Part shown: positions 1 to 64,000 of the stretch, in pieces
How the letters are laid out: each line of letters opens with the position of its first letter
How positions within the stretch are numbered: position 1 is the stretch's first letter
Assembly (NCBI GenBank): GCA_025210735.1
Contig: JAOARD010000044.1
Span: 1 to 64,000 of the forward strand
Direction of reading: 5' to 3'
Length of the DNA: 64,000 nucleotides
Source: Bacteroidales bacterium
Lineage (GTDB): Bacteria > Bacteroidota > Bacteroidia > Bacteroidales > UBA6680
Made by a program: the position numbers and the translations under genes
The notes under the pieces: generated by a model
Databases searched by the model: none
Seen by the model: the letters and a program-made list of their open reading frames with translations, nothing else
Told to the model about the DNA's origin: nothing

Positions 1-1319
1 ATACCATTTTTAGCCTCTCTTTTACCACTGATAATACCTTTGGTAACAGTGTTTGATAAGCTGGTGGTTTCAGGAGTACCAATTGCAATAACCTCGTTAC
101 CTACCTCGTACTCTTTTGTAGCAATAGGTAATGCTTTGTATCCGCTACCCTGAACCTTAAGTAGAGCAAGGTCAGCCTCCTCGTCGTAGTTTAGTAACTT
201 AACAGGTAGTTCAAATCCCATCTGGAACTTAGCTTTAAGACCTTTATTGCCTTTAACCACATGGTAGTTTGTAAGTATATAACCTTCGTCGTTAATAAGA
301 AAAGCACTACCATGTCCTTGGCTACCAATAAGTGTTACAACGGCAGGATTTACATCTTTAACCATCTTACCGTATGACTCAAACTTCTTAACTTTTGTTT
401 TAGATATAGTATACTTTTTTAGTACTTCTGCTTTGTAATCTTTATCAGCATTAGAGTCGGTATTTTTTATAGATTTAATCAGAGAAGTATCTTTTAATGT
501 ACTTGCAAAATTCTCAGCAAACGCCAGATTTATTCCAATGGCAAAATCACTTGTTAAGTCAGGCATTGTAATCTCTTCTGATGTTGATATCTTTTTTATA
601 AGCTTTTTTGATACATTATCATAGAACTGCCACTCTACATCCATTTTAACAGACAGGTTAATAAGCTTTCTGTAGTATGATAAATCAGCCTTCATTTTAA
701 TATCTTTTACAATTGCTCCAATAGCAATATCAGCCTTCTTTTCAGCTGAAGTTTCGTCTTCAGCTTCATCAAACATATTGTCTTCGTCATCATTCTCTTC
801 TTCGCTCTCAAATCCGCAAATCTTAAGCTCGTCAATAATATTTTTTTCGAATATTTTTATTGGAGTTGAGCTTGCGGGATTCATTAACTTTCCATCTACA
901 AAAATAGAGTTCCAATAAAGATCTTTTCCAACAAAAGAGAACACTTTTTCACCCGGATCAATATCATACCTAACCTTAGCAAGGTCAAAAGAGCGTTTTA
1001 CCTTCTCTTTCATTCTGTACCTTTTGTTTTTCATACCCCAGACGATATTTGTTAATCTCTCTTCTGGTTTAGTATCGTACTGATATACTTTGTCCTCATG
1101 TCCGGGTTTACTAAGGGTAATAGTGTGTTTAGGCGTAACTTCATTGAATTCTGTTTTTAGGGAATAGATACCTTCTCCATTTGTTTTTCCATGTGGTGTT
1201 CCGTCTAATAAAATTGTTACGTCACCTTCATTTGTAAAAAAACGAAATTTGTATTTCTGAGCAATCGAGCACATTGTGCATAGAATAATGCACATTGATA
1301 GTGATAATAGTTTTTTCAT
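1..1319 (-). CDS. Secreted PEGA/trypsin-like serine protease, copy A (C-terminus outside window)
   Basis: The gene runs leftward off the window after 439 codons. It encodes a signal peptide (MKKLLSLSMCIILC...), a PEGA-like beta domain (about residues 22-80, with the DGTPHGKT and KPGHEDKVY features), an acidic stretch and a trypsin_2/DegP-type domain. The His of the triad is seen in ILTNYHVV and the Asp in ADLALLKV; the GNSGGP serine would lie beyond base 1. It is a tandem paralogue of the gene at 1421-2929. The protease halves are about 95% identical in DNA by eye, while the N-terminal halves differ much more. The substrate is unknown; the signal peptide places it in the periplasm or outside. 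The family call is secure, the biological role is not. Confidence 0.85.
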   Translation of the reverse strand, partial: MKKLLSLSMCIILCTMCSIAQKYKFRFFTNEGDVTILLDGTPHGKTNGEGIYSLKTEFNEVTPKHTITLSKPGHEDKVYQYDTKPEERLTNIVWGMKNKRYRMKEKVKRSFDLAKVRYDIDPGEKVFSFVGKDLYWNSIFVDGKLMNPASSTPIKIFEKNIIDELKICGFESEEENDDEDNMFDEAEDETSAEKKADIAIGAIVKDIKMKADLSYYRKLINLSVKMDVEWQFYDNVSKKLIKKISTSEEITMPDLTSDFAIGINLAFAENFASTLKDTSLIKSIKNTDSNADKDYKAEVLKKYTISKTKVKKFESYGKMVKDVNPAVVTLIGSQGHGSAFLINDEGYILTNYHVVKGNKGLKAKFQMGFELPVKLLNYDEEADLALLKVQGSGYKALPIATKEYEVGNEVIAIGTPETTSLSNTVTKGIISGKREAKNG

Positions 1320-1366
1320 TGTTGTTTATATTTTTTATAAATGTTTTATCTGGTAGTTATAATACA

Positions 1367-1394
1367 AGAGCCGGATTTGCATTAATCCGACTCT
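1367..1394 (-). terminator. Hairpin after protease copy B
   Basis: On the minus strand an 11-base arm (GAGTCGGATT region) pairs with AATCCGGCTC around an ATGCA loop and is followed by a T-rich but broken tract (TTGTATTAT). It lies in the 101-bp gap between the two protease genes, so it probably ends or attenuates transcription before copy A. Confidence 0.5.
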
Positions 1395-1420
1395 GTAGTT
1401 ATTATTTATTTGAGGTAATC

Positions 1421-2929
1421 TTAATTCATAGTGATATTTAGCTTCTCTAAAGCAACCGATATTGGAATAGCGAAAGCGATACCATCAGTACCAATGCCAA
1501 CCAGTTTAAGGCTTACGATACCAACAACTAATCCTTTTTTATTGATAAGTGGGCCACCACTGTTTCCAGGGCTTATGCTTACATCTGTCTGAATATACTC
1601 AATACCATTTTTAGCCTCTCTTTTACCACTGATAATACCTTTGGTAACAGTGTTTGATAAGCTGGTAGTTTCAGGAGTACCAATTGCAATAACCTCGTTA
1701 CCTACCTCGTACTCTTTTGTAGCAATAGGTAAAGCTTTGTATCCGCTACCCTGAACCTTAAGCAGTGCAAGGTCAGCTTTTTCGTCGTAGTTTAATAACT
1801 TAACAGGTAGTTCAAATCCCATCTGGAACTTAGCTTTAAGACCTTTATTACCTTTAACTACGTGGTAGTTTGTAAGTATATAACCTTCGTCGTTAATAAG
1901 AAAAGCACTACCATGTCCTTCGCTGCCAATAAGTGTTACAACAGCAGGATTTACATCTTTAACCATCTTACCGTATGACTCAAACTTTTTAACTTTTGTC
2001 TTTGATATTGTATACTTCTTTAGTACTTCTGCTTTGTACTCTTTATCAGCATTAGAGTCTGTACTTTTTATAGCTTTAATCAGAGAAGAGTCTCTTAGTG
2101 CAGCAGCAAAGTTCTCGCTGAAAGCATTATTTACACCAATAGCAAAATCACTAGACTCTCTTGGCATATATATCTCCTCAGTAGTAGACACCTTTTTAAG
2201 GAGTTTCTTTGATACATTATCATAGAATTGCCACTGAACGTTCATCTTAACAGAGAAGTTATATAGTTTTCTGGTATATGGGTTCAGTTCTCCTTTCATC
2301 TTCAAATCTTTTATGATTGCTCCAATAGCGATATCTGCTTTCTTTTCAGTTTCAGACTCCTCTTCAGAATCATCAAACATGTTATCACCAGCATCTTCTT
2401 CCTTCTCCTCTTCCATCTCAAAACCACATATTTTAAGCTCTTCCATAATATTTTTGTCAAATATCTTTACAGGAGCAGCACTGGCAGGATTTAATAGTTT
2501 GCCTTCAGGACCTAACATGTTCCAGTATATTTCACTGTTGCCTAGTTTCATAACTTTCTCGCCCGGATCAATTTTGTATCTCACTTTTGCAAGATCAAAG
2601 GTGCGTTTCACCTTCTCCTTCATTTTATACTTCTCTTTTTGCATATCCCAAAAGATCTTGGTAACATTTCCTTCTGGTTTAGAGTCGTACTGATATACCT
2701 TATCTTCAAATCCTAATCTGTGAAGTGTTATTGTGTGCTTAGGGGTTAGGTCATTAAATTCTACTTTTAGAGAATAATTACCATTCTTTTTTGTAAAACC
2801 ATGACGATTACCATCAAGAATAATCATTATTCCTTGCTCTTTTGTGTAGAATGCAAATTTGTGCTTTTGTGCGAATGAATACACCATGCAGAATATGATG
2901 CATACGGAACTTACTAATAGCTTTTTCAT
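1421..2929 (-). CDS. Secreted PEGA/trypsin-like serine protease, copy B
   Basis: The 502-residue product has a signal peptide (1-20), a PEGA-like domain (about 22-80), a middle region with an acidic patch (EEEKEEDAGDN, about 172-200) and a C-terminal trypsin_2/DegP-type protease domain (about 310-500). All three triad residues are visible: His356 in TNYHVV, Asp386 in KADLALL and Ser457 in SPGNSGGP. There is no PDZ domain, unlike classical DegP/HtrA. Known family behaviour suggests periplasmic or surface proteolysis; the PEGA-like part may bind another protein or glycan, which is inference. A good TTTG/TAnnTTTG promoter lies about 110 bp upstream. Copy A follows directly downstream. Confidence 0.88.
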   Translation of the reverse strand: MKKLLVSSVCIIFCMVYSFAQKHKFAFYTKEQGIMIILDGNRHGFTKKNGNYSLKVEFNDLTPKHTITLHRLGFEDKVYQYDSKPEGNVTKIFWDMQKEKYKMKEKVKRTFDLAKVRYKIDPGEKVMKLGNSEIYWNMLGPEGKLLNPASAAPVKIFDKNIMEELKICGFEMEEEKEEDAGDNMFDDSEEESETEKKADIAIGAIIKDLKMKGELNPYTRKLYNFSVKMNVQWQFYDNVSKKLLKKVSTTEEIYMPRESSDFAIGVNNAFSENFAAALRDSSLIKAIKSTDSNADKEYKAEVLKKYTISKTKVKKFESYGKMVKDVNPAVVTLIGSEGHGSAFLINDEGYILTNYHVVKGNKGLKAKFQMGFELPVKLLNYDEKADLALLKVQGSGYKALPIATKEYEVGNEVIAIGTPETTSLSNTVTKGIISGKREAKNGIEYIQTDVSISPGNSGGPLINKKGLVVGIVSLKLVGIGTDGIAFAIPISVALEKLNITMN

Positions 2930-3359
2930 TGTTACTGTGTTTTATTATATAAATGTTTGTTTAGTATTTAATAACCAGCGAAATACATCCTGGTGTAATG
3001 AGGGTCTGTATGTCTAGGGACTCTCGTGTAACAGCTTACAAAGCTAGTAAAATCCTGTTATAATCAAATTAAATGAGGTTAATAAATGTATGGAGTTAAC
3101 AGTTAAAGGTGTGTAATAGCTATGTTATTAGTACGTTATCTGCTTTTAAGATTATATGAAACTTATTTGGTAATGTTTAATATTACACTTGTTAAAGATA
3201 AATATATAACGGTAGTTTAATCTGTGTCTGTAAATAGTTAATTTTATATTATATAGTAGGGGAAATGGAACAAAAGTCTGATTTTTATATTAAATACATG
3301 CAGAGTGTTATACATACAGGTATTTATATCAGATTAAATAAATAAGTACCCTGTGCTGT
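2930..3359. other. 430-bp gene-free gap
   Basis: The gap lies between the hemerythrin stop and the protease start. Apart from the promoter at 3039-3068 I see no gene, RNA or clear repeat; it is AT-rich and has stops in all frames. Confidence 0.6.
3039..3068 (-). promoter_or_regulatory. Promoter for protease copy B
   Basis: Read on the minus strand there is TTTG (3065-3068), an 18-bp spacer and TAGCTTTG (3039-3046), matching the Bacteroidota sigma-ABfr consensus TTTG-N(18-20)-TAnnTTTG. The predicted start near 3032 gives a leader of about 100 nt before the ATG at 2929. Confidence 0.55.
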
Positions 3360-3779
3360 TTAGCTGTTTTCAGAATTATTATCAGATTTAAGATATGGCG
3401 CATATTTCATATCTTCATGTAATATGTGGTGTATTAGCCAGTTTTTTGTAAAGTCTATTAGTTCGTTAAGTATGTTGTTGTTTCTTTCAAACTCCTCCTT
3501 AAACATAGATATTTTGCGTTTAAACTGTCTGTGGATAAGTATGTGTTGTTTAGCCCCTTTATAGTCATATTTCATAAAGTTATACTCCTCGGTACTAAAA
3601 TGATAATCGGCATACTCTTCCAGTTCTGTTATTATACTTGATATAAACTCTTTACTTATATCCGGTTTTTCGCTCTCGTTGTACAGACGGTTTATTATTG
3701 CCAACATCTTTTTATGTTGATTATTTATCTCCTCAATACCTATATCGTACTCTTTTTTCCAGGGATATTTTTCTGTCAT
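3360..3779 (-). CDS. Bacteriohemerythrin
   Basis: The 139-residue single-domain protein carries the di-iron ligand pattern of hemerythrins: His22, His60 and Glu64 (HFSTE), His79 and His83 (HILIH), and His118 with Asp123 (HILHED). The opening W..EYDIGIEEINNQH is the usual bacterial signature. Such proteins reversibly bind O2 in the cytoplasm and may store or sense oxygen. It stands alone between a DUF3667 gene and the proteases, with no fused methyl-accepting or GGDEF domain. Family call is firm; its physiological use is not known. Confidence 0.93.
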   Translation of the reverse strand: MTEKYPWKKEYDIGIEEINNQHKKMLAIINRLYNESEKPDISKEFISSIITELEEYADYHFSTEEYNFMKYDYKGAKQHILIHRQFKRKISMFKEEFERNNNILNELIDFTKNWLIHHILHEDMKYAPYLKSDNNSENS

Positions 3780-3883
3780 GGCAGTAATGGTTTTGGTTTA
3801 ATGTAATATGTTGTGTGTTTAAGCTGTTGTATAATAATGTATTATTAAATATATATAACGTGCAGACTCAATAATTGTTGAAT

Positions 3884-3914
3884 AAAAAAACGGGTACCAT
3901 TATATGATACCCGC
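3884..3914 (-). terminator. Rho-independent terminator after DUF3667 gene
   Basis: On the minus strand CGGGTATCAT pairs with ATGGTACCCG around a 3-base loop, followed by seven Ts. It lies 32 bp past the stop of the DUF3667 gene. Confidence 0.85.
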
Positions 3915-3945
3915 TGTATACTAATTTATTATATGGTAATTATTA

Positions 3946-4704
3946 TCAGAATGATGATCCGAAAAATAACTTTACTACTGTTACTATACCGAATAATATA
4001 CCTGTAGAGATGATTAATAAGAGACTACCTAAGGCATATGATATAATTGATTTTATTGTTGTTAATATTATATTGTTTCTGAACACTGAGAAGTAAATGG
4101 TAATATATATCAGTAGAGTGATGAGATATTGCAGAAATATCAGATCTGATCTTCCGGCAACAAATATTAGTATTAAAAATGATGCAATAGATCCTAAACT
4201 GGAACAGTATAGTTGCAGAACCATATGTTCGGCGTAATTAAATCTGCGCCATAATAGTCTTGCAACAAATGAATAAAAGAAGATGGCCAGAAAAGAGAAG
4301 ATGCTCAGGAAATCTTTTATACTATCAACATAATATGCTTGTGCCGTTTTAGCTGTCTCATTATTATTCATATCTGTAAGTTCATTGAAACTACTGATAT
4401 CCTGATCAAGCAGCCCGAGCTTAATTGTTAAAAACCCGATTATTGCAAACGTAAAGAAAGCGAATCGTGCAGGGTTTGTATATCTTACAGTGTTTCCGTT
4501 AATATAATCATGTACAACTTTATGTGGTTTGGTTATTAATGATATTAACGTATATATTAAACCATTCTCTGTATTAAAAAAAGAACTGAGAAATTGTTTT
4601 GTAAGCTCTTTTACAGTTATTCTTTTAGTGATAAGTTTCTGACCACATTTGTGGCAGTATTCTCCCCGTAGTTCGGTACCACAGTTTTTGCAATTTAGGT
4701 TCAT
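3946..4704 (-). CDS. DUF3667-type zinc-ribbon membrane protein
   Basis: The 252-residue protein begins with a zinc ribbon (Cys5, Cys8, Cys17, Cys20), then has the NTENGLIYTLISL and P.KVV..YI.G.R..Y.NP.RF features typical of DUF3667 proteins of Bacteroidota. About five hydrophobic segments follow (roughly residues 80-100, 130-150, 165-185, 190-210, 220-245). The family has no established function. It has its own terminator downstream and the purA terminator upstream, so it is probably a single-gene unit. Confidence 0.85.
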   Translation of the reverse strand: MNLNCKNCGTELRGEYCHKCGQKLITKRITVKELTKQFLSSFFNTENGLIYTLISLITKPHKVVHDYINGNTVRYTNPARFAFFTFAIIGFLTIKLGLLDQDISSFNELTDMNNNETAKTAQAYYVDSIKDFLSIFSFLAIFFYSFVARLLWRRFNYAEHMVLQLYCSSLGSIASFLILIFVAGRSDLIFLQYLITLLIYITIYFSVFRNNIILTTIKSIISYALGSLLLIISTGILFGIVTVVKLFFGSSF

Positions 4705-4772
4705 AGTGTTTTTTCTTCTTTTTTGTAAAAATAGTAAAATTGTACTTATCAGCTATTTTGATACAATAGAAT

Positions 4773-4801
4773 AAAAAAAGAGGCTGTAATCAACCTCTTT
4801 T
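4773..4801 (-). terminator. Rho-independent terminator after purA
   Basis: On the minus strand GAGGTTG pairs with CAGCCTC (one G-U) around ATTA, followed by seven Ts, 27 bp past the purA stop. Confidence 0.8.
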
Positions 4802-4827
4802 ATAGTTATAATATGTTTATGTAATTT

Positions 4828-6090
4828 CTATCTGAATATTGTAGCGTCTCTTTCAGGGCCAACAGATACAATAGATACAGGAACTCCAACCTCATCCTCA
4901 ATAAACTTAATGTACTCTAATAGCGCTGCAGGCAGTTCGTCAGCATTACGCATTTTTGTAATATCAGTTTTCCAACCTTTAAACTCTCTGTATACAGGCT
5001 CCAGATCAACATCAATATCGTAAGGCATATAATCAACAATCTCACCGTCTATCTTGTAACCCGTAGCAATTTTTATTGTATCAAAGGCATCCAGTACATC
5101 AGCTTTTGTCATTATAAGCTTTGTTACACCGTTAAGCATAACTACATATTTAAGAGCAACAAGATCCATCCATCCGCAGCGGCGTGGTCTTCCGGTTGTA
5201 GCACCAAACTCACGACCAATCTTTCTTATCTCTTCGCCGGTTTCGTCATGAAGTTCCGTTGGAAATGGTCCGCTACCAACACGTGTAATATACGCTTTAA
5301 ATATACCGTATACATCGCCAATTTTTTGTGGAGCAATACCCATTCCGGTACAAGCACCGGCACATACAGTGTTTGATGATGTAACAAACGGATATGTTCC
5401 GAAATCAATATCAAGTAGTGTTCCCTGTGCACCCTCGGCAAGCATCTTTTTTCCTTCATTAACATAGTTGTTAATAACATGCTCGCTATCTATATGTGTA
5501 AACTCTTTAAGCAGTTCAATGCTCTTCATCCACTCCTGCTCATACTCCTCAAGATTAAAGTCAGAAGGGTATATCTCAAGCATTTTTTTGTGCTGCTCTT
5601 TAGCTTTATTATATTTTTCGTTGAACTTCGGCGATGTTATATCACCTATTCTCAATCCGGTTCTCGCAGTTTTGTCTGTATATGCAGGTCCAATACCTTT
5701 AAGTGTACTTCCAATTTTCTCTTTACCTTTTGCAGCCTCTTTTCCTGCATCAAGAGCTCTGTGCGATGGCAGTATCAGGTGTGTTTTCTTTGAGAGATAC
5801 AGGTTCTTTCTAAGATCTATACCAAGCTTAAGAAGTCCATTAAACTCCTCGGCAAATGTAACCGGATCAACCACCACACCATTACCAATGATGTTTATTT
5901 TATTCTGATGAAAAACTCCGGAAGGTATAGTGTGAAGAACATGTTTCATGTTGTTGAACTCAAGTGAGTGACCTGCATTTGGTCCTCCCTGGAAACGTGT
6001 TATTACATCGTAGTTTGGGGTCAGAACGTCAACAGCTTTACCTTTTCCCTCATCTCCCCATTGTAATCCTAATAAAACATCCACTTTCAT
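4828..6090 (-). CDS. purA: Adenylosuccinate synthetase
   Basis: The 420-residue enzyme joins IMP and aspartate at the expense of GTP to give adenylosuccinate, the committed step to AMP. The N-terminal GTP loop WGDEGKGK (11-18) with catalytic Asp13, the NAGHS motif with His41, the IGSTLKGIGPAY IMP-binding region and TTGRPRRCGW are all present. Length and start are normal for the family. It lies downstream of tsaD on the same strand; the 108-bp gap between them contains a perfect 10-bp inverted repeat that may control it. Confidence 0.97.
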   Translation of the reverse strand: MKVDVLLGLQWGDEGKGKAVDVLTPNYDVITRFQGGPNAGHSLEFNNMKHVLHTIPSGVFHQNKINIIGNGVVVDPVTFAEEFNGLLKLGIDLRKNLYLSKKTHLILPSHRALDAGKEAAKGKEKIGSTLKGIGPAYTDKTARTGLRIGDITSPKFNEKYNKAKEQHKKMLEIYPSDFNLEEYEQEWMKSIELLKEFTHIDSEHVINNYVNEGKKMLAEGAQGTLLDIDFGTYPFVTSSNTVCAGACTGMGIAPQKIGDVYGIFKAYITRVGSGPFPTELHDETGEEIRKIGREFGATTGRPRRCGWMDLVALKYVVMLNGVTKLIMTKADVLDAFDTIKIATGYKIDGEIVDYMPYDIDVDLEPVYREFKGWKTDITKMRNADELPAALLEYIKFIEDEVGVPVSIVSVGPERDATIFR

Positions 6091-6121
6091 GCGAAACGGA
6101 AATTAAAAGTTAAAAAATAGT

Positions 6122-6171
6122 GGTTTTTGAAAACCGATGCAAGGTACTACAATTTTGCCAATAGTACCTTG
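6122..6171 (-). repeat. Perfect inverted repeat in the tsaD-purA gap
   Basis: CAAGGTACTA (6140-6149) and TAGTACCTTG (6162-6171) are exact reverse complements separated by 12 bp. A second small hairpin (GGTTTT/AAAACC, 6122-6135) precedes ACTATTTTTT on the minus strand and could terminate tsaD. The larger palindrome could be an operator for purA or an RNA hairpin. Confidence 0.55.
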
Positions 6172-6198
6172 GTAAAATGTGTTAATTTGATAACATTA

Positions 6199-7218
6199 TC
6201 AGAGTGTCATTCTTGCCATTGGTGCAACCTCCTGAGTGGTAAATTCGCCCTTCAGAAATTTGTAATGTCCGGTAATGGCAATCATTGCTGCATTATCTGT
6301 TGTATATCCGAATTCAGGTATAAAAAGGTTCCATCCGCGCTTCTCGGCTTCCTGCTTAAGTCTGTCTCTTAATCCTGAATTTGCCGATACTCCACCAGCA
6401 ATAGTTATCTCTTTAATACCTGTCTGTTTTGTTGCCTTTATAAATTTATCCATAAGGATATCTATAATAGTTTTCTGCAACGATGCACAGATATCATACA
6501 TATTCTCCTCAATAAATTTAGGGTTCTCTTTCATTCTGTCTCTTATAAAATAGAGGAATGAAGTTTTTAATCCGCTAAAGCTATAGTTAAGTTCTTTTAT
6601 TCTTGGCTTGTTAAATGTGAATGCATTTTCGTTACCCATTTTTGAGTACTTATCAATAAGCGGACCTCCCGGATATGGTAAACCAATTACCTTGGCACAT
6701 TTATCAAAAGCCTCACCCGCAGCATCGTCAATAGTAGTTCCTATAATCTCCATCTCCAGATGACTCTTCATAACTACAATTTGCGAATTACCTCCTGAAA
6801 CAAGCAGTGCCAGAAACGGAAATTGCGGCTCGCGGTTCTCTTCGCCCTCTTTTTTTATGAAGTGAGCCAAAATATGGCCGTGCAGATGGTTTATCTCTAT
6901 CAACGGTATATTTTGCGCCAAAGCAAACCCTTTAGCAAACGATGTTCCTACCAGTAGTGATCCTAATAAACCGGGACCTCTTGTAAAAGCCACTGCATCT
7001 ATATCCTCAGGTTTTACATTTGCAACCTTCAGAGCCTTGTCTACCACCGGAATAATGTTAGATTGATGTGCTCTGGAAGCCAGTTCAGGAACAACACCTC
7101 CGTATGATTTATGTACATCCTGATTAGCAATTATATTAGATAAAATGTATCCATCATTTATCACAGCTGCTGAAGTATCATCGCAAGATGACTCAATTCC
7201 TAATATTATTCTTCCCAT
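6199..7218 (-). CDS. tsaD: tRNA N6-threonylcarbamoyladenosine transferase TsaD
   Basis: The 339-residue Kae1/Qri7-family protein transfers threonylcarbamoyl from TC-AMP to A37 of ANN-decoding tRNAs. It opens with GRIILGIESSCDDTSAA, has the metal-binding HLHGH (111-115), the LVSGGNSQ nucleotide loop and the C-terminal IAGGVSANSGLR motif. The open frame extends 26 codons further upstream to 7296, but family alignment from memory starts at MGRIILGIE and the likely promoter TACCTTTG (7275-7282, minus) would place the transcript start near 7268, so I use 7218. Its partners tsaB/C/E are not in this window. Confidence 0.96.
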   Translation of the reverse strand: MGRIILGIESSCDDTSAAVINDGYILSNIIANQDVHKSYGGVVPELASRAHQSNIIPVVDKALKVANVKPEDIDAVAFTRGPGLLGSLLVGTSFAKGFALAQNIPLIEINHLHGHILAHFIKKEGEENREPQFPFLALLVSGGNSQIVVMKSHLEMEIIGTTIDDAAGEAFDKCAKVIGLPYPGGPLIDKYSKMGNENAFTFNKPRIKELNYSFSGLKTSFLYFIRDRMKENPKFIEENMYDICASLQKTIIDILMDKFIKATKQTGIKEITIAGGVSANSGLRDRLKQEAEKRGWNLFIPEFGYTTDNAAMIAITGHYKFLKGEFTTQEVAPMARMTL

Positions 7219-7239
7219 ACAATCATAATTTATTAAAAA

Positions 7240-10200
7240 ATGCGAGGTTTTCTTCGTACCTTTGCGCCAAACGCCAAAGGTATAAAAAAGATTCATAAAA
7301 TATTAGTTATCGTGGTATTGGTAATTTTATCGATGCCTGTGTCTTTTATGTTAGTGCTCAGCAGCCCTAAATTTCAGACGCATCTTACTGCATATGTAAC
7401 AAGTAGGGTGAAGGAGAAAACAGGGATAGAGATTAACATAGATGGCGTTGACTTTGCATTTTTTGACAGGCTTATTCTTGAGAAGATGCTCATCAAAGAT
7501 CATATGAACGATACATTGATTTACGCTGATGAGTTCAGAACAAGTTTCTCAGGGCTGGATTTTGAAAATAACAACTATAAACTTGGCAATACAACATTAA
7601 ACAGAGCCTTTATCAGAATTTATCGTTATCCGGACTACAAAATTAATATCAGAGAATTTATTAATTCGCTAAAAAGTGATGACACAACCTCTGTAGATAC
7701 AGTTACTCTTAATCTGCTTATAAATAATATTGAATTTGTTGATTCCAGATTTGTTTACCAGAAGTTTAATAAAGAATATAAACCATATGGTATGAATTAT
7801 CGCGATGTAGTGGTAAGTGAGATAAATGGTAATATGGCAAATTTTGAGGTAAGAAAGGATACAATACTATTTCGTGCCATGGATTTGTCGGCAAAGGAGA
7901 AATCCGGATTGTATTTGAAAAACTTTAATGCAGAGGCTAGTTTGCATGAACAGTTTACTAAGATAAGAGATGCTAAGATTCTTACAGATAAATCATATGC
8001 AGATATAAAATATCTTAGTTTCTATCATAATGGATTCCGAAACTATATCCATTTTATAGATAGTGTTAAGATGGATGCTTATGTTAATAGCTCAGATGTT
8101 AACTTTATTGATATATCCTACTTTTCTCCATCGTTACAGAACTTTGACTACACATTTAATATGAGTGGTAAGGTTTATGGATTGGTAAATAGTCTTAAGG
8201 GGAAAAAGGTTAAGGTTAGTTTGGGAGATAATACAAACGCAGAGGCTAGTTTTGACGTTAGAGGATTACCAGCTGTAAAGGAGTCGTTCTTTATGGTAGA
8301 TATTCCGAAAGCATCTACCGATTATGGCGATTTGCGTGATGGATTATTAGTTCTGTTTCCTACAATAAGTGAGAGTCAGTTGCGATCTATCGCCCCGCTT
8401 GATTCAATATCATTTAACGGAAATATTACCGGATTTTACGATGATATTGTTGCATATGGAGATTTTAAAACAGCTGTAGGTAATTTGTCACTCGACCTCT
8501 CGCTTAAAAACAGAAGTACCCTTGGATACAGTGGTACTCTATCGTCAGACAGGCTTGATCTGGGAACACTATTCAGTAAATCTCCGCAGCTTGGAACTGT
8601 TGCATTTGATACAAAGGTAGATGGGAATTATTCGTCAGAGAATGGTATTACAGCCGATACAGAGACAAATATAAAATCGTTGTTCTTTAATAAGTACGAT
8701 TACAAAAATATTACATTCTCAGGTCTTGTAGAGCAGGAGAAATTTAACGGAACTATATATTGTCGGGATCCGAACCTGAAGTTGAACTTTGTTGGTGCTG
8801 TTAATTATTCAAAAGAGAATCCGGCGTTTGATTTTAATGCAATTGTTACCTCAGCAAATCTTCATAAACTTAATCTTTATAAAAAAGATAGTATAGCTGA
8901 TTTGTCGTTTGCAATGTCGGCAGATTTTACCGGATTAAAGTTTGAGGATATTAACGGGACTCTTGATTTTAGAGAGACGATACTTAATATAGGTGGCAGA
9001 CGCTCTGAGATTGATAAGATTAGTCTATTTACCGAGAATACAGCAACCTATAAGAAGATAAATCTGATATCAGATATCCTTGATGTTAATCTTGAGGGTG
9101 ATTTTGATCAGGGCGATCTTGTAAATAGCATACAGAACACATATTATAAATTCTTTCCGAGCTATTACGGTAGACAAAACTATACTGCAATAACTGATTC
9201 TTCTGACTATTTTAATGTTAAGGCAAATTTTAAAGATTTGAATGGTATACTAAAAACATTTGGTAGTAACCTGAAGATTGCTGAAAACAGTAGTATAAAG
9301 GGAGGGCTTACATTTGAGGATAAGGAGGTGTCTGTTTCTGGTAGTGCAGATTATATACGTATGGGAAGTAACCTGTTACGGGATGTCAGCTTTTCGGTTT
9401 TTGGTCAGGACACCACTGTGTTTTTAAAAGCGGGAAGTAAGACATATAATTACGGACCAGCATTTATTTTGCACAGTCCGGAGGTTGAGATGAATCTTAT
9501 GCCGGATAGTCTGAACTGGAATGTGAGATGGAATAATACCGATTCATTGAAATATAGTGCCGATATAAGAGGAAATGTTTTTCAGACAAAGGATACTTTA
9601 GGAAATATTGTTACACATACAACATTCTTTCCGTCTGAAATTATTGTATCAGATAAGAAGTGGAGTATTGGTAACTGCGGTATTGATATTGATAGTACAT
9701 CGTATGCATTTAATAACATTAAAATAAGCAATAGTAAGAGCCAGAGTGTAGAGGTTATAGGCACAATATCAGAGAGCTCATCAGATACGCTGAATATAGA
9801 GCTTAATAATTTTAACTTCTCAGAGCTTAATATATATACCGAGAGCAAGGGCTTTAATGTTAAGGGTTGGATAAACGGAAAGGCTCGTCTTGTAGATATG
9901 TATAATAATGCAGCGTTTTTTAGCGATATATATGGTAATGATATATTTATTAACGATACACTTGTAGGTAACGGGCAGTTGTTGAGCAGATGGGATAATG
10001 ATAAAAAGCGTATTGCATTTGATCTTAAGACCTATCGCGACAGGATTACCCCGTTTCATATGTTCGGGAATTATAAGCCTGCCAGTAAAGAGATTGATAT
10101 GAACCTTGCACTGTCTGGTATGAGGATTCATCTGTTGCAGTCGTTCTGGAAAGATAATTTATCTGATGTGAAAGGGTTGGCTTACGGATCGATTAATTTG

Positions 10201-11772
10201 TCCGGGACATTGTCTGAGCCACTTACAAATGGACACATAGGAGTGAGAGACGGTGCTTTTACTGTAAATCTTACAAAAACCAGATACTATTTTGATCATC
10301 ATATAGATATTATAGATAACGAGCTTATTGTTGATAATTTTGAGATTGTTGACAGTAAAGATAACTATGCTAATATAAGCGCCAGTTTAACAAATAACTA
10401 TTTTAAAGATTTTAGTATAGATGCTATTACCGGGTTTGAGAACCTTACAGTGTTGAATACTAAAGAGTGGGATAATGACTCATACTATGGAAATGTATTC
10501 CTTAGCGGAGATATGAGGGCAAAAGGTCCGGTATCAGATCTTGTTATAAGTGTTAATACAACTACAGAGAAGGGAACAGAGTTGTTTATACCACTGGGTA
10601 ATAGCGGTAATGTAATGTCTAGTAGTTTTTTATCGTTTGTTGATCGTACAAAGGATACAATAGAGTTTGCTTCGTATGACTGGGACATTGATCCACCAAG
10701 TATTGGGGTTGATATGATTGTTGATCTTGCAATAACTCCTGATGCTAAAATAAAGATTATTATAGATTCAAAGATTGGTGATGTAATTAAAGGAGAGGGA
10801 AGAGGTAATATTCATTTTGATATAAAGAAGGATGGTGATCCTAAAATGTACGGGGAGTATGTTTTTGATAAGGGTGATTATCTGTTTACTCTTCAGAATG
10901 TAATAAACAAGAAGTTTAATATAAGTAACGGAAGCAAGATTAGCTGGACAGGAGAACCAAATAATGCGCAGATTGATCTTAAGGCAGTATATGGTGTTAA
11001 GGCGTCGTTATCGCAAATCTTCCCTGAAGATTCAGCTCGTTATAGTCGTCGTATACCTGTTGATTGTGAGATTCTGATGACAGGAAACCTAAAGGCGCCG
11101 GAGGTTGCATTTAATCTTGCATTACCAACAGCCGATGCAGAGACACAGGCGCGTTTAGAGAATCTTATTAATACAGAGGAGAAACTGAATAAGCAATTTT
11201 TGTCACTTCTTGTTATAAACAGTTTCTACCCAGAAACAAATACTGTTGGCTACTCTGGTGCAACGCAGCAGTTTGGTTCAACAGGGTTAAATACCACAGC
11301 CAGTGAGTTGCTCTCTAACCAATTAAGTTTATGGTTATCGCAGATAAGTAAGGATTTTGATATTGGAGTAAACTACCGTCCGGGCGATGAGATTTCACGT
11401 GATGAGGTAGAGATAGCACTATCTACCCAGCTGCTTAATGATCGTGTAACAATAAACGGAAATGTTGATTATGGCGGAAACAGACCTAACAATCAGAATA
11501 TGGCCGGAGAATTTAATATTGAAGTTAAGGCTAATAAGAGCGGAACCATACGTTTTAAAGGGTTTAACAGAGCCAATGATCAGATGATATACCAAACAGC
11601 ACCTTATACCCAGGGAGTGGGTGTTTTTTATACCGAGGAGTTTGATACGTTTGGTGAGTTATGGCGTAAGTATAAGCGATATATGCGCAATATCTTTGTT
11701 AGTAAGAAGAAACGAGAACTTCAGGAGAAACAAGAAAAGTCTGATACATTGAAGGTTATAAAGCAGCCTTGA
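7240..11772 (+). CDS. TamB-like translocation/assembly module protein (AsmA superfamily)
   Basis: The product is about 1510 residues: one N-terminal membrane anchor (about 20-42, KILVIVVLVILSMPVSFML), a long run of repetitive beta-strand sequence and a C-terminal TamB/DUF490 domain (about 1130-1480, including KMYGEYVFDKGDYLFTL and the GSTGLNTTASELLSNQLS region). TamB-type proteins are thought to form a hydrophobic groove bridging inner and outer membranes for lipid transport or outer-membrane protein assembly. The start is uncertain: ATG 7240 is the only ATG before the anchor, but a TACCTTTG promoter element lies at 7257-7264, so initiation may occur further in at a non-ATG codon (for example ATT 7291 or GTG 7312). 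The gene is divergent from tsaD. Confidence 0.88.
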   Translation: MRGFLRTFAPNAKGIKKIHKILVIVVLVILSMPVSFMLVLSSPKFQTHLTAYVTSRVKEKTGIEINIDGVDFAFFDRLILEKMLIKDHMNDTLIYADEFRTSFSGLDFENNNYKLGNTTLNRAFIRIYRYPDYKINIREFINSLKSDDTTSVDTVTLNLLINNIEFVDSRFVYQKFNKEYKPYGMNYRDVVVSEINGNMANFEVRKDTILFRAMDLSAKEKSGLYLKNFNAEASLHEQFTKIRDAKILTDKSYADIKYLSFYHNGFRNYIHFIDSVKMDAYVNSSDVNFIDISYFSPSLQNFDYTFNMSGKVYGLVNSLKGKKVKVSLGDNTNAEASFDVRGLPAVKESFFMVDIPKASTDYGDLRDGLLVLFPTISESQLRSIAPLDSISFNGNITGFYDDIVAYGDFKTAVGNLSLDLSLKNRSTLGYSGTLSSDRLDLGTLFSKSPQLGTVAFDTKVDGNYSSENGITADTETNIKSLFFNKYDYKNITFSGLVEQEKFNGTIYCRDPNLKLNFVGAVNYSKENPAFDFNAIVTSANLHKLNLYKKDSIADLSFAMSADFTGLKFEDINGTLDFRETILNIGGRRSEIDKISLFTENTATYKKINLISDILDVNLEGDFDQGDLVNSIQNTYYKFFPSYYGRQNYTAITDSSDYFNVKANFKDLNGILKTFGSNLKIAENSSIKGGLTFEDKEVSVSGSADYIRMGSNLLRDVSFSVFGQDTTVFLKAGSKTYNYGPAFILHSPEVEMNLMPDSLNWNVRWNNTDSLKYSADIRGNVFQTKDTLGNIVTHTTFFPSEIIVSDKKWSIGNCGIDIDSTSYAFNNIKISNSKSQSVEVIGTISESSSDTLNIELNNFNFSELNIYTESKGFNVKGWINGKARLVDMYNNAAFFSDIYGNDIFINDTLVGNGQLLSRWDNDKKRIAFDLKTYRDRITPFHMFGNYKPASKEIDMNLALSGMRIHLLQSFWKDNLSDVKGLAYGSINLSGTLSEPLTNGHIGVRDGAFTVNLTKTRYYFDHHIDIIDNELIVDNFEIVDSKDNYANISASLTNNYFKDFSIDAITGFENLTVLNTKEWDNDSYYGNVFLSGDMRAKGPVSDLVISVNTTTEKGTELFIPLGNSGNVMSSSFLSFVDRTKDTIEFASYDWDIDPPSIGVDMIVDLAITPDAKIKIIIDSKIGDVIKGEGRGNIHFDIKKDGDPKMYGEYVFDKGDYLFTLQNVINKKFNISNGSKISWTGEPNNAQIDLKAVYGVKASLSQIFPEDSARYSRRIPVDCEILMTGNLKAPEVAFNLALPTADAETQARLENLINTEEKLNKQFLSLLVINSFYPETNTVGYSGATQQFGSTGLNTTASELLSNQLSLWLSQISKDFDIGVNYRPGDEISRDEVEIALSTQLLNDRVTINGNVDYGGNRPNNQNMAGEFNIEVKANKSGTIRFKGFNRANDQMIYQTAPYTQGVGVFYTEEFDTFGELWRKYKRYMRNIFVSKKKRELQEKQEKSDTLKVIKQP
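7257..7282. promoter_or_regulatory. Face-to-face TACCTTTG elements between tsaD and the tamB-like gene
   Basis: TACCTTTG on the plus strand (7257-7264) and TACCTTTG on the minus strand (7275-7282) form a near-palindrome of 26 bp. Both match the -7 element TAnnTTTG, and TACCTTTGC is a very common form in Bacteroidota. Predicted starts near 7268-7271 would serve tsaD leftward and the tamB-like gene rightward. The rightward one lies inside the first codons of the longest tamB-like frame. Confidence 0.55.
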
Positions 11773-11777
11773 CAACT

Positions 11778-11803
11778 TATCAAATTATCTGGATATTTTG
11801 ATA
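11778..11803 (+). repeat. Imperfect palindrome after the tamB-like gene
   Basis: TATCAAATTATC and GATATTTTGATA form a 12-bp stem with one mismatch and a 2-base centre, 5 bp past the stop. The following eight bases are As, so it is not a standard terminator for the plus strand; it could still end the transcript or bind a regulator of nhaD. Confidence 0.45.
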
Positions 11804-11855
11804 AAAAAAATTGTAATTAAGATTAATTCCATGCCTTTTTAGGCATAATTATTTA

Positions 11856-11863
11856 TACTTTTG
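11856..11863 (+). promoter_or_regulatory. -7 element for nhaD
   Basis: TACTTTTG matches TAnnTTTG and would start transcription near 11870, giving a leader of about 35 nt before the nhaD ATG. Confidence 0.55.
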
Positions 11864-11905
11864 CCCGGTCAAAAAACTAATTAATTCTTTTTTTAAAATT
11901 TAGGT

Positions 11906-13285
11906 ATGTTTTTATTAATTGTACTAGTGTTTGTTCTAGGCTATGCTGCTATAGCTTTGGAGCACCCACTACGTGTAGACAAGGCCGCAACGGCTTTGAT
12001 TATAGGAATGGTAACCTGGGCCATGTATGTCCTTTTTTCTGAGGATATTCTGAGTTTGGGTTTGAATGAGGCGTGGGTTTCATTATCTAAAAGTGTTTCT
12101 GCTGTAGCGCATGATCCAATGCATTTTGTAAAGCATGAGCTAGAGCACCACCTTATTGAGATAGCTGAAATCCTTTTCTTTTTGTTGGGAGCAATGACAA
12201 TTGTAGAAGTTGTTGACAGACATGGTGGTTTTAAGATTATTACTGACAAGATCAGAACAAAGAACAAAGTGAAATTGTTGTGGATCTTTAGTGTTCTAAC
12301 CTTTTTTATGTCAGCTGCTTTAGACAATCTTACAACTACTATTGTAATGTTGGCGTTGTTACGTAAAATTATTGCTGATAAAGAGACCAGATGGATGTAT
12401 GCAGCAATGGTTGTACTGGCTTCTAATTCAGGAGGTGCGTGGTCACCTATAGGCGATGTTACAACAATTATGCTTTGGATTGGTGAGCAGGTATCTGCAC
12501 AGGGTATAATTGTAGATACATTTCTACCTAGTCTTGTAAATATGTTGGTTCCGGTAATAATAATGAGTTTCTTTATGAAAGGAGAGATTGCATCGCCGGA
12601 GATTAAATCTAAAGATGATGGTGATATGGAGAAACTTACATCTAAAGAGCGTAATATTCTTTTCTTTGTAGGTATTGTTTCGCTTCTGTTTGTACCGGTA
12701 TTTAAATCGGTTACTCACCTGCCTCCGTATGTTGGTATGTTGCTTGGTTTGGGTAATATCTGGCTTGTTACAGAGGTTATGCACAGGAATAAATCTGCAA
12801 AGTTCAAGCAGAAGTATAGTGTTGTTGCAATAATAAAGCATGTTGATGTTGCAACAGTGTTCTTTTTTCTTGGTATTCTTACGGCTGTATCTGCACTTCA
12901 GTCGGCTGGTCATCTGTCGTTATTAGCAGATTTCCTTGATCAGAAATTGGGTAATATATATGCTATAAACCTTGTTGTTGGTGTGTTATCAGCAATAGTA
13001 GATAATGTTCCTCTGGTTGCAGGTGCAATGGGTATGTATGATATTGCTCCTGCTGATGCCACAGGATATCTGGCTGAGTTTGTTCATGATGGTAATTTCT
13101 GGAAATTCCTTGCTTATTGTGCAGGAACAGGTGGTAGTATACTTATTATTGGTTCAGCTGCGGGAGTTGCTGCAATGGGTATTGAGAAGATAGATTTTAT
13201 CTGGTATGTTAAAAGAGTATCTTTACTTGCTTTAACAGGGTATATTGGTGGAGCTATAACGTATTATGTAATCCACGTTTTATAA
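11906..13285 (+). CDS. nhaD: Na+/H+ antiporter NhaD
   Basis: The 459-residue inner-membrane protein has about 12 hydrophobic segments and the signatures of the NhaD branch of the ArsB/NhaD superfamily: ALDNLTTTIVM (about 134-144), SNSGGAWSPIGDVTT (about 173-187), SAIVDNVPLVAGAMGMY (about 360-376) and GTGGSILIIGSAAG. The paired DN-(L/V) half-motifs come from the inverted repeat architecture. It exchanges Na+ or Li+ for H+, which suits a marine or saline habitat, though that is inference. It forms a single unit with its own promoter and a strong terminator. Confidence 0.95.
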   Translation: MFLLIVLVFVLGYAAIALEHPLRVDKAATALIIGMVTWAMYVLFSEDILSLGLNEAWVSLSKSVSAVAHDPMHFVKHELEHHLIEIAEILFFLLGAMTIVEVVDRHGGFKIITDKIRTKNKVKLLWIFSVLTFFMSAALDNLTTTIVMLALLRKIIADKETRWMYAAMVVLASNSGGAWSPIGDVTTIMLWIGEQVSAQGIIVDTFLPSLVNMLVPVIIMSFFMKGEIASPEIKSKDDGDMEKLTSKERNILFFVGIVSLLFVPVFKSVTHLPPYVGMLLGLGNIWLVTEVMHRNKSAKFKQKYSVVAIIKHVDVATVFFFLGILTAVSALQSAGHLSLLADFLDQKLGNIYAINLVVGVLSAIVDNVPLVAGAMGMYDIAPADATGYLAEFVHDGNFWKFLAYCAGTGGSILIIGSAAGVAAMGIEKIDFIWYVKRVSLLALTGYIGGAITYYVIHVL

Positions 13286-13306
13286 CTATAAATGTAATTT
13301 TACAGA

Positions 13307-13345
13307 AACGAGATATAATATTAAATGTTGTATCTCGTTTTTTTT
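13307..13345 (+). terminator. Rho-independent terminator after nhaD
   Basis: AACGAGATATAA pairs with TTGTATCTCGTT (one G-U) across a 9-base loop, followed by a run of Ts, 22 bp past the nhaD stop. Confidence 0.9.
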
Positions 13346-13346
13346 A

Positions 13347-13354
13347 TATCTTCG
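13347..13354 (+). promoter_or_regulatory. Possible -7 element for exbB-exbD-tonB
   Basis: TATCTTCG differs from TAnnTTTG at one base and lies 28 bp before the exbB-like ATG, just after the nhaD terminator. The same TATCTTC form precedes rfbA in this window. Confidence 0.45.
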
Positions 13355-13381
13355 TTTTTAATTGTCTAATAATATTTAATT

Positions 13382-14068
13382 ATGCTTTTTCAAATAACAG
13401 TTGATAGTTTAGAGACTATGCAGAATTCAGGAGCGGGAGAAATATCACTAAAGTGGTGGGAGATGGCTCTGAAAGGTGGTTGGATTATGTTGCCGATTCT
13501 GGCACTTTCTGTAGTTGCCATATTTATTTTTATTGATAGATATATGGCTATTATTAAAGCTCAGAAAGTAGATCAGAATTTTATGCATAGAATAAAGGAG
13601 TATATACATGAAGGTAGAATAGATTCTGCTTTATCATTGTGTAGATCTACAGATAATCCGGTTTCAAAGATGATTGAGAAGGGGATAATGAGAATAGGAC
13701 ACCCGATAAATGATGTAACTACTGCTATTGAGAATGTAGGTAAACTTGAGGTTTATAAACTTGAGAAGAATCTTCCTACACTAGCAACAGTATCAGGAGC
13801 TGCTCCTATGATTGGTTTCCTTGGAACTGTAATTGGTATGATTAAAGCATTCTATGATATGTCGCAGGTTGCAGGTGGAAATGTTAATATTCAGTTGCTT
13901 TCTGATGGTATTTATACAGCTATGGTAACAACGGTAGCAGGACTTATGGTTGGTATTGTTGCATATTTGGCATACAATATGCTTACAGCTAAGGTAGAGA
14001 AGATAGTGTTTAAGCTTGAGGCTACAACTACTGAGTTTATGGATCTGCTTAACGAACCTGTTAAATAG
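13382..14068 (+). CDS. exbB: MotA/TolQ/ExbB proton channel protein
   Basis: The 228-residue protein has three hydrophobic segments (about 32-55, 130-155 and 175-198) with the conserved APMIGFLGTVIGMIKAF and YTAMVTTVAGLMVGIVAY regions of ExbB/TolQ. With ExbD it forms the proton-driven motor of the inner membrane that energises TonB. It starts a three-gene operon: exbD begins 6 bp after its stop and the tonB-like gene 11 bp after exbD. TolQ is an alternative name, but no tolB or pal is nearby, so an ExbB-type role is preferred. Confidence 0.93.
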   Translation: MLFQITVDSLETMQNSGAGEISLKWWEMALKGGWIMLPILALSVVAIFIFIDRYMAIIKAQKVDQNFMHRIKEYIHEGRIDSALSLCRSTDNPVSKMIEKGIMRIGHPINDVTTAIENVGKLEVYKLEKNLPTLATVSGAAPMIGFLGTVIGMIKAFYDMSQVAGGNVNIQLLSDGIYTAMVTTVAGLMVGIVAYLAYNMLTAKVEKIVFKLEATTTEFMDLLNEPVK

Positions 14069-14074
14069 AGTATT

Positions 14075-14473
14075 ATGGCTATTAAACCAAAAAATAAAGT
14101 AAGTACACAGTTTAGTATGTCTGGTATGACAGACATTGTTTTTCTGTTGTTGATCTTCTTTATGGTTACATCAACCATGATAAATCCGAATGCGCTGAAG
14201 TTATTATTACCTCAGAGTGATAATCAGGTTTCTGGTAAGCGATCAACCACAGTGTCTATAACAAAAGATTTACGTTTTTATGTAGAGGACAGAGAGGTTA
14301 ATATTGCTGATCTTGAGATAAACTTGCAGGATAAGCTTATGAACTCTAAAGAGCCGGTTGTTTCATTACACGTTGATAAAAGTGTGCCAATGGAGCAGGT
14401 TGTTAGAGTAATGAATATAGCCAAGAACAATAAGTATAAGCTTGTATTAGCTACTTCTCCGGGACGTAAATAG
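14075..14473 (+). CDS. exbD: ExbD/TolR biopolymer transport protein
   Basis: The 132-residue protein has a short cytoplasmic N-terminus, one membrane helix (about 18-36) with the proton-carrying Asp20 in MTDIVFLLLIFFMV, and a periplasmic domain ending in A...PGRK. These are the standard features of ExbD/TolR. It lies between exbB and tonB and is probably translated as part of one message. Confidence 0.93.
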   Translation: MAIKPKNKVSTQFSMSGMTDIVFLLLIFFMVTSTMINPNALKLLLPQSDNQVSGKRSTTVSITKDLRFYVEDREVNIADLEINLQDKLMNSKEPVVSLHVDKSVPMEQVVRVMNIAKNNKYKLVLATSPGRK

Positions 14474-14484
14474 GAGACAGACTT

Positions 14485-15312
14485 ATGATTGAATTTATTA
14501 AGAGACATAAAGAGGGTATAATTGCAACAATCCTTTTTCACCTGATTGTTTTTCTTATAATGATCTCTTTTGGTTTATCAATACCGCTTCCGCTACCTGC
14601 AGAGGAGGGTATAATGATTGATTTTGGCGATGCAAGCAATGGTGCAGGAGTAAGTGTTGAACGCAAAGTTCAGGTACCAAAAGCTGTTAAGCAGCCAAAA
14701 GTAGAAGAACCACAAGAGAAGATTGAAGAGACCAATATGACTCAGGATTTTGAAGATGCTCCGGTTATAGAGAAGAAGAAAGAGCAAAAGAAGGAGAAGA
14801 AGAAACCTGTTGAGAAACCTAAAAAGAAGCCAGATCCAAAACCAGACCCAAAGCCCGATCCGGAACCTGTTAAAGAGGAGCCAAAGGTTAATACCAATGC
14901 GCTGTTCCCTGGAAAGAAAGATAATAATAGCACAGCTAAAAGTGTTGATGAGGGAAAGACATATAAAGGAGGAAATCAAGGGGTAAAAAGTGGTGAAGTA
15001 GGAGTTGGTCAGTATGACGGTAAAAAGAGTGGTGGTAATGGTGTTGACTTTGATCTGGAAGGTAGAAGTTATGTAAATCTTACTAAGCCATCGTATAAAA
15101 CCGATGATTATGGTACTGTTGTAGTTGAGATAATGGTTAACAGAGAAGGCGTTGTAACAGAGGCTCGTCCTGGTGTGAGAGGAACAACTGTTAACTCTGT
15201 AGTACTGTTTAATGCTGCTAAGAAAGCTGCTCTGAAATCGAGGTTTAACAGAAAACCCGGAGCTCCGGCATTTCAGAAAGGTACAATAACCTATGTGTTT
15301 AAGGTACAGTAA
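14485..15312 (+). CDS. tonB: TonB-family energy transducer
   Basis: The 275-residue protein has an N-terminal helix anchor (about 12-32) after IKRHKEG, a charged and proline-rich periplasm-spanning stretch (about 60-135, with KPDPKPDPKPDPEP repeats) and a C-terminal TonB fold (about 195-275, YGTVVVEIMVNREGVV ... FKVQ). It carries energy from the ExbBD motor to outer-membrane TonB-dependent receptors. No receptor gene is adjacent. A terminator follows 22 bp later. Confidence 0.92.
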   Translation: MIEFIKRHKEGIIATILFHLIVFLIMISFGLSIPLPLPAEEGIMIDFGDASNGAGVSVERKVQVPKAVKQPKVEEPQEKIEETNMTQDFEDAPVIEKKKEQKKEKKKPVEKPKKKPDPKPDPKPDPEPVKEEPKVNTNALFPGKKDNNSTAKSVDEGKTYKGGNQGVKSGEVGVGQYDGKKSGGNGVDFDLEGRSYVNLTKPSYKTDDYGTVVVEIMVNREGVVTEARPGVRGTTVNSVVLFNAAKKAALKSRFNRKPGAPAFQKGTITYVFKVQ

Positions 15313-15334
15313 CAGTTATAATAATATACTATAT

Positions 15335-15367
15335 AAGAGGTTAGCTTGAAGCTGACCTCTTTTTTTG
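15335..15367 (+). terminator. Terminator after tonB, overlapping the end of the opposite kinase gene
   Basis: AAGAGGTTAGC pairs with GCTGACCTCTT around TTGAA, followed by seven Ts. The stop codon of the minus-strand kinase (15341-15343) lies inside the stem, so the hairpin probably separates both convergent genes. Confidence 0.88.
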
Positions 15368-18079
15368 TGGTATTGTAAAGTAGAATGTTGTTCCTGTACC
15401 AACCTTACTCTCAACCCATATCTTACCACCATGTTTCTGAATAAATTCCTGACACAGTATAAGTCCTAAACCAGTACCTTTTTCGTTATTTGTACCTTTG
15501 GTAGAGTAACTTTCATCTATCCTGAACAACTTATCAATATTCTCCTCTGGTATTCCAATACCAGTATCAGCAATCGACATCTGAATATTACCGTTGTATA
15601 TCTCCTTGGCATTTATTGTAATCAGACCTTCCGGTTTAGAGAATTTAATGGCATTTGATACCAGATTCCGTATAATTGTATTTATCATGTTGGCATCAGC
15701 TGTCATAACAAGATCTTTAGCTATATCTGTTTTTAATTTCAGATTCTTATCTTTTACCATAGCTTGCAGACCTTTTTTTATGTCTTTAGCCATATCAGAA
15801 ATATTGAATGTAGTAGGAGCAAACTCAATCTCGCCTGTTTGTGTTTTAGACCATTCAAGGAGATTACTAAGCAGTTGTAATCCATGTTTCGAGGAGTCGC
15901 CCATAATCTTTGCAAACGATGCCGATTTAGAGTAATCGCCATGACTGATATACTTAATAAGCAGTTCGCTGAAACCAATAAGTGTATTAAACGGATTCTT
16001 TAGGTCGTGTGCAATAATAGAGAAGAACTTATCTTTTGTATTATTTATTACCTGTAGCTCTTTTTCACTATCCTTTAATATATTTTCTGTATTAACCCTC
16101 TCTGTAATATCATTTAGTGCATTAATTCTACCCTGTAATTCGCCTGAGGAGTTATAGAACGGAGCTTTATATTGCATAAATATTCGCTCATTACCATTGC
16201 TTATATATTTGGTCTCGTAACTTATTGTTGAGTCTATATTAACAGAGTTTGAACCATTTGTAATATCAGGGAAAAATCTTGTCACTTTCTTTCCCATAAC
16301 TTCATGTTTATTCTTTGATACCAGTGTGGTAAAGGCTTTATTACAGCCAATTAATATACCTTGATTATCCTCATGGAAGATAGGTATAGGAATACTCTCA
16401 AGAAGAGTGTTGAGGAATATTTTTGTCTCTTCAATTTTTCGTTCAGCATTATTTAATTCGGTTACATCATGCCCAACCCATATAATTGTATCATCAGATA
16501 TCTTAAACCCTCTCCACAGATGATACACTTCTCGGTTATCATTAAAAACAATCTTTTTTACTTCTATATTTTCGCTAATATCAAATAGAATTTCAGCCGA
16601 TTGTTCTGAAATAACTTTTTTCAGGATATTATTAATTGTGGTCTCTTTATTAAGAACATCTTCTTTCTTTAAGCCTAATCCTGTTTCGCAATGTATATTC
16701 CACGATTTTATGATTCTGTTGTTATCTGTGCTCAGAATCATAATAGGTGCATTATCAATTATGGTGTTAAACTTCTTTTCACTTATAGCAAGTGATTCAA
16801 CATTCTTCATATGTTCAGCAAACAGATAATCAATAGATTCAGATAGTTTCTTTACTTCAGCAATTGTATATCTGTTATTTTTCTCTTCGTCTTTTGATCT
16901 GTTAAGGGAATTAAACAGGTTATTATTGAGTATTCTGAAATTGTTCTGTATCTGTACATTAATTTTCTTTAACGATCGCATTGTAAACATTACTCCAATG
17001 CTTATAGATATCAATATTATAACCAGTTTATATATTATATTTAAACTACCACGCGATCGTTTACTGCGCTCTATAGCCTTCAGGTTTGTTCCGTCGTCCC
17101 ATGCACCAATTATCCAGTCCCACTTCTTAAAAGCCTTTACATACGACATTATCTTTACATCCTTTGCCTCTGGGGTAAATTTCCAGAAATACTCCATAAA
17201 TCCGCCATCCTCTTTAGCAGCAGCCTCTTTTTCAAGCTCAAAAATATTTGTTCCTTCAATATCGGTAAGGTTATTTATGTAGTCTCCTTTTTTATATACT
17301 GGTGAGTGAATCAGTAATGCTTTACCACTAAAATGATTAATAAACAGGTTGTATTTTCCTGACGACGACATTGTCTCAACCCACTCAATTGCTTTATCCT
17401 TAATATCCTCTTCAAACTCATGACGGTATTCACCAATACCAATGTACCAATTGTAGGTATCAAATCTTTTAAGAAAAGCTGTTTTAGGATACGATCTGTT
17501 CAAAGGATCTCCGGCTTTAGACCATGAATACTCAATAAAAGCTTCGTCACCTGCTTTCATCAACTCTATCTCTTCTCTTATAACATACTTTCCTGTATTA
17601 TCCTGTAAGTCTATAATATTTTTATCTTCAAAGTCAGGAGTAATAGGATGCATTATTGAATAACCATTCATATCAATTACAAACAGATATCCTCTGCCAT
17701 TGAAATATCTAAGTGGTCTTAACGACTCTTTTATAAGTGATTTTACCTGATTCTCAGTTAATTTATCCTTGTTCTTTTCGTATATATTATTAGCCATACT
17801 CCAGGCATTGTACAAGTTTCTTTTCAGAGCTACACGCATCTGTGCCTCAGTAGTATTGCTTAAATGATTAATATATGCTATGGTATTGTTAACCTCTGTT
17901 TTAATAATCTCCTTTTTGTTCTCAATATGAAGTTTTTTCTCAAATGAGAGGTCGTTTCGGTATCTGATATACTCAGAAATTACAATTGTAACACATACGC
18001 ATACAACTGCATAAATTGCTGATTTAAAATAGAATTTATTGTATATTGACGATATAGCTTTTCTTTTAAATTTTGCCAT
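15341..18079 (-). CDS. Cache-PAS-PAS sensor histidine kinase
   Basis: The 912-residue protein has a membrane helix (about 17-38), a large extracytoplasmic sensor with two similar Cache-type units (LRPLRYFNGRGYLFVID at about 115 and the W.WIIGAWDDGTN unit ending near 320), a second helix (about 335-358), two PAS domains (about 425-540 and 550-665), a dimerisation/phosphoacceptor helix with His691 in SIIAHDLKNPF, and a HATPase domain with N box NLVSNAIKFS, DTGIGI and GTGLGL. It should autophosphorylate on sensing a small ligand. No response regulator is encoded beside it. It starts 1 bp after the stop of its paralogue, so the two are co-translated and may form heterodimers. Confidence 0.92.
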   Translation of the reverse strand: MAKFKRKAISSIYNKFYFKSAIYAVVCVCVTIVISEYIRYRNDLSFEKKLHIENKKEIIKTEVNNTIAYINHLSNTTEAQMRVALKRNLYNAWSMANNIYEKNKDKLTENQVKSLIKESLRPLRYFNGRGYLFVIDMNGYSIMHPITPDFEDKNIIDLQDNTGKYVIREEIELMKAGDEAFIEYSWSKAGDPLNRSYPKTAFLKRFDTYNWYIGIGEYRHEFEEDIKDKAIEWVETMSSSGKYNLFINHFSGKALLIHSPVYKKGDYINNLTDIEGTNIFELEKEAAAKEDGGFMEYFWKFTPEAKDVKIMSYVKAFKKWDWIIGAWDDGTNLKAIERSKRSRGSLNIIYKLVIILISISIGVMFTMRSLKKINVQIQNNFRILNNNLFNSLNRSKDEEKNNRYTIAEVKKLSESIDYLFAEHMKNVESLAISEKKFNTIIDNAPIMILSTDNNRIIKSWNIHCETGLGLKKEDVLNKETTINNILKKVISEQSAEILFDISENIEVKKIVFNDNREVYHLWRGFKISDDTIIWVGHDVTELNNAERKIEETKIFLNTLLESIPIPIFHEDNQGILIGCNKAFTTLVSKNKHEVMGKKVTRFFPDITNGSNSVNIDSTISYETKYISNGNERIFMQYKAPFYNSSGELQGRINALNDITERVNTENILKDSEKELQVINNTKDKFFSIIAHDLKNPFNTLIGFSELLIKYISHGDYSKSASFAKIMGDSSKHGLQLLSNLLEWSKTQTGEIEFAPTTFNISDMAKDIKKGLQAMVKDKNLKLKTDIAKDLVMTADANMINTIIRNLVSNAIKFSKPEGLITINAKEIYNGNIQMSIADTGIGIPEENIDKLFRIDESYSTKGTNNEKGTGLGLILCQEFIQKHGGKIWVESKVGTGTTFYFTIPQKKRSASS

Positions 18080-18080
18080 C

Positions 18081-20828
18081 TTAGTTCTGTTTGTTGTTTA
18101 GCGGAAGCTCTATAGTTACTGTAGTACCAATGTCTATAGAGCTGTCAATATCTATTCTACCATCATGTTTCTTTATAAACTCATGACATATAATTAAACC
18201 AAGACCCGTACCAATTTCACCATCAGTTCCGGGTGTTGAGAATGACTCTTCCAGTTTGAATATTTTGGCAATATTTCTCTTCTCAATACCTACTCCCTCG
18301 TCGGCAATACTTATATACGATTTGCTTGAGTTATTCTCAAGATTAATAGATATGCTTTTTCCTGATGGAGTATACTTAACAGCATTAGATATAAGGTTTA
18401 TCATAACTGTACTAAGCATATTTGTATCGGCAAAAACAGGATCGTCATCGTGTGTATTATCGTTTATAGTTAAGTTCTTGTTTGATATTATATTTCCTAA
18501 TAGTGAAATAGCATTTGATATAGGCTCTTTTATTGGTATTATTTTAGGATCGTAACTTATTGTTCCTGTTTGTGATCTGGACCACTCAAGCAGGTTACTT
18601 AATAACTGAAAACCTTGTCTTGATGATGTATACATTTTGGTTGCTATACTGTCTACATCACCAATCTTATTTCTGTTTATGTTATCGATAATTCTATCAG
18701 ATGATTCTATTAAAGTATTAAATGGCACCTTAAGATCTTTGGCTATTATTGAGAAAAACTTGTCTTTGGTTTTATTTATATCTGCAAGCAGGATATTATT
18801 CTCTTTAATCATCTTTTCATACCTTTTTCTGCGGGTAATATCCAACATTGTACCAATTAACCCAACAGTCTTGCCTTCTCTGTTCTTGAATATAGATTTA
18901 TAAAAAGTAAAGTGTTTTGCATCGCTGTAATCTTTACCATATAACTCTCCGTCGTATATCTGTATGCCACCTTTATTAAACAGCTCCTTATCTTTTTCCT
19001 GAAACTTTAATGCCAGATCATAATCATAACAGTCAAAAAGGCTTAGGCCTTTTACCTGTTCTGGTGTTCTGTTTAAAAGGTCAGAAAAGGCTTTATTACA
19101 TCCCTGATACACACAGTTTAAATCTTTATAAAATAGAGGTGTAGGAATATTTTGTATAAGCGAATTAAGGAAATTAGTGTCCTCAACAAGTTTCTTTTTG
19201 GCATTCACCAGTGGTGTTACATCGTATCCCATCCATATAATAAGATTTGATGTAGCTTTAAATGAAGCCCAATACTGATGTTTTATAACGCCCCCTTTAA
19301 GTGTAAATTCAAACTGTTTAAACTCCCGGTTCTCTGTAAATATTGCATTCTCTATATTCTTGGCAATATCGTTTTCAAAAATCTGTTCAAATATCGATAC
19401 AGAACCTATTGCATCTTCCTGTTTAACTCCAAGTATCTTTTCGCTATCCTTGTTCCAGATTAATGTTTTTTTGTTTTTGTCAAAACCAATTATCATTAAC
19501 GGAGCATTATCAATAAGCAGTTTAAGTTTATGTTCACTTACCTCAAGTTCAGATATATTTTTCAGATGTTCATAAAGCAGCTTGTTTGAGTAATGTGCAA
19601 GGTCATATATTTCTGTTATATAGTATTTTGCACAACATATTGTTTTTTTCTCTCTTATTGACTCTGATAAGGAAGCAGAGAAAAGGTTAAGATTTGATAT
19701 TATTTTATCGTTTATTCTTTTTATGAAATAGTAGAATATGATAAACATTACAATTACAATCAGAGTAATTATAATAGCCTTATTGATTGCACTTCTACTT
19801 ATTCGCTCTCTTTTAGCTTCAATATATTTTTCTAGAACTCTACTGTCAGCAGAGGTTCCTATCATCCAGCCCCACTCATCGTACCCCTTAATATATGCCA
19901 GTCGCGGAGTATAACTATCATCCTTTGATGATTTCCAATAGTAATTTAAAAATCCTCCATCAGGTCTCTTTGTAAGCTTTAGCTCCTCCTCAAAAATGTT
20001 GAAACCCGTAGAGTCGGCAAGATGATTAATATAATCGCCTCTTTTTAAAGTTTTAGAACTTGTAATAAGTATTTTTCCATCGTACTGGTTTATAAAGAAA
20101 TTGATCTTTTCTGATTTATACATATTGTTAAACCAGGTAAGAGCTTTTTCCTTAATGTATTCTTTGTAATCGTCTCTATATTCACCAACAGCAAGCATCC
20201 AGTTATATGGTTCAAAGAGCTTTGCATAAACAATTTTTCTGAATCGGTGAATCTTTGTTCCGGGTTTCTTAAACCAGTTATACTCAAAAACAAACTCTTT
20301 CTCCTCTTTTAATCTGTCAAGATATCTTTTTGTTTTTTCATAATTAACAGCAGGAATACTCTTTATATCTTTAATCTTTTCGAAATGAGGATTCATAGGA
20401 TTCAGAATATACTCCTCATCCATAGATATAATAAAAACGTAACCCGAGGTATCAAAAAATCTTAAAGGTCTCAATGCCTCTACAATAATCTCCTTTATCT
20501 CATTATCGGGCAATTTCCCCTTATTACTCTCGTAAATCTGATTAGCTATTCTGTGTGCGTTATAAACAGAGTTTTTTAACTCATCTTCAAGAATAATGTC
20601 TGTTGATTTATTCAGATACTCAATATAGGCAATAGATTTCTCTACCTGATTTTTTAGAAATGCTTTCCTGTTGTAATCGTAAAGTTCTTTCTCTGTACTC
20701 TCTTCTATTTTATAACTAATAACCTCAGATATAGAAATACTAACAAGCAGAGCAACAATTACAAGGAGGGTTATTCTTGTATAGAACCTTTTAAATATAT
20801 CAGATATGTTAAACAACTCCTTTTTCAT
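18081..20828 (-). CDS. Cache-PAS-PAS sensor kinase paralogue lacking the phospho-accepting His
   Basis: The 915-residue protein has the same domain order as its downstream neighbour: helix (about 14-36), two Cache-type units (LRPLRFFDTSGYVFIIS and YDEWGWMIGTSADS), helix (about 350-370), PAS domains (about 430-545 and 550-680) and a HATPase domain. The ATP site looks intact (NLISNAVKYT, DEGVGI, GTGLGL). The H box reads SIIAKDLKVPF: the codon at 18738-18740 is AAA, giving Lys697 where His691 stands in the paralogue. Histidine autophosphorylation is therefore not possible at the usual site. It may regulate or phosphorylate the partner kinase in a heterodimer; that is inference. Confidence 0.9.
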   Translation of the reverse strand: MKKELFNISDIFKRFYTRITLLVIVALLVSISISEVISYKIEESTEKELYDYNRKAFLKNQVEKSIAYIEYLNKSTDIILEDELKNSVYNAHRIANQIYESNKGKLPDNEIKEIIVEALRPLRFFDTSGYVFIISMDEEYILNPMNPHFEKIKDIKSIPAVNYEKTKRYLDRLKEEKEFVFEYNWFKKPGTKIHRFRKIVYAKLFEPYNWMLAVGEYRDDYKEYIKEKALTWFNNMYKSEKINFFINQYDGKILITSSKTLKRGDYINHLADSTGFNIFEEELKLTKRPDGGFLNYYWKSSKDDSYTPRLAYIKGYDEWGWMIGTSADSRVLEKYIEAKRERISRSAINKAIIITLIVIVMFIIFYYFIKRINDKIISNLNLFSASLSESIREKKTICCAKYYITEIYDLAHYSNKLLYEHLKNISELEVSEHKLKLLIDNAPLMIIGFDKNKKTLIWNKDSEKILGVKQEDAIGSVSIFEQIFENDIAKNIENAIFTENREFKQFEFTLKGGVIKHQYWASFKATSNLIIWMGYDVTPLVNAKKKLVEDTNFLNSLIQNIPTPLFYKDLNCVYQGCNKAFSDLLNRTPEQVKGLSLFDCYDYDLALKFQEKDKELFNKGGIQIYDGELYGKDYSDAKHFTFYKSIFKNREGKTVGLIGTMLDITRRKRYEKMIKENNILLADINKTKDKFFSIIAKDLKVPFNTLIESSDRIIDNINRNKIGDVDSIATKMYTSSRQGFQLLSNLLEWSRSQTGTISYDPKIIPIKEPISNAISLLGNIISNKNLTINDNTHDDDPVFADTNMLSTVMINLISNAVKYTPSGKSISINLENNSSKSYISIADEGVGIEKRNIAKIFKLEESFSTPGTDGEIGTGLGLIICHEFIKKHDGRIDIDSSIDIGTTVTIELPLNNKQN

Positions 20829-20945
20829 ATAAATTTATGTGCCAAATATTTATAAACACCCTCTAATCTAACGTAAAAATTTAGTAAAAGGCTGTCAATT
20901 CTTCAATAAATTATTTGTAAAGGTTTTTGTTTAAAGTAGCTAATG

Positions 20946-20953
20946 CAAAGTTA
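20946..20953 (-). promoter_or_regulatory. -7 element for the two-kinase operon
   Basis: On the minus strand TAACTTTG matches TAnnTTTG. A start near 20939 gives a leader of about 110 nt before the ATG at 20828. Confidence 0.5.
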
Positions 20954-21031
20954 AAATTATTTTGTAAAGAGATATACGAAAAACGTTTTTCTTAATGATT
21001 CATTTACGATATTTGTATAAAATGATTTTAT

Positions 21032-23047
21032 ATGGGATTCAATCTGGTATCGAAGTTTAAACCTACAGGCGATCAACCTGAAGCAATAGTTCAACTAACA
21101 GATGGCGTTGAACAGGGAGTTGCCGCGCAAACACTGCTTGGTGTAACTGGTTCGGGAAAAACATTCACGGTTGCAAATGTGATTAAGAATGTAGATAGAC
21201 CAGTTTTAGTTTTGAGCCACAATAAAACATTGGCGGCACAACTTTATAACGAGTTTAAGAACTTTTTTCCGAATAATGCTGTTGAGTATTTTGTATCATA
21301 TTATGATTACTATCAGCCAGAGGCATTTATTCCGGTAACAAACACATATATAGAGAAAGATCTCTCGATAAATGATGAGATTGAGAAACTGAGACTAAGT
21401 ACAACATCGTCTCTGTTATCCGGAAGGCGTGATGTAATTGTTATCTCTTCAGTTTCGTGTTTGTATGGTATTGGTAATCCTGAAGATTTTAACAATACCA
21501 CCCTTAAGATACATAAAGGAGAGAATATAGGCAGAGACAATTTTTTAAGACAACTTGTAGATGCTCTCTATTCAAGAGCCGAAGTTGATTTTATACGTGG
21601 TAAGTTCAGGGTTAAGGGCGATACTGTAGATGTATACCTGGCATATTCAGATTTGGTATACAGGGTTGTTTTTTGGGACGATGAGATTGAAGATATTACA
21701 GCCTATAATCCTGAAACAGGCGAAGAGATTGAGCTACCTGATGAGGTATCAATACATCCGGCAAATATATTTGTTACTACACGCGACAGAATAAACCAGA
21801 GTATATTCCAGATACAGGATGAGCTTGTTGCACAATTAGAGTTTTTTGAGAGCGTAGGAAAACGAGAAGAGGCAAAACGATTAAAGGATAGAGTAGAGTA
21901 TGATCTGGAGATGATAAAAGAGCTTGGATACTGTTCCGGGATTGAGAACTACTCAAGATTCTTTGATGGAAGAAAGGCAGGATCAAGACCTTTCTGCCTG
22001 TTAGACTATTTCCCTGATGATTTTATGCTTGTTGTAGATGAGAGTCATGTTACACTGCCACAGATAAGAGCCATGTACGGAGGCGACCATTCCAGAAAAC
22101 AGACTCTGGTTGAATACGGATTCCGTTTACCGGCAGCTATGGACAACCGTCCGCTTAAATTTGATGAGTTTGAGAGTTTGGTAGGACAGACAATATATGT
22201 AAGTGCAACACCTGCTGATTACGAACTTGCAAAAAGCGATGGTGTTGTTGTTGACCAGCTGATACGACCAACAGGTCTGCTTGATCCGGTTATAGAAGTG
22301 CGCCCAAGCAACGGACAGATTGATGATCTGCTTGAAGAGATACGTGTAAGAATAAAGCGTGATGAGCGAATATTAGTTACAACCCTTACAAAACGTATGG
22401 CAGAGGAGCTGCAACGATACTTTGAGAAGATAAATATACGATCGAGATATATACACTCAGATGTTGACACCCTTGAGCGTGTTAAGATTATGGAGGAGTT
22501 ACGCAACGGACTGTTTGATGTTCTGGTTGGTGTAAACTTGCTAAGAGAGGGGCTTGATTTACCGGAGGTATCGCTTGTAGCAATTATAGATGCCGATAAA
22601 GAAGGCTTTCTTAGATCGCACAGATCGCTTACACAGACTGCCGGACGTGCTGCGCGTAACGTAAACGGATTTGTTATAATGTATGCTGATAAAATTACCG
22701 ACAGCATGCAGAAAACAATAGATGAGACAAACAGACGTAGAGCAAAACAGATAGCATATAATGCAGAGCATGGTATTACTCCAACACCACTGCAAAAGGA
22801 TAAAACAACTACATTTGCCAATAAAGAATCAGATGAAAAAGCATACGCATATACAGGAGCCGATGATGTATCGGTAGCAGCAGATCCGGTTGTTAAATAT
22901 ATGAATGCAGAAGCTCTTAAAAAGGCTATTGAGAAAACAAAAAGAGCTATGGAGAAAGCTTCAGAAAATCTTGAATTTATGGAGGCAGCCAGATTAAGAG
23001 ACGAGATGTTTGAACTTCAGAAGCTATTGGAGGGTAAAAGTGAGTAA
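21032..23047 (+). CDS. uvrB: Excinuclease ABC subunit B
   Basis: The 671-residue protein is the damage-verifying helicase-like subunit of nucleotide excision repair. It has FKPTGDQPEAI at the start, Walker A GVTGSGKTFTVAN (about 39-51), the beta-hairpin region YYDYYQPEAF, the DESHVT Walker B, helicase motifs (SATPADYE, TLTKRMAE, QTAGRAARN) and the C-terminal UVR motif (EKASENLEFMEAARLRDEM) that contacts UvrC. Length is normal. A weak promoter element GATATTTG lies at 21008-21015. A second gene overlaps its last codons. Confidence 0.97.
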   Translation: MGFNLVSKFKPTGDQPEAIVQLTDGVEQGVAAQTLLGVTGSGKTFTVANVIKNVDRPVLVLSHNKTLAAQLYNEFKNFFPNNAVEYFVSYYDYYQPEAFIPVTNTYIEKDLSINDEIEKLRLSTTSSLLSGRRDVIVISSVSCLYGIGNPEDFNNTTLKIHKGENIGRDNFLRQLVDALYSRAEVDFIRGKFRVKGDTVDVYLAYSDLVYRVVFWDDEIEDITAYNPETGEEIELPDEVSIHPANIFVTTRDRINQSIFQIQDELVAQLEFFESVGKREEAKRLKDRVEYDLEMIKELGYCSGIENYSRFFDGRKAGSRPFCLLDYFPDDFMLVVDESHVTLPQIRAMYGGDHSRKQTLVEYGFRLPAAMDNRPLKFDEFESLVGQTIYVSATPADYELAKSDGVVVDQLIRPTGLLDPVIEVRPSNGQIDDLLEEIRVRIKRDERILVTTLTKRMAEELQRYFEKINIRSRYIHSDVDTLERVKIMEELRNGLFDVLVGVNLLREGLDLPEVSLVAIIDADKEGFLRSHRSLTQTAGRAARNVNGFVIMYADKITDSMQKTIDETNRRRAKQIAYNAEHGITPTPLQKDKTTTFANKESDEKAYAYTGADDVSVAADPVVKYMNAEALKKAIEKTKRAMEKASENLEFMEAARLRDEMFELQKLLEGKSE

Positions 23048-23570
23048 AGATGTAACATATTGGCACAACAGAGTTTTTGGTGTTACGGGTAAAGAGTTGT
23101 GTCGTGAGTTGGCTTTAGATGTTTTGGAGAATACAGGAGGAGTAGATATACTATTACCATTCCTTATCAGCGACGATAAAAAGATTGCAATGAGATCATC
23201 CTGGGTATTGGCAACAATATCAGAGACATTTCCTGAAGCACTTCTTTCTTATCGCGAACAACTGGTTGAGGTTTTAGGTAAAACATCAAACGAATCGGTA
23301 ATAAGATCGGTGTTAAGATCGCTATCTGTTATTCCTGTGCATACAGAAACGATGGGTGAACTTCTTAACCACTGCTCCGATTATTTAACAGATATGTCTT
23401 CAGCCGTTGCAGTTAAGGTACATAGCATGACTATATTTTATAACATAACTGTAATAGAACCTGATTTAAAAACAGAGTTGCAGGAGATTATATATCACCT
23501 TATGCAAGAAGGCTCTGGAGGAATAATATCAAGAGGAAGAAAGATTCTGAAGAATCTTGACGAAATTTAG
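23040..23570 (+). CDS. HEAT-like repeat protein of unknown function
   Basis: I place the start at GTG 23040, because a strong GGAGG site (23029-23033) precedes it and it overlaps the end of uvrB by 8 nt, a typical coupled arrangement; an upstream ATG at 23010 is in frame but would lie inside uvrB. The 176-residue product is all-helical in appearance with HEAT-like units (VDILLPFLISDDKKIAMRSS, VIRSVLRSLSVIP, VKVHSMTIFYNI). No catalytic motif or membrane segment is seen. Coupling to uvrB could mean a DNA-repair link (alkylation-repair proteins also use HEAT repeats), but this is only context. Confidence 0.75.
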   Translation: MSKDVTYWHNRVFGVTGKELCRELALDVLENTGGVDILLPFLISDDKKIAMRSSWVLATISETFPEALLSYREQLVEVLGKTSNESVIRSVLRSLSVIPVHTETMGELLNHCSDYLTDMSSAVAVKVHSMTIFYNITVIEPDLKTELQEIIYHLMQEGSGGIISRGRKILKNLDEI

Positions 23571-23594
23571 TTTCTATTGTTTTTTGCTGTCAGC

Positions 23595-23625
23595 TTTTTA
23601 TAATCTGGTAATTAGATTAAATTTG
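23595..23625 (+). promoter_or_regulatory. Promoter of the selenouridine operon
   Basis: TTTT (23595-23598), a 19-bp spacer and TAAATTTG (23618-23625) fit the Bacteroidota consensus. The predicted start near 23632 lies 10 bp before the selU ATG. Confidence 0.6.
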
Positions 23626-23641
23626 CGCAAAATCAATTTTT

Positions 23642-24664
23642 ATGTTAGAGAAGATAGAATCTGATGAATTTCTAAAATTATCAGATACATATCCTGTACT
23701 GGACGTTAGATCGCCCGGCGAATACGTTACAGGACATATACACGGAGCTCACAGCATGCCTCTTTTCTCAAATGAGGAACGTGCAAAAGTGGGTACAATA
23801 TATAAGAAGAGCGGGAAGGATTCGGCAGTATTAAAAGGACTTGATTATGTTGGTCCTAAGATGTCGAAATTTGTAAAGTTTGCAAGAAAGGTTGCTGTTG
23901 ATAATACTGTTATGATTCACTGCTGGCGCGGAGGAATGCGAAGTGGGAGTGTAGCCTGGCTACTATCAACTGCAGGAATTAAGGTAAAACTTTTAACAGG
24001 AGGATATAAAGCCTACAGACGTTATATCAGAGCCGAGTTTGAAAAATATAATAACCTTGCCGTGCTTGGCGGAATGACAGGTAGCGGAAAAACGGATATA
24101 CTTGATTGTATTGAGTCGGCAGGAGAGAAGGTGGTGCAGTTAGAGTATATTGCATCGCACAAAGGATCTGCATTTGGTGCTATGGGGCAGAATGAGCAGC
24201 CAACAACAGAGCAGTTTGAGAACGACCTGTATGCATCTGTTTCACGATTTGATTATAACGATAAGATATGGGTTGAGGATGAGAGCAGATCTATAGGACG
24301 CATATTTATGCCCGACGTAGTATATGATAAGATCAGAAACTCTGTACTCTATTTTGTTGAGGTTAGTAAAAAAGACCGGATAGACAGATTGATGCGTGAC
24401 TATACTGAGTTTGATAATGATGTTCTGATACTGAATGTAGAGAAGATATCGAAACGATTGGGACCTCAACACGCCAAACTTGCCATAGAGTCAATAGAGA
24501 CTAAAGATTACCGAACAGCAATTGATATAGTACTATCATATTATGACAAGGCTTACATGTACGGAATGCAGAAGAGAGATACCAATAAGGTTCTGAAGAT
24601 ATGTATAGATGAAGGAATGAGTGAGAAGGAGATTGCAGAACTACTTATAAACTACAAAGAGTAA
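23642..24664 (+). CDS. mnmH: tRNA 2-selenouridine synthase
   Basis: The 340-residue enzyme (also called SelU/YbbB) replaces sulfur by selenium in mnm5s2U at position 34 of Glu, Gln and Lys tRNAs, using selenophosphate. It has an N-terminal rhodanese domain (about 5-130, DVRSPGEYVTGHI, active Cys94 in MIHCWRGGMRSGS) and a C-terminal P-loop domain (GGMTGSGKTD, 143-152) for the geranyl-transfer step. The desulfurase-SelD fusion that should supply selenophosphate begins 17 bp downstream, forming a complete two-gene module. Confidence 0.95.
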   Translation: MLEKIESDEFLKLSDTYPVLDVRSPGEYVTGHIHGAHSMPLFSNEERAKVGTIYKKSGKDSAVLKGLDYVGPKMSKFVKFARKVAVDNTVMIHCWRGGMRSGSVAWLLSTAGIKVKLLTGGYKAYRRYIRAEFEKYNNLAVLGGMTGSGKTDILDCIESAGEKVVQLEYIASHKGSAFGAMGQNEQPTTEQFENDLYASVSRFDYNDKIWVEDESRSIGRIFMPDVVYDKIRNSVLYFVEVSKKDRIDRLMRDYTEFDNDVLILNVEKISKRLGPQHAKLAIESIETKDYRTAIDIVLSYYDKAYMYGMQKRDTNKVLKICIDEGMSEKEIAELLINYKE

Positions 24665-24681
24665 CCGATAAACCAATTACA

Positions 24682-26886
24682 ATGGAACCAATATACTTAG
24701 ATTATAACGCTACAACCCCAATGTCAGAAGAGGTGGTGAATGCAATGAAACCATACCTTGATGTATACTTCGGAAACCCCTCAAGCAGCCATACATACGG
24801 AAATAAAACCAAACAGGCTGTTGAGGAGGCACGTAAACAGGTTGCCGATCTGCTTAACTGTAATCCAGATGAGATTACGTTTACAAGCGGAGGATCAGAA
24901 TCAAACAACTATGCTATAAAGGGAGTTGCTTATAATCTTAAGAGCAGAGGAAACCATATAATAACAAGTGCTATTGAGCACCCTGCTGTTACAGAGGTTT
25001 GTGAGTTTCTTAAAACCGAAGGATTCAGAATAACATATATACCTGTAGATGAAACCGGGGTTGTAAATCCTGAAGATATAAAGGCAGCAATTGGTAACGA
25101 TACAATTCTGATATCGGTTATGCATGCCAATAACGAGACAGGAATGTTGCAGCCAATAAAAGATATTGCAGCAATAGCAAAAGAGCACAATATAATAATG
25201 CATGTTGATGCAGCACAAAGTATAGGTAAGGTTTCTGTTGATATAGAGGAGTCAGGCGTTGATCTTTTATCGGTTGCAGCACATAAATTCTACGGGCCAA
25301 AAGGTATTGGAGCTCTGTATGTAAAACGCGGAGTAAAGCTACAAAAGCTTATACACGGAGCCGATCATGAACGCAACATGAGAGCCGGAACAGAGAATGT
25401 ACTTGAGATTGTAGGTTTAGGAAAAGCAGCAGAGCAGGCTAAATCAGGTTTAGAGAAAAATGGTTTGCATATGCGTAACATGCGCGATAAACTATACAAT
25501 GCAATATCAGAAAAGTGTTCAGATATAAAGGTTAACGGAGATTTAGAGCTGTGTTTACCAAATACACTATCGTTAAGCTTTAAAGGTATTGAGGCAAATA
25601 CACTGTTGTCTGAATTAAAAGACATTGCAGCATCTGCCGGAGCAGCGTGCCATACCGATAGTATAGATGTATCTCATGTTCTTAGTGCAATGAATGTACC
25701 TGTTGAATTTGCAATGGGAACAATAAGACTATCAACCGGAAAATATACAACAGATAAAGATATTGATAGTGCGGCACAGATGATTATTGATGCCGTTGAA
25801 AGGTTAAAACCAACAAGTGATAAATTTATTGCAGACACTGCTGTTGATAATGATGAGTACAAACTAACCAGATATACACATGGTATGGGATGTGCCTGTA
25901 AAATCAGACCACAATACCTTGAGCGTATACTATCTGATATGCCTGTGAGCATTACAGATGAGAATATCCTTATTGATAAATCGAACAACGATGATGCAGC
26001 AGTATACAGGATAGGCGACAACAGAGCTATGGTACAAACCTTAGACTTTTTTACACCTATAGTTGACGATCCGTATACCTTTGGTGCAATTGCTGCCTCT
26101 AATGCATTAAGCGATGTGTATGCAATGGGAGCCAAACCTGTTTTTGCACTTAATATTGTAGGTTTCCCTGATAAGAGATTACCTGAAGCAGTACTGTCTG
26201 CTATACTAAAGGGAGCAGCCGATAAAGCATCAGAAGCAGGTATTGCTATTCTTGGCGGACATACAGTTGAGGATACAGAGCCTAAATTCGGAATGGTGGT
26301 TTCTGGTATTGTTGATGAAGATAAGGTACTATCAAATAATAAAGCTAAGGTTGGAGACAAGATAATACTAACAAAACCTTTGGGAACAGGTATTATTTCA
26401 ACAGCACTTAAAGCCGGAGCAATTACAGACACAGAGGCAAAAGAGGCTTCTGATAGTATGGCAGAGCTTAACAGATATGCTGCTGAAGAGATGCTTAAAT
26501 TTGATGTTAGTACAGCAACAGATGTTACCGGATTCGGATTAATAGGCCATCTAAAGGAGGTTGCTGAAGCTTCTGATATAAACGTAAATATATATTCAGA
26601 CAGAACTCCGCTATTTAATAATACTATGAATCTTGTAATGCAGGGACATCTGCCGGGAGGTACAAAAAATAATCTGGATTTTGTATCTGGTATTGTTGAG
26701 TGGGATAAGTCGGTATCAGAACAGATGCGATACATATTATGCGATGCTCAGACATCAGGAGGATTATTGATTTTTGTAAATGAGAAAGATTCTGATAAGT
26801 TATTAAACAACCTTAAAGGTGTTTGTCAGGTAGCAGAGATAATAGGAGAGGTTGTTGGCAAAGGAGCAACAATAAACGTACTATAA
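24682..26886 (+). CDS. selD: Fused NifS-like cysteine desulfurase / selenide,water dikinase SelD
   Basis: The 734-residue protein joins two enzymes. Residues 1-380 are a class V PLP aminotransferase of the NifS/IscS type with PLP lysine 202 (AAHKFYGPKG) and active Cys323 (SAGAACHTDS). Residues 393-734 are selenophosphate synthetase: TRYTHGMGCACKI carries Cys404 and Lys407, equivalent to Cys17 and Lys20 of E. coli SelD, followed by NDDAAVY, TLDFFTPIVDDP, GGHTVEDTEP and TDVTGFGLIGHL. The catalytic residue is Cys, not selenocysteine. The desulfurase half may take selenium from selenocysteine or deliver selenide to the SelD half. It follows selU in one operon and ends 11 bp from a convergent kinase gene. 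Confidence 0.95.
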   Translation: MEPIYLDYNATTPMSEEVVNAMKPYLDVYFGNPSSSHTYGNKTKQAVEEARKQVADLLNCNPDEITFTSGGSESNNYAIKGVAYNLKSRGNHIITSAIEHPAVTEVCEFLKTEGFRITYIPVDETGVVNPEDIKAAIGNDTILISVMHANNETGMLQPIKDIAAIAKEHNIIMHVDAAQSIGKVSVDIEESGVDLLSVAAHKFYGPKGIGALYVKRGVKLQKLIHGADHERNMRAGTENVLEIVGLGKAAEQAKSGLEKNGLHMRNMRDKLYNAISEKCSDIKVNGDLELCLPNTLSLSFKGIEANTLLSELKDIAASAGAACHTDSIDVSHVLSAMNVPVEFAMGTIRLSTGKYTTDKDIDSAAQMIIDAVERLKPTSDKFIADTAVDNDEYKLTRYTHGMGCACKIRPQYLERILSDMPVSITDENILIDKSNNDDAAVYRIGDNRAMVQTLDFFTPIVDDPYTFGAIAASNALSDVYAMGAKPVFALNIVGFPDKRLPEAVLSAILKGAADKASEAGIAILGGHTVEDTEPKFGMVVSGIVDEDKVLSNNKAKVGDKIILTKPLGTGIISTALKAGAITDTEAKEASDSMAELNRYAAEEMLKFDVSTATDVTGFGLIGHLKEVAEASDINVNIYSDRTPLFNNTMNLVMQGHLPGGTKNNLDFVSGIVEWDKSVSEQMRYILCDAQTSGGLLIFVNEKDSDKLLNNLKGVCQVAEIIGEVVGKGATINVL

Positions 26887-26897
26887 AAACATATAAA

Positions 26898-28487
26898 TTA
26901 AGATACCTTTGTGTTGTTCTCTATAGGTAAGGTGAAGAACACAGAGGTTCCTTTATCCTCTTCAGATTCAATCCATATTTCGCCACCCATAAGGTTAACC
27001 AACCCTTTACATATAGATAAGCCTAAACCTGTACCACCATATTTTCTGTGGAATGTATTCTCAAGTTGTCTGAAACGCTCAAATATTATCTTAGAGTTCT
27101 GTTCAGATATACCAATTCCGGTATCGGTAACAGAAAAAACAATATATCGTTTATCCTTTTCAAAGGCTTTTACAACAATCTCACCACTCTCTGTAAACTT
27201 CACAGAGTTATCAATAAGATTAAGGAATATCTGCTTTAAACGCAGCTTATCACAGTATATTTCATATTCAGTAATACTATTGTAATCGCAGTTAAACTTT
27301 AAACTCTTTTTCTGTTTCTTGGCAATAATATCATCAGCATCCTTTCTGACATCATTAAAGAAATCATCGGTATCTAATTTAGATATACTTAGTTGTAACT
27401 CGTTAGCCTCTATTTTAGAGAAATCTATAATATCAGATATAATACGTAGTAACTGGTCGGTACTGTTCTGTATAATAGATATGTACTGTTGCTGTTTTTC
27501 AGGGGTAATATCAGATCTGCCAAGAAGCGATACAAAACCAATTATCCCGTTCATAGGTGTTCGTATCTCATGCGACATATTTGCAAGAAAAGCCGTCTTA
27601 AGTTTGTCGCTCTCAATAGCTTTCTTTCTCGATTTATCCAGCTCCTCATTCAGAACCGATAGGGTTTTGTTACTTTTAATAAGCTCCTTATTCTTTTTCA
27701 ACAACTCAAGCTCAGTATTTATTCTGGTCTGTATATTTCTTATTACAAGCAATACAGAGAAAAACTTATTGTCCTTAACAATTGGGTTTGAGCTTATCTC
27801 TACAGGTATTGTCCGGTTATCTTTATCAATAATCTCAATCTCATATATACGTTTTGTAAAGTCACCAGACTGCCTCTCCTGCATATATTTTCTGACAATA
27901 TTTTTGTGTTTCTCGGTAATAAAATCAAACAGGTTACTGGCTTTATCTTCTGATAACTCAACAATTGCATTTGCTGCATTATTAGCATATTTAAGTTCAC
28001 CGGTTTTTGATACCAGTAGTATAATATCCTGCGATGTCTCTGCAAGAATACGATACTTCTCTTCGCTTGATTTTAGTTGCTCATAAACCTTAATCATCTC
28101 CATCTGGTTAGATCTTATCTCATCTATAAGCACTTTGTGCTCCTCATTCTGCATGGAGTATTTCTCTATGATTCTACGGTTTTTTTCGGTTTTCTGATCT
28201 ATCTCCTTTACAAGATTGGCAACCCTTCTTTTTAGTGTAATCTTCTCATTTACCTCTTTCTGAAAAAGCTTTTTCTTTCTAATTAACTTCTTGGCGATAT
28301 TTATATTTATTACAACAAGTGTAATGGTAATTATATATATAAATATATTGTAGATCTGTATACTGTTATTAGGAGTAGACGAACTACAAGATGTTTGTAA
28401 AATCAGAATAAGGGCTATAACAGCTTTGCTGATAACCGTTCTGTTAAATGCAATATAAACTTGTTTTATTATATGTTGAGTAGCCAT
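26898..28487 (-). CDS. PAS-domain sensor histidine kinase
   Basis: The 529-residue protein has two N-terminal hydrophobic segments (about 15-35 and 43-64) with almost no loop between them, a coiled coil (about 65-140), a PAS domain (about 140-255), a second coiled coil, an HisKA domain with His306 in MSHEIRTPMNGIIGF, and a HATPase domain (DTGIGI, GTGLGLSICKG). The MSHEIRTP box is typical of hybrid-type kinases, but there is no receiver domain here. No response regulator is adjacent. Its 3' end is 11 bp from the convergent selD fusion with no obvious terminator between them. Confidence 0.92.
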   Translation of the reverse strand: MATQHIIKQVYIAFNRTVISKAVIALILILQTSCSSSTPNNSIQIYNIFIYIITITLVVININIAKKLIRKKKLFQKEVNEKITLKRRVANLVKEIDQKTEKNRRIIEKYSMQNEEHKVLIDEIRSNQMEMIKVYEQLKSSEEKYRILAETSQDIILLVSKTGELKYANNAANAIVELSEDKASNLFDFITEKHKNIVRKYMQERQSGDFTKRIYEIEIIDKDNRTIPVEISSNPIVKDNKFFSVLLVIRNIQTRINTELELLKKNKELIKSNKTLSVLNEELDKSRKKAIESDKLKTAFLANMSHEIRTPMNGIIGFVSLLGRSDITPEKQQQYISIIQNSTDQLLRIISDIIDFSKIEANELQLSISKLDTDDFFNDVRKDADDIIAKKQKKSLKFNCDYNSITEYEIYCDKLRLKQIFLNLIDNSVKFTESGEIVVKAFEKDKRYIVFSVTDTGIGISEQNSKIIFERFRQLENTFHRKYGGTGLGLSICKGLVNLMGGEIWIESEEDKGTSVFFTLPIENNTKVS

Positions 28488-28581
28488 TTATGTACTGTGC
28501 AAAGTTTTAATTTTTACAGTTATTACTCATAAAAATATTCATAAACTTATGTACGTATACTTTATTTTTAAAGTTGCTTTT

Positions 28582-29910
28582 TTATTGATTAATATCAATT
28601 TTTTTTATAATCAATGCCACATTAGAATCTTTTGTAATTTTAAAATTATTATCTATTCTGTGACCAATAAGCCATACAATTTTGTTATCTGATTTAAGTG
28701 TTAAAACATTGTTCTTCAGACTAACCGGAACTTTGTTGTCAATCAAAAAATCGCTTACTTTCTTTCTTCCTTTCATCCCAAATGGAGAGAAAGAGTCTCC
28801 CTTTTCCCAGTTTTGAACCGAAAGAGGAAATTTAATCTTATCAAAATCTACAATAGCAGTATTTGAATCTGTTTTAAGACTTTTTAGCTCCTTAATATCC
28901 TTTTTTTCGAACGTTAGATTGTTATAAACAGCGTCAGGGTCAAATTTGTTTATTACAGTGTGGGTATTTTCTGTAACATTTTTTTGAAGAGACAGATACT
29001 CCTGCTCCTTAAACAGACATTTCTCGTCAGAAAAGAACCTCTTTCCGCTCTCTGTATGTACAGATTTTACTATATCATGAATCTGATCTTTATTAAAACC
29101 GTGTGGTGTAAGCCATTCGTATACAATTGTCTCAAACGATGTTTTTGTAACAAGATCGGTTATTTTTACCCTCTCAAAATTGTTGGTATGTGTAACAAGC
29201 TGGTCAAGTGCATTTTTTATGTACTCATCGTATATATCCTGTACCTGCGTAAGGTTTTGTATTGTTGTATTTATAGCATGCAGAACCGATGGATTACTCT
29301 TTGCCAGTTCCGGTATAACCTTATGCCTGATATGATTTCTGCGATATATAGTTTTACTGTTTGTAGAGTCGTTACGATACCTTACACTATTAGATTCAGC
29401 GTATGCTTCAATCTCTTCTCTGGAGGCAAATATCACAGGCCTTATTATAATATTGTTATTTTTTATGCCTGTTAACCCTTTAATACCAGTACCTCTTGAC
29501 AGATTAATAAGAAAAGTCTCAGCATTATCGTTAAGGTTATGTGCTATAGCTATTTTGCAGGCATTGTGCTTCTCTATAAGTTCAAGAAACCAGTTATGTC
29601 TGAGTTCTCTTGCTGCCATTTGAGTAGATAAGCTATTCTGTTTAGCATACTCTTTTGTATTAAAGTATATCTTTTCAAATGTTATGCTATTCTGTTTAGC
29701 ATACTCCTCAACAAGTTTAGTATCAAGATCGCTCTCGTTACCCCTAAGGTTAAAGTTGCAGTGAGCAATAACAAGATTGTAGTTGTCTGCCTTTGTAAAC
29801 AGATCTGCCATAACCATAGAGTCTACACCTCCGCTTACTGCTAAAATAACGGTATCGTTTTCTGAGAGCAGATTATTCTCTTTAATATATCTCTTAAACT
29901 GTTTAATCAT
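28582..29910 (-). CDS. tilS: tRNA(Ile)-lysidine synthetase
   Basis: The 442-residue enzyme attaches lysine to C34 of the CAU-anticodon tRNA-Ile, changing both its codon and amino-acid identity. The N-terminal PP-loop VILAVSGGVDSMV (about 21-33), the NLRG and AHNLNDNAETFLINLSRGTG region and the C-terminal TilS domain (KGRKKVSDFLIDNKVP) are present. It overlaps the end of pabB by 8 nt, so the two are translationally coupled. Confidence 0.96.
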   Translation of the reverse strand: MIKQFKRYIKENNLLSENDTVILAVSGGVDSMVMADLFTKADNYNLVIAHCNFNLRGNESDLDTKLVEEYAKQNSITFEKIYFNTKEYAKQNSLSTQMAARELRHNWFLELIEKHNACKIAIAHNLNDNAETFLINLSRGTGIKGLTGIKNNNIIIRPVIFASREEIEAYAESNSVRYRNDSTNSKTIYRRNHIRHKVIPELAKSNPSVLHAINTTIQNLTQVQDIYDEYIKNALDQLVTHTNNFERVKITDLVTKTSFETIVYEWLTPHGFNKDQIHDIVKSVHTESGKRFFSDEKCLFKEQEYLSLQKNVTENTHTVINKFDPDAVYNNLTFEKKDIKELKSLKTDSNTAIVDFDKIKFPLSVQNWEKGDSFSPFGMKGRKKVSDFLIDNKVPVSLKNNVLTLKSDNKIVWLIGHRIDNNFKITKDSNVALIIKKIDINQ

Positions 29911-31222
29911 TAGTGTTGGTTCTTTTCAGAATTTGCATTATAGCTGAAGCCTTCAGCAGACATTCATCATATTCGTTCTCAGGAACAGAGTTTATGGTGA
30001 TTGCTCCACCGACCTGAAAAGATAAGTATTTATTATCGGAATTGTATAAAATACTTCTGATAACTACATTAAAATCGGCATCGCCATTAGGCTCAATATA
30101 ACCTACAGAACCTGAATACAGACCTCTTTTACTCTTTTCGTACTTCTCAATAAGTTGCATAGATCGTATCTTTGGAGCTCCCGTCATAGAGCCCATAGGA
30201 AACAGTTTCTTAAGTGCATCAATAAAAAGATCTTCGCTTTTAAGTTCAGCACTTATTGTAGATATCATTTGGTGTACCTTCGGAAAGGTATATATACCAC
30301 ATAGCTCATCAACCTTTACACTACCTTTTTTTGCAAAGTGCGACAGATCATTACGTACAAGATCTGTAATCATTATATTTTCGGCACGCTCTTTTGGGTC
30401 ATCTCTTAATTCAGATATAAGACGTTTGTCATCCTCCTCTGTACTGCCTCTTTTTTTTGTGCCTTTAATAGGTTGCGATATAATCTTGTTACCCTCCTTC
30501 TTTATAAACCTCTCTGGCGATGCGCATAAAAGATGTTTGTTATTGTATTTTACATAACAAGCAAAAGGGGTAGGGGTAACTTTTTGCAACATTGTATAGG
30601 TATTTGCTACATCAATATCAGCACTATCAGCAAAAAACTCCTGACAGAAATTAACCTCATATATATCGCCAAGCTGTATGTGGTTTTTTAACCTGTTAAC
30701 AGTATCTATATACTGCTCCTTGGTAATCTTAGACTCTATATCAGGTGTAGAGTAGCTTTTGTATTCAATATGTTGTTTATTAATATCATTAAACAGCTTG
30801 TTAATATCCTCAGGGCTATAGCTGCTTTTATGGTAGTGTATAATCAGGTTATTGTTGTTTATCTCAAGCACTAACTCTGGTACAACAAATACCATATTTG
30901 GCATAAATATATTGTCGCTGTTTTCTGATCTTAAATCTTCAATATCGTTTTTAAGATCGTATGACATAAAGCCAAACTTCCAGTCGTTATGCTTTTTGTT
31001 AAGATTGTTTAACTGGTCAAAAGAGTTGTCTTGTTCGCTGTTTTCAACAATAATATCTTTTACACCAATTGTGGCAAGGAATCTGTATTTTGGATGATGA
31101 AAGGTGTTTTTGCTATTAATATTATCCCAGATAAATGAGGTCTCCTCACCATTGCATCTGTGAATTATCCTCTCTCGCAATTCCTGTACATCATCTATAT
31201 TAAAAACAACTCTCTCTCTCAT
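29903..31222 (-). CDS. pabB: Aminodeoxychorismate synthase component I
   Basis: The 439-residue chorismate-binding enzyme converts chorismate (with ammonia from a glutaminase partner) to aminodeoxychorismate for folate. It has the family core RFIKKEGNKIISQPIKGT, DLVRNDLSHFAKKGSVKV, GSMTGAPKIRSMQLI and YSGSVGYIEPNGDADFNVVIR. The PIKGT lysine separates PabB from anthranilate synthase TrpE (PIAGT). No glutaminase (pabA) or lyase (pabC) lies beside it. It is upstream of and overlaps tilS. A minus-strand TAATTTTG at 31227-31234 is almost on top of the ATG, so the true transcript start is unclear. Confidence 0.92.
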   Translation of the reverse strand: MRERVVFNIDDVQELRERIIHRCNGEETSFIWDNINSKNTFHHPKYRFLATIGVKDIIVENSEQDNSFDQLNNLNKKHNDWKFGFMSYDLKNDIEDLRSENSDNIFMPNMVFVVPELVLEINNNNLIIHYHKSSYSPEDINKLFNDINKQHIEYKSYSTPDIESKITKEQYIDTVNRLKNHIQLGDIYEVNFCQEFFADSADIDVANTYTMLQKVTPTPFACYVKYNNKHLLCASPERFIKKEGNKIISQPIKGTKKRGSTEEDDKRLISELRDDPKERAENIMITDLVRNDLSHFAKKGSVKVDELCGIYTFPKVHQMISTISAELKSEDLFIDALKKLFPMGSMTGAPKIRSMQLIEKYEKSKRGLYSGSVGYIEPNGDADFNVVIRSILYNSDNKYLSFQVGGAITINSVPENEYDECLLKASAIMQILKRTNTND

Positions 31223-31311
31223 TTTACAAAATTATTAAACAAGATTGACAAAGAAGGATATTTGGTTATTAAAATGATAGGTTAAAAAGATGTTTAATTA
31301 CAGGTTATATA

Positions 31312-31350
31312 AAACAAAAACGGTTCTGTTATTTCTAACAAAACCGTTTT
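31312..31350 (-). terminator. Terminator of tRNA-Arg copy 1
   Basis: Directly after the tRNA on the minus strand, AAAACGGTTTTGTTA pairs with TAACAGAACCGTTTT around GAAA and is followed by Ts. The second tRNA copy has a very similar hairpin. Confidence 0.9.
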
Positions 31351-31351
31351 G

Positions 31352-31425
31352 TGATTCAGGAGGGACTCGAACCCCCAACCTTCTGATCCGTAGTCAGATG
31401 CTCTATCCAATTAAGCTACAGAATC
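31352..31425 (-). tRNA. tRNA-Arg(ACG), copy 1
   Basis: The 74-nt cloverleaf has D arm (GCTTAATTGGATAGAGC), anticodon stem TCTGA/TCAGA around loop CTACGGA (anticodon ACG) and T arm GGGGGTTCGAGTCCCTC. No CCA is encoded. The acceptor strands GATTCTG and CTGAATC leave a T-T mismatch at pair 6-67. It is otherwise the same as the copy at 41751-41824. In bacteria the A34 is normally made inosine by TadA to read CGU/CGC/CGA. Confidence 0.93.
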
Positions 31426-31441
31426 GTTCTCAAATGCGTTG

Positions 31442-31449
31442 CAAAGGTA
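31442..31449 (-). promoter_or_regulatory. -7 element of tRNA-Arg copy 1
   Basis: On the minus strand TACCTTTG matches TAnnTTTG, 16 bp before the tRNA 5' end. The following CATTTGAGAAC leader is shared with copy 2. Confidence 0.7.
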
Positions 31450-31674
31450 TCGTATTTTTTGTTCCGTGCAAGCGTTTTTACAATATTTTTCAGATGTTTT
31501 TTTTGCTCTTTTTATAACCCGTTGTTTTATAATATCTTTTAACTGTAATTATTTTCATGTTTTTTTAGCCTAAATATATTGTTGCCCGAAAAGATTAGTG
31601 TTTATGGGCGTTTTAGCGATATATATTATCTGATATTTTACATTTAAAAGAGAAAAAAATAGAATTGGAGTTGT

Positions 31675-32125
31675 GGAAAATGGATTTCTTGCGGGAAAAT
31701 ATCAATACTTCTGTTGAAAAGGGCATTTAAAATTATGGAGGACGTGAATCTGCGGAGAATTATTGCAGATAAAAATTGATCAAACAGGCTTTCTGCCGGA
31801 AAAACATCAAAAAAATTATTTAGAAGAACATTTAAAATTGTTGAGATCGTGAATCTGCGGAGAGTTATTGCAGATGAAAATTGCTGAAACATGATTTCTG
31901 TCAGAAAAATATTAAAACTTTTACTGAAAAGAGCATTTAAAATTGAGGATAATGCTAATCTGCGGAGAGATAATGCAGATAAAAATTGCTAAAACAGGAT
32001 TTATATCGAAAAAAATGTCAAAACTTTTATTGAAAATAGCATTTAAAATTGTTGAGAATGCGAATCTGTTGAGAGTTATTGTCAATGAAAACTGATTAAG
32101 CAGGCTTTCTATTTAAAAGATTAAT
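31675..32125. repeat. Degenerate 105-bp tandem repeat, about 4.3 copies
   Basis: The block ATTTAAAATT recurs at 31725, 31830, 31935 and 32041, giving periods of 105, 105 and 106 bp. A partial copy precedes the first. Each unit also contains GAATCTGCGGAGA...GCAGAT, an inverted repeat (ATCTGC/GCAGAT with an 11-base loop) that is preserved in the first three full units and decayed in the last. The copies are roughly 70-80% alike by eye. The period is 35 codons, but every plus-strand frame has stops in each unit. Confidence 0.85.
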
Positions 32126-32330
32126 AAATATTTAATTAATGAGAGCTTTTAAAATCAGAAAGGATTCAGGTCAGGAGAGAATTACTGGAAGTCTGAATAG
32201 AACGAGAGGTTATTACTTAAAGAGATATTCGATTCTGAATGTGAAAAATGCTATTAAGAGTATAAGAAATGCAGTTACTGGTATCTCTTATACTCTGTTG
32301 GTACAATTAGCTGAAATGTATGTTTGTTGT

Positions 32331-33557
32331 TTAGAAACTGAATTTTCCTTTAACCCATATCTCTGAGTTGTTTTTATACATACCAAACATGCCGCTGTCT
32401 CCTTCAAAATGATCATACCCTATAATTAGGTGTATCTGGTCAGACAGAGAGTAGTCTGCACTTAGCCTGTTGAAGAGACCTCCGTTTGTAATATCTATAT
32501 GCGCAAAGCTTGCTAAGGAGAGTGTGTTTCTGAACAGCTTCTTGGTAATATTAAATGTAGATAATGAAGTGTTTCTGTATGATTTCATATTATTACTATA
32601 ATCTGTAATGTATTTGTGCGATAGCTGTGCACTTACATTAAGATCGTTTCCGGGATACCAGTCAAGACCAAACATTACGTTTATATTATCTGATGATATT
32701 GGTGCGTTACCCGGTATCTTTGATTCCAGAATCTCTCCAAAATACCCTGCTGCTTCGCCTCTTAATACAAACTGACCTAATGTAGCAGATAAATCAAAAC
32801 CAACCATATTTAATCTTTTATATGTTGCATGCATAAATATGGTATCGTTATTTGGTATTTTTGAACTTCTGAATACTGGCATCTTATTCCATGTGTGCAG
32901 AGCCGATACAGAGAAGTCTATACCGCTCAGATAGAATGAAAACCTACCACCAATTTCGCTGTTTTTTATGCGTTTCTCAGGTTTTGTATCATCAATACTT
33001 ATATTGCTGAATTTTATAACCGACCACGGATTTGTATTATCTGTTGGAACAATAAAGAACTCTGAAACAGGTATAAATATCAGCTCTATATTATAGTCAG
33101 TTTTCAGGTATTTTATCTTAAATGCATTAACAGGTATTCTTATATCGTCATAATCTCTTGCAAGAAATTCGGTATAATCCATTGGCGATATTATATCTGT
33201 TATTCGCATAGCATCAGCTACTCCCCAGGTTATTATCTGTCTGCCCAGTTTAACATCCCATGCACCTGTAGTGTATTGGTAGAAAGCCTCTCTCAACTCA
33301 AATTTTGTCTGGTCTTTAAGTATTGAGTTATGTGTTGCATTTAACGATGCAAACAGAAACGACTTTTCGTGAGTTACTCTTAGCTCTCCTCTTAATCTGC
33401 TTCTGGAACTCATAAAATCGTTTGGCTTTTTTACCCTTAAGGCATGATATGAGTCTGCAAAACCATTGAATTTGAATATGGTTTTATCGTCCTGACAGTA
33501 AACAGCGGTTGAGACTGTTATTAAAAAGATTATTAATGCTCTGTATCTGTAATTCAT
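32331..33557 (-). CDS. Outer-membrane beta-barrel protein of the export operon
   Basis: The 408-residue protein has a signal peptide (1-21, ending VYCQ), then alternating polar/aromatic strands such as FKFNGFADSYHALRV, WDVKLGRQIITWGVADAMR and a C-terminal strand ending in WVKGKFSF with terminal Phe, typical of outer-membrane barrels. GRQIITWGVAD resembles the DUF1302-type proteins that accompany MMPL exporters and LolA-like proteins in other Gram-negatives. It is the last gene of the operon and probably forms the outer-membrane part of the export route. Exact substrate unknown. Confidence 0.8.
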   Translation of the reverse strand: MNYRYRALIIFLITVSTAVYCQDDKTIFKFNGFADSYHALRVKKPNDFMSSRSRLRGELRVTHEKSFLFASLNATHNSILKDQTKFELREAFYQYTTGAWDVKLGRQIITWGVADAMRITDIISPMDYTEFLARDYDDIRIPVNAFKIKYLKTDYNIELIFIPVSEFFIVPTDNTNPWSVIKFSNISIDDTKPEKRIKNSEIGGRFSFYLSGIDFSVSALHTWNKMPVFRSSKIPNNDTIFMHATYKRLNMVGFDLSATLGQFVLRGEAAGYFGEILESKIPGNAPISSDNINVMFGLDWYPGNDLNVSAQLSHKYITDYSNNMKSYRNTSLSTFNITKKLFRNTLSLASFAHIDITNGGLFNRLSADYSLSDQIHLIIGYDHFEGDSGMFGMYKNNSEIWVKGKFSF

Positions 33558-33592
33558 CTTTTATAGTTTTAGTTATTCGGAGTTTTTCAGGT

Positions 33593-33625
33593 GTCCCGGG
33601 TATTATACTGAGTACTACCCGGGAC
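33593..33625 (-). repeat. Intercistronic inverted repeat 4 (LolA-like / barrel gap)
   Basis: GTCCCGGGTA (33593-33602) and TACCCGGGAC (33616-33625) are perfect reverse complements with a 13-bp spacer. The arms are strikingly GC-rich for this AT-rich region. No T-tract follows, so it is not a standard terminator. Confidence 0.8.
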
Positions 33626-33661
33626 TGTTGATACATCCTAAAGAGAGTTTATTGAGTAACT

Positions 33662-34447
33662 CTATAAACTACCTTTTTCAAGTTTAGACACAGTGAATGT
33701 GTTCTCCTGAATACCTATATTATATTTAGGGTTGGCTATTGTAAGTATTGTCTGGTGTTTCTTCTGAACATTTTTCATGTGCAGTTTCTTTGCCATCCAG
33801 AACCCATCTACTTTTACTATATCGCTTAGTTTTAATACTCTGTGCAGTTTGCCAAGTTTGTCGTAATACTCAACAGACACAGCAATAAGGCAATCCTGAC
33901 GAATTGTAGATATCTTTTTAGAGTAGATGTCGCGTTTATCTTTTGGTTTAGACTCTATAACCCAACATTTATGACCATCAACAACAGTCTCTTTTATCAG
34001 TATATGGCTATCCTCATCAACGTTTCTGCTACCCATATCATCATATGTAAAGTCGGTACCCATAAAGTAATCCTTTTTAGCCGATGAACCACTAATTCTT
34101 CTGGTCTTCTTCATTGCCGGAAGGTATAACCACTTATCATCGTCTTTACCAATCTTATCGTAATCCCAGGTAAGAAATCCGGTACCTTTAACATCGCCGG
34201 GGTAGTTGAAGAACATTATCTTCTTGGTATCTTTTCCTATATCTATAGCATAAGATTTTAGCTTTCTCTCTCTTATTCTGTTACGTTTGTTTATTAGCTT
34301 CATAGATAGCTCAGACGATCTTGAGTCGCCATCCGGACGATCTATAACTTTTATCATAATATCTCTTGCTGTTACTGATTGTGCATTTATTGCTGATATA
34401 GTTACCAGTGCAACCAGTAGTACTGCTATTGTTATCTTTTTAATCAT
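33662..34447 (-). CDS. LolA-like outer-membrane lipoprotein-sorting protein
   Basis: The 261-residue protein has a signal peptide (1-22) and a single LolA/VioE-like fold of the DUF1329/'outer membrane lipoprotein-sorting' type: [30 protein letters not shown] and [11 protein letters not shown] are characteristic. Such proteins are regularly encoded next to MMPL-type RND exporters and may accept a hydrophobic substrate in the periplasm. It lies between the RND gene and the barrel gene. Membership of the family is well supported; its cargo is unknown. Confidence 0.88.
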
Positions 34448-34465
34448 CGTTTATTTTTTTTAGTT

Positions 34466-34526
34466 ACATGAAACCTGTATATCTATTTATCTATGTTTTA
34501 GATAATGCAGAGCGCAGGTTTCATGT
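34466..34526 (-). repeat. Intercistronic inverted repeat 3 (RND / LolA-like gap)
   Basis: ACATGAAACCTG (34466-34477) and CAGGTTTCATGT (34515-34526) are perfect 12-bp reverse complements with a 37-bp spacer that fills most of the 89-bp gap between the two genes. Confidence 0.8.
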
Positions 34527-34536
34527 TTTTAACTTG

Positions 34537-36960
34537 TTAAACTTCTGCTAATTCAATCTCTTTTACTTTATGTTCTGTTTTATTTGTAGCTGTAGTGTTT
34601 TTTATGTCTGTATCTGAATTCTCCTCTTTTCCGAATATCTTAAATGTTTTAAACAGAACAGGAGTAATAAACAGATCAGACAATAGTGCTGCTGCAATAC
34701 CTGTTATAGCCAGTAATCCAAGGTTTACAAACTGTAGTGCCGAAGATGTTGAGTATACCAGGAAGTTGGCTGATATTACAATTGATGATAGTACCAGCGC
34801 CATACCTACAGTTTTAAATGTATGTTTTATAGATTTTTTATAATCCCGGAGTCTTCTGAACTCTAAAAAACCGTGGTTTATAAAGTGGATAGTATCATCA
34901 ACGGCAAGACCCAGAATCATTGGTATAATTGTAGCTGTCATCATATCAAGTGGTATATTCAGCCATCCCATTACTCCACCAACGGCAATAGCAGGTGCAA
35001 CATTTGGTATAAGACCAATTAATCCGGTTCGTATGCTGCCAAATACTACCATCAGTAGTATTGCAATAATTATAATTGCAATCAGGAACGATTGTATCTG
35101 TCCTCTTACAATATATTGCATCATGGTGGTAAATTGCGGAAGGCTACCTACTGTGGTAATATGTGCATCAGGGAATATCTCCTGTGCTCTATTCTGTAGA
35201 TTTTCAAGATCTCTCTCTGCCTGACCTGAGTTGTATGTTGATAGCTCAATCATCAGACGTAGTCTTCGGTAATCGTAATCTATCCAGTATTCAGATTCGG
35301 TTCCTCCTGCGTTCTCATACAGAAGCAGCATTTGTGCTATCTGATTTTTATTATCCGGGATTGTAAAGTGCGACTCCCTGTTCTCGTTAAGTGTACGGTT
35401 AAGATCCTTTAATATATCGAGTATAGAGGTTGTTCTTTTTGTAAGTTCAAATCCTTCGGCAAATTTTGCCACATCATTAAGTCTCTTAAGATTTTCAGGT
35501 CTTTTTGCTTCATCATTATTCTTAAACTCTATTAAAAGATCGTAAGAGTATATTGATCCCAGTTCTGTTTCTGATATACTCAGGATATTATCTACATACT
35601 CTATTTTTCGTCCCATTGTTTTCTCAATGTCAAAGGCTGTCTCTACCTTTGTCATTCCGAATATTAAGACTATTGTTACCACAACCGATATGGTTATAAT
35701 GCTTTTAGGGTGGTTAAGTACATATATACCTAATTTACCCATCTGTCTGTCAAGCCATCTGCCACCTCTCTCTCTTATCTCAGGGTTAGGCTCCTTGTTT
35801 TTACCAAAGCTTAACAGTGCAGGCATTACAAGTATTACTATAAGGAATGTAAGAAGTACGCACGATGCTGTACCAATACCTACAAAGCGTAGTGGTTTCA
35901 TAGGTATTACCAGAAAGGTTAACAGAGCCGACATTGTTGTTAATGCAGAGAATAGTATTGGCCATCCCATCTCTTTTACAGCCTCTTTTATAGCTTTATG
36001 CCTGTTGCCGTGGTTTGTAAACTGTTTTTTAAAGAACGAGAACAGGTGTATGTTGTATGCTATTGATATTGCAAAGGCAAGCAGTATAGGAATCGACATC
36101 ATTCCACTGTCAAGTGGGTATTTAAGGTGACCTGTGAATCCGTATATTATTACTACCGATGATATAGATGTTATTAATGGTATAATTACACCTCTGAACG
36201 ATTTTGTTGCAAATACAAGCACTATAACTGCAAGAAGTAGTGCTAAGCCCATAACCCTTCCTGCCTCTTTGCCAAAGTATACCTGCTTTTTATAGGTTAT
36301 ATAGGGCATTCCGGTTGCTTTTGGGGCTATCTTCCTGTATTTGGCTTTTGATACAATCCTGTCTGCCTCCATTCCGGTAATATACTCCGGAGATAATGTT
36401 GATGTCTTTTTCCACTCTTCCTCTTCCGGGAATGTGCGTAGCTTCAGTATTATCCAGGTAAGTTTACCATCTTTAGATACAAGCTTTTCTGCAATATTTG
36501 GTTTGCTGTATGCCTTTTTCCTGATTGCTTCTAACGACTCTTTATCAGAGGGGATAACTTCAGGAACTATCTGTTGTATCTCCATACCGTACTCAGTACC
36601 TTTCATGTACTCAATATCGGTAAGAGAGGTAATTTTATCGGCATATGATATACTGTCAAGTAACTCGTTTGACAACTCTCTGATAAGTTTAAGAGACTCT
36701 TTTGTAAATGTATCGTCTGTTTTGGTTAGTACAGCAACAAAGTTGTCGTTACCAAAAATCTCTTTAAACTCATCGGTCTTTACAAGTACCGGATCGCCCT
36801 CAATAAAGTATCCGTCCCATGACGACTCTACAACCATTTTCTTGAGACCAAGAAATGAGAATCCTACTATGGCTACAAAGAGTATGAGGATTATCCACCG
36901 GTTTTTTATTATACCGGCGGCTCTTTGTTGAAACCAGTTGTTAATCTTTTCTATTTTCAT
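34537..36960 (-). CDS. MMPL/RND-family exporter
   Basis: I place the start at 36960 (MKIEKINNWFQQRAAG); the frame is open 15 codons further but that part overlaps an intercistronic repeat. The 807-residue inner-membrane protein has 12 expected membrane helices in two halves of 1+5, each with a large periplasmic loop (about 50-225 and 430-610). Typical family motifs include SSWDGYFIEGDPVL, IPILLAFAISIAYNIHLFS in the first half and MILGLAVDDTIHFINH in the second. It uses the proton gradient to move hydrophobic molecules. Hopanoid exporter HpnN and mycobacterial MmpL are the better-studied relatives. Confidence 0.92.
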   Translation of the reverse strand: MKIEKINNWFQQRAAGIIKNRWIILILFVAIVGFSFLGLKKMVVESSWDGYFIEGDPVLVKTDEFKEIFGNDNFVAVLTKTDDTFTKESLKLIRELSNELLDSISYADKITSLTDIEYMKGTEYGMEIQQIVPEVIPSDKESLEAIRKKAYSKPNIAEKLVSKDGKLTWIILKLRTFPEEEEWKKTSTLSPEYITGMEADRIVSKAKYRKIAPKATGMPYITYKKQVYFGKEAGRVMGLALLLAVIVLVFATKSFRGVIIPLITSISSVVIIYGFTGHLKYPLDSGMMSIPILLAFAISIAYNIHLFSFFKKQFTNHGNRHKAIKEAVKEMGWPILFSALTTMSALLTFLVIPMKPLRFVGIGTASCVLLTFLIVILVMPALLSFGKNKEPNPEIRERGGRWLDRQMGKLGIYVLNHPKSIITISVVVTIVLIFGMTKVETAFDIEKTMGRKIEYVDNILSISETELGSIYSYDLLIEFKNNDEAKRPENLKRLNDVAKFAEGFELTKRTTSILDILKDLNRTLNENRESHFTIPDNKNQIAQMLLLYENAGGTESEYWIDYDYRRLRLMIELSTYNSGQAERDLENLQNRAQEIFPDAHITTVGSLPQFTTMMQYIVRGQIQSFLIAIIIIAILLMVVFGSIRTGLIGLIPNVAPAIAVGGVMGWLNIPLDMMTATIIPMILGLAVDDTIHFINHGFLEFRRLRDYKKSIKHTFKTVGMALVLSSIVISANFLVYSTSSALQFVNLGLLAITGIAAALLSDLFITPVLFKTFKIFGKEENSDTDIKNTTATNKTEHKVKEIELAEV

Positions 36961-36986
36961 TGCGTTAAATTGTTTTTTAGTTGCCT

Positions 36987-37050
36987 GATGGAACTCGCAT
37001 AGCAATTGCTTTCGTATGTAAGTGAGGTCTTTACTTATGCTCGTTTCATT
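36987..37050 (-). repeat. Intercistronic inverted repeat 2 (ABC 2 / RND gap)
   Basis: GATGGAACTCGCAT (36987-37000) and ATGCTCGTTTCATT (37037-37050) are imperfect reverse complements forming a long hairpin, 27 bp upstream of the RND start. The same two 13-14-mers recur at 38842-38904. A 22-bp direct repeat starting TTTCATTGCG (36955 and 37044) brackets the element. Confidence 0.8.
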
Positions 37051-37068
37051 GCGTTAAATTGTTTTGTT

Positions 37069-38814
37069 TTAGAATTTCCAGCCTTTTATTTTTTGCTGTT
37101 CGTCCCAAAGGTTTTTATATAGTGAGTTGTTGTTCATCAGTTCATGGTGTCTGCCTTGTTCAGTTATTTCACCCTGATTTATAACTACTATGTTGTCGGC
37201 GTTTTTAATGGTGTTTAATCTGTGAGCTATTATTATCACTGTTTTATTTCTGATAAGATCGTTTATAGCTTTTTGAATAAATAGTTCATTCTCCGGATCA
37301 AGTGATGCGGTAGCTTCATCTAAAAGAATAATTGGAGCATCTTTAAGTATTGCTCTGGCTATTGATATGCGTTGTTTCTCACCACCCGACAGTGTTGAAC
37401 CACCTTCGCCTACCATTGTTTGGTACTTGTCTGGCATACTATTTATAAATTCATGGCATTGTGCCAGCTTTGCAGCCTCAATAATCTCGGCTTCTGTAGC
37501 GTCTTCTCTTCCTACTCTTATATTGTTATATATTGTATCATTAAACAGATATACATCCTGAAATACAATTGATATCATAGACATAAGATTGTTGGAGTTA
37601 TAATCTTTTATATTGTTACCATTTATTAGTATCTCTCCTGAGTTAACATCCCAGAAACGGGCAATAAGACGAGTAAGAGTTGTTTTACCTGAACCTGAAG
37701 GACCAACAAGAGCAGTAAGGGTGTTTACTTTTATCTTAAGGCTCAGCCCCTTTAACACCTCTATATTGTTGTAGCTAAAGTGTACGTTGTTGAATTCAAT
37801 AGATTCTATATTCTGCTTTTCTGTTATAGATCCTTCTGGCAGGAATGGTGTTTTAATAAGTGTATCTATTCTGTCAGCACCAAGTTTCATATAGTTCATC
37901 TCTGCCATAAATGTCATAGCATGAATTAATGGTTGGTATATATGTACACCCATTATAAGGAAAAGTATGTATACAGGCAGTGTAACCTGTGCCGATAGAA
38001 GATATGTGAAACCCAATAGTATAATAAGTACTATACCTCCGTTAAGAAGAACCGAAGCAAATATTATAGTAGGACCAGGTGCTGCCTCAAGTTTTATGCT
38101 CGCTTTTTTAAGATTTTGGAACGATTTTTCTAAGCGTTCAAATTTTGTTCCTCCCAGATTAAATGCTTTTATTAGTCTTATACCCTGTATATACTCTATC
38201 ATTCTTGATGAGGCATTAACCTTAATTTTTTGATGTTTTACTCCCAGCTTCTTTACTATGTAATTTGTTAGCTTAAGCATTGGCCATGCCAGTGGAATTA
38301 CCATTGTTGCAGCCAGTGCAAGTTTCCATTCAAAAAAGAATAGACCAATAAGCAGAATAAGAGGCATGATGAGTGCACCAAAGAACTGTGGTACTATGTG
38401 TGTTGTCATCTGCTCTATATTTGCATAGTCGGTAACTATGTAGGCACCAATGTCGCCCGGATCGCGTTGGTTGTAGAATCCCATAGGCAGTTTTTTCATA
38501 TGTGCAGCTACCTTCTGTCTTCCTTCGGCACATATATCGTATCCGGTTTTATATGCTTTAAAGTAAGCTTTTTTACTTGTTAAGTAAAGCAGAAGTAACG
38601 ATACCGCCAGCGATATACAGGCTATAACTATTTTTGATATATCGAGACCTGTTCCCGGATTCTGTAGTGGTTTAAACAGTTCCCAAACAACAAATAGTGT
38701 TATTCCGTAAGGTGCTCCTCTAAAAAAGTATTCAAGAAGAGTCCACCAGATCATAGGGTACATTCTTTTTGGATTACCCATGGTGGCTGAATTTAATATT
38801 GTAGATATTTTCAT
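37069..38814 (-). CDS. ABC exporter, transmembrane-ATPase half-transporter 2
   Basis: The 581-residue half-transporter has six membrane helices (about 20-300) and an ATPase domain with Walker A VGPSGSGKTT, signature LSGGEKQR, Walker B IILLDEATASLDPENE and the H-loop HRLNT. It pairs with the upstream half-transporter, most likely as a heterodimer similar to siderophore- or lipid-type exporters such as IrtAB/YbtPQ, although the direction cannot be read from the sequence. A large hairpin precedes it in the 129-bp gap. Confidence 0.93.
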   Translation of the reverse strand: MKISTILNSATMGNPKRMYPMIWWTLLEYFFRGAPYGITLFVVWELFKPLQNPGTGLDISKIVIACISLAVSLLLLYLTSKKAYFKAYKTGYDICAEGRQKVAAHMKKLPMGFYNQRDPGDIGAYIVTDYANIEQMTTHIVPQFFGALIMPLILLIGLFFFEWKLALAATMVIPLAWPMLKLTNYIVKKLGVKHQKIKVNASSRMIEYIQGIRLIKAFNLGGTKFERLEKSFQNLKKASIKLEAAPGPTIIFASVLLNGGIVLIILLGFTYLLSAQVTLPVYILFLIMGVHIYQPLIHAMTFMAEMNYMKLGADRIDTLIKTPFLPEGSITEKQNIESIEFNNVHFSYNNIEVLKGLSLKIKVNTLTALVGPSGSGKTTLTRLIARFWDVNSGEILINGNNIKDYNSNNLMSMISIVFQDVYLFNDTIYNNIRVGREDATEAEIIEAAKLAQCHEFINSMPDKYQTMVGEGGSTLSGGEKQRISIARAILKDAPIILLDEATASLDPENELFIQKAINDLIRNKTVIIIAHRLNTIKNADNIVVINQGEITEQGRHHELMNNNSLYKNLWDEQQKIKGWKF

Positions 38815-38841
38815 CTGTTTATTTTTTCTTTTTAATGGTCA

Positions 38842-38904
38842 GATGGAACTCGCATTAAGATTGTCTTTGTGTACTAGCAAAGTCTTTCTTATGCTCGTTT
38901 CATC
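38842..38904 (-). repeat. Intercistronic inverted repeat 1 (ABC 1 / ABC 2 gap)
   Basis: GATGGAACTCGCAT (38842-38855) pairs imperfectly with ATGCTCGTTTCATC (38891-38904), with further pairing inside (AAGATTGTCTTTG with CAAAGTCTTTCTT). The two outer blocks are the same as those at 36987-37050. Confidence 0.8.
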
Positions 38905-38943
38905 GAATTAATTTTTGTAAAGTGTTTTTGATCATTTTATTTA

Positions 38944-40746
38944 TTACACGGTTTCAACCAGTTCGGTATTAAGAACCCAATTGCGCGATTTTGAGTAAGA
39001 CTCCCACATGTTTGCGTATTTGCCGCATTTCAGAAGCAGCTCATCATGTGTACCCTGTTCTGCAATCTCTCCTTCGTCTATATATAGTATCTGATCGGCG
39101 TCTATTATTGTGCTTAGTCTGTGTGCTATAACCATTACTGTTTTATCCTTTATTAGTTTCGAGAACGATTCCAGAATCTTGCTCTCGTTTTCAGGATCGG
39201 CATAAGCCGTTGCTTCATCCAGCAATATTATTGGTGAGTCTTTTAGTATGGCACGTGCAAGTGCTATTCGTTGTTGTTCTCCGCCAGACAGGTATGTTCC
39301 GCCTTCGCCAACAAGTGTTTTATAGCCTTTATCAAGGTTTAAAATAAACTCATGACACTGCGCAGATTTTGCTGCATTTACTACATCGTTAAATGATGCT
39401 GTTTTGTTCCCCATACGTATATTCTCTTCTATAGTATCAAAGAATAACATGTTCTCCTGAAATACGAATGATATGTGATTCATCAGGTTTGTTACGGAGA
39501 TATCTTTTATAGATTTATTACCAATAACTATATCGCCTCTGTTTATATCCCAGAAGCGGGCAGTAAGCATTGCTACTGTTGTTTTTCCTGCTCCGGAAGG
39601 TCCTACAAGAGCGGTTATTGTATTTTCCTGTGCTCTGAATGAGATATTGTTTAGTACTGTTTTCTGCTCATAAGCGAATGATACATTTTTGAATTCTATT
39701 GTGCTGTTTTCAGGTTCTTGCGGAGATTCAGGTTCTTTTATCTCCTCCTTATCTATAATATCATCAACAAGACCAATCCCGATACTGTTCTGAGACATCA
39801 TACTGCCTATCCACATTAGCTTTAGCATAGGAAAGAACATACCACCACCAAGTATCATAAACATTAACACCTTTGGTATATAGGCAGAGTACGATGGGCT
39901 GTTAACAAGTATTGTTACTGCTACAGGTATTATAAACAGCATTATTGATGACAGAAGCAGATAGAAACCAAGATATGATGGCGCATATTTTTTTGTTATG
40001 TCATTAGAGAATGTTTTAAAGTTGTTTATATCGTTGTTTAATCTCTCAAATGCCTTTGTTGATCGGTTAAAGATCTTTACAACCTGAATACCTCTTACAT
40101 ACTCTACAATACTGTTGTTCATCTGTCCCATTATTCTGAGATACTTATCTACAACAGGTTTCATTTTTGGGTTTGCAGACATTTTAGACATCATACCTAT
40201 TGCTGCTGCAAATACTGCTGTTACAACCAGTGCTAATCTCCACTCTATTGTAAACATATAGCCAATTAGCAGTATCGGGAAGATAAATGCAGATGTTATG
40301 TCAGGTATATGGTGTGCTATAAAAAGCTCTATTCGTTCAACATCTTCTGACATAACCTTTTTTATATCACCTGAAGCTCTTTTTGTAAAGAACCCCAGTG
40401 GTAACTTTACAAGCTTTTTGGCAAGCGACATTCTTATATTGTATAGTATGTTGAATGCTGCTACGTGCGATAACATTACCGATGCAAATAGTAATACGCC
40501 ATATGATATAAATGCCCATAGAGTTACCTCGGCCCAGAACCAGATGTAGTCCTTATCTATTAATTCAGGTATCGAGGCCATTTGTGCCAGCTGGCTGAGT
40601 ATTTTATATACCGATATAAATGGTGTAAATGCTGCTACAGTACTTAATGTAGCAAGTAGAATTGATGCTATAAGCAACCATTTTCCGGAGCCTGCAACCT
40701 GTAAGAGTCTTGCTAATCCGGTTTTTCTGTTTGATTTATTATTCAT
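38944..40746 (-). CDS. ABC exporter, transmembrane-ATPase half-transporter 1
   Basis: The 600-residue half-transporter has six membrane helices (about 18-310) and an ATPase with Walker A VGPSGAGKTTV, signature LSGGEQQR, Walker B IILLDEATAYADPENE and H-loop HRLST. The D-loop region reads AYADPE in place of the usual SALD, also seen in siderophore-type pairs. It is the first gene after the tetR unit and lies behind a palindromic operator candidate, so it probably starts the five-gene export operon. Confidence 0.93.
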   Translation of the reverse strand: MNNKSNRKTGLARLLQVAGSGKWLLIASILLATLSTVAAFTPFISVYKILSQLAQMASIPELIDKDYIWFWAEVTLWAFISYGVLLFASVMLSHVAAFNILYNIRMSLAKKLVKLPLGFFTKRASGDIKKVMSEDVERIELFIAHHIPDITSAFIFPILLIGYMFTIEWRLALVVTAVFAAAIGMMSKMSANPKMKPVVDKYLRIMGQMNNSIVEYVRGIQVVKIFNRSTKAFERLNNDINNFKTFSNDITKKYAPSYLGFYLLLSSIMLFIIPVAVTILVNSPSYSAYIPKVLMFMILGGGMFFPMLKLMWIGSMMSQNSIGIGLVDDIIDKEEIKEPESPQEPENSTIEFKNVSFAYEQKTVLNNISFRAQENTITALVGPSGAGKTTVAMLTARFWDINRGDIVIGNKSIKDISVTNLMNHISFVFQENMLFFDTIEENIRMGNKTASFNDVVNAAKSAQCHEFILNLDKGYKTLVGEGGTYLSGGEQQRIALARAILKDSPIILLDEATAYADPENESKILESFSKLIKDKTVMVIAHRLSTIIDADQILYIDEGEIAEQGTHDELLLKCGKYANMWESYSKSRNWVLNTELVETV

Positions 40747-40792
40747 TGTACATCTATTTTATTTGTGTGTTATTACCAATTAATCCAATAAA

Positions 40793-40813
40793 GAACACTG
40801 TTCAGAAGTGTTC
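40793..40813 (-). promoter_or_regulatory. TetR operator candidate before the export operon
   Basis: GAACACTGTTC (40793-40803) is a perfect palindrome with one central base, and it is extended by AGTGTTC (40807-40813) to a larger inverted repeat. The same palindrome in near-perfect form lies before tetR at 41454-41464. It is 47 bp upstream of the first ABC gene. Confidence 0.65.
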
Positions 40814-40814
40814 A

Positions 40815-40846
40815 TAAAAAAAGCCTGAGTATCATACTCAGGCTTT
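40815..40846 (-). terminator. Rho-independent terminator of tetR
   Basis: On the minus strand AAAGCCTGAGTA pairs with TACTCAGGCTTT around TGA, followed by Ts. The tetR stop codon lies inside the first arm, so tetR is a transcription unit of its own. Confidence 0.88.
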
Positions 40847-41449
40847 CATTATCTTTCTCCATCCGGCAGTTGAGAACTCTATAAATTCTCCTATAAACTG
40901 CTCTATTTTATCTTCGGGGACATCGTGCGATACTATCTCTCCAATTATTGTTATCCACCAGGAACTCATTATGTGTATAAAGAATGATGATACATTGTTG
41001 TTTATGTGTGGATATTTATCTTTCATCTGTTTCATATACTCCATACCTACTGTAGTGTGTATATCTGAATACTCATCAGAGAAGTTTTCAAGCGATGATC
41101 CGTGAGACTTATATAATAACAATTTAAGATCTTCTCTGTAATTTGTTATTAGTGTTACAAATGTGTTTATATGTTCTGCCTGATAATCTATTGATGTAAA
41201 TATGTCTGTACTAATATACTCCGGTTTGTTATGTTCGTCCATAATCCTGTCAAAGGCAGTTAACAGAGGTGTTAGTACTGTTCTGAATATTTCATCTTTG
41301 TCTCTGAAATAGTTGTATATATTGCTAAGACCAACATTTGCCTTTTTGGCAATGGTTCGCATAGATGTGTTTTTAAAGCCATTTTTATAAAATTCGGCTT
41401 TAGCAACCCGTAATATATCCTCTTTTATATTCTCTTTTTTTGTCTGCAT
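40838..41449 (-). CDS. TetR-family transcriptional repressor
   Basis: The 203-residue protein has an N-terminal TetR DNA-binding domain (about 8-60: ILRVAKAEFYKNGFKNTSMRTIAKKANVGLSNIYNYF, read here as separate motifs AEFYKNGFKNTSM and ANVGLSNIYNYFRDKDEI) and a helical ligand domain. Position directly upstream of two ABC subunits and an RND exporter, with matching palindromes before both units, suggests it represses itself and the export operon and is released by the exported compound or a related ligand. Confidence 0.93.
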   Translation of the reverse strand: MQTKKENIKEDILRVAKAEFYKNGFKNTSMRTIAKKANVGLSNIYNYFRDKDEIFRTVLTPLLTAFDRIMDEHNKPEYISTDIFTSIDYQAEHINTFVTLITNYREDLKLLLYKSHGSSLENFSDEYSDIHTTVGMEYMKQMKDKYPHINNNVSSFFIHIMSSWWITIIGEIVSHDVPEDKIEQFIGEFIEFSTAGWRKIMKA

Positions 41450-41453
41450 AAAC

Positions 41454-41480
41454 GAACAGTGTTATTTTTTATCAAAGTAA
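41454..41480 (-). promoter_or_regulatory. tetR promoter with overlapping operator candidate
   Basis: GAACAGTGTTA (41454-41464) repeats the palindrome found before the ABC operon with one base changed, 5 bp upstream of the tetR ATG. A minus-strand TTACTTTG (near 41472-41479) lies at the proper distance for a -7 element, so a bound repressor would cover the start of transcription. Confidence 0.55.
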
Positions 41481-41714
41481 TAGTAAAATGGAGTTGGCAT
41501 CAATAGCCTGTTTTTGGTATTTTAAGAAGAGTATCAGTTGTTTTTTAAATAATATATTATTTGGCTCTATCTGTTTGATAAACAGTAATAGATTGGTTGT
41601 CTGGACAAATATATTGAGTGATATCAGTTTTAAGAATATCAGATTTACTAATAATAATGTGGTAGTTTACTTTGTGGTAAAAGAGATGTTTTAGTCAGTA
41701 TCAGGTATGGATAT

Positions 41715-41749
41715 AAAAAAACGGTTCCGTTAAATAACGAAACCGTTTT
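41715..41749 (-). terminator. Terminator of tRNA-Arg copy 2
   Basis: On the minus strand AAAACGGTTTCGTTA pairs with TAACGGAACCGTTTT around a tiny loop and is followed by Ts, right after the tRNA. The 300-bp region 41450-41750 holds otherwise only the tetR promoter. Confidence 0.9.
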
Positions 41750-41750
41750 G

Positions 41751-41824
41751 TGATCCTGGAGGGACTCGAACCCCCAACCTTCTGATCCGTAGTCAGATGC
41801 TCTATCCAATTAAGCTACAGGATC
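41751..41824 (-). tRNA. tRNA-Arg(ACG), copy 2
   Basis: Same cloverleaf as copy 1, with a fully paired acceptor (GATCCTG with CAGGATC). Anticodon loop CTACGGA gives ACG. No CCA is encoded. Copy 1 differs only in the acceptor stem. Confidence 0.96.
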
Positions 41825-41841
41825 GTTCTCAAATGCGGATG

Positions 41842-41849
41842 CAAAGATA
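41842..41849 (-). promoter_or_regulatory. -7 element of tRNA-Arg copy 2
   Basis: On the minus strand TATCTTTG matches TAnnTTTG, 17 bp before the tRNA, followed by the CATTTGAGAAC leader shared with copy 1. Confidence 0.7.
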
Positions 41850-42110
41850 CCTGTTTTTTTATTATTGCAAAATAAAAAAGCTCTTTTTTTGTAAGTTTTT
41901 TAAAGCTTATAAGGGTTTGATTCTTTAACGTGCTTTAAATGATTGATGTATCATTTTACTATAGATTCTCTTTTATGTTGGTAATAATTTTCATTTAGTA
42001 TGATTAATTCATATTTTGTAATATAATGGTCAGATATACGTTCACATTCTTATCGGGCATATAATGCATTTAGAATAACTATTGATTTTTATAATATAAA
42101 ATTGTTACAT

Positions 42111-44978
42111 ATGAAGATTATAAAGTTTATTGGAAAAGCAATTGGTATACTGTTGTTGCTGATAATTATATTGCTTTTTGCAATACCATATTTTTTTAAA
42201 GGGGAGTTGCTTGAACTGGCAAAAAAGGAGATTAATAAAAGTGTTGATGCAGAGGTTGAGTTTCTTGATTTTGATGTGTCGATATTCTCATCGTTTCCTG
42301 ATTTAACACTACAACTTGAGGATTTATCGGTTGTAGGAAAGAATAAATTTGCTGGTGATACGCTGGTAACATTTAAGTCTTTTGATGTATCGGTTGATCT
42401 TATGAGTGCTGTAAAGGGTGAGAGCATAAAGGTTAAACGTGTAAGCCTTAAACAGCCGATACTAAACGGAAAAGTACTTGAGGATGGTTCTGCTAACTGG
42501 GATATTGCAAAGAAAGATACTGTAGTGGTTGCTGAAACCAAAGAGGTTGCTGCTGAAAATACTACAGAAACCGAGGGTGAAACAGCTTCTGAGGAGCCAA
42601 TGGAGCTGAATGTATCGCTTAAACATTTTGAGATTGTTGATGCAACAATTAATTATAACGATAAGGTGTCCGGAACATCTGCTGTTTTAAAGAATCTGAA
42701 TTTTGCGCTTAACGGTGATTTCTCAATGGCAAATACTGACCTTAATCTTGATCTGTCAATAGAGAATGTTTTGGTTGGAATGGCCGGTATTAATTACCTG
42801 AATAATGCAGCTGTTGATTTTGATGCTGTTGTTAGTGCAGATATGGTTAATAGTGTATATGAGCTAAAGGATAACAGATTAGCAATAAATGATCTTGTTT
42901 TAGCATTTGGTGGTAAGTTTGAGATTGGTGATCCTGATATGAAGATTGATCTTAATCTGCATACGGTAGATACAAAGTTTAAAACAGTTCTTTCACTTGT
43001 GCCATATATATACCTGAAAGATTTTCAGGATCTGAAAACATCAGGTGAGTTAGCACTTAATGTTAATGTATCAGGTGTATATAATGATAAGGTTACGCCA
43101 TCGGTTGATCTCTCTTTTAAGGTTCTGAATGGTATGTTTAGTTATCCTGACTTACCAAAGAATGTTAATGATATTAATATAGATTTAAAGGTAGATTGGA
43201 ATGGGGAGAATAATGATGCCTCAGTTGTGAATCTTGAGAGGTTCTACTTTGTAATGGCGGGTAATCCTTTTAATATTACTGCAAATGTTAAAACAATAAT
43301 GTCTGATCCATCATTCTGGGGAGGTATAAAAGGTGATATTGATTTTGCATCGTTAAAAGATGTAATACCTCTTGATAGCATGAGTATCGACGGACGATTA
43401 AAAGCTGATGTTAGTTTTGGTGGTAAGCAATCATATCTTGATAGTGAGCAATATGATAAATTTCATGCTAAGGGAAGTGTTGTTCTTAGCAAGTTCAAAT
43501 ATCTATCGCCTGATCTTCCTGAGGTTGATATAACCCGTGCAAATTTAGTAATGACATCAAAAACGTTAACTCTTAAAGAGTTTAATGCTTTTGTTGGAGA
43601 TAATGATTTTAGTGTAACCGGAGAGATAAATGATTATATAACCTATGCTACGGCTGACGGAGTATTGAAAGGAAGCGTTAATCTTAGATCGTCAAGAATA
43701 AATGTTAATGACTTTATGCCGTCGTCAGATACTCCGGAAGAGGAGAAGAGTGAAGAGACCAGTAGTACAGCAGAGCAGGATAGTGGCAGTAGCAATGCTC
43801 AGTCAACCACCGGAAGTAGTTCTGATGTGGCAACTCAGGAGTCAGGCGTTGCGCAGATTCCGGAAAATTTGAACCTGAAAGTTAATGCTGATATAGATTC
43901 TATATTCTATGATAACCTTGAAATAGCTAATTTAAACGGATATATTGCCGTAAAAGATGGTGTGGCAAGTATGAAGAATCTGAGCATGGATCTGTTAGAG
44001 GGAAGTGTTGTTGTAACAGGCGCATATGATGCTGTAGATATAAACAAACCAAGGGTTGATGTTGGTTTAAAGGTTAATGAACTGGATATAAAGAAAACTG
44101 CTGAGACATTTAATACAGTAAAATCGTTTGTACCGGTTGCAAAGAGCTGTACGGGTAAGTTCTCTATGAATGCTGATTTTACAACACTGCTGAATGCAGA
44201 GATGAGTCCGGTAAATGAGAGTATTGTTGCTAATGGTGTTTTAAAGCTTAAAAAAGCAGGACTTAAGAATTCTAAACTGTTTGGTGCAGTGGCTGATGCA
44301 TTAAAGAATGATAAATACAGAGAGTTGGTTTTGAATAATGTTACCATTAAGTTCTCAATTGTTGATGGCAGATTGTATGTTGATCCGTTTAAAATACCGG
44401 TTGGTAAAGGAGATGTAACTGTCTCAGGAGATCAGGGACTTGATATGACAATGAATTATCTTTTATCTCTACGTATGCCTAGATCTGAATTTGGTTCGGG
44501 TGTAAATAATCTTGTAGATGGATTATTGAAAGATCTTCCTGTAAAAGTGTCTGATGATGTTAAACTGAATGGTAAGGTTACAGGAACTGTAGATAAGCCA
44601 AAAGTTAAGCTTGTGCTTGGTAAAGGTGATGGAAAGCCATCAGCTAAGGGTAAGGCAAAAGAGGAGATAAACAAAAAGATAGATAAGGAGATTGAGGATT
44701 TGCTGAAGAAAGCACAACAGGATTCTGATAAGATTAAAGCAGATGCACGTAAAGAGGCAGATAAAGCTATTCAGCAAGCAATGAAGGAGGCAGATAAGCT
44801 TATTGAGAAGGCTGATAACCCTCTGTTAAAGGTTGCTGCTAAAGCATCGGCAAAGAAGCTGAAAGAGGCTGCACAGAAAGAAGCGGATAAAATTATAGAG
44901 AAGGCAGATGTAAAAGCCAACAAGATAATGGAGGATGCTAATAAGAAGGCTGAAGCTAAAAGAAAGCAGAAGAAGTAG
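42111..44978 (+). CDS. AsmA-family protein
   Basis: I start at ATG 42111 (MKIIKFIGKAIG); a TTG 9 bp upstream is in frame but unlikely. The 955-residue protein has an N-terminal anchor (about 5-28), an AsmA N-terminal domain (AEVEFLDFDVSIFSSFPDLTL region, about 45-75), a long beta-rich body, a Ser/Thr/Glu/Gln-rich linker (about 540-585) and a second AsmA-like domain (about 600-850). It ends in a 105-residue lysine-, alanine- and aspartate-rich coiled coil. AsmA-like proteins are linked to lipid transport between membranes. It is a second AsmA-superfamily gene in this window. A strong terminator follows. Confidence 0.88.
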   Translation: MKIIKFIGKAIGILLLLIIILLFAIPYFFKGELLELAKKEINKSVDAEVEFLDFDVSIFSSFPDLTLQLEDLSVVGKNKFAGDTLVTFKSFDVSVDLMSAVKGESIKVKRVSLKQPILNGKVLEDGSANWDIAKKDTVVVAETKEVAAENTTETEGETASEEPMELNVSLKHFEIVDATINYNDKVSGTSAVLKNLNFALNGDFSMANTDLNLDLSIENVLVGMAGINYLNNAAVDFDAVVSADMVNSVYELKDNRLAINDLVLAFGGKFEIGDPDMKIDLNLHTVDTKFKTVLSLVPYIYLKDFQDLKTSGELALNVNVSGVYNDKVTPSVDLSFKVLNGMFSYPDLPKNVNDINIDLKVDWNGENNDASVVNLERFYFVMAGNPFNITANVKTIMSDPSFWGGIKGDIDFASLKDVIPLDSMSIDGRLKADVSFGGKQSYLDSEQYDKFHAKGSVVLSKFKYLSPDLPEVDITRANLVMTSKTLTLKEFNAFVGDNDFSVTGEINDYITYATADGVLKGSVNLRSSRINVNDFMPSSDTPEEEKSEETSSTAEQDSGSSNAQSTTGSSSDVATQESGVAQIPENLNLKVNADIDSIFYDNLEIANLNGYIAVKDGVASMKNLSMDLLEGSVVVTGAYDAVDINKPRVDVGLKVNELDIKKTAETFNTVKSFVPVAKSCTGKFSMNADFTTLLNAEMSPVNESIVANGVLKLKKAGLKNSKLFGAVADALKNDKYRELVLNNVTIKFSIVDGRLYVDPFKIPVGKGDVTVSGDQGLDMTMNYLLSLRMPRSEFGSGVNNLVDGLLKDLPVKVSDDVKLNGKVTGTVDKPKVKLVLGKGDGKPSAKGKAKEEINKKIDKEIEDLLKKAQQDSDKIKADARKEADKAIQQAMKEADKLIEKADNPLLKVAAKASAKKLKEAAQKEADKIIEKADVKANKIMEDANKKAEAKRKQKK

Positions 44979-44996
44979 AGACTGTTTTGATTATAT

Positions 44997-45036
44997 AAAA
45001 AAGAGCCGCTGATATTTTGTCAGCGGCTCTTTTTTA
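44997..45036. terminator. Bidirectional terminator between AsmA gene and M23 peptidase gene
   Basis: AAGAGCCGCTGA pairs with TCAGCGGCTCTT around TATTTTG, flanked by As on the left and Ts on the right, so it can end both convergent genes. Confidence 0.93.
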
Positions 45037-45038
45037 TC

Positions 45039-46724
45039 TTAAAGTGTTATTTTTGTTGAGTATACCTCAATGTTTCCGGTTACATCGGTTACATAAAGGT
45101 CAAGAGTGTTTACTTTCTCAAACTTAAATGGTGGTTTTTTGTAATCAAAAGTAAGCAGACTGTTTTTTGCATCGTAGTCAAAAAGAATCCATTTGCCGTT
45201 AAGGTACCCGTTGTATGTTTTTATACCAGACAGTGTATCTTTAATTACAAACTTTATCTTTTTGTATCTTTTATACTTCTTATTATTGATATTTATTGGT
45301 TTTATTACAGGAGCAACTGTATCTGTAAGTATAGTATATGTTCCCTCAGATCTTATATAACCCGTAACTTTATTCTTCTTTATAGTTGTATATACCGGAC
45401 TAAAAGAGTTGTTCTTTTTGTTGTATTTACACCAAACAAGTTTGTTTGGCTGATTGGTCTTTACTTTGTTTACCGGATACATAATATTAGCCGATTTGTG
45501 CAGAGCAGCACCTTCAATATTAAACGTTATGAATGGTGAGTGATACCCTTTTATAGTAGTATCTTTAATACTGTAATTAACCTTTCGGTATAGTGTGTTC
45601 TTGAAGAAACAGATGCTTGCGTTTGATCTCTTTAATGTCTTTTTTGCTGTGTATCCAATGTAGTTTTTATCTGTTTTTTCACCTGCTTTTACATCTTTTT
45701 TTCTGATTTTAAATGACACCACAGAGCTATTTCCATGACTATCGGTGGTTATAATTTTTACTCTGTGAATATTATAGTCGTTAAGAGAGAATATGCCTTC
45801 TGATTCGGTGTTTTTGTAGATATCTATTTTGTTGTTTGGCAGAATGTGTGTTCTGTATACATTTTTTCTCTTCTTCTTTTTTAGTTCGTAATCAACAACT
45901 GCATTAGCGTATCTGGTATAGTTAAAAAAGAAACTGTTTATCTCTTGTTCAAAAACAAGTCTGTTATCTATATATGTTTTTATTGATTTTACTCCATTGC
46001 GACTTCTGCTGCCATTGCCATAATCGTACACCTCAACACCAAAAGAGAACATTTCTGATACAGGTACTATTTTGTTTCTGATATTGTATTTCCCCTTCTC
46101 TGATCTATAGGTTTTTATCAGATCAGAACGTTTGTAAAACCCTGAATTGATATTATAAACAGCAACATTTCTTATAGATGGCGATATATCATCTTTGATA
46201 GGGAAATTAAAGTCTATAGGATTCAGAACCTCCTGTGTTTTTGTTTTTCGTATCTCAAAATGAAGGTGAGGACCCATTGAACTTCCGGAATTACCCGACA
46301 GTGCAATAATCTCGCCTTTTGTTACTTTAATCTCGTCTTTATCAAGATTAAGATCAATTGAAAATGTTTGCGACTCATATTGTCTCTTTTTTAAATACTC
46401 GTCTATTTTTTCTGATAATGATTTAAGGTGTCCGTATACAGATGTGTGACCTGATGGATGATTTATATATATAGCCTTACCATATCCTCCAGCCCGTATC
46501 TTTATTCTGGCAACATATCCGCTATCAATTGACTTTACAGGAACACCTGTTCTGCCTTGTGTTCTAATGTCGATACCAGAATGAAAATGGTTGGTTCTTA
46601 TTTCGGCAAAACTACCCGACAGACTAAGAGGAATATCAATAGGTGGATTAAAATTTGTTTTTTGAGCATAAATAACGTAAGTTGCTAAAAAAGATAGCAG
46701 AATAGTAAGCGCTTTTTTATTCAT
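45039..46724 (-). CDS. M23-family (LytM-like) metallopeptidase
   Basis: The 561-residue protein has a signal peptide (1-20), then a LytM domain (about 35-175) with zinc motifs HFHSGIDI (His48 and Asp52) and HLHFEI near 157, plus GYGKAIYINHPSG and SVYGHLKSL. The C-terminal 380 residues are beta-rich and unassigned. These enzymes cut peptidoglycan cross-links or act as activators of amidases. It is divergent from the zapA operon and both promoters lie in the 136-bp gap, so it may be tied to cell division by position. Confidence 0.92.
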   Translation of the reverse strand: MNKKALTILLSFLATYVIYAQKTNFNPPIDIPLSLSGSFAEIRTNHFHSGIDIRTQGRTGVPVKSIDSGYVARIKIRAGGYGKAIYINHPSGHTSVYGHLKSLSEKIDEYLKKRQYESQTFSIDLNLDKDEIKVTKGEIIALSGNSGSSMGPHLHFEIRKTKTQEVLNPIDFNFPIKDDISPSIRNVAVYNINSGFYKRSDLIKTYRSEKGKYNIRNKIVPVSEMFSFGVEVYDYGNGSRSRNGVKSIKTYIDNRLVFEQEINSFFFNYTRYANAVVDYELKKKKRKNVYRTHILPNNKIDIYKNTESEGIFSLNDYNIHRVKIITTDSHGNSSVVSFKIRKKDVKAGEKTDKNYIGYTAKKTLKRSNASICFFKNTLYRKVNYSIKDTTIKGYHSPFITFNIEGAALHKSANIMYPVNKVKTNQPNKLVWCKYNKKNNSFSPVYTTIKKNKVTGYIRSEGTYTILTDTVAPVIKPININNKKYKRYKKIKFVIKDTLSGIKTYNGYLNGKWILFDYDAKNSLLTFDYKKPPFKFEKVNTLDLYVTDVTGNIEVYSTKITL

Positions 46725-46739
46725 TATGTTTTTTTATTG

Positions 46740-46747
46740 CAAAGTTA
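46740..46747 (-). promoter_or_regulatory. -7 element of the M23 peptidase gene
   Basis: On the minus strand TAACTTTG matches TAnnTTTG and would start transcription about 8 bp before the ATG at 46724, a very short leader. Confidence 0.5.
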
Positions 46748-46836
46748 CGCGCTATATAAGAAAAAACAGAATTAATAAAGGTTAAAAATTTGCGCTAAAA
46801 TGTAAATTTATTACTTTTATAATACATAAAGAGTAT

Positions 46837-46844
46837 TATTTTTG
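46837..46844 (+). promoter_or_regulatory. -7 element of the coiled-coil/zapA operon
   Basis: TATTTTTG matches TAnnTTTG and lies 16 bp before the ATG at 46861, predicting a very short leader. Confidence 0.55.
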
Positions 46845-46860
46845 TACGAAACAAAGAAGC

Positions 46861-47157
46861 ATGAATAAAGCCGGACAAATAGTCATAGCCAATATTAATG
46901 AGAAAGTATCTCAGCTTGAAGATAAGTTAGAGAAGCTTATTCATGAGCGTGACGAACTTTTGTCTGAGAATATGCTGTTGAAGCAAAGTCAGCTTCGTTA
47001 TGAGGTTGAGGTTAAAGAGTGGGAAAAGAAGTATGACACTCTAAAATTGGCTAAATCTTTTGTTGATGGCGAATCAAATGATTCTTCAGAAGCAAAGAAA
47101 AAAGTAGCCAGAATTGTGCGGGAAATTGATAAATGTATAGCTTTATTAAATAGGTAA
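46861..47157 (+). CDS. Small coiled-coil protein upstream of zapA
   Basis: The 98-residue protein is almost entirely heptad-like (INEKVSQLEDKLEKLIHERD, then LLSENMLLKQ), followed by a short basic helix (KKKVARIVREIDKCIALL). It is 2 bp upstream of zapA and surely in the same message. Size, coiled coil and context suggest a ZapB-like division factor, but sequence identity to ZapB is not shown and no symbol is given. Confidence 0.8.
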   Translation: MNKAGQIVIANINEKVSQLEDKLEKLIHERDELLSENMLLKQSQLRYEVEVKEWEKKYDTLKLAKSFVDGESNDSSEAKKKVARIVREIDKCIALLNR

Positions 47158-47159
47158 TT

Positions 47160-47447
47160 ATGGATGATAAGTTTACTATAAGAGTAAATGTTGTTGATCG
47201 GTATTATCCTCTGAAGATTCAAAGGAAAGATGAGGAGACAATACGACGTGCCGCAAAGCTTATTAATGATAAGGTAGTACAATATAAACAGAGATATACA
47301 GATAAAGATGTTCAGGATTTTTTAGCCATGGCATCGCTACAATTTGTTATTAAATTACTTGAAGGAGAAGGAGCTCAATCAATAGAACCTTTTCTTAATG
47401 AGTTAAGTGCTTTAGAAACAAAGTTAGATGATCTGTTAGATAAATAA
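47160..47447 (+). CDS. zapA: Cell division protein ZapA
   Basis: The 95-residue protein has the ZapA layout: a short beta-strand start (FTIRVNVVDRYYPLKI), the EETIRRAAKLINDKV helix and a long C-terminal coiled coil. ZapA binds and bundles FtsZ filaments at midcell. It follows a small coiled-coil gene and precedes a structured RNA and rny, an order familiar in Bacteroidota. Confidence 0.9.
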   Translation: MDDKFTIRVNVVDRYYPLKIQRKDEETIRRAAKLINDKVVQYKQRYTDKDVQDFLAMASLQFVIKLLEGEGAQSIEPFLNELSALETKLDDLLDK

Positions 47448-47489
47448 ATAGTGAATAAAGACGTTCTTTAAAATAGCAATTAGGAATTT

Positions 47490-47673
47490 ACCCGCATAGT
47501 TCCATAATTTTGAAAACTCAACAGATATAAAATTGGAGTAAAGCTCAATTACGGAGTAGAGCAGGCCTAACCCGATTCGTCGGTTCTGAAAAGACATAGG
47601 AAACTCGATACTGTAAGGCAGCTCCAGCCGTGTCATTCGGGGTTTTTCAAAAGGGGATTATGTGGGTTTTTTT
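47490..47673 (+). ncRNA. ssrS: Probable 6S RNA
   Basis: The 249-bp zapA-rny gap encodes a long irregular hairpin. ACCCGCATAGTTCC (47490-47503) pairs over 14 consecutive positions (with G-U pairs) with bases 47654-47667, directly before seven Ts. A second stem is formed by TTTTGAAAACTC (from 47508) with GGGGTTTTTCAAAAG (from 47639). The interior is largely open, with a small CCGA-TTCG-TCGG tip hairpin. A roughly 180-nt hairpin with a large internal bubble and this gene context are those of 6S RNA, which binds RNA polymerase holoenzyme. The 5' end is set by the stem, not by a clear promoter. Confidence 0.72.
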
Positions 47674-47696
47674 ATTATATAAATTAACTTGAGATT

Positions 47697-49232
47697 ATGA
47701 TAATACATATTATTGTTGGTGTGGTTGCTTTTATTCTGGGGGGTACGCTTTCGTATTTCATGTGGGATAAAGCTTTGATGAAAAGGCGTGATAAAATAAT
47801 TAAGGAGGGACAAGCTGAAGCAGAGGTTATAAAGAAAGATAAAATACTTCAGGCAAAAGAGAAGTTTCTTCACCTAAGATCAGAGCATGAGAAGCATATA
47901 AATGAAAAGAATTCAAAGATAAACTCTATAGAGCAGAAGATAAAGCAAAGAGAAAATACTTTATCGCAGAAGCATGAGGAGTTGCAACGTAAAAAGAATG
48001 AGGTTGATGCTGTAAGAGATAATCTGACAGCTCAGATAGAAGTTGTAGAGAAGAAAACTGCTGAGTTAGAAAAAGCTCACAAACAACAGGTTGAGGCCTT
48101 GGAGTCTATATCTGGATTATCTGCTGATGAGGCAAAAGCACAATTAGTAGAGTCGTTAAAAGAGGAGGCTAAAACTGAAGCGATGTCGTATATTAACGAT
48201 ATTATGGATGAGGCTAAAATATCTGCTAATAAAGAGGCTAAGCGTGTAGTTGTTCAAACAATACAGCGTGTTGCAACAGAGTCGGCAATTGAAAATTCTG
48301 TTACAGTATTCCATATAGATAACGACGAGATTAAAGGTAGAATTATTGGTAGAGAGGGACGTAATATCAGGGCTCTTGAAGCAGCTACAGGTGTTGAGAT
48401 TATTGTAGATGATACACCGGAAGCTATTATCCTTTCAGCTTTTGATCCTGTACGTAGAGAGATTGCAAGATTGGCTCTTCATCAGTTAGTTACTGACGGA
48501 AGAATTCACCCTGCCCGTATTGAAGAAATAGTTGACAAAACTAAGAAGCAGATAGAAGAGGAGATTATTGAAACAGGTAAGCGTACTGCTATAGATTTAG
48601 GTGTTCATGGATTACATCCTGAGTTGATAAGACTTATTGGTAAGATGAAGTACAGATCGTCATATGGTCAGAACCTGCTTCAGCACTCAAGAGAGGTTGC
48701 TAATCTTTCAGCAATAATGGCTTCGGAGCTTGGTTTAAATCCTAAGGTTGCTAAAAGAGCCGGACTGTTACATGATATTGGTAAGGTGCCGGATGACGAG
48801 CCGGAATTACCACACGCAATTCTTGGTATGAAGTTGGCTGAGAAGTATAAGGAAAAAGCGGACGTGTGTAATGCTATTGGAGCGCACCACGACGAGTTGG
48901 AGATGACAACACTTATTTCGCCAATTGTACAGGTTTGTGACGCTATATCAGGTGCAAGACCAGGTGCAAGACGTGAGGTTGTTGAATCTTATATTAAGCG
49001 ATTGAAAGATCTTGAGAATTTAGCCCTTTCATATCCTGGAGTAACAAAGACTTATGCTATTCAGGCTGGTCGTGAATTAAGAGTTATTGTAGGTAGTGAG
49101 AAGATTACTGATAAAGAAGCAGAGAGTTTATCATACGATATTTCAAAGAAAATTCAGGACGAGATGACATATCCCGGACAGATTAAAATCACTGTTATCA
49201 GGGAGACTCGTGCAATTTCATATGCTAAATAG
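47697..49232 (+). CDS. rny: Ribonuclease Y
   Basis: The 511-residue endoribonuclease starts mRNA decay. It has an N-terminal membrane anchor (about 1-22), a long coiled coil (about 30-170), a KH domain (about 200-265, [15 protein letters not shown]) and an HD domain (about 330-425, [17 protein letters not shown]). Length and order are normal for the family. It ends with a strong terminator. Confidence 0.97.
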
Positions 49233-49255
49233 TTAAAAGGATATATGATAATGTT

Positions 49256-49291
49256 AAAAAAAGGGTGTGATAATAGTGTCACACCCTTTTT
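49256..49291. terminator. Terminator after rny
   Basis: AAAAAGGGTGTGA pairs with TCACACCCTTTTT around TAATAGTG, flanked by As and Ts, 24 bp past the rny stop. It separates the housekeeping genes from the polysaccharide cluster. Confidence 0.92.
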
Positions 49292-49309
49292 ATGTAACGG
49301 TTTATTTCT

Positions 49310-49317
49310 TAAATTTG
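49310..49317 (+). promoter_or_regulatory. -7 element of the polysaccharide cluster
   Basis: TAAATTTG matches TAnnTTTG and would start transcription near 49324, 12 bp before the first gene. Confidence 0.6.
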
Positions 49318-49335
49318 AATCACAAAATTTTAGTT

Positions 49336-50469
49336 ATGAAGGAAATCCAAATGGTGGACTTGAAGTCCCAATACGATAAAATAAAGGGTGAAATAGATAG
49401 TTCTATACAAGAGGTAATTAACTCATGTCAGTTTATAAACGGGTCAAAAGTGAAGGCTTTTTCTGACAATGCGGAAAAGTATCTTGATGTAAAGCATTTT
49501 ATTCCGTGTGCAAACGGAACAGATGCTCTTCAGATTGCAATGATGGCTCTTGGTTTGAAACCGGGCGATGAGGTTATTACAGCAGATTTTACTTTTATAG
49601 CTACAGTTGAAGTAATTGCATTACTTGGATTAAAGCCTGTTTTGGTTGATGTTGATAAAGACACATTCTTAATGGATATCGAATCGCTTAAAGCAGCTAT
49701 TACGCCTAAAACTAAAGCTATTGTTCCTGTACACCTGTTTGGTCAGTGTGCAAATATGGAAGAGATACTTGCTATTGCAAAAGACAATGATCTTTTTGTA
49801 ATTGAAGATTCAGCTCAGGCTTTTGGATCTGATTATACTTTTTCTAATGGTGATGTTAAGAAGGCTGGAACTATGGGGCACTTTGGCTGTACATCATTTT
49901 TTCCGTCTAAAAACCTTGGCTGCTATGGCGATGGTGGTGCTCTTTATACTAACGATGATGAGTTGGCCGACATGGCACGTATGATTGTTAATCATGGAAT
50001 GAAGAAAAGATATTACCATGAGGTTATTGGAGTTAACTCAAGACTGGATTCTGTTCAGGCTGCTGTTTTAGATGTTAAGCTGAACTATATTGATGAGTAT
50101 AATAGTAGAAGAAGAGATGCTGCCGAGTTTTACAATAGAGAACTTTCGGATATAGAATTTATACAAACACCGGTAAAATCAGAAAAGAGCAGTCATATAT
50201 ATCATCAATATACAATGCTTATTACTGGTGGTCATCGTGATGGATTACGTGACTATTTAGATACTAAAAATATACCTGCAATGATATATTATCCGGTGCC
50301 ACTACATGTGCAAAAAGCATTTGATTATAATGAGCCGGAAGCTGAAGCAAAATTTGTGAATACTAATACAATTTCAGACCTTGTTTTATCGTTGCCAATG
50401 CATACAGAGTTAACCAATGAGCAACTTGACTATATTGTAACGGAGATTAAAAACTATTTTAAAGAGTAA
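49336..50469 (+). CDS. DegT/DnrJ/EryC1 aminotransferase, WbpE/WlbC-like
   Basis: I start at ATG 49336 (MKEIQMVDLKSQY); a longer frame runs back through the rny terminator. The 377-residue PLP enzyme has the family features SANGTDAL-like CANGTDALQIA (58-68), VIEDSAQAFGS and PLP Lys192 in FFPSKNLGCYGDGG. In the Wbp/Wlb pathway this enzyme aminates UDP-3-keto-GlcNAcA to UDP-GlcNAc(3NH2)A. The three other enzymes of that pathway follow directly, which is the main reason for this substrate assignment. Confidence 0.88.
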   Translation: MKEIQMVDLKSQYDKIKGEIDSSIQEVINSCQFINGSKVKAFSDNAEKYLDVKHFIPCANGTDALQIAMMALGLKPGDEVITADFTFIATVEVIALLGLKPVLVDVDKDTFLMDIESLKAAITPKTKAIVPVHLFGQCANMEEILAIAKDNDLFVIEDSAQAFGSDYTFSNGDVKKAGTMGHFGCTSFFPSKNLGCYGDGGALYTNDDELADMARMIVNHGMKKRYYHEVIGVNSRLDSVQAAVLDVKLNYIDEYNSRRRDAAEFYNRELSDIEFIQTPVKSEKSSHIYHQYTMLITGGHRDGLRDYLDTKNIPAMIYYPVPLHVQKAFDYNEPEAEAKFVNTNTISDLVLSLPMHTELTNEQLDYIVTEIKNYFKE

Positions 50470-50473
50470 AACT

Positions 50474-51046
50474 ATGGATAATTACTTTGCACACCCCAGT
50501 GCAGTTGTTGATGATAACTGTAATATTGGTGAGGGGACAAAAATATGGCATTTTTCGCATATTATGAGTGATTGTGTTATAGGCGAAAAATGTAATATAG
50601 GGCAGAATGTGGTTGTCTCTCCTGGTGTTATTATGGGTAAAAATGTTAAAGTCCAGAATAACGTGTCACTTTATACAGGTGTGGTTTGTGAAGATGATGT
50701 ATTCTTAGGGCCTTCTATGGTCTTTACTAATATTACAAATCCACGCAGTGCAATTGTACGAAGAGACCAATATAGTAAAACATTCGTTCGTAAAGGTGCT
50801 TCAATTGGAGCAAATGCAACTGTTGTTTGTGGTAACGAAATTGGTGAATATGCTCTTATAGGAGCAGGAGCTGTTATTACAAAACCAGTTAAACCATATG
50901 CACTTGTTGTAGGAAATCCTGCTCGTCAGATAGGTTGGGTTTCTGAATACGGACACAGATTGGAGTTTGATCAATCTGGTGAAGCAACATGCCCGGAAAG
51001 TAAGGATAGATATCGTTTGAGTAACGATACTGTTGAAAAGGTTTGA
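50474..51046 (+). CDS. WbpD/WlbB-like N-acetyltransferase (left-handed beta helix)
   Basis: The 190-residue protein is built of hexapeptide repeats (VIGEKCNIGQNVVVSPGV, VKVQNNVSLYTGV, ASIGANATVVCG) and has the NPRSAIVRRDQY and VVGNPARQIGWVSEYGHRL signatures of WbpD-type transferases. It should acetylate the 3-amino group to give UDP-GlcNAc3NAcA using acetyl-CoA. It begins 4 bp after the aminotransferase. Confidence 0.9.
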   Translation: MDNYFAHPSAVVDDNCNIGEGTKIWHFSHIMSDCVIGEKCNIGQNVVVSPGVIMGKNVKVQNNVSLYTGVVCEDDVFLGPSMVFTNITNPRSAIVRRDQYSKTFVRKGASIGANATVVCGNEIGEYALIGAGAVITKPVKPYALVVGNPARQIGWVSEYGHRLEFDQSGEATCPESKDRYRLSNDTVEKV

Positions 51047-51132
51047 TAATAAGTGGTTATTGAAGAAATTGAATATAGTCGGTTTTGTTTGGAAGTATAA
51101 CCGATTTATAATTAAGAAAGAGATTTAGACAG

Positions 51133-52071
51133 ATGAAAAATTTTGGTATAGTAGGTGTTGCTGGATATATTGCTATCAGACACCTTAAAGCTATAAAAGA
51201 TACAGGAAACCAATTGGTTGCTGCGCTAGATAGATTTGATAGTGTTGGACAAATGGATGCGTTTTTTCCTGAGGCAGATTTCTTTGTTGAATTTGAGCGA
51301 TTTGACAGACATTTTGATAAACTTAAAAGAACAGGAACTAAGATAGATTATGTAAGTATTTGTTCACCTAACTATTTGCATGATTCACATATAAGATTTG
51401 CTCTCAGACATGGGGCAGATGCTATATGTGAAAAACCATTAGTGCTAAATCCATGGAATGTAGATGCATTAATGGAGATAGAGAGGGAGACGGGCAAACG
51501 TATTTACAATATCTTGCAGTTGCGTCTTCATCCGTCTATTATTGCTCTTAAACAAAAAATAGATAATGGACCAAAAGATAAAATCTATGATATAGATCTT
51601 ACGTATATCACAAGTCGTGGACGTTGGTATGATATTTCATGGAAAGGTGATATGCATAAGTCAGGTGGTGTGGCAACAAATATTGGAGTCCATTTTTACG
51701 ATATGCTTACATGGATATTTGGTGATGTAAAAGAAAATACCGTACATTTAAGAGATGATCACAGATCAGCAGGGTATCTTGAACTTGAAAAAGCAAGAGT
51801 ACGTTGGTATTTAAGTGTTGATTATAACGATGTGCCTGAAGAGTATAAGGCAAAAGGACAAAGAACATACAGGTCAATAACTGTTGAGGATGATGAGATT
51901 GAGTTTAGTGGTGGCTTTACGGATTTGCATACTTTGTCATATCAGAATATTCTTGAGGGTAATGGATTTGGTCTTGCAGAGGCAAAGAAATCTATAGAGA
52001 TTGTTCATGATATAAGAAATTCGGAAATAAAAGGTTTAACAGGAGAATGGCATCCATTCTGCAAAAAATAA
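51133..52071 (+). CDS. WbpB/WlbA-like UDP-GlcNAcA 3-dehydrogenase
   Basis: The 312-residue Gfo/Idh/MocA protein has an N-terminal NAD fold (GIVGVAGYIAIRHLKAI), the EKPLV motif near residue 101 and the SRGRWYDISWKGD and GVATNIGVHFYDML features of WlbA. It oxidises UDP-GlcNAcA at C3; in the studied family members NAD is recycled with 2-oxoglutarate produced by the aminotransferase step. An 86-bp gap precedes it and 9 bp follow before the 6-dehydrogenase. Confidence 0.9.
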   Translation: MKNFGIVGVAGYIAIRHLKAIKDTGNQLVAALDRFDSVGQMDAFFPEADFFVEFERFDRHFDKLKRTGTKIDYVSICSPNYLHDSHIRFALRHGADAICEKPLVLNPWNVDALMEIERETGKRIYNILQLRLHPSIIALKQKIDNGPKDKIYDIDLTYITSRGRWYDISWKGDMHKSGGVATNIGVHFYDMLTWIFGDVKENTVHLRDDHRSAGYLELEKARVRWYLSVDYNDVPEEYKAKGQRTYRSITVEDDEIEFSGGFTDLHTLSYQNILEGNGFGLAEAKKSIEIVHDIRNSEIKGLTGEWHPFCKK

Positions 52072-52080
52072 TATCTAATT

Positions 52081-53370
52081 ATGTATAATGAATTGTTGAA
52101 TAAAGAAGCCAAACTTGCTGTTATTGGTCTTGGTTATGTAGGTTTGCCAATAGCTTTGGAGTTTGCTCGTAAGGTATCTGTAATAGGTTTTGATATTAAA
52201 CCTGACAGGGTTGAGATGATGAAGAATCGTATTGATCCTTCTCGTGAACTTGAACCTGAAGAGTTTGATGGTTGTGATATTGAGTTTACTGCAGATATAG
52301 AGGATCTAAAGAAAGCAAATTTTTATATTGTAGCTGTTCCTACACCGATAGATCAGCATAATATGCCGGACCTAACACCTGTATTAAAGGCTTCTGAAAC
52401 AGTTGGTAAAGTTTTAAAGGAAGGCGATTATGTTGTTTATGAGTCAACAGTTTATCCAGGATGTACAGAAGAAGATTGTGTTCCTGTTTTAGAAAAGGAA
52501 TCGGGATTAAAATATATTGATCAATTTAAGGTTGGTTTCTCACCTGAGAGAATTAACCCGGGAGATAAAGTAAATACTCTTACCACAATTACTAAGGTGT
52601 CATCAGGATGTGATGAAGAATCAGCTGAAGAGATTGCAAAGACATATGAGCTTGTAATTGAGGCTGGAGTCCACAGAGCAAGTAGTATTAAGGTTGCTGA
52701 GGCATCAAAGATAATTGAGAATACACAGCGAGATATTAATATAGCTTTTGTCAATGAGTTGTCAATTATATTCAATAGAATGAATATAAACACATATGAG
52801 GTTCTTGAAGCAGCTGGGACAAAATGGAATTTTCTTAAGTTTTTCCCTGGCCTTGTAGGTGGTCACTGTATTGGTGTTGACCCTTATTATCTGTTACATA
52901 AATCTAAAGAGCTTGGTTATCATGCACAGATGATACATGCAGGTAGATTTATAAATGACTCAATGGGTGGATATATTGCAAAACAGATTGTTAAAAAGAT
53001 TATTGCAAAGGATAAAGATATTCGCGGAGCCAGAGTACTTGTTATGGGGATAACCTTTAAAGAGGATGTTAGTGATATAAGAAACTCTAAGGTTATTGAT
53101 GTTGTAAGAGAATTTGAATCATATGGAGTAAAGGTTGATGTTGTTGATCCATATGCTGATAAAGAAGAGGTTAAAGAAGAATATGGTTTGGATTTAAGTC
53201 AAAGTCCTGAAGGTGAATATGATGCTGTAATTGCTGCAGTTAGTCATGATAAATATTTAGAGATGACACAGGCAGATTTTGAGAATTACATGACTTCTGA
53301 TTCAGTATTTGTAGATATTAAGGGAGTGCATAAAGATAAGTTCAGAGATAAAGACTATTGGAGTTTGTAA
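52081..53370 (+). CDS. UDP-N-acetyl-hexosamine 6-dehydrogenase (TviB/WbpA-type)
   Basis: The 429-residue enzyme has the NAD fold VIGLGYVGLPIALEF (14-28), VPTPIDQHNMPDLTP, ESTVYPGCTEE, SPERINPGD, the catalytic Lys/Asn segment and the active Cys in GLVGGHCIGVDPYYL (about 258-272). Sequence style resembles the TviB/WbpO branch. With WbpB/E/D-like neighbours, its substrate is most likely UDP-GlcNAc, giving UDP-GlcNAcA; UDP-GalNAc remains possible. A terminator follows. Confidence 0.9.
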   Translation: MYNELLNKEAKLAVIGLGYVGLPIALEFARKVSVIGFDIKPDRVEMMKNRIDPSRELEPEEFDGCDIEFTADIEDLKKANFYIVAVPTPIDQHNMPDLTPVLKASETVGKVLKEGDYVVYESTVYPGCTEEDCVPVLEKESGLKYIDQFKVGFSPERINPGDKVNTLTTITKVSSGCDEESAEEIAKTYELVIEAGVHRASSIKVAEASKIIENTQRDINIAFVNELSIIFNRMNINTYEVLEAAGTKWNFLKFFPGLVGGHCIGVDPYYLLHKSKELGYHAQMIHAGRFINDSMGGYIAKQIVKKIIAKDKDIRGARVLVMGITFKEDVSDIRNSKVIDVVREFESYGVKVDVVDPYADKEEVKEEYGLDLSQSPEGEYDAVIAAVSHDKYLEMTQADFENYMTSDSVFVDIKGVHKDKFRDKDYWSL

Positions 53371-53384
53371 ACAGAATATATATC

Positions 53385-53415
53385 AAAAAAATCGTCGTTA
53401 TGACGATTTTTTTTT
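53385..53415 (+). terminator. Terminator after the first polysaccharide operon
   Basis: AAAATCGTC pairs with GACGATTTT around GTTAT, followed by nine or more Ts, 14 bp past the dehydrogenase stop. Confidence 0.9.
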
Positions 53416-53424
53416 CTCCAATAA

Positions 53425-53455
53425 TTTGTTCACGGAGTATAGTTTTTTATCTTCA
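53425..53455 (+). promoter_or_regulatory. Promoter of the rfb operon
   Basis: TTTG (53425-53428), a 19-bp spacer and TATCTTCA (53448-53455) fit the Bacteroidota pattern with two bases off in the -7 element. The predicted leader is about 55 nt. Confidence 0.55.
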
Positions 53456-53516
53456 TAAAATTATTATATCATTATAGAGGATTTAGAAATTAGTTGAAAA
53501 TTTTAGCAAAAGCTTC

Positions 53517-54395
53517 ATGAAAGGAATTGTGTTGGCCGGAGGATCCGGTACAAGGTTATACCCTATAACCAAAGGTGTTTCTAAACAGTTGTTACCTGTT
53601 TATGATAAACCAATGATTTATTACCCCTTATCTGTTTTGATGTTAGCTGGAATAAGAGAGATATTGATTATATCAACACCATATGATCTTCCTCATTTTG
53701 AAAGATTGCTTGGTAATGGTGATGATTTAGGAATTGAGATATCTTATAAAGAGCAGCCAAGTCCTGATGGTTTAGCGCAAGCATTTATAATTGGGGAGGA
53801 GTTTATTGAAGATGATGATGTTTGTATGGTGTTGGGTGATAATATATTTTATGGACAAGGATTAACTGATTTATTGGCTAGATCGGTTGAAAATGTTCAG
53901 AATGAAAGAAAGGCAACTGTATTTGGCTATTATGTAAAGGATCCGGAACGTTATGGTGTTGTAGAGTTCGATAAAACAGGTAGTGTAATATCAATAGAGG
54001 AAAAGCCAGAAGATCCAAAGAGTAATTATGCTGTAGTTGGATTATATTTTTATCCAAATAATGTTATAAATATAGCCAAAAGTATTAAACCTTCAGAAAG
54101 AGGAGAACTAGAGATAACATCTGTAAATCAGGATTATTTGAGCTCAGGTGATCTTAGAGTTGAGTTAATGGGAAGGGGATATGCCTGGCTTGATACAGGG
54201 ACACATGAATCTCTTTTAGATGCAGGAAGTTTTATTGAGACAATTGAAACCAGACAGGGGTTAAAAGTTGCTTGTCTTGAGGAGATAGCTTATAATAAGG
54301 GTTTTATTGATAAAAAACAATTAGTTAAACTAGCTGCCGATTTGAGTAAAAATCAGTATGGCAAATATTTATTTAATATTATTGAAAACGGATGA
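53517..54395 (+). CDS. rfbA: Glucose-1-phosphate thymidylyltransferase
   Basis: The 292-residue enzyme makes dTDP-glucose from dTTP and glucose-1-phosphate. The [20 protein letters not shown] start, [14 protein letters not shown] and [14 protein letters not shown] are diagnostic for RmlA. It overlaps rfbC by 4 nt (ATGA), so the two are coupled. Confidence 0.96.
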
Positions 54396-54940
54396 ATATA
54401 TACGATACCGACTTTGTAGGTGTGAAAATAATTGAGCCAAAAGTATTCGTCGATGAAAGAGGTTATTTTTGCGAAACATTTAAGGAGAGTGAATTTGAAG
54501 AAAAGGTTTGCAAAACAAAGTTTATTCAAGATAATGAGGCAAAATCAACATATGGGGTTTTGAGAGGATTACACTATCAGCTGCCTCCTTTTGCACAAGC
54601 AAAACTAGTAAGAGTTATATCTGGGAGAGTTATGGATGTTATTGTTGATTTACGCAAAAGTTCATCTACATTTGGAAAACAATTTAAAATAGAACTGTCT
54701 GAGGATAATAAAAAGCAAATATTTATTCCAAGAGGTTTTGCTCATGGTTATATTGTGTTAAGTGAAGAAGCGATTTTGTGTTATAAAGTAGATAATAATT
54801 ATTCGCCAAAACATGAATCCTCAATATTGTATAATGATGACTTGCTAGATATTGATTGGTTAGTTTCAAAAGATAAGATTCTATTGTCCGATAAAGATTT
54901 ATTAGGTAAGAGTTTTAAAGATGCCATATTGTTTGATTGA
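54392..54940 (+). CDS. rfbC: dTDP-4-dehydrorhamnose 3,5-epimerase
   Basis: The 182-residue cupin enzyme converts dTDP-4-keto-6-deoxyglucose to dTDP-4-keto-rhamnose. [15 protein letters not shown], the catalytic RGLHYQLPP and [13 protein letters not shown] are present. It sits between rfbA and rfbB; rfbD is not in the window. Confidence 0.95.
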
Positions 54941-55131
54941 ATAAACCATATCTGTATTTTATGAAAAATATAATATTTACGGTATGTAATTAATCTGATT
55001 TTTTATTTAAGTTGGTGTAATATTTTTAGTAGAATAATACTTATATGGCATGTGCCTAATAAGACAGTATTAATAAGAAATGTTTAAAATACGAGTTTCT
55101 GTATTTGAAATATAAAAACAGATTTAAATTT

Positions 55132-56136
55132 ATGAAATCTATATTAATTACGGGTGGAGCAGGGTTTATTGGATCTAATTTTATTCCCTATTTTATAGAA
55201 AAATACCCAGCATATCATATTGTAAATATTGATAAGTTGACATATGCGGGTGAAATAGCTAATTTAAAAGAGGTTGAAACTAATAGTAGATACTCCTTTG
55301 TTAAAGGAGATATTTGTGACAGGAAGTTACTTGAAACTATATTTAAAAAATACGATATAAGAGGTGTTGTTCACTTTGCTGCAGAATCGCATGTTGATAA
55401 CTCAATAGAGGGTCCAGAGATATTTATAGATACTAATATTAAGGGGACTTTTAATTTACTTGATGTTGCAAGAAGTTATTGGATGGATTCTCCTTTTAAT
55501 TATAAAGAAGAGTATATGGGATGTAAGTTTCATCATATATCTACAGATGAGGTTTATGGGTCGTTGGGAAAAACAGGTTTGTTTGAGGAGACAACACCTT
55601 ATGCTCCAAACTCTCCATATTCAGCTTCAAAGGCTTCGTCAGATTTTATTGTTAGAGCATACTTTCAGACATTTGGTATGAATGTTACAACAAGTAACTG
55701 TTCTAATAATTATGGACCAAAACAACATAGCGAGAAGCTTATACCAGTAATTATTAGAAAAGCAATAAATAAAGAACCTATACCTGTATATGGAGACGGA
55801 AAGAATATAAGAGATTGGTTATATGTATTAGACCATTGTAAAGGTATAGATTTAGTATACCATAATGGTGTCTCAGGAGAGACATATAATATTGGGGGTA
55901 AGAATGAGAGAGAGAATATATTTATTGTTAATAAAATATGTAATATTCTTGATGATTTGAAACCTACTCTGGATGGGAAGAAGTATTCGGAACAAATCAC
56001 TTTTGTTAAGGACAGAGCTGGACATGATAGGCGTTATGCTATTGATGCATCTAAAATTGAAAATGATCTTGGTTGGAGCGCAGAAGAAAACTTTGAAAGT
56101 GGTATATTAAAAACTATAAAGTGGTACTTGATGTAA
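55132..56136 (+). CDS. rfbB: dTDP-glucose 4,6-dehydratase
   Basis: I use ATG 55132 (MKSILITGGAGFIGSN); the frame is open 9 codons further upstream. The 334-residue SDR has GGAGFIGSNF, HFAAESHVDNSI, the STDEVYGS active-site motif and YSASKAS. It dehydrates dTDP-glucose to the 4-keto-6-deoxy sugar. A 191-bp gap separates it from rfbC, so a separate promoter is possible, though I see no clear one. Confidence 0.95.
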   Translation: MKSILITGGAGFIGSNFIPYFIEKYPAYHIVNIDKLTYAGEIANLKEVETNSRYSFVKGDICDRKLLETIFKKYDIRGVVHFAAESHVDNSIEGPEIFIDTNIKGTFNLLDVARSYWMDSPFNYKEEYMGCKFHHISTDEVYGSLGKTGLFEETTPYAPNSPYSASKASSDFIVRAYFQTFGMNVTTSNCSNNYGPKQHSEKLIPVIIRKAINKEPIPVYGDGKNIRDWLYVLDHCKGIDLVYHNGVSGETYNIGGKNERENIFIVNKICNILDDLKPTLDGKKYSEQITFVKDRAGHDRRYAIDASKIENDLGWSAEENFESGILKTIKWYLM

Positions 56137-56137
56137 T

Positions 56138-56163
56138 TAGTAGAATTTTCGATTCTATTATTT
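56138..56163 (+). terminator. Probable terminator after rfbB
   Basis: TAGTAGAAT pairs with ATTCTATTA (one G-U) around TTTCG, followed by TTT, 1 bp past the rfbB stop. The T-tract is short. Confidence 0.55.
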
Positions 56164-56492
56164 AGAAATGAATATTATTATATTTGTAGAATTGTATGAT
56201 TTGGAAAGTTATTTTGATAAAAGTTCCTTTGAATATAAGTACTAAAATGGTACCTTAGATATAGATGAACCGTAAAGGGTTGAAAAATGCTCCGGAAAAT
56301 CAAAATTTAATCAAGTGGTGACGGAAGTTAAAAGAGGACTAAAGTGTATTATATAAGTGTTGTTTGTATTTATAATGCTATTGGTTATATGATTATATCT
56401 TTATTTCAAGTTTTTTTGATAATAGAAGAAAATGTGCATTCATTTTATCTTATGCAAGAATGATTTGTACAATTATGCTTAATAATTGATTT
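56164..56492. other. 329-bp gene-free gap before the transketolase pair
   Basis: No gene is supported. It contains a very short frame opening MNRKGLKNAPENQ near 56263 that stops after 18 codons, with no recognised homologue. It may hold a promoter for the next unit, but no clean TAnnTTTG was seen. Confidence 0.5.
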
Positions 56493-57278
56493 ATGTTAGA
56501 AGGTTGTGATAAATTAAGAAAAAAAATAATTGATACTGCATTTGCTACCAAGTCAGGTCATATTGGTGGTGCACTTAGTGTAATTGATATATTGTATACC
56601 TGCTTTTTTAAAACTATGAATGATTGTGAAGAGTTAATTTTGTCAAAAGGACATTCTGCATTAGCTCTTTATGTTTGTTTGAATGAAAAAGGAGTTATTT
56701 CAGATGAAGAACTAAGTTCTTTTTATAAGGATGGAACAGTATTACCAGCACATCCATCATCGTTTCACTATAAAAAGGATATTCCCTTTGGTTTAGGGTC
56801 ATTAGGACATGGACTCTCTTTGGCTAATGGAGTTGCTTTAGCAAATAGGTTAAATGGGAAAGATGTTTGCACTTATGTTGTTATGTCAGATGGGGAGACA
56901 AATGAAGGCTCAGTTTGGGAGGCTGCTAATTTTGCTGTGGCAAACAAATTGAATAAACTAATCTCTATAATTGATAAAAATAAACTTCAGGCTTTTGGTT
57001 ATTCTAATGAAGTATTGGGTGATACTGCATCTAAAGATAAGTGGGAAACCATAGGATTTGAAGTTGTTGAGGTTGACGGGCATAGTATTGAAGATTTAAG
57101 AAAAGCAATCAAAAATCTTAAAAATGATGATGTTAGACCTAAATTAATTATTGCAAATACAATAAAGGGAAAGGGGATTGATTTTATGGAGAATGAGCTG
57201 AAATGGCATTATATCCCTATGAAACCTGAAGAATATGATAGTGCAGTTAAACAGTTAAAGGTTATAGTTGATGCGTAA
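56493..57278 (+). CDS. Transketolase-like protein, N-terminal (thiamine-binding) subunit
   Basis: The 261-residue protein corresponds to the first third of a transketolase: TKSGHIGGALSVIDILY, LSKGHSALALY, LGSLGHGLSLANGVALA and the thiamine diphosphate motif SDGETNEGSVWEAANFA. The second subunit follows with an 8-nt overlap. Split transketolases inside polysaccharide clusters usually act in making branched or unusual sugars; which one here is not known. Confidence 0.9.
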   Translation: MLEGCDKLRKKIIDTAFATKSGHIGGALSVIDILYTCFFKTMNDCEELILSKGHSALALYVCLNEKGVISDEELSSFYKDGTVLPAHPSSFHYKKDIPFGLGSLGHGLSLANGVALANRLNGKDVCTYVVMSDGETNEGSVWEAANFAVANKLNKLISIIDKNKLQAFGYSNEVLGDTASKDKWETIGFEVVEVDGHSIEDLRKAIKNLKNDDVRPKLIIANTIKGKGIDFMENELKWHYIPMKPEEYDSAVKQLKVIVDA

Positions 57279-58164
57279 AGTATTTTCAGAATATATTGAA
57301 CATATATCAAAAGAAAGGGACGATATAGTTTTTCTTACTGGTGATCTAGGCTTTAATGCGTTAGAGAATGTTCGTGATTGCTTGAAAGAAAGGTTTATTA
57401 ATTGTGGTGTTGCAGAGCAGAATATGATTGGTGTTGCGGCAGGACTTGCAAGCAAAGGTTTTCAGGTATTTTGTTATAGCATTGCTCCTTTTGTGACTTT
57501 TAGAGTTTTAGAGCAGATAAAAGTGGATATATGCTTAAATAATTTACCAGTGTGCATTGTAGGTAATGGTGGCGGTTATGGTTATGGAATAATGGGAGCA
57601 ACACACCATGCATTAGAAGATATTGCCTGCATGAGTTCAATGCCAAATATGTCTTCATATATTCCTGCTACAAACAATAACGTAAAGGAAAGTTTAGATC
57701 TGTTTTTTAGTTGTAAAAGCCCATCTTATTTAAGATTAGGATATTCAGAGATATGTGATGAAAAAGTTACTGTTGGATTATCTGCTATATCTAAGGTTAA
57801 TAATCCTAAAATGACGATTTTAACTTTAGGTCCAATTCTTTGCAATGTTTATGATTTTATAAATGAAGGAAATGAAATTGATATATATTCTGTTACTGGT
57901 TTGCCTTTTAAACTATCTGATGAGTTTATTAATAGTATTGAGACTACAGGAAAGCTTTTAGTTGTAGAGGAGCATGTGTCAAGAGGAGGATTAGGAGAAT
58001 ATATAGCGAAATTATTATTGGAAAAGGGTGTTAAACTTGATGTGTTTAAATCTCTAACTGCTTCAGGATATCCCAATAAATTATATGGTAGTCAAAAGTA
58101 TCACCAAATGATATCAGGAATTGACTCTTGTAGTATTAATAATATTATAAAAGAATGGTGCTAA
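57271..58164 (+). CDS. Transketolase-like protein, C-terminal (pyrimidine-binding) subunit
   Basis: I start at ATG 57271, inside the end of the preceding gene. The 297-residue protein has the pyrimidine-domain motif NCGVAEQNMIGVAAGLA with the conserved Glu, GNGGGYGYGIMGATHHALED and the C-terminal transketolase domain (LLVVEEHVSRGGLGEYIA). It must pair with the upstream subunit to be active. It overlaps the next gene by 10 nt. Confidence 0.9.
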   Translation: MRKVFSEYIEHISKERDDIVFLTGDLGFNALENVRDCLKERFINCGVAEQNMIGVAAGLASKGFQVFCYSIAPFVTFRVLEQIKVDICLNNLPVCIVGNGGGYGYGIMGATHHALEDIACMSSMPNMSSYIPATNNNVKESLDLFFSCKSPSYLRLGYSEICDEKVTVGLSAISKVNNPKMTILTLGPILCNVYDFINEGNEIDIYSVTGLPFKLSDEFINSIETTGKLLVVEEHVSRGGLGEYIAKLLLEKGVKLDVFKSLTASGYPNKLYGSQKYHQMISGIDSCSINNIIKEWC

Positions 58165-60140
58165 AAGATGATGTTCTGAAATTGGAAGGTCCAATATTTG
58201 TTTTTGGAGCAAGTGGTTTTGTTGGTATTAATCTGTTACAGGAAATACTTAAGTATAGAGATGATTGTTATGGAATTTCTCATAATATTAAATATGCTTG
58301 GAGATTAAAACTGGCAAAAATACCAGATAGGAATATTCTGTATTGCGATATAACTTATAAGAACTCTGTTGAAATCCTTTTTGAAAAATATAAGGCAAAG
58401 ACAATATTTAATTTGTCGGCATATGGAGCATATTCTAAACAGAATAATAGTGACCTAATATATCAAACAAATTTTGTAGGAACATTAAACATCTTGCAAG
58501 CTGCAAAGGATATAAAAATGTATGTTAATGCAGGAAGTAGTTCAGAGTATGGAATGAACTGTTCTTCTCCTGAAGAAGATGATTTGCTTGAACCGAATAG
58601 TCATTACTCTGTATCAAAAATATCTATTAGTTATTTGTTAAGCTATTATGCAAAGTTCTTCTCTTATCCTTGTGTAAACCTTAGGTTGTTTTCAATTTAT
58701 GGAAGGTGGGAAGAGCCTGACAGATTGATTCCGAAACTCATTGAATCAGGTTTTGATAAGAGTTATCCGAATCTTGTAAATAAAGATATAAGCAGAGATT
58801 TTGTATATATTGACGATTGTGTAAAAGCATTTATCCAGGCAGCAATAAAAACTCCGGAAACATATTATGGTAAGAGTATTAATATAGGATCGGGGGTAAA
58901 AACTACCATAGAGGATCTTGCAAACTACAGTAGAGAAATTTTTAAAATTGAAGAAGATCCTGTTTTTGGAAAAATGCCTGATAGAAAATGGGATCTGAAA
59001 GATTGGTATGGAAATTATACTTTAGCGGAAAAGATTTGGGGTTGGACTCCTGATACTAATGTATATGATGGGATTAAATTAACTGCTGAATGGAACAAAG
59101 AGTTTGGATACGACAAATTACTAAGTGCATTTAATGATCCTAAACGTGTATTAAAAATATCACCTATAATAGCTTGTTACAAAGATGAGCAGGCAATACC
59201 TATAATGTATGAGCGCCTTGTCAATGTTTTTAATAAGATAGGGTGTGCATATGAAATAATATTTGTAAACGATTGTTCTCCTGATAATACGCAACATGTG
59301 TTGGATGATTTATGTGCAAAGGACTTGAATGTTGTTGCAGTAACACATTCCAGAAATTTTGGTTCACAGGCTGCATTTTTAAGTGGTATGGGAATAGCAT
59401 CTGGCGATGCAGTAGTATTGATGGACGGTGATTTGCAAGATCCGCCTGAAGTAATAGAAGAGTTTTACGATAAATGGTTACAAAACTTTGATGTTGTTTA
59501 CGGTGTAAGAAGCAAAAGGGAGGCATCATTTTTTATGAATATTTATTATAAGCTTTTCTACAGAGTTTTTAAGAAATTATCATACGTTAATATTCCTGTT
59601 GATTCAGGCGATTTCTCTCTTATAGATAAGAAAGTTGTTAAACAACTATTAGCACTGCCTGAGAAAGAACAGTTTTTAAGAGGACTAAGAGCATGGGTTG
59701 GATTTAAGCAGACAGGAGTTGAGTATTTTAGACCAGAGAGAATGTTTGGACGTTCTACTAATAATGTTATGAAGAATATTCAGTGGGCAAAGAAGGCTAT
59801 ATTCTCATTTAGTTTCGCTCCACTTGAGTTTATGACAATGATGGGGGCATTATTGACAACTATCTCTTTTATTGCAATAATATTCCAGATAGTTATGAAG
59901 TTGTTTTTTCCTGAAACACCTCATGGTGTACCAACAATTATTGTACTTATATTGTTTTTTGGAGGAGTTAATCTGTTTGCAATTTCTATCATTGGAGAAT
60001 ATCTGATTAAGATATTTCAGGAGACAAAAGGAAGGCCGGTTTTTATTAGATCAAAAGTGATTCATAAAGGAAAGATATTCACAGACACAGATGAAATCTT
60101 AACACTTGAGAATTATGATAAAAGTAAAAAAGAATGTTAA
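58155..60140 (+). CDS. Fusion of NAD-dependent epimerase/dehydratase and membrane glycosyltransferase (GT2)
   Basis: The 661-residue protein joins two enzymes normally encoded apart. Residues 10-320 are an extended SDR: GASGFVG (18-24), NLSAYGAYSKQ, and Tyr151/Lys155 in HYSVSK, followed by SRDFVYIDDCVKAF. Residues 333-640 are a GT2 of the GtrB/DPM1 polyprenyl-phosphate type: EIIFVNDCSPDNT, THSRNFGSQAAF, acidic DGDLQDPP (424-431), and two C-terminal helices (about 555-580, 590-615). It could make a sugar and load it onto a lipid carrier. Frame is open through the junction without stops. Confidence 0.9.
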   Translation: MVLKDDVLKLEGPIFVFGASGFVGINLLQEILKYRDDCYGISHNIKYAWRLKLAKIPDRNILYCDITYKNSVEILFEKYKAKTIFNLSAYGAYSKQNNSDLIYQTNFVGTLNILQAAKDIKMYVNAGSSSEYGMNCSSPEEDDLLEPNSHYSVSKISISYLLSYYAKFFSYPCVNLRLFSIYGRWEEPDRLIPKLIESGFDKSYPNLVNKDISRDFVYIDDCVKAFIQAAIKTPETYYGKSINIGSGVKTTIEDLANYSREIFKIEEDPVFGKMPDRKWDLKDWYGNYTLAEKIWGWTPDTNVYDGIKLTAEWNKEFGYDKLLSAFNDPKRVLKISPIIACYKDEQAIPIMYERLVNVFNKIGCAYEIIFVNDCSPDNTQHVLDDLCAKDLNVVAVTHSRNFGSQAAFLSGMGIASGDAVVLMDGDLQDPPEVIEEFYDKWLQNFDVVYGVRSKREASFFMNIYYKLFYRVFKKLSYVNIPVDSGDFSLIDKKVVKQLLALPEKEQFLRGLRAWVGFKQTGVEYFRPERMFGRSTNNVMKNIQWAKKAIFSFSFAPLEFMTMMGALLTTISFIAIIFQIVMKLFFPETPHGVPTIIVLILFFGGVNLFAISIIGEYLIKIFQETKGRPVFIRSKVIHKGKIFTDTDEILTLENYDKSKKEC

Positions 60141-60831
60141 ACAATTTAATGAAGACGTATTAAAGAATAGAGGTTATTTTTATACAACTAATGCTCCAGT
60201 TTCTTCTGTTTTTGCAAATAAAAGAATATCAACAGAGGTATTCAAACTTATTTCTAAAATAAAACCGCAATCAGTTTTGGATATAGGCTGTGGTGATGGA
60301 ATATATACAAACGAGATTAAACTAGGGTTTCCTGATATAGAAGTATCTGGTTTTGATTACTCAGAGGAAGCGATAAATGTAGCTTGTAATAATTATAAGG
60401 ACATGAAATTTTACAGAATGGACATATATAAAATAGAGGATAATATTCATAAAACTTATGACCTATGTGTTATCAGGGGGTTATTACATCATTTATCAGA
60501 CCCTTTTGGGGCTTTGTCTGAGGTTTCTAAAATATGTAAGAATATTATTATTGTAGAACCAAATGGTAATAACCCTATTTTAAAGATTATAGAAAAAACT
60601 TCAAAATATCATATTGAACATGAGGAGCAATCTTTTTCATCTAAGTTGTTTAAATCTAAATTGTCAGAAAATAGGCTTGAGATTGAAGAACTGAAATTTA
60701 TTGGTTTTATTCCTTATTTTTTTAATCCGTTTTTAGCTAAAGTGATCTGGAAATTGCAACCTGTTTTGGAAAAAGTATATATTCTTAAGAAGTATTTTGG
60801 TGCTCAAATTGTAATTTATTGTAAAAGATAG
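60115..60831 (+). CDS. Class I SAM-dependent methyltransferase
   Basis: I start at ATG 60115, 26 nt inside the fusion gene; a TTG 9 bp earlier is also in frame. The 238-residue protein has motif I VLDIGCGDGIYTNEI, the following acidic residue in SGFDYSEEAI and a post-motif LCVIRGLLHHLSDP. Its target is unknown; in this setting a sugar or lipid-linked sugar is plausible. Confidence 0.85.
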   Translation: MIKVKKNVKQFNEDVLKNRGYFYTTNAPVSSVFANKRISTEVFKLISKIKPQSVLDIGCGDGIYTNEIKLGFPDIEVSGFDYSEEAINVACNNYKDMKFYRMDIYKIEDNIHKTYDLCVIRGLLHHLSDPFGALSEVSKICKNIIIVEPNGNNPILKIIEKTSKYHIEHEEQSFSSKLFKSKLSENRLEIEELKFIGFIPYFFNPFLAKVIWKLQPVLEKVYILKKYFGAQIVIYCKR

Positions 60832-60832
60832 A

Positions 60833-61543
60833 ATGGGATCAATTGTTGATGAGAGTGGTTTTAATCAAGGATTTAAAAAAACTAAAGCTTGGTGGATTAG
60901 GAGCAGAAGACGTTGGGATAAGGTGGTTTCTGAGATGACTGTATCCGATAAATCGTTTAGAGTACTGGAGATAGGTTGTTCTACAGGAGAGATGTCTGAT
61001 TATATTGCAAATAATAAGAAAGCATTTGTTACAGGAGTTGATATATCAGATAAGTTTATATCTGTTGCCAAGAAAAAATATAAGAGGGATAATCTTGAGT
61101 TTAAGGTTTTAGATTTTAACAATGTTAATTATGATGAAATAGATAAGTTTGATTATATAATAGGAGATGGTATTTTGCATCATTTACATGATAATATTAA
61201 TGAATCTCTCAAATCAATTTATAATTTGCTGAATGATAATGGAAAAATAATATTTTGGGAACCCAATATTTATAACCCATATGTTTTTGCTATTTTCAGA
61301 ATTAAATATTTAAGAAAAGTAGCTAAGTTAGAACCTGATGAAATGGCCTTTTCAGGTTTATTTATTAGAAAAAAGTGTATGAGTGCTAATTTTGTGAATC
61401 CGAAGGTTATATGGCTTGATTTCTTATTACCTAATACTCCGGAAAGATTAATTTCTGTTTTAATTTTTGTTGGTAAACTTTTAGAGAAATTACCTTTTAT
61501 AAAAAAAGTGTCGCAATCAATATTTATTGTAGCACAAAAATAG
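60833..61543 (+). CDS. Class I SAM-dependent methyltransferase
   Basis: The 236-residue protein has RVLEIGCSTGEMSDY (motif I), TGVDISDKFI, and DYIIGDGILHHL. It resembles the gene just upstream in plan but not closely in sequence. It begins 1 bp after that gene ends. Substrate unknown. Confidence 0.85.
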   Translation: MGSIVDESGFNQGFKKTKAWWIRSRRRWDKVVSEMTVSDKSFRVLEIGCSTGEMSDYIANNKKAFVTGVDISDKFISVAKKKYKRDNLEFKVLDFNNVNYDEIDKFDYIIGDGILHHLHDNINESLKSIYNLLNDNGKIIFWEPNIYNPYVFAIFRIKYLRKVAKLEPDEMAFSGLFIRKKCMSANFVNPKVIWLDFLLPNTPERLISVLIFVGKLLEKLPFIKKVSQSIFIVAQK

Positions 61544-61606
61544 TTTATAAATCTCAGTTATATTATTTTATAATGTGACCGAATAGAAATATTAATTAAG
61601 TATCGA

Positions 61607-63523
61607 ATGAATAATATATTTTTTATAGTACTATATGTTCTTGCTTTTGTAACGCCCTTATTTTTGATATTCAATAGGTTTGCGTCTGTAAAAACATCGG
61701 TTATTATCTCTGTTGGTACAGCTCCACTTTTTGTTGGGTTGTTTAATATGATAAATGTTGCTTTGGGAATCAACGGGAATTACTTAATGTATTTAGTACC
61801 ATTATTATTTGCTGCATTAATCTATTTAATTCAAAAGCCTGTTATTATAAAATCCCTAGTTGAAAGCAAAATATTTGTTAAACCAATGGTTTTTGGTTTA
61901 GTTCTAGGAGGTGTATATTATTATTTGTTTTTCTATAACTACTATAATAGTGGGGAGATTCACTGTGATACAATGTGGAATTTAGGGTTAATAAATAATT
62001 TTAAAAATTATGTGATTCCAAATAATCCAGCTTGGTCATCTGGTGAACCTTTTTTATATCATTATCTTACAAATTGGTGTTTTGCAGGGGTTTCAAATTT
62101 TTCTCAGCTATCAGCATTGAATACTGTTTTAGGAATAGGAAACTATATTGTGATTTCATCTTTTCTGATGATATTGTTTATAATGATTTCGAGAGAATAT
62201 ATTGTAACATTCATAGTATTTGTATCCTTTATTATTTTTTCTGTAAAACCTGATTGGATAGTTAGTGACATGATACTAAGGCATTTTAATGGAAATGCAG
62301 TTACTTCATATTTCTGGTCATTACCTTTTCTTATAACCTGTTTATATCTGTTTTTTAAAGTACGGAAAATAAGAGATTACAATTCTGTTAGAGCGATAGT
62401 TATATTTGTTATAGTAAACTTATTTATTGCTTTTGTTTTAGGAGCATCAAAAATATCAAATTTATTGATATTGATAGGTGTAGAGTTTTACTTCTTTATC
62501 AGGTATTTATTGCAAAGGAAAAAAATGAATATACTTAGCTTTTTTTCTTTTGGAGTATTACCTGTTTTTACTTTACTTTTTACATTTATATATAATATAT
62601 CGTATGCAAATATTTCATTAGCAATTGGAATAGATGCGAAAGATTTTCATGCATTTAATAGTTGGAATTTGCTTTATCCTATATTTGTTTTGTATGGAGT
62701 TGTATTATCTTATATAGTGTTTCAGCGAAAAAGTATAAACCAATTTAGATGGGAGTTTCTTTTTGCAAGTGGATTTAATTTTTTGGCTTTTTTGTTATTT
62801 AAACATGCCGGTAATTCAGATCTATTTTTTGGATTAAATTCTATTTTATGCAATTTTTTCTTTATAGTATTCAGTAAACATGAAAACAAAGTAAAGCAGT
62901 TAGTATATTCAATATGTATATATGTATTTATAGCAATGTTTTATAATGGGGTTGTTGGAAAAGGTTTCTTTGAGATTAGTATAAGTTCAAAACATATACG
63001 AAGCCAAAAAAGTGATTATAATTTTGATAATGATAGAGTAGACGATTTAATTGATTTGTCGCATAAATTAGAAAGAAATACTTTTATGATAGTAGATAAT
63101 CAGGAAAAATCATATACTACCTTGTATTCTGCAATTCTAGGTGTTAGAACATGGAATGAGTCAGTTAGATATTCTTTGAATACAGATAATAATTATTACA
63201 GAGTTTCAAAGTATCTTAAAGAGGAACCCTTTCTTAAGAATATAGGTTCTTTTCCTGATTTGAAAAAGATATATAGCTCAATGTTGAATGATATAAGTAA
63301 AGAAGGTTTTTGTGATGATGATATTGAGAAAAAAGACAATAGAAGAAATATATTTAATGAATTTGTATATTCAAATGTAGGAGAAAATGAGCATATTGAT
63401 TATATTCAAAAATATAAATGGACTCATTTGTTGATTGAGAATAAACATTATCCTAAGATTAACAGGATATTGAAGAATAAAAATAGAATAATAGGAAAGT
63501 ATTATAGTATAATTAAATTGTAA
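61607..63523 (+). CDS. Polytopic membrane protein, possible GT-C glycosyltransferase
   Basis: The 638-residue protein has about ten hydrophobic segments within residues 1-460 and a hydrophilic C-terminal part (about 465-638). The first large loop contains HCDTMWNLGLINNF with Asp121, then PAWSSGEPFLYHYL, a layout resembling GT-C enzymes where a loop-1 acidic residue is catalytic. This suggests transfer from a polyprenyl-phosphate sugar, which the GT2 fusion upstream could supply. The assignment is tentative: a flippase/polymerase-type role cannot be excluded. Confidence 0.7.
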   Translation: MNNIFFIVLYVLAFVTPLFLIFNRFASVKTSVIISVGTAPLFVGLFNMINVALGINGNYLMYLVPLLFAALIYLIQKPVIIKSLVESKIFVKPMVFGLVLGGVYYYLFFYNYYNSGEIHCDTMWNLGLINNFKNYVIPNNPAWSSGEPFLYHYLTNWCFAGVSNFSQLSALNTVLGIGNYIVISSFLMILFIMISREYIVTFIVFVSFIIFSVKPDWIVSDMILRHFNGNAVTSYFWSLPFLITCLYLFFKVRKIRDYNSVRAIVIFVIVNLFIAFVLGASKISNLLILIGVEFYFFIRYLLQRKKMNILSFFSFGVLPVFTLLFTFIYNISYANISLAIGIDAKDFHAFNSWNLLYPIFVLYGVVLSYIVFQRKSINQFRWEFLFASGFNFLAFLLFKHAGNSDLFFGLNSILCNFFFIVFSKHENKVKQLVYSICIYVFIAMFYNGVVGKGFFEISISSKHIRSQKSDYNFDNDRVDDLIDLSHKLERNTFMIVDNQEKSYTTLYSAILGVRTWNESVRYSLNTDNNYYRVSKYLKEEPFLKNIGSFPDLKKIYSSMLNDISKEGFCDDDIEKKDNRRNIFNEFVYSNVGENEHIDYIQKYKWTHLLIENKHYPKINRILKNKNRIIGKYYSIIKL

Positions 63524-63537
63524 TAAAATATAAAAAG

Positions 63538-64000
63538 ATGAAAGTAGATTTTCCTGCAATACAGACGAAGCATACAGAGGAAGAGGTTAGATTGATTTCA
63601 GAATCAATTCTAAATGCAAAGTCTCTTAGTATGGGAGCATACCTGAAAGAGTTTGAAGATAACTTTGCATCATATTTGGATGTCAAACATGCATTTGGCG
63701 TAAGTAATGCAACTTCAGGATTAGATTTAACAGCTATAATAAGTGGTGTTAATGAAGGAGATGAAGTAATAGTTCCTGTACACACCTTCACAGCTTCAGC
63801 ACTTCCTTTTCTTAAAAGAAAGGCAAAGTTAATTTTTGCTGATATTGACCCTGAAACATTTGTGATTGATGTTGCAGATATAGAGTCAAAGATAACTGAA
63901 AAGACTAAAGTTATTGTTGCTGTACATTTGTATGGTGTACCTGCTGCTATGGATAAGATTATGGATTTGGCTAGGGCTAATAATATTTTGGTTGTAGAGG
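63538..64000 (+). CDS. DegT/DnrJ/EryC1 aminotransferase (C-terminus outside window)
   Basis: The first 154 codons are present from ATG 63538. VSNATSGLDLTAIISGVNEGDEV and VIVPVHTFTASALP are the N-terminal features of sugar aminotransferases; the PLP lysine would be beyond the window. It is different from the WbpE-like gene at 49336 and begins 14 bp after the membrane protein, so it probably belongs to the same unit and makes an amino sugar. Confidence 0.85.
   Translation, partial: MKVDFPAIQTKHTEEEVRLISESILNAKSLSMGAYLKEFEDNFASYLDVKHAFGVSNATSGLDLTAIISGVNEGDEVIVPVHTFTASALPFLKRKAKLIFADIDPETFVIDVADIESKITEKTKVIVAVHLYGVPAAMDKIMDLARANNILVVE

Follow-up and report, generated by a model that had tools for sequence, protein, structure and literature searches.

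A tandem pair of dCache-PAS-PAS histidine kinases in a Bacteroidales genus, one of which has lost the phospho-accepting histidine and is a candidate sensory partner of the other

Only a handful of natural pseudo-histidine kinases have been studied so far, and heterodimers of sensor kinases are described as rare. The best-studied pseudo-histidine kinase is DivL of Caulobacter and other alphaproteobacteria, in which a HisKA fold with PAS domains is kept, tyrosine (alanine in one species) replaces the acceptor histidine throughout the orthologues, ATP is bound weakly, and the protein acts on another kinase, CckA, as a sensor of DivK~P (PMC4211667). FasB and FasC of group A Streptococcus are encoded at one locus, beside the gene of their regulator FasA, and two-hybrid evidence points to hetero- but not homodimers of these kinases, which act together with a division into catalytic and acceptor roles (PMC12675982). 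In the RetS/GacS system of Pseudomonas one sensor kinase modulates another via heterodimerisation (PMC12189002), and RocA (with CovS) and a laboratory-evolved ChrS (with HrrS) act via another kinase, their own histidine or kinase activity being unneeded (PMC7028121, PMC9491836). The preliminary description of the locus reported here had stated that pseudo-kinase partners exist in other bacteria, and DivL, FasBC, RetS/GacS and RocA show that it was right to do so.

The locus lies in a stretch of 64,000 nucleotides from a Bacteroidales bacterium, the whole of which was analysed and is here called the window. Two genes for sensor kinases, termed A and B, occupy its minus strand in tandem, with the following features:

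15335-15361, found on the plus strand: palindromic hairpin resembling a terminator, where B and a TonB-like gene converge (consensus scan; not above shuffled expectation)
15341-18079, minus strand: gene B, intact paralogous sensor kinase, dCache_2-PAS-PAS-DHp-CA, 912 aa (ORF, Pfam, alignment)
15827-16087, minus strand: HisKA/DHp of B (Pfam)
16007-16009, minus strand: His691 codon of B, CAC, phospho-acceptor (sequence)
18080, minus strand: spacer of one base between the stop of A and the start of B, TAA-G-ATG (sequence)
18081-20828, minus strand: gene A, pseudo-kinase homologue, dCache_2-PAS-PAS-(DHp)-HATPase_c, 915 aa (ORF, Pfam, sequence)
18096-18428, minus strand: HATPase_c (CA) of A, with N, G1, F and G2 boxes intact (Pfam, motif alignment, AlphaFold)
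18558-18818, minus strand: degenerate DHp of A, residues 671-757, devoid of histidine (alignment, sequence, AlphaFold)
18738-18740, minus strand: Lys697 codon of A, AAA, at the phospho-acceptor position (sequence)
18822-19151, minus strand: second PAS of A, residues 560-669 (Pfam)
19281-19526, minus strand: first PAS of A, residues 435-516 (Pfam)
19851-20684, minus strand: periplasmic dCache_2 of A, residues 49-326 (Pfam, E=2.3e-57)

The two proteins are 37% identical along their entire length in pairwise alignment, with the DHp as the domain of highest likeness (54%), and Pfam finds dCache_2, two PAS domains and HATPase_c in both, the dCache_2 of A being bracketed by hydrophobic stretches (residues ~11-37 and 351-369 by hydropathy). 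The gap of one base and the shared architecture are thus as the preliminary description had given them, and the former is consistent with co-transcription and translational coupling of the two genes.

The H-box of A reads SIIAKDLKVPF, with Lys697 (AAA), where that of B reads SIIAHDLKNPF, with His691 (CAC), precisely as had been claimed beforehand. A second substitution stands at H+4, a position of the usual phosphatase motif, where A has valine and B asparagine; the acidic residue at H+1 is retained in A as Asp698. Pfam recognizes HisKA in B (9.4e-10), and no such match is found in A at E<=0.01. An alternative phospho-accepting histidine in the DHp of A can be set aside, as this region contains no histidine at all in any of the three A proteins compared below. 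The ATP-binding motifs, by contrast with the H-box, are as intact as the earlier description had stated: the N, G1, F and G2 boxes are complete (NLISNAVKYT, DEGVGI, KIFKLEES and GTGLGL), and they are intact in A of all three species. Judged by the hallmarks of an active class I HisKA kinase, A therefore lacks the H-box histidine and the Pfam HisKA match and has the HATPase_c boxes; B has the phospho-accepting histidine in its H-box. In the sense in which DivL is a pseudo-histidine kinase, A has lost its histidine in three of three species and appears, from its predicted structure, to keep the DHp-CA fold. The AlphaFold model of this part of A has a mean pLDDT of 74.5, most of the CA lying at 85-93 with a lower part at the ATP lid, and the DHp is a helical hairpin of low-to-moderate confidence; in comparison with PDB structures it matches HK853 and DivL (4q20) about equally (TM about 0.7).

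The pair was compared in the three available species of this Bacteroidales genus, all apparently represented by draft assemblies: that of the window, a sister species (Bacteroidales bacterium UBA6680, the only other full-length relative that a contig search returned) and a more distant one (G001). The acceptor site of the A orthologues carries lysine, lysine and arginine, respectively, and that of the B orthologues histidine in all three. The A protein of UBA6680 is 89% identical to that of the window, with the same AAA lysine codon and the same gap of one base; that of G001 is 40% identical, with arginine (CGC) and a five-base gap to an intact B. Valine at H+4 is shared by the window genome and UBA6680, and G001 has threonine there. 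The DHp of B is 98.9% identical between the window genome and its sister species. The check proposed in the preliminary description, alignment of the H-box in related genomes, thus finds histidine absent from all three A orthologues and an intact B always adjoining. A strain-specific defect is ruled out by the two further species that also lack the histidine, and an assembly error is ruled out because an independently assembled species shares the lysine and a third has arginine.

In each of the three species uvrB adjoins the tandem divergently, and the opposite flank differs in G001. Downstream of B in the window lies a convergent ExbB/TolQ-ExbD-TonB-like cluster (13382-15312, plus strand), a neighbourhood kept in UBA6680; the more distant species has quinone/NADH-type and dihydroorotate-dehydrogenase-like genes at this place. 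Elsewhere in the window a single plus-strand frame of 734 aa (24682-26886), named by eye as a NifS-like cysteine desulfurase joined to a SelD-like selenide, water dikinase, adjoins a gene similar to rhodanese-type tRNA 2-selenouridine synthases (23642-24664, also named by eye); the joined frame is likely, though only that, to be a fused pair of selenium-handling genes.

Purifying selection acts on A as it does on B: in the comparison of the window genome with UBA6680, A has a dN/dS of 0.026 and B one of 0.030, at a dS of about 2, which is saturated. These values of about 0.03, together with reading frames free of stops, rule out A as a pseudogene. The related notion of a decaying duplicate, a former kinase that lost its histidine, has no function and is on its way out, could draw on the joint disappearance of the histidine and the asparagine at H+4 and on a kinase core less conserved than that of B; we give it hardly any credence in view of the stop-free frames in three species, the low dN/dS (even at saturated dS), the intact ATP boxes and an A lineage older than the split of the genus. 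Because the loss of the histidine is kept in all three species, A is probably a working regulatory partner and not a broken gene.

The age of the lesion was approached with a tree of full-length proteins, with an outgroup of dCache kinases from other families, since a tree of the DHp and CA alone left A and B unresolved (the A clade appearing in 38% of bootstrap trees). In the full-length tree the A proteins of the three species group as one clade (100/99.7), as do their B counterparts (89/93), and the duplication and the loss of the histidine therefore probably predate the divergence of the genus; arginine and lysine could also stem from two separate losses that followed an earlier duplication. 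Among 50 other related kinases, drawn from the window genome and others, the acceptor site is histidine in 49 and asparagine in one, and valine at H+4 occurs in none. A nucleotide pattern written for the H-box of A, with lysine or an AGR-coded arginine, which misses CGN arginine (as in G001) and differently worded H-boxes, found no case besides A in 393 genomes of the order and 396 of the phylum; as a control, the histidine form of the pattern was present in 24 of 60 genomes of the order. From the loss in three species, the A clade, the nearly uniform histidine in the surveyed kinases and the pattern search, we conclude that the lesion of A is old, fixed and rare. A second kinase devoid of the acceptor histidine is found in the same genome outside the window (L030:1393-2283; C65:29236-29919): it is soluble, has 297 residues, asparagine at the acceptor position (SNIANEIVNPF) and a degenerate G1 box (NTGQCI), and a gene for a receiver domain lies shortly downstream.

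The reading we favour, at a probability of roughly 0.6, is that A is a non-phosphorylatable sensory subunit that would pair with B, a dimerisation that we infer, and tune its autokinase or phosphatase activity. On this reading a membrane histidine kinase of the dCache-PAS-PAS type would have been duplicated in tandem long ago, with labour since divided between the two products. B would be the phospho-carrying output subunit; A would sense via its own dCache and PAS domains and, while keeping a complete predicted ATP-binding domain, would be unable to accept phosphate. Translated from the transcript that also encodes B, one base ahead of it, A would use the likeness of the DHp helices to dimerise with B and would shift the autokinase or phosphatase activity of B up or down by allostery, and two periplasmic/cytoplasmic inputs would converge on one phospho-output and an unlinked response regulator. 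Heterodimerisation is plausible from the coupled genes and from the DHp being the most alike domain, a likeness that allows pairing of A with B and does not prove it; A could also form homodimers. That A is a non-phosphorylatable partner kinase is well supported, because all three A orthologues lacking the histidine adjoin an intact B.

A linked response regulator was sought for the pair and none was found: the window holds no response regulator gene, and the nearest receiver domain on the contig (C75:101065) is about 80 kb away. Sixty receiver domains exceed the Pfam cut-off genome-wide, and these are scattered. A further PAS-HisKA-HATPase sensor kinase of the window (26898-28487, minus strand), with a normal H-box NMSHEIRTPMNGI, has no linked regulator either.

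HK853 of Thermotoga maritima, which with other class I HisKA kinases is among the best sequence and fold matches to the DHp-CA core of A, is generally described as cis-acting. The spacing between the histidine position and helix alpha2 is in both A and B that of HK853, with no indel, the phospho-accepting histidine of HK853 being what A lacks. Together, the spacing and the cis action of HK853 lean against phosphorylation of B by A, without excluding it: if the HK853 geometry is shared, the ATP domain of A would face its own Lys697 and could act only allosterically, a deduction from length and not from loop handedness, the inter-helix loop of the DHp being what predicts cis or trans action (PMC5956149). 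Transfer in trans, with the ATP domain of A phosphorylating His691 of B in a heterodimer of which A would be the catalytic and B the acceptor half, can be argued from the ATP-binding boxes kept in A of all three species, unlike the weakly ATP-binding DivL (PMC4211667), and has a precedent in FasBC, a tandem pair with split roles in which FasB is proposed to act on FasC (PMC12675982). We consider it unlikely on three counts: B has a complete CA of its own and no need of A, the HK853-like distance would under cis action direct the CA of A to its own lysine, and the CA is less conserved in A than in B (42% versus 52%, p=0.09). The preliminary description had cast A as a partner that acts only in a heterodimer, phosphorylating B or tuning it; the non-phosphorylatable partner stands and the tuning fits, whereas the phosphorylating role is the part against which the spacing leans.

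A bolder proposal, rather doubtful and advanced here tentatively, is that the receptor is an obligate heterodimer of A and B with a basic residue (lysine or arginine) fixed at the acceptor site of A, in which the intact CA of A would serve as a trans-kinase for B or as an ATP-gated switch, and the basic side chain would itself be under selection, for example by holding the CA of the partner or the gamma-phosphate of ATP in a set state. If true, this would make the pair a one-sided histidine kinase, conserved and equipped with a dCache-PAS-PAS sensor.

Two independent comparisons bear on the roles of the two proteins. Residues A268, A271, T275, V294 and D297 of HK853 are the positions swapped to rewire its choice of regulator. 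These five specificity positions (named in the title of PDB 4jas) were transferred to the pair; they read TGLID, TGLID and TGLIE in B of the three species, and TERKT, TEKQT and TKLIS in A, with charged residues at H+11 and H+15 that are nearly absent from the other surveyed kinases. As these residues have drifted in A and are nearly invariant in B, the regulator-docking face of A is, on this transfer from HK853, apparently free of the constraint that holds in B. When the window genome is compared with G001, the kinase core of A has a lower identity than that of B (45% versus 56%), whereas the first PAS of A has a higher one (48% versus 28%), a contrast with an interaction p of 0.0009 when columns are treated as independent. 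The docking drift and the contrast between core and first PAS point to a division of roles in which A serves for input and B for output.

The same positions weigh on two further alternatives. One would make A a sensor of the DivL kind, the DHp of an A homodimer binding a (phosphorylated) response regulator and reading its state while passing on no phosphate. DivL, which binds DivK~P, shares the type of lesion, with tyrosine for histidine, PAS domains and a histidine kinase fold, and by TM-score the model of A fits DivL 4q20 and HK853 about equally; such a function would predict the docking face to be the conserved part of A, whereas its positions vary among orthologues and bear charges mostly absent in the family, those of B being kept, and we hold it to be improbable. 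The other would make A a phosphatase-only partner, devoid of kinase output and dephosphorylating the response regulator of B. HisKA kinases mutated at the histidine can in general still act as phosphatases, Asp698 is kept at H+1, and the A protein of G001, having threonine at H+4, might conceivably be a phosphatase; against this, A of the window genome and its sister species has at H+4 a valine seen in none of the 50 other kinases, and the docking positions have drifted, which in our estimate makes a phosphatase-only role highly improbable.

The pair is a compact natural case in which two kinases of shared architecture, apparently made from one transcript, differ genus-wide by the swap of one catalytic residue, and in which selection is visibly divided between input (A) and output (B). 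How asymmetric receptors arise from duplicated receptor kinases can be tested cleanly on it, as can the question whether the cis or trans direction of autophosphorylation restricts the effects open to a dead partner. An automated annotation would probably label A an ordinary histidine kinase.

Set beside the known systems, A resembles DivL in its HisKA fold, its PAS domains and an acceptor histidine replaced throughout the orthologues, and the role proposed for it, by analogy, would likewise be the regulation of another kinase. DivL has tyrosine, binds ATP weakly and senses DivK~P, whereas A has lysine or arginine and intact predicted ATP boxes; unlike DivL, A also has a dCache sensor, an intact paralogue one base away and a drifted docking face, so that the conserved docking surface of a DivL orthologue is, at the positions transferred from HK853, missing from A. 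Like FasB and FasC, A and B are two kinases encoded at one locus, although the Fas pair has its regulator gene alongside and A/B has none nearby. The situation of A is reversed in FasC, the proposed pseudokinase, which keeps its histidine and can dispense with its kinase domain (PMC12675982); and where a pair of the FasBC type would have adjacent genes with complementary lesions, A and B are adjacent and paralogous with a lesion only in A, B appearing complete. The modulation through heterodimerisation described for RetS and GacS is what we propose, again by analogy, for A and B, but the hybrid kinase RetS and the unorthodox kinase GacS have receiver domains, which A and B lack. RocA has degenerate CA features and keeps the DHp histidine, whereas A has intact CA boxes and a DHp without histidine; the ChrS variant owes its state to a frameshift in the CA that arose under laboratory selection, and A is a natural loss of the histidine. 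A literature search on lysine in place of the acceptor histidine returned nothing relevant, and no report was found, in a search with most subscription papers beyond its range, of a lysine or arginine site combined with full ATP boxes, a dCache-PAS-PAS sensor and an adjacent paralogue of the same architecture. The A/B pair would add to the known pseudo-kinase partners, alongside DivL, FasBC, RetS/GacS and RocA, and is not a new category.

Follow-up and report, generated by a model that had tools for sequence, protein, structure and literature searches.

Gene organization of the locus

Within the 64,000-nucleotide stretch of Bacteroidales DNA analysed here (hereafter the window), six genes, all on the + strand, occupy positions 56493–63523, as the preliminary description had placed them. 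The first two encode the halves of a split transketolase, namely the N-terminal (ThDP-binding) half (TK_N, 56493–57278; PF00456, 107 bits) and the pyrimidine-binding and C-terminal half (TK_C, 57271–58164; PF02779, 96 bits; PF02780, 26 bits). They are followed by a single 661-residue frame (58155–60140; Pfam Epimerase and Glycos_transf_2), in which an extended short-chain dehydrogenase/reductase (SDR) domain (58155–59126, boundary approximate; PF01370, 131 bits) is fused to a GT2 glycosyltransferase domain (59127–60140, boundary approximate; PF00535, 95 bits). Two accessory class-I SAM methyltransferases, MT1 (60115–60831; PF13847, 58 bits) and MT2 (60833–61543; PF08242, 63 bits), and a polytopic membrane protein of 638 residues (61607–63523) complete the set. 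The membrane protein, a possible GT-C transferase, has 11 hydrophobic segments by hydropathy, matches no Pfam or NCBIfam family, and gave a single-sequence AlphaFold model with a mean pLDDT of 40, too low to be of use.

With the ATG starts chosen in the preliminary description, the overlaps reported there were reproduced (8 nt for TK_N/TK_C, 10 nt for TK_C/SDR-GT2, and 26 nt for SDR-GT2/MT1), as was the 1-nt gap between MT1 and MT2. The membrane protein gene begins 63 nt after MT2 and is itself followed, after 14 nt, by a gene for a DegT aminotransferase; the tight gene run thus goes on past 63523 into DegT and further genes, so that the right edge of the proposed unit is arbitrary. Upstream on the same strand lie rmlA, rmlC, and rmlB (53517–56136; TIGR01207, TIGR01221, and TIGR01181, each above its cut-off), and rfbF-rfbG lie about 13 kb downstream.

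Split transketolase with an altered substrate site

Pfam assigned Transketolase_N to one chain and Transket_pyr together with Transketolase_C to the other, and the best solved relatives were the chains of the two-gene transketolase of Carboxydothermus (6yaj and 6yak; E = 2e-51 for TK_N with the N half of 6yak, and 3e-27 for TK_C with the C chain of 6yaj/6yak). The pair scored 213 bits with the transketolase model, compared with 49 bits for the pyruvate dehydrogenase E1 alpha model and 16 bits for E1 beta, and its DXS and E1 matches were weak. Thus, it belongs neither to the YerE-type ThDP decarboxylases nor to the AviB1/B2 type, for which E1 alpha and beta would be the best matches.

When the window pair was aligned with groups A and B, the residues that we take to be the catalytic Glu and the ThDP-site His were kept in all rows (11/11 for TK_C and 11/11 for TK_N). 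In contrast, most of the residues that presumably bind phosphate and hydroxyl groups of the substrate were not: the positions of human H416, D424, and S345 were replaced in 11/11 aligned rows and that of R474 in 10/11, with the R318 position kept. The canonical residue set of sugar-phosphate transketolases is therefore largely lost in the window pair. In the Carboxydothermus enzyme, the phosphate-site residues missing from the window clade have their canonical identities, and the Methylobacterium transketolase retains the phosphate-site Arg. Loss of the His and Asp was also considered as a mark unique to the window clade and was ruled out, being seen in many other split transketolases.

In the phylogenetic tree, the window subfamily formed a separate branch with a support of 100/100, outside which fell the transketolases of genome G167, of Paenibacillus, and of a Streptomyces plasmid (L066). 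Two further TK_N-type genes are present in the genome to which the window belongs. Matches to TK_N also occur in phage records, with identities of up to about 39%, and a pattern scan of genome contigs for TK_C returned two loci (one Prolixibacteraceae MAG).

SDR-GT2 fusion protein

The closest solved chains to the SDR domain are 4-epimerases, with a GDP-6-deoxy-hexulose reductase lower in the list, and the motif GSSSEYG is invariant in 8/8 aligned relatives, in which the domain is retained together with the transketolase. Sugar-nucleotide 4,6-dehydratases carry a catalytic Asp-Glu motif; the SDR domain lacks it, which indicates an epimerase or reductase type rather than a dehydratase. The GT2 domain matched PgfS (NF047588, 223 bits) and ArnC (NF007986, 143 bits), both under the curated equivalog cut-offs, and is followed by two C-terminal hydrophobic segments, that is, the layout of polyprenyl-phosphate glycosyltransferases. 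It resembles PgfS and ArnC in family and in these two segments; what sets it apart is the attached SDR, predicted to produce or complete the sugar to be transferred.

Conserved core in other genomes

The preliminary description treated the six genes as one unit and called for a co-occurrence search. The search, as run, supported a smaller unit: TK_N, TK_C, and the SDR domain of SDR-GT2 form a conserved core, linked by co-occurrence, synteny, and fusions elsewhere, whereas membership of MT1, MT2, and the membrane protein was not supported, no strong relative of any of the three adjoining the core in the loci examined. Among 295 genomes from the order, 5 had a close relative of TK_C, and precisely these 5 also had a close relative of the SDR (in three of the five, TK_C lies on a different contig from TK_N-SDR). 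Among 395 genomes from the phylum, 2 had TK_C, and SDR-GT2 was present in the same two. The seemingly orphan TK_C genes of genomes G252, G159, and G026 were ruled out as half enzymes, since TK_N and the SDR were located on other contigs. In another genus of the class (that of G484), the SDR-GT2 fusion is present in 12/13 genomes, and both transketolase halves adjoin it in 11/11 long loci. Moreover, an alphaproteobacterial (Methylobacterium) plasmid carries SDR-GT2 with both halves, a related TK_N in Paenibacillus is fused to an SDR and lies beside rfbF-rfbG, and the gene order in G167 is rfbF-rfbG-SDR-TK_N. These results strongly support an association of the SDR with the two transketolase halves, and the last two contexts tie such transketolases to sugar-nucleotide chemistry.

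Lipid-linked transfer, also suggested in the preliminary description, is consistent with the polyprenyl-phosphate-type GT2 and with a PMT_2-type membrane protein that directly adjoins the core in one genus. For the membrane protein of the window, no relatives were detected on plasmids or in the two congeners searched, and comparison with two such proteins from the genus of G484 gave no significant similarity.

Candidate acceptor sugars

The upstream rmlA-rmlC-rmlB genes might provide the acceptor in the form of a dTDP-4-keto-6-deoxy sugar. An argument that they serve a branched sugar because the cluster lacks rmlD was dropped: the cluster rmlB is the only one in the genome at E ≤ 1e-60 and rmlD lies on another contig (C43), so that ordinary dTDP-rhamnose may be made. 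The presence of rfbF-rfbG beside the transketolase genes of G167 and Paenibacillus, and downstream in the window, prompted the idea of CDP-4-keto-6-deoxyglucose. As a general acceptor this was rejected, since a CDP-glucose dehydratase is present in only 5 of the 15 trio genomes and absent from the other 10, and since the transketolases of G167 and Paenibacillus lie outside the window clade. No dehydratase gene adjoins the core in G252, G159, G026, or the loci of the G484 genus, which leaves the acceptor ketone without a visible source there.

Proposed pathway and alternatives

We propose, at a probability of about 0.48, that the split transketolase with its altered pocket, the SDR, and the fused GT2 build a branched sugar with two extra carbons on a lipid carrier for a surface glycan. 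TK_N and TK_C would act together as a single ThDP enzyme, transferring a two-carbon ketol (hydroxyacetyl) unit to the ketone of a nucleotide keto-sugar and giving a branched sugar that bears a tertiary alcohol; by analogy with yersiniose, the branch may be at C-4. The SDR would be the redox partner: it would reduce the keto group brought in with the branch, and may also generate the acceptor ketone. The fused GT2 would then pass the finished sugar to undecaprenyl phosphate, from which the putative GT-C-like membrane transferase could deliver it to the glycan, while MT1 and MT2 probably methylate the branched sugar or its neighbours. We counted in favour of this pathway the retained ThDP catalytic residues together with the lost substrate phosphate residues, the transketolase-SDR co-occurrence, the fusions, the rfbF-rfbG neighbours in Paenibacillus and G167, the epimerase or reductase type of the SDR, the polyprenyl-phosphate type of the GT2, and the precedents of YerE and of the miharamycin and amipurimycin transketolases; against it stand the His/Asp loss common to other split transketolases, the Arg kept in Methylobacterium, and the scarcity of dehydratases. 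In a redox-balanced version, the SDR would oxidise C-4 of a common nucleotide sugar, the transketolase would condense the ketol there and leave a tertiary alcohol, the same SDR would spend the NADH on reducing the branch, and the GT2 would load a branched octose onto undecaprenyl phosphate. An SDR-made ketone would render a dedicated dehydratase needless and would explain why most relatives have none beside the core, although this full sequence of steps is itself unlikely.

Ordinary transketolases use aldehyde acceptors, and by that chemistry the pair might make a keto sugar or one with a lengthened chain, such as a pentulose, heptulose, or octulose, the nucleotide form of which the SDR and GT2 would use with no branch being formed. 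L-Xylulose is indeed a known O-antigen sugar (PMC11380512), but the passage on it in that Yersinia paper names no transketolase; the residues that would grip a sugar phosphate are replaced in the window enzyme, and no kinase or nucleotidyltransferase for a chain-extended sugar adjoins the core in other genomes. We consider this unlikely. Rather less probable is that the pathway proper consists of the SDR and GT2, which would place an unusual hexose or pentose on undecaprenyl phosphate, with the transketolase halves only supplying or recycling a precursor and not forming the carbon skeleton by branching. A Roseibium plasmid that has an SDR-GT2 gene pair with rfbF-rfbG and a GT39 gene, and without transketolase, fits such a division, but its SDR is merely about 27–28% identical over the pair, the subfamily TK_C was never found without the SDR in the 295 and 395 genomes sampled, and the TK_N-SDR fusion of Paenibacillus likewise tells against it. 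That the pair is an ordinary pentose-phosphate enzyme located by chance in a glycan cluster is very improbable: every family model does call it a transketolase, but it forms its own fully supported branch with altered substrate residues, co-occurs with one SDR, and is accompanied in the genome by the two further TK_N-type genes.

Discussion

A catabolic split transketolase, apulose-4-phosphate transketolase, would in the reverse reaction put a C2 unit on a ketone; our literature search on this enzyme found no paper. Ketone-accepting split transketolases have already been proposed for miharamycin and amipurimycin in Streptomyces, where a hydroxyacetyl unit would be transferred to a keto sugar, although this has not been tested in vitro; no transketolase has been demonstrated to accept a ketone sugar, and a 2025 review calls proof pending (PMC12247030). 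The window locus is best read as a glycan-cluster variant of that idea. The likeness, drawn from the published description, lies in the two-gene transketolase and the proposed keto-sugar acceptor. Those enzymes serve antibiotics and are described only from Streptomycetes (PMC12247030), whereas the pair described here belongs to a glycan cluster, is partnered by an SDR that shares its polypeptide with a lipid-carrier GT2, and occurs in other phyla.

In the yersiniose A route of the Yersinia O-antigen, the ThDP enzyme YerE branches a CDP-keto sugar (PMC12247030), and the proposed pathway would likewise furnish a surface polysaccharide with a sugar that a ThDP enzyme has branched at the stage of the nucleotide-linked 4-keto form. 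YerE, however, is of a different ThDP family, decarboxylating pyruvate and adding acetaldehyde, whereas hydroxyacetyl is expected from a transketolase. The two-subunit ThDP enzymes AviB1/AviB2 (avilamycin) and Pau11/Pau12 (paulomycin) are proposed to form a two-carbon branch at C-4 with pyruvate as the donor and an acetyl group as the branch (PMC4753412), in contrast to the window pair, a transketolase by score.

If the proposal is true, bacteria would possess a transketolase path to branched surface-glycan sugars alongside the pyruvate-using YerE and Avi routes. The predicted sugar class would carry a 1,2-dihydroxyethyl branch that could be looked for by NMR, and the enzymes, of which a plasmid in an isolate of Methylobacterium aquaticum carries a homologue, provide a set for asking whether transketolases take ketones.

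Organization of the transketolase gene run

Six genes lie on the plus strand of the window: TK_N (56493–57278; Transketolase_N), TK_C (57271–58164 with an ATG start; Transket_pyr and Transketolase_C), SDR-GT2 (58155–60140; Epimerase and Glycos_transf_2 in a single frame), the class-I methyltransferases MT1 (60115–60831) and MT2 (60833–61543), all assigned with Pfam and NCBIfam, and a 638-residue membrane protein (61607–63523) with no family match in either collection. Our recount agreed with the preliminary description on the spacing: neighbors overlap by 8 nt (TK_N/TK_C), 10 nt (TK_C/SDR-GT2) and 26 nt (SDR-GT2/MT1), and 1 nt lies between MT1 and MT2. MT2 is separated from the membrane protein by 63 nt, and the latter from the next gene, for a DegT aminotransferase, by 14 nt, the run carrying on further along this 106,478-base contig of the 5.63-Mb draft genome; rmlA, rmlC and rmlB (NCBIfam) lie upstream. 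The nearest solved structures to TK_N and TK_C are both chains of the Carboxydothermus split transketolase. The GT2 half, which ends C-terminally in two hydrophobic segments, scored highest with the PgfS and ArnC models (NCBIfam); both enzymes act on undecaprenyl phosphate, ArnC by its model name.

Recurrence of the core genes

The core comprising TK_N, TK_C and SDR is a recurrent module. Among 295 genomes of the order, TK_C matches occur in 26 at E ≤ 1e-30 and in only five at E ≤ 1e-50 (the window's own genome, G252, G239, G159 and G026), and exactly the same five contain the SDR domain at E ≤ 1e-50. Such a coincidence of four and four among 294 genomes (own genome excluded) has a chance probability of 3e-9 if genomes are independent; G252 and G159 are congeneric, so the true figure is weaker. 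Among 395 genomes of the phylum, the matches to TK_C (E ≤ 1e-50) and to SDR-GT2 (E ≤ 1e-90) likewise coincide, both being confined to the own genome and to G484, which belongs to another genus of the same class. TK_N, TK_C and SDR-GT2 are side by side in G239 and also, at about 39, 40 and 47% identity, respectively, on a plasmid of Methylobacterium aquaticum. In the G484 genus, 12 of 13 genomes carry the SDR-GT2 fusion (57–59% identity); eleven of these loci span about 20 kb (the twelfth, L084, 3.3 kb), and all eleven have the order TK_N, SDR-GT2, TK_C within about 8 kb and a membrane protein of ~590 residues overlapping TK_N by 1 nt, for which the G484 copy, the one scanned of the eleven, matched PMT_2. 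Two contigs (L004 and L005) of one Prolixibacteraceae MAG, perhaps another carrier of the module, also encode fragments related to TK_C (48% and 68% identity).

In G252, G159 and G026, TK_N adjoins an unfused SDR (45–51% identical) in a TK_N-SDR-GT2-DUF4915 run (L128, L129 and L130), and TK_C is on a separate contig, where a conserved GT2 gene and two short ones come after it (L032:9093–11479, L034:9373–11828 and L035:9421–11846). Because a sulfotransferase-like gene (60% identity) adjoins TK_C in G026 and the TK_N-containing run in G252 and G159, the two loci are tied together. A long CRISPR-like array (L034:12127–16600; at least 46 repeat copies, about 75-base spacing) directly follows the TK_C cassette of G159.

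In the loci examined, nothing next to the core was strongly related to MT1, MT2 or the membrane protein, and relatives of the membrane protein were found neither on plasmids nor in the two other genomes of the family. Of the earlier proposal that the six genes form one unit for an unknown sugar, to which the transketolase would add a two-carbon unit, the intuition about the transketolase is supported; the unit boundary was drawn too wide. A Roseibium plasmid bearing rfbF, rfbG, DegT, methyltransferase, SDR and GT2 genes near those for a GT39 protein and GtrA, without a transketolase, shows a similar SDR-to-GT2-to-GT-C layout, probably for a different sugar.

Several neighboring gene sets were also noted. 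Directly after the six-gene run (window 63538 to L002:3727) are genes for a DegT aminotransferase, an Fe-type alcohol dehydrogenase, a CMP-sugar synthetase/KdsC-type fusion and a NeuB-family synthase, a set that resembles a KdnA/KdnB-like pathway to an amino-bearing, CMP-activated ulosonate. Consecutive genes at L002:6420–11376 (4-hydroxy-2-oxovalerate-aldolase-like, HpaI-like aldolase, LdpA-like iron-sulfur protein, HAD phosphatase and KdsB-like cytidylyltransferase) possibly constitute a second unusual CMP-sugar route. At window 49267–53370, consecutive genes for a DegT protein, an acetyltransferase, an oxidoreductase and a nucleotide-sugar dehydrogenase resemble the WbpE-D-B-A set for a UDP-diacetamido uronic acid.

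Active sites of the transketolase and SDR

Residues were compared across 35 aligned TK_C and 33 aligned TK_N rows, Carboxydothermus chains included, with human transketolase positions taken from a separate alignment. All 11 TK_C rows of the subfamily containing the window TK_C (window clade) retain the EQ-motif Glu, and the 11 matching TK_N rows retain the ThDP-site His residues. Of human H416, D424, R474, S345 and R318, which hold the phosphate of the substrate or recognize its hydroxyl groups, R318 is kept and S345 lost in the clade, Gly takes the place of H416 and Met that of D424 in 11/11 rows, and R474 is replaced in 10/11, Methylobacterium retaining Arg; these counts are not independent, since one genus contributes five of the rows and a second genus two. 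Many of the 24 non-clade rows also lack the His and Asp, so that R474, where 23 of the 24 have Arg or Lys, is the one position at which the loss of a basic residue is nearly clade-specific.

Eight aligned SDR relatives share the GSSSEYG and Y-x-V-x-K motifs and lack the Asp-Glu that marks dehydratases, and 4-epimerases make up most of the nearest solved structures, a GDP-6-deoxy-hexulose reductase also being listed. These features point to redox chemistry, and the SDR, judged from its sequence, should oxidize or reduce a nucleotide sugar without dehydrating it.

Related transketolases and the acceptor sugar

A tree was built from 34 TK_C rows after the exclusion of a truncated one, from L065; in it the 11-row window clade is set apart from all others with support of 100/100, and the rfb-linked rows of Paenibacillus and G167 fall opposite, indicating that their transketolases are of another type. 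Paenibacillus cellulosilyticus has a 635-residue fusion of Epimerase (19–247) and Transketolase_N (383–612) domains with TK_C immediately after and rfbF and rfbG upstream; the order in G167 is rfbF, rfbG, SDR, TK_N, C-methyltransferase-like protein and TK_C. A different split type, TK_N-TK_C adjoining a DegT aminotransferase, was observed at L038:1257–4120 and L039:8625–11476, and is similar to the set in the Actinoplanes wps-2 exopolysaccharide cluster, described in a 2026 paper as having a transketolase pair and aminotransferases (PMC13390465).

Two acceptors appear about equally likely: a dTDP-4-keto-6-deoxyhexose, and a ketone that the SDR itself would generate. The dTDP-glucose dehydratase is present in G167 and all 15 genomes carrying the three core genes, yet 11 of 14 control genomes have it as well, and its presence therefore says little. 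The window rmlB is the sole one of its genome at E ≤ 1e-60 and rmlD is on another contig (C43), so it cannot be assumed that the rml genes are dedicated to the core. A CDP-keto sugar would be a less likely acceptor for the window subfamily; among 16 genomes searched, CDP-glucose 4,6-dehydratase occurs in the rfb-type G167 and 5 of the 15 core carriers.

Our searches of open-licence papers showed no description of a TK-SDR-GT2 module. In a 2025 review (PMC12247030), the split-gene transketolases of miharamycin and amipurimycin are proposed, not shown, to move hydroxyacetyl onto keto sugars, the 13 putative sequences are all from Streptomycetes, and YerE joins acetaldehyde to CDP-3,6-dideoxy-4-keto-glucose to give yersiniose A. 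Octoses with a C-4 hydroxyethyl group, in antibiotics and O-antigens, are reviewed in a paulomycin paper (PMC4753412), and L-xylulose in an O-antigen is reported in a Yersinia paper (PMC11380512). The product of the core is most likely a sugar with a two-carbon branch.
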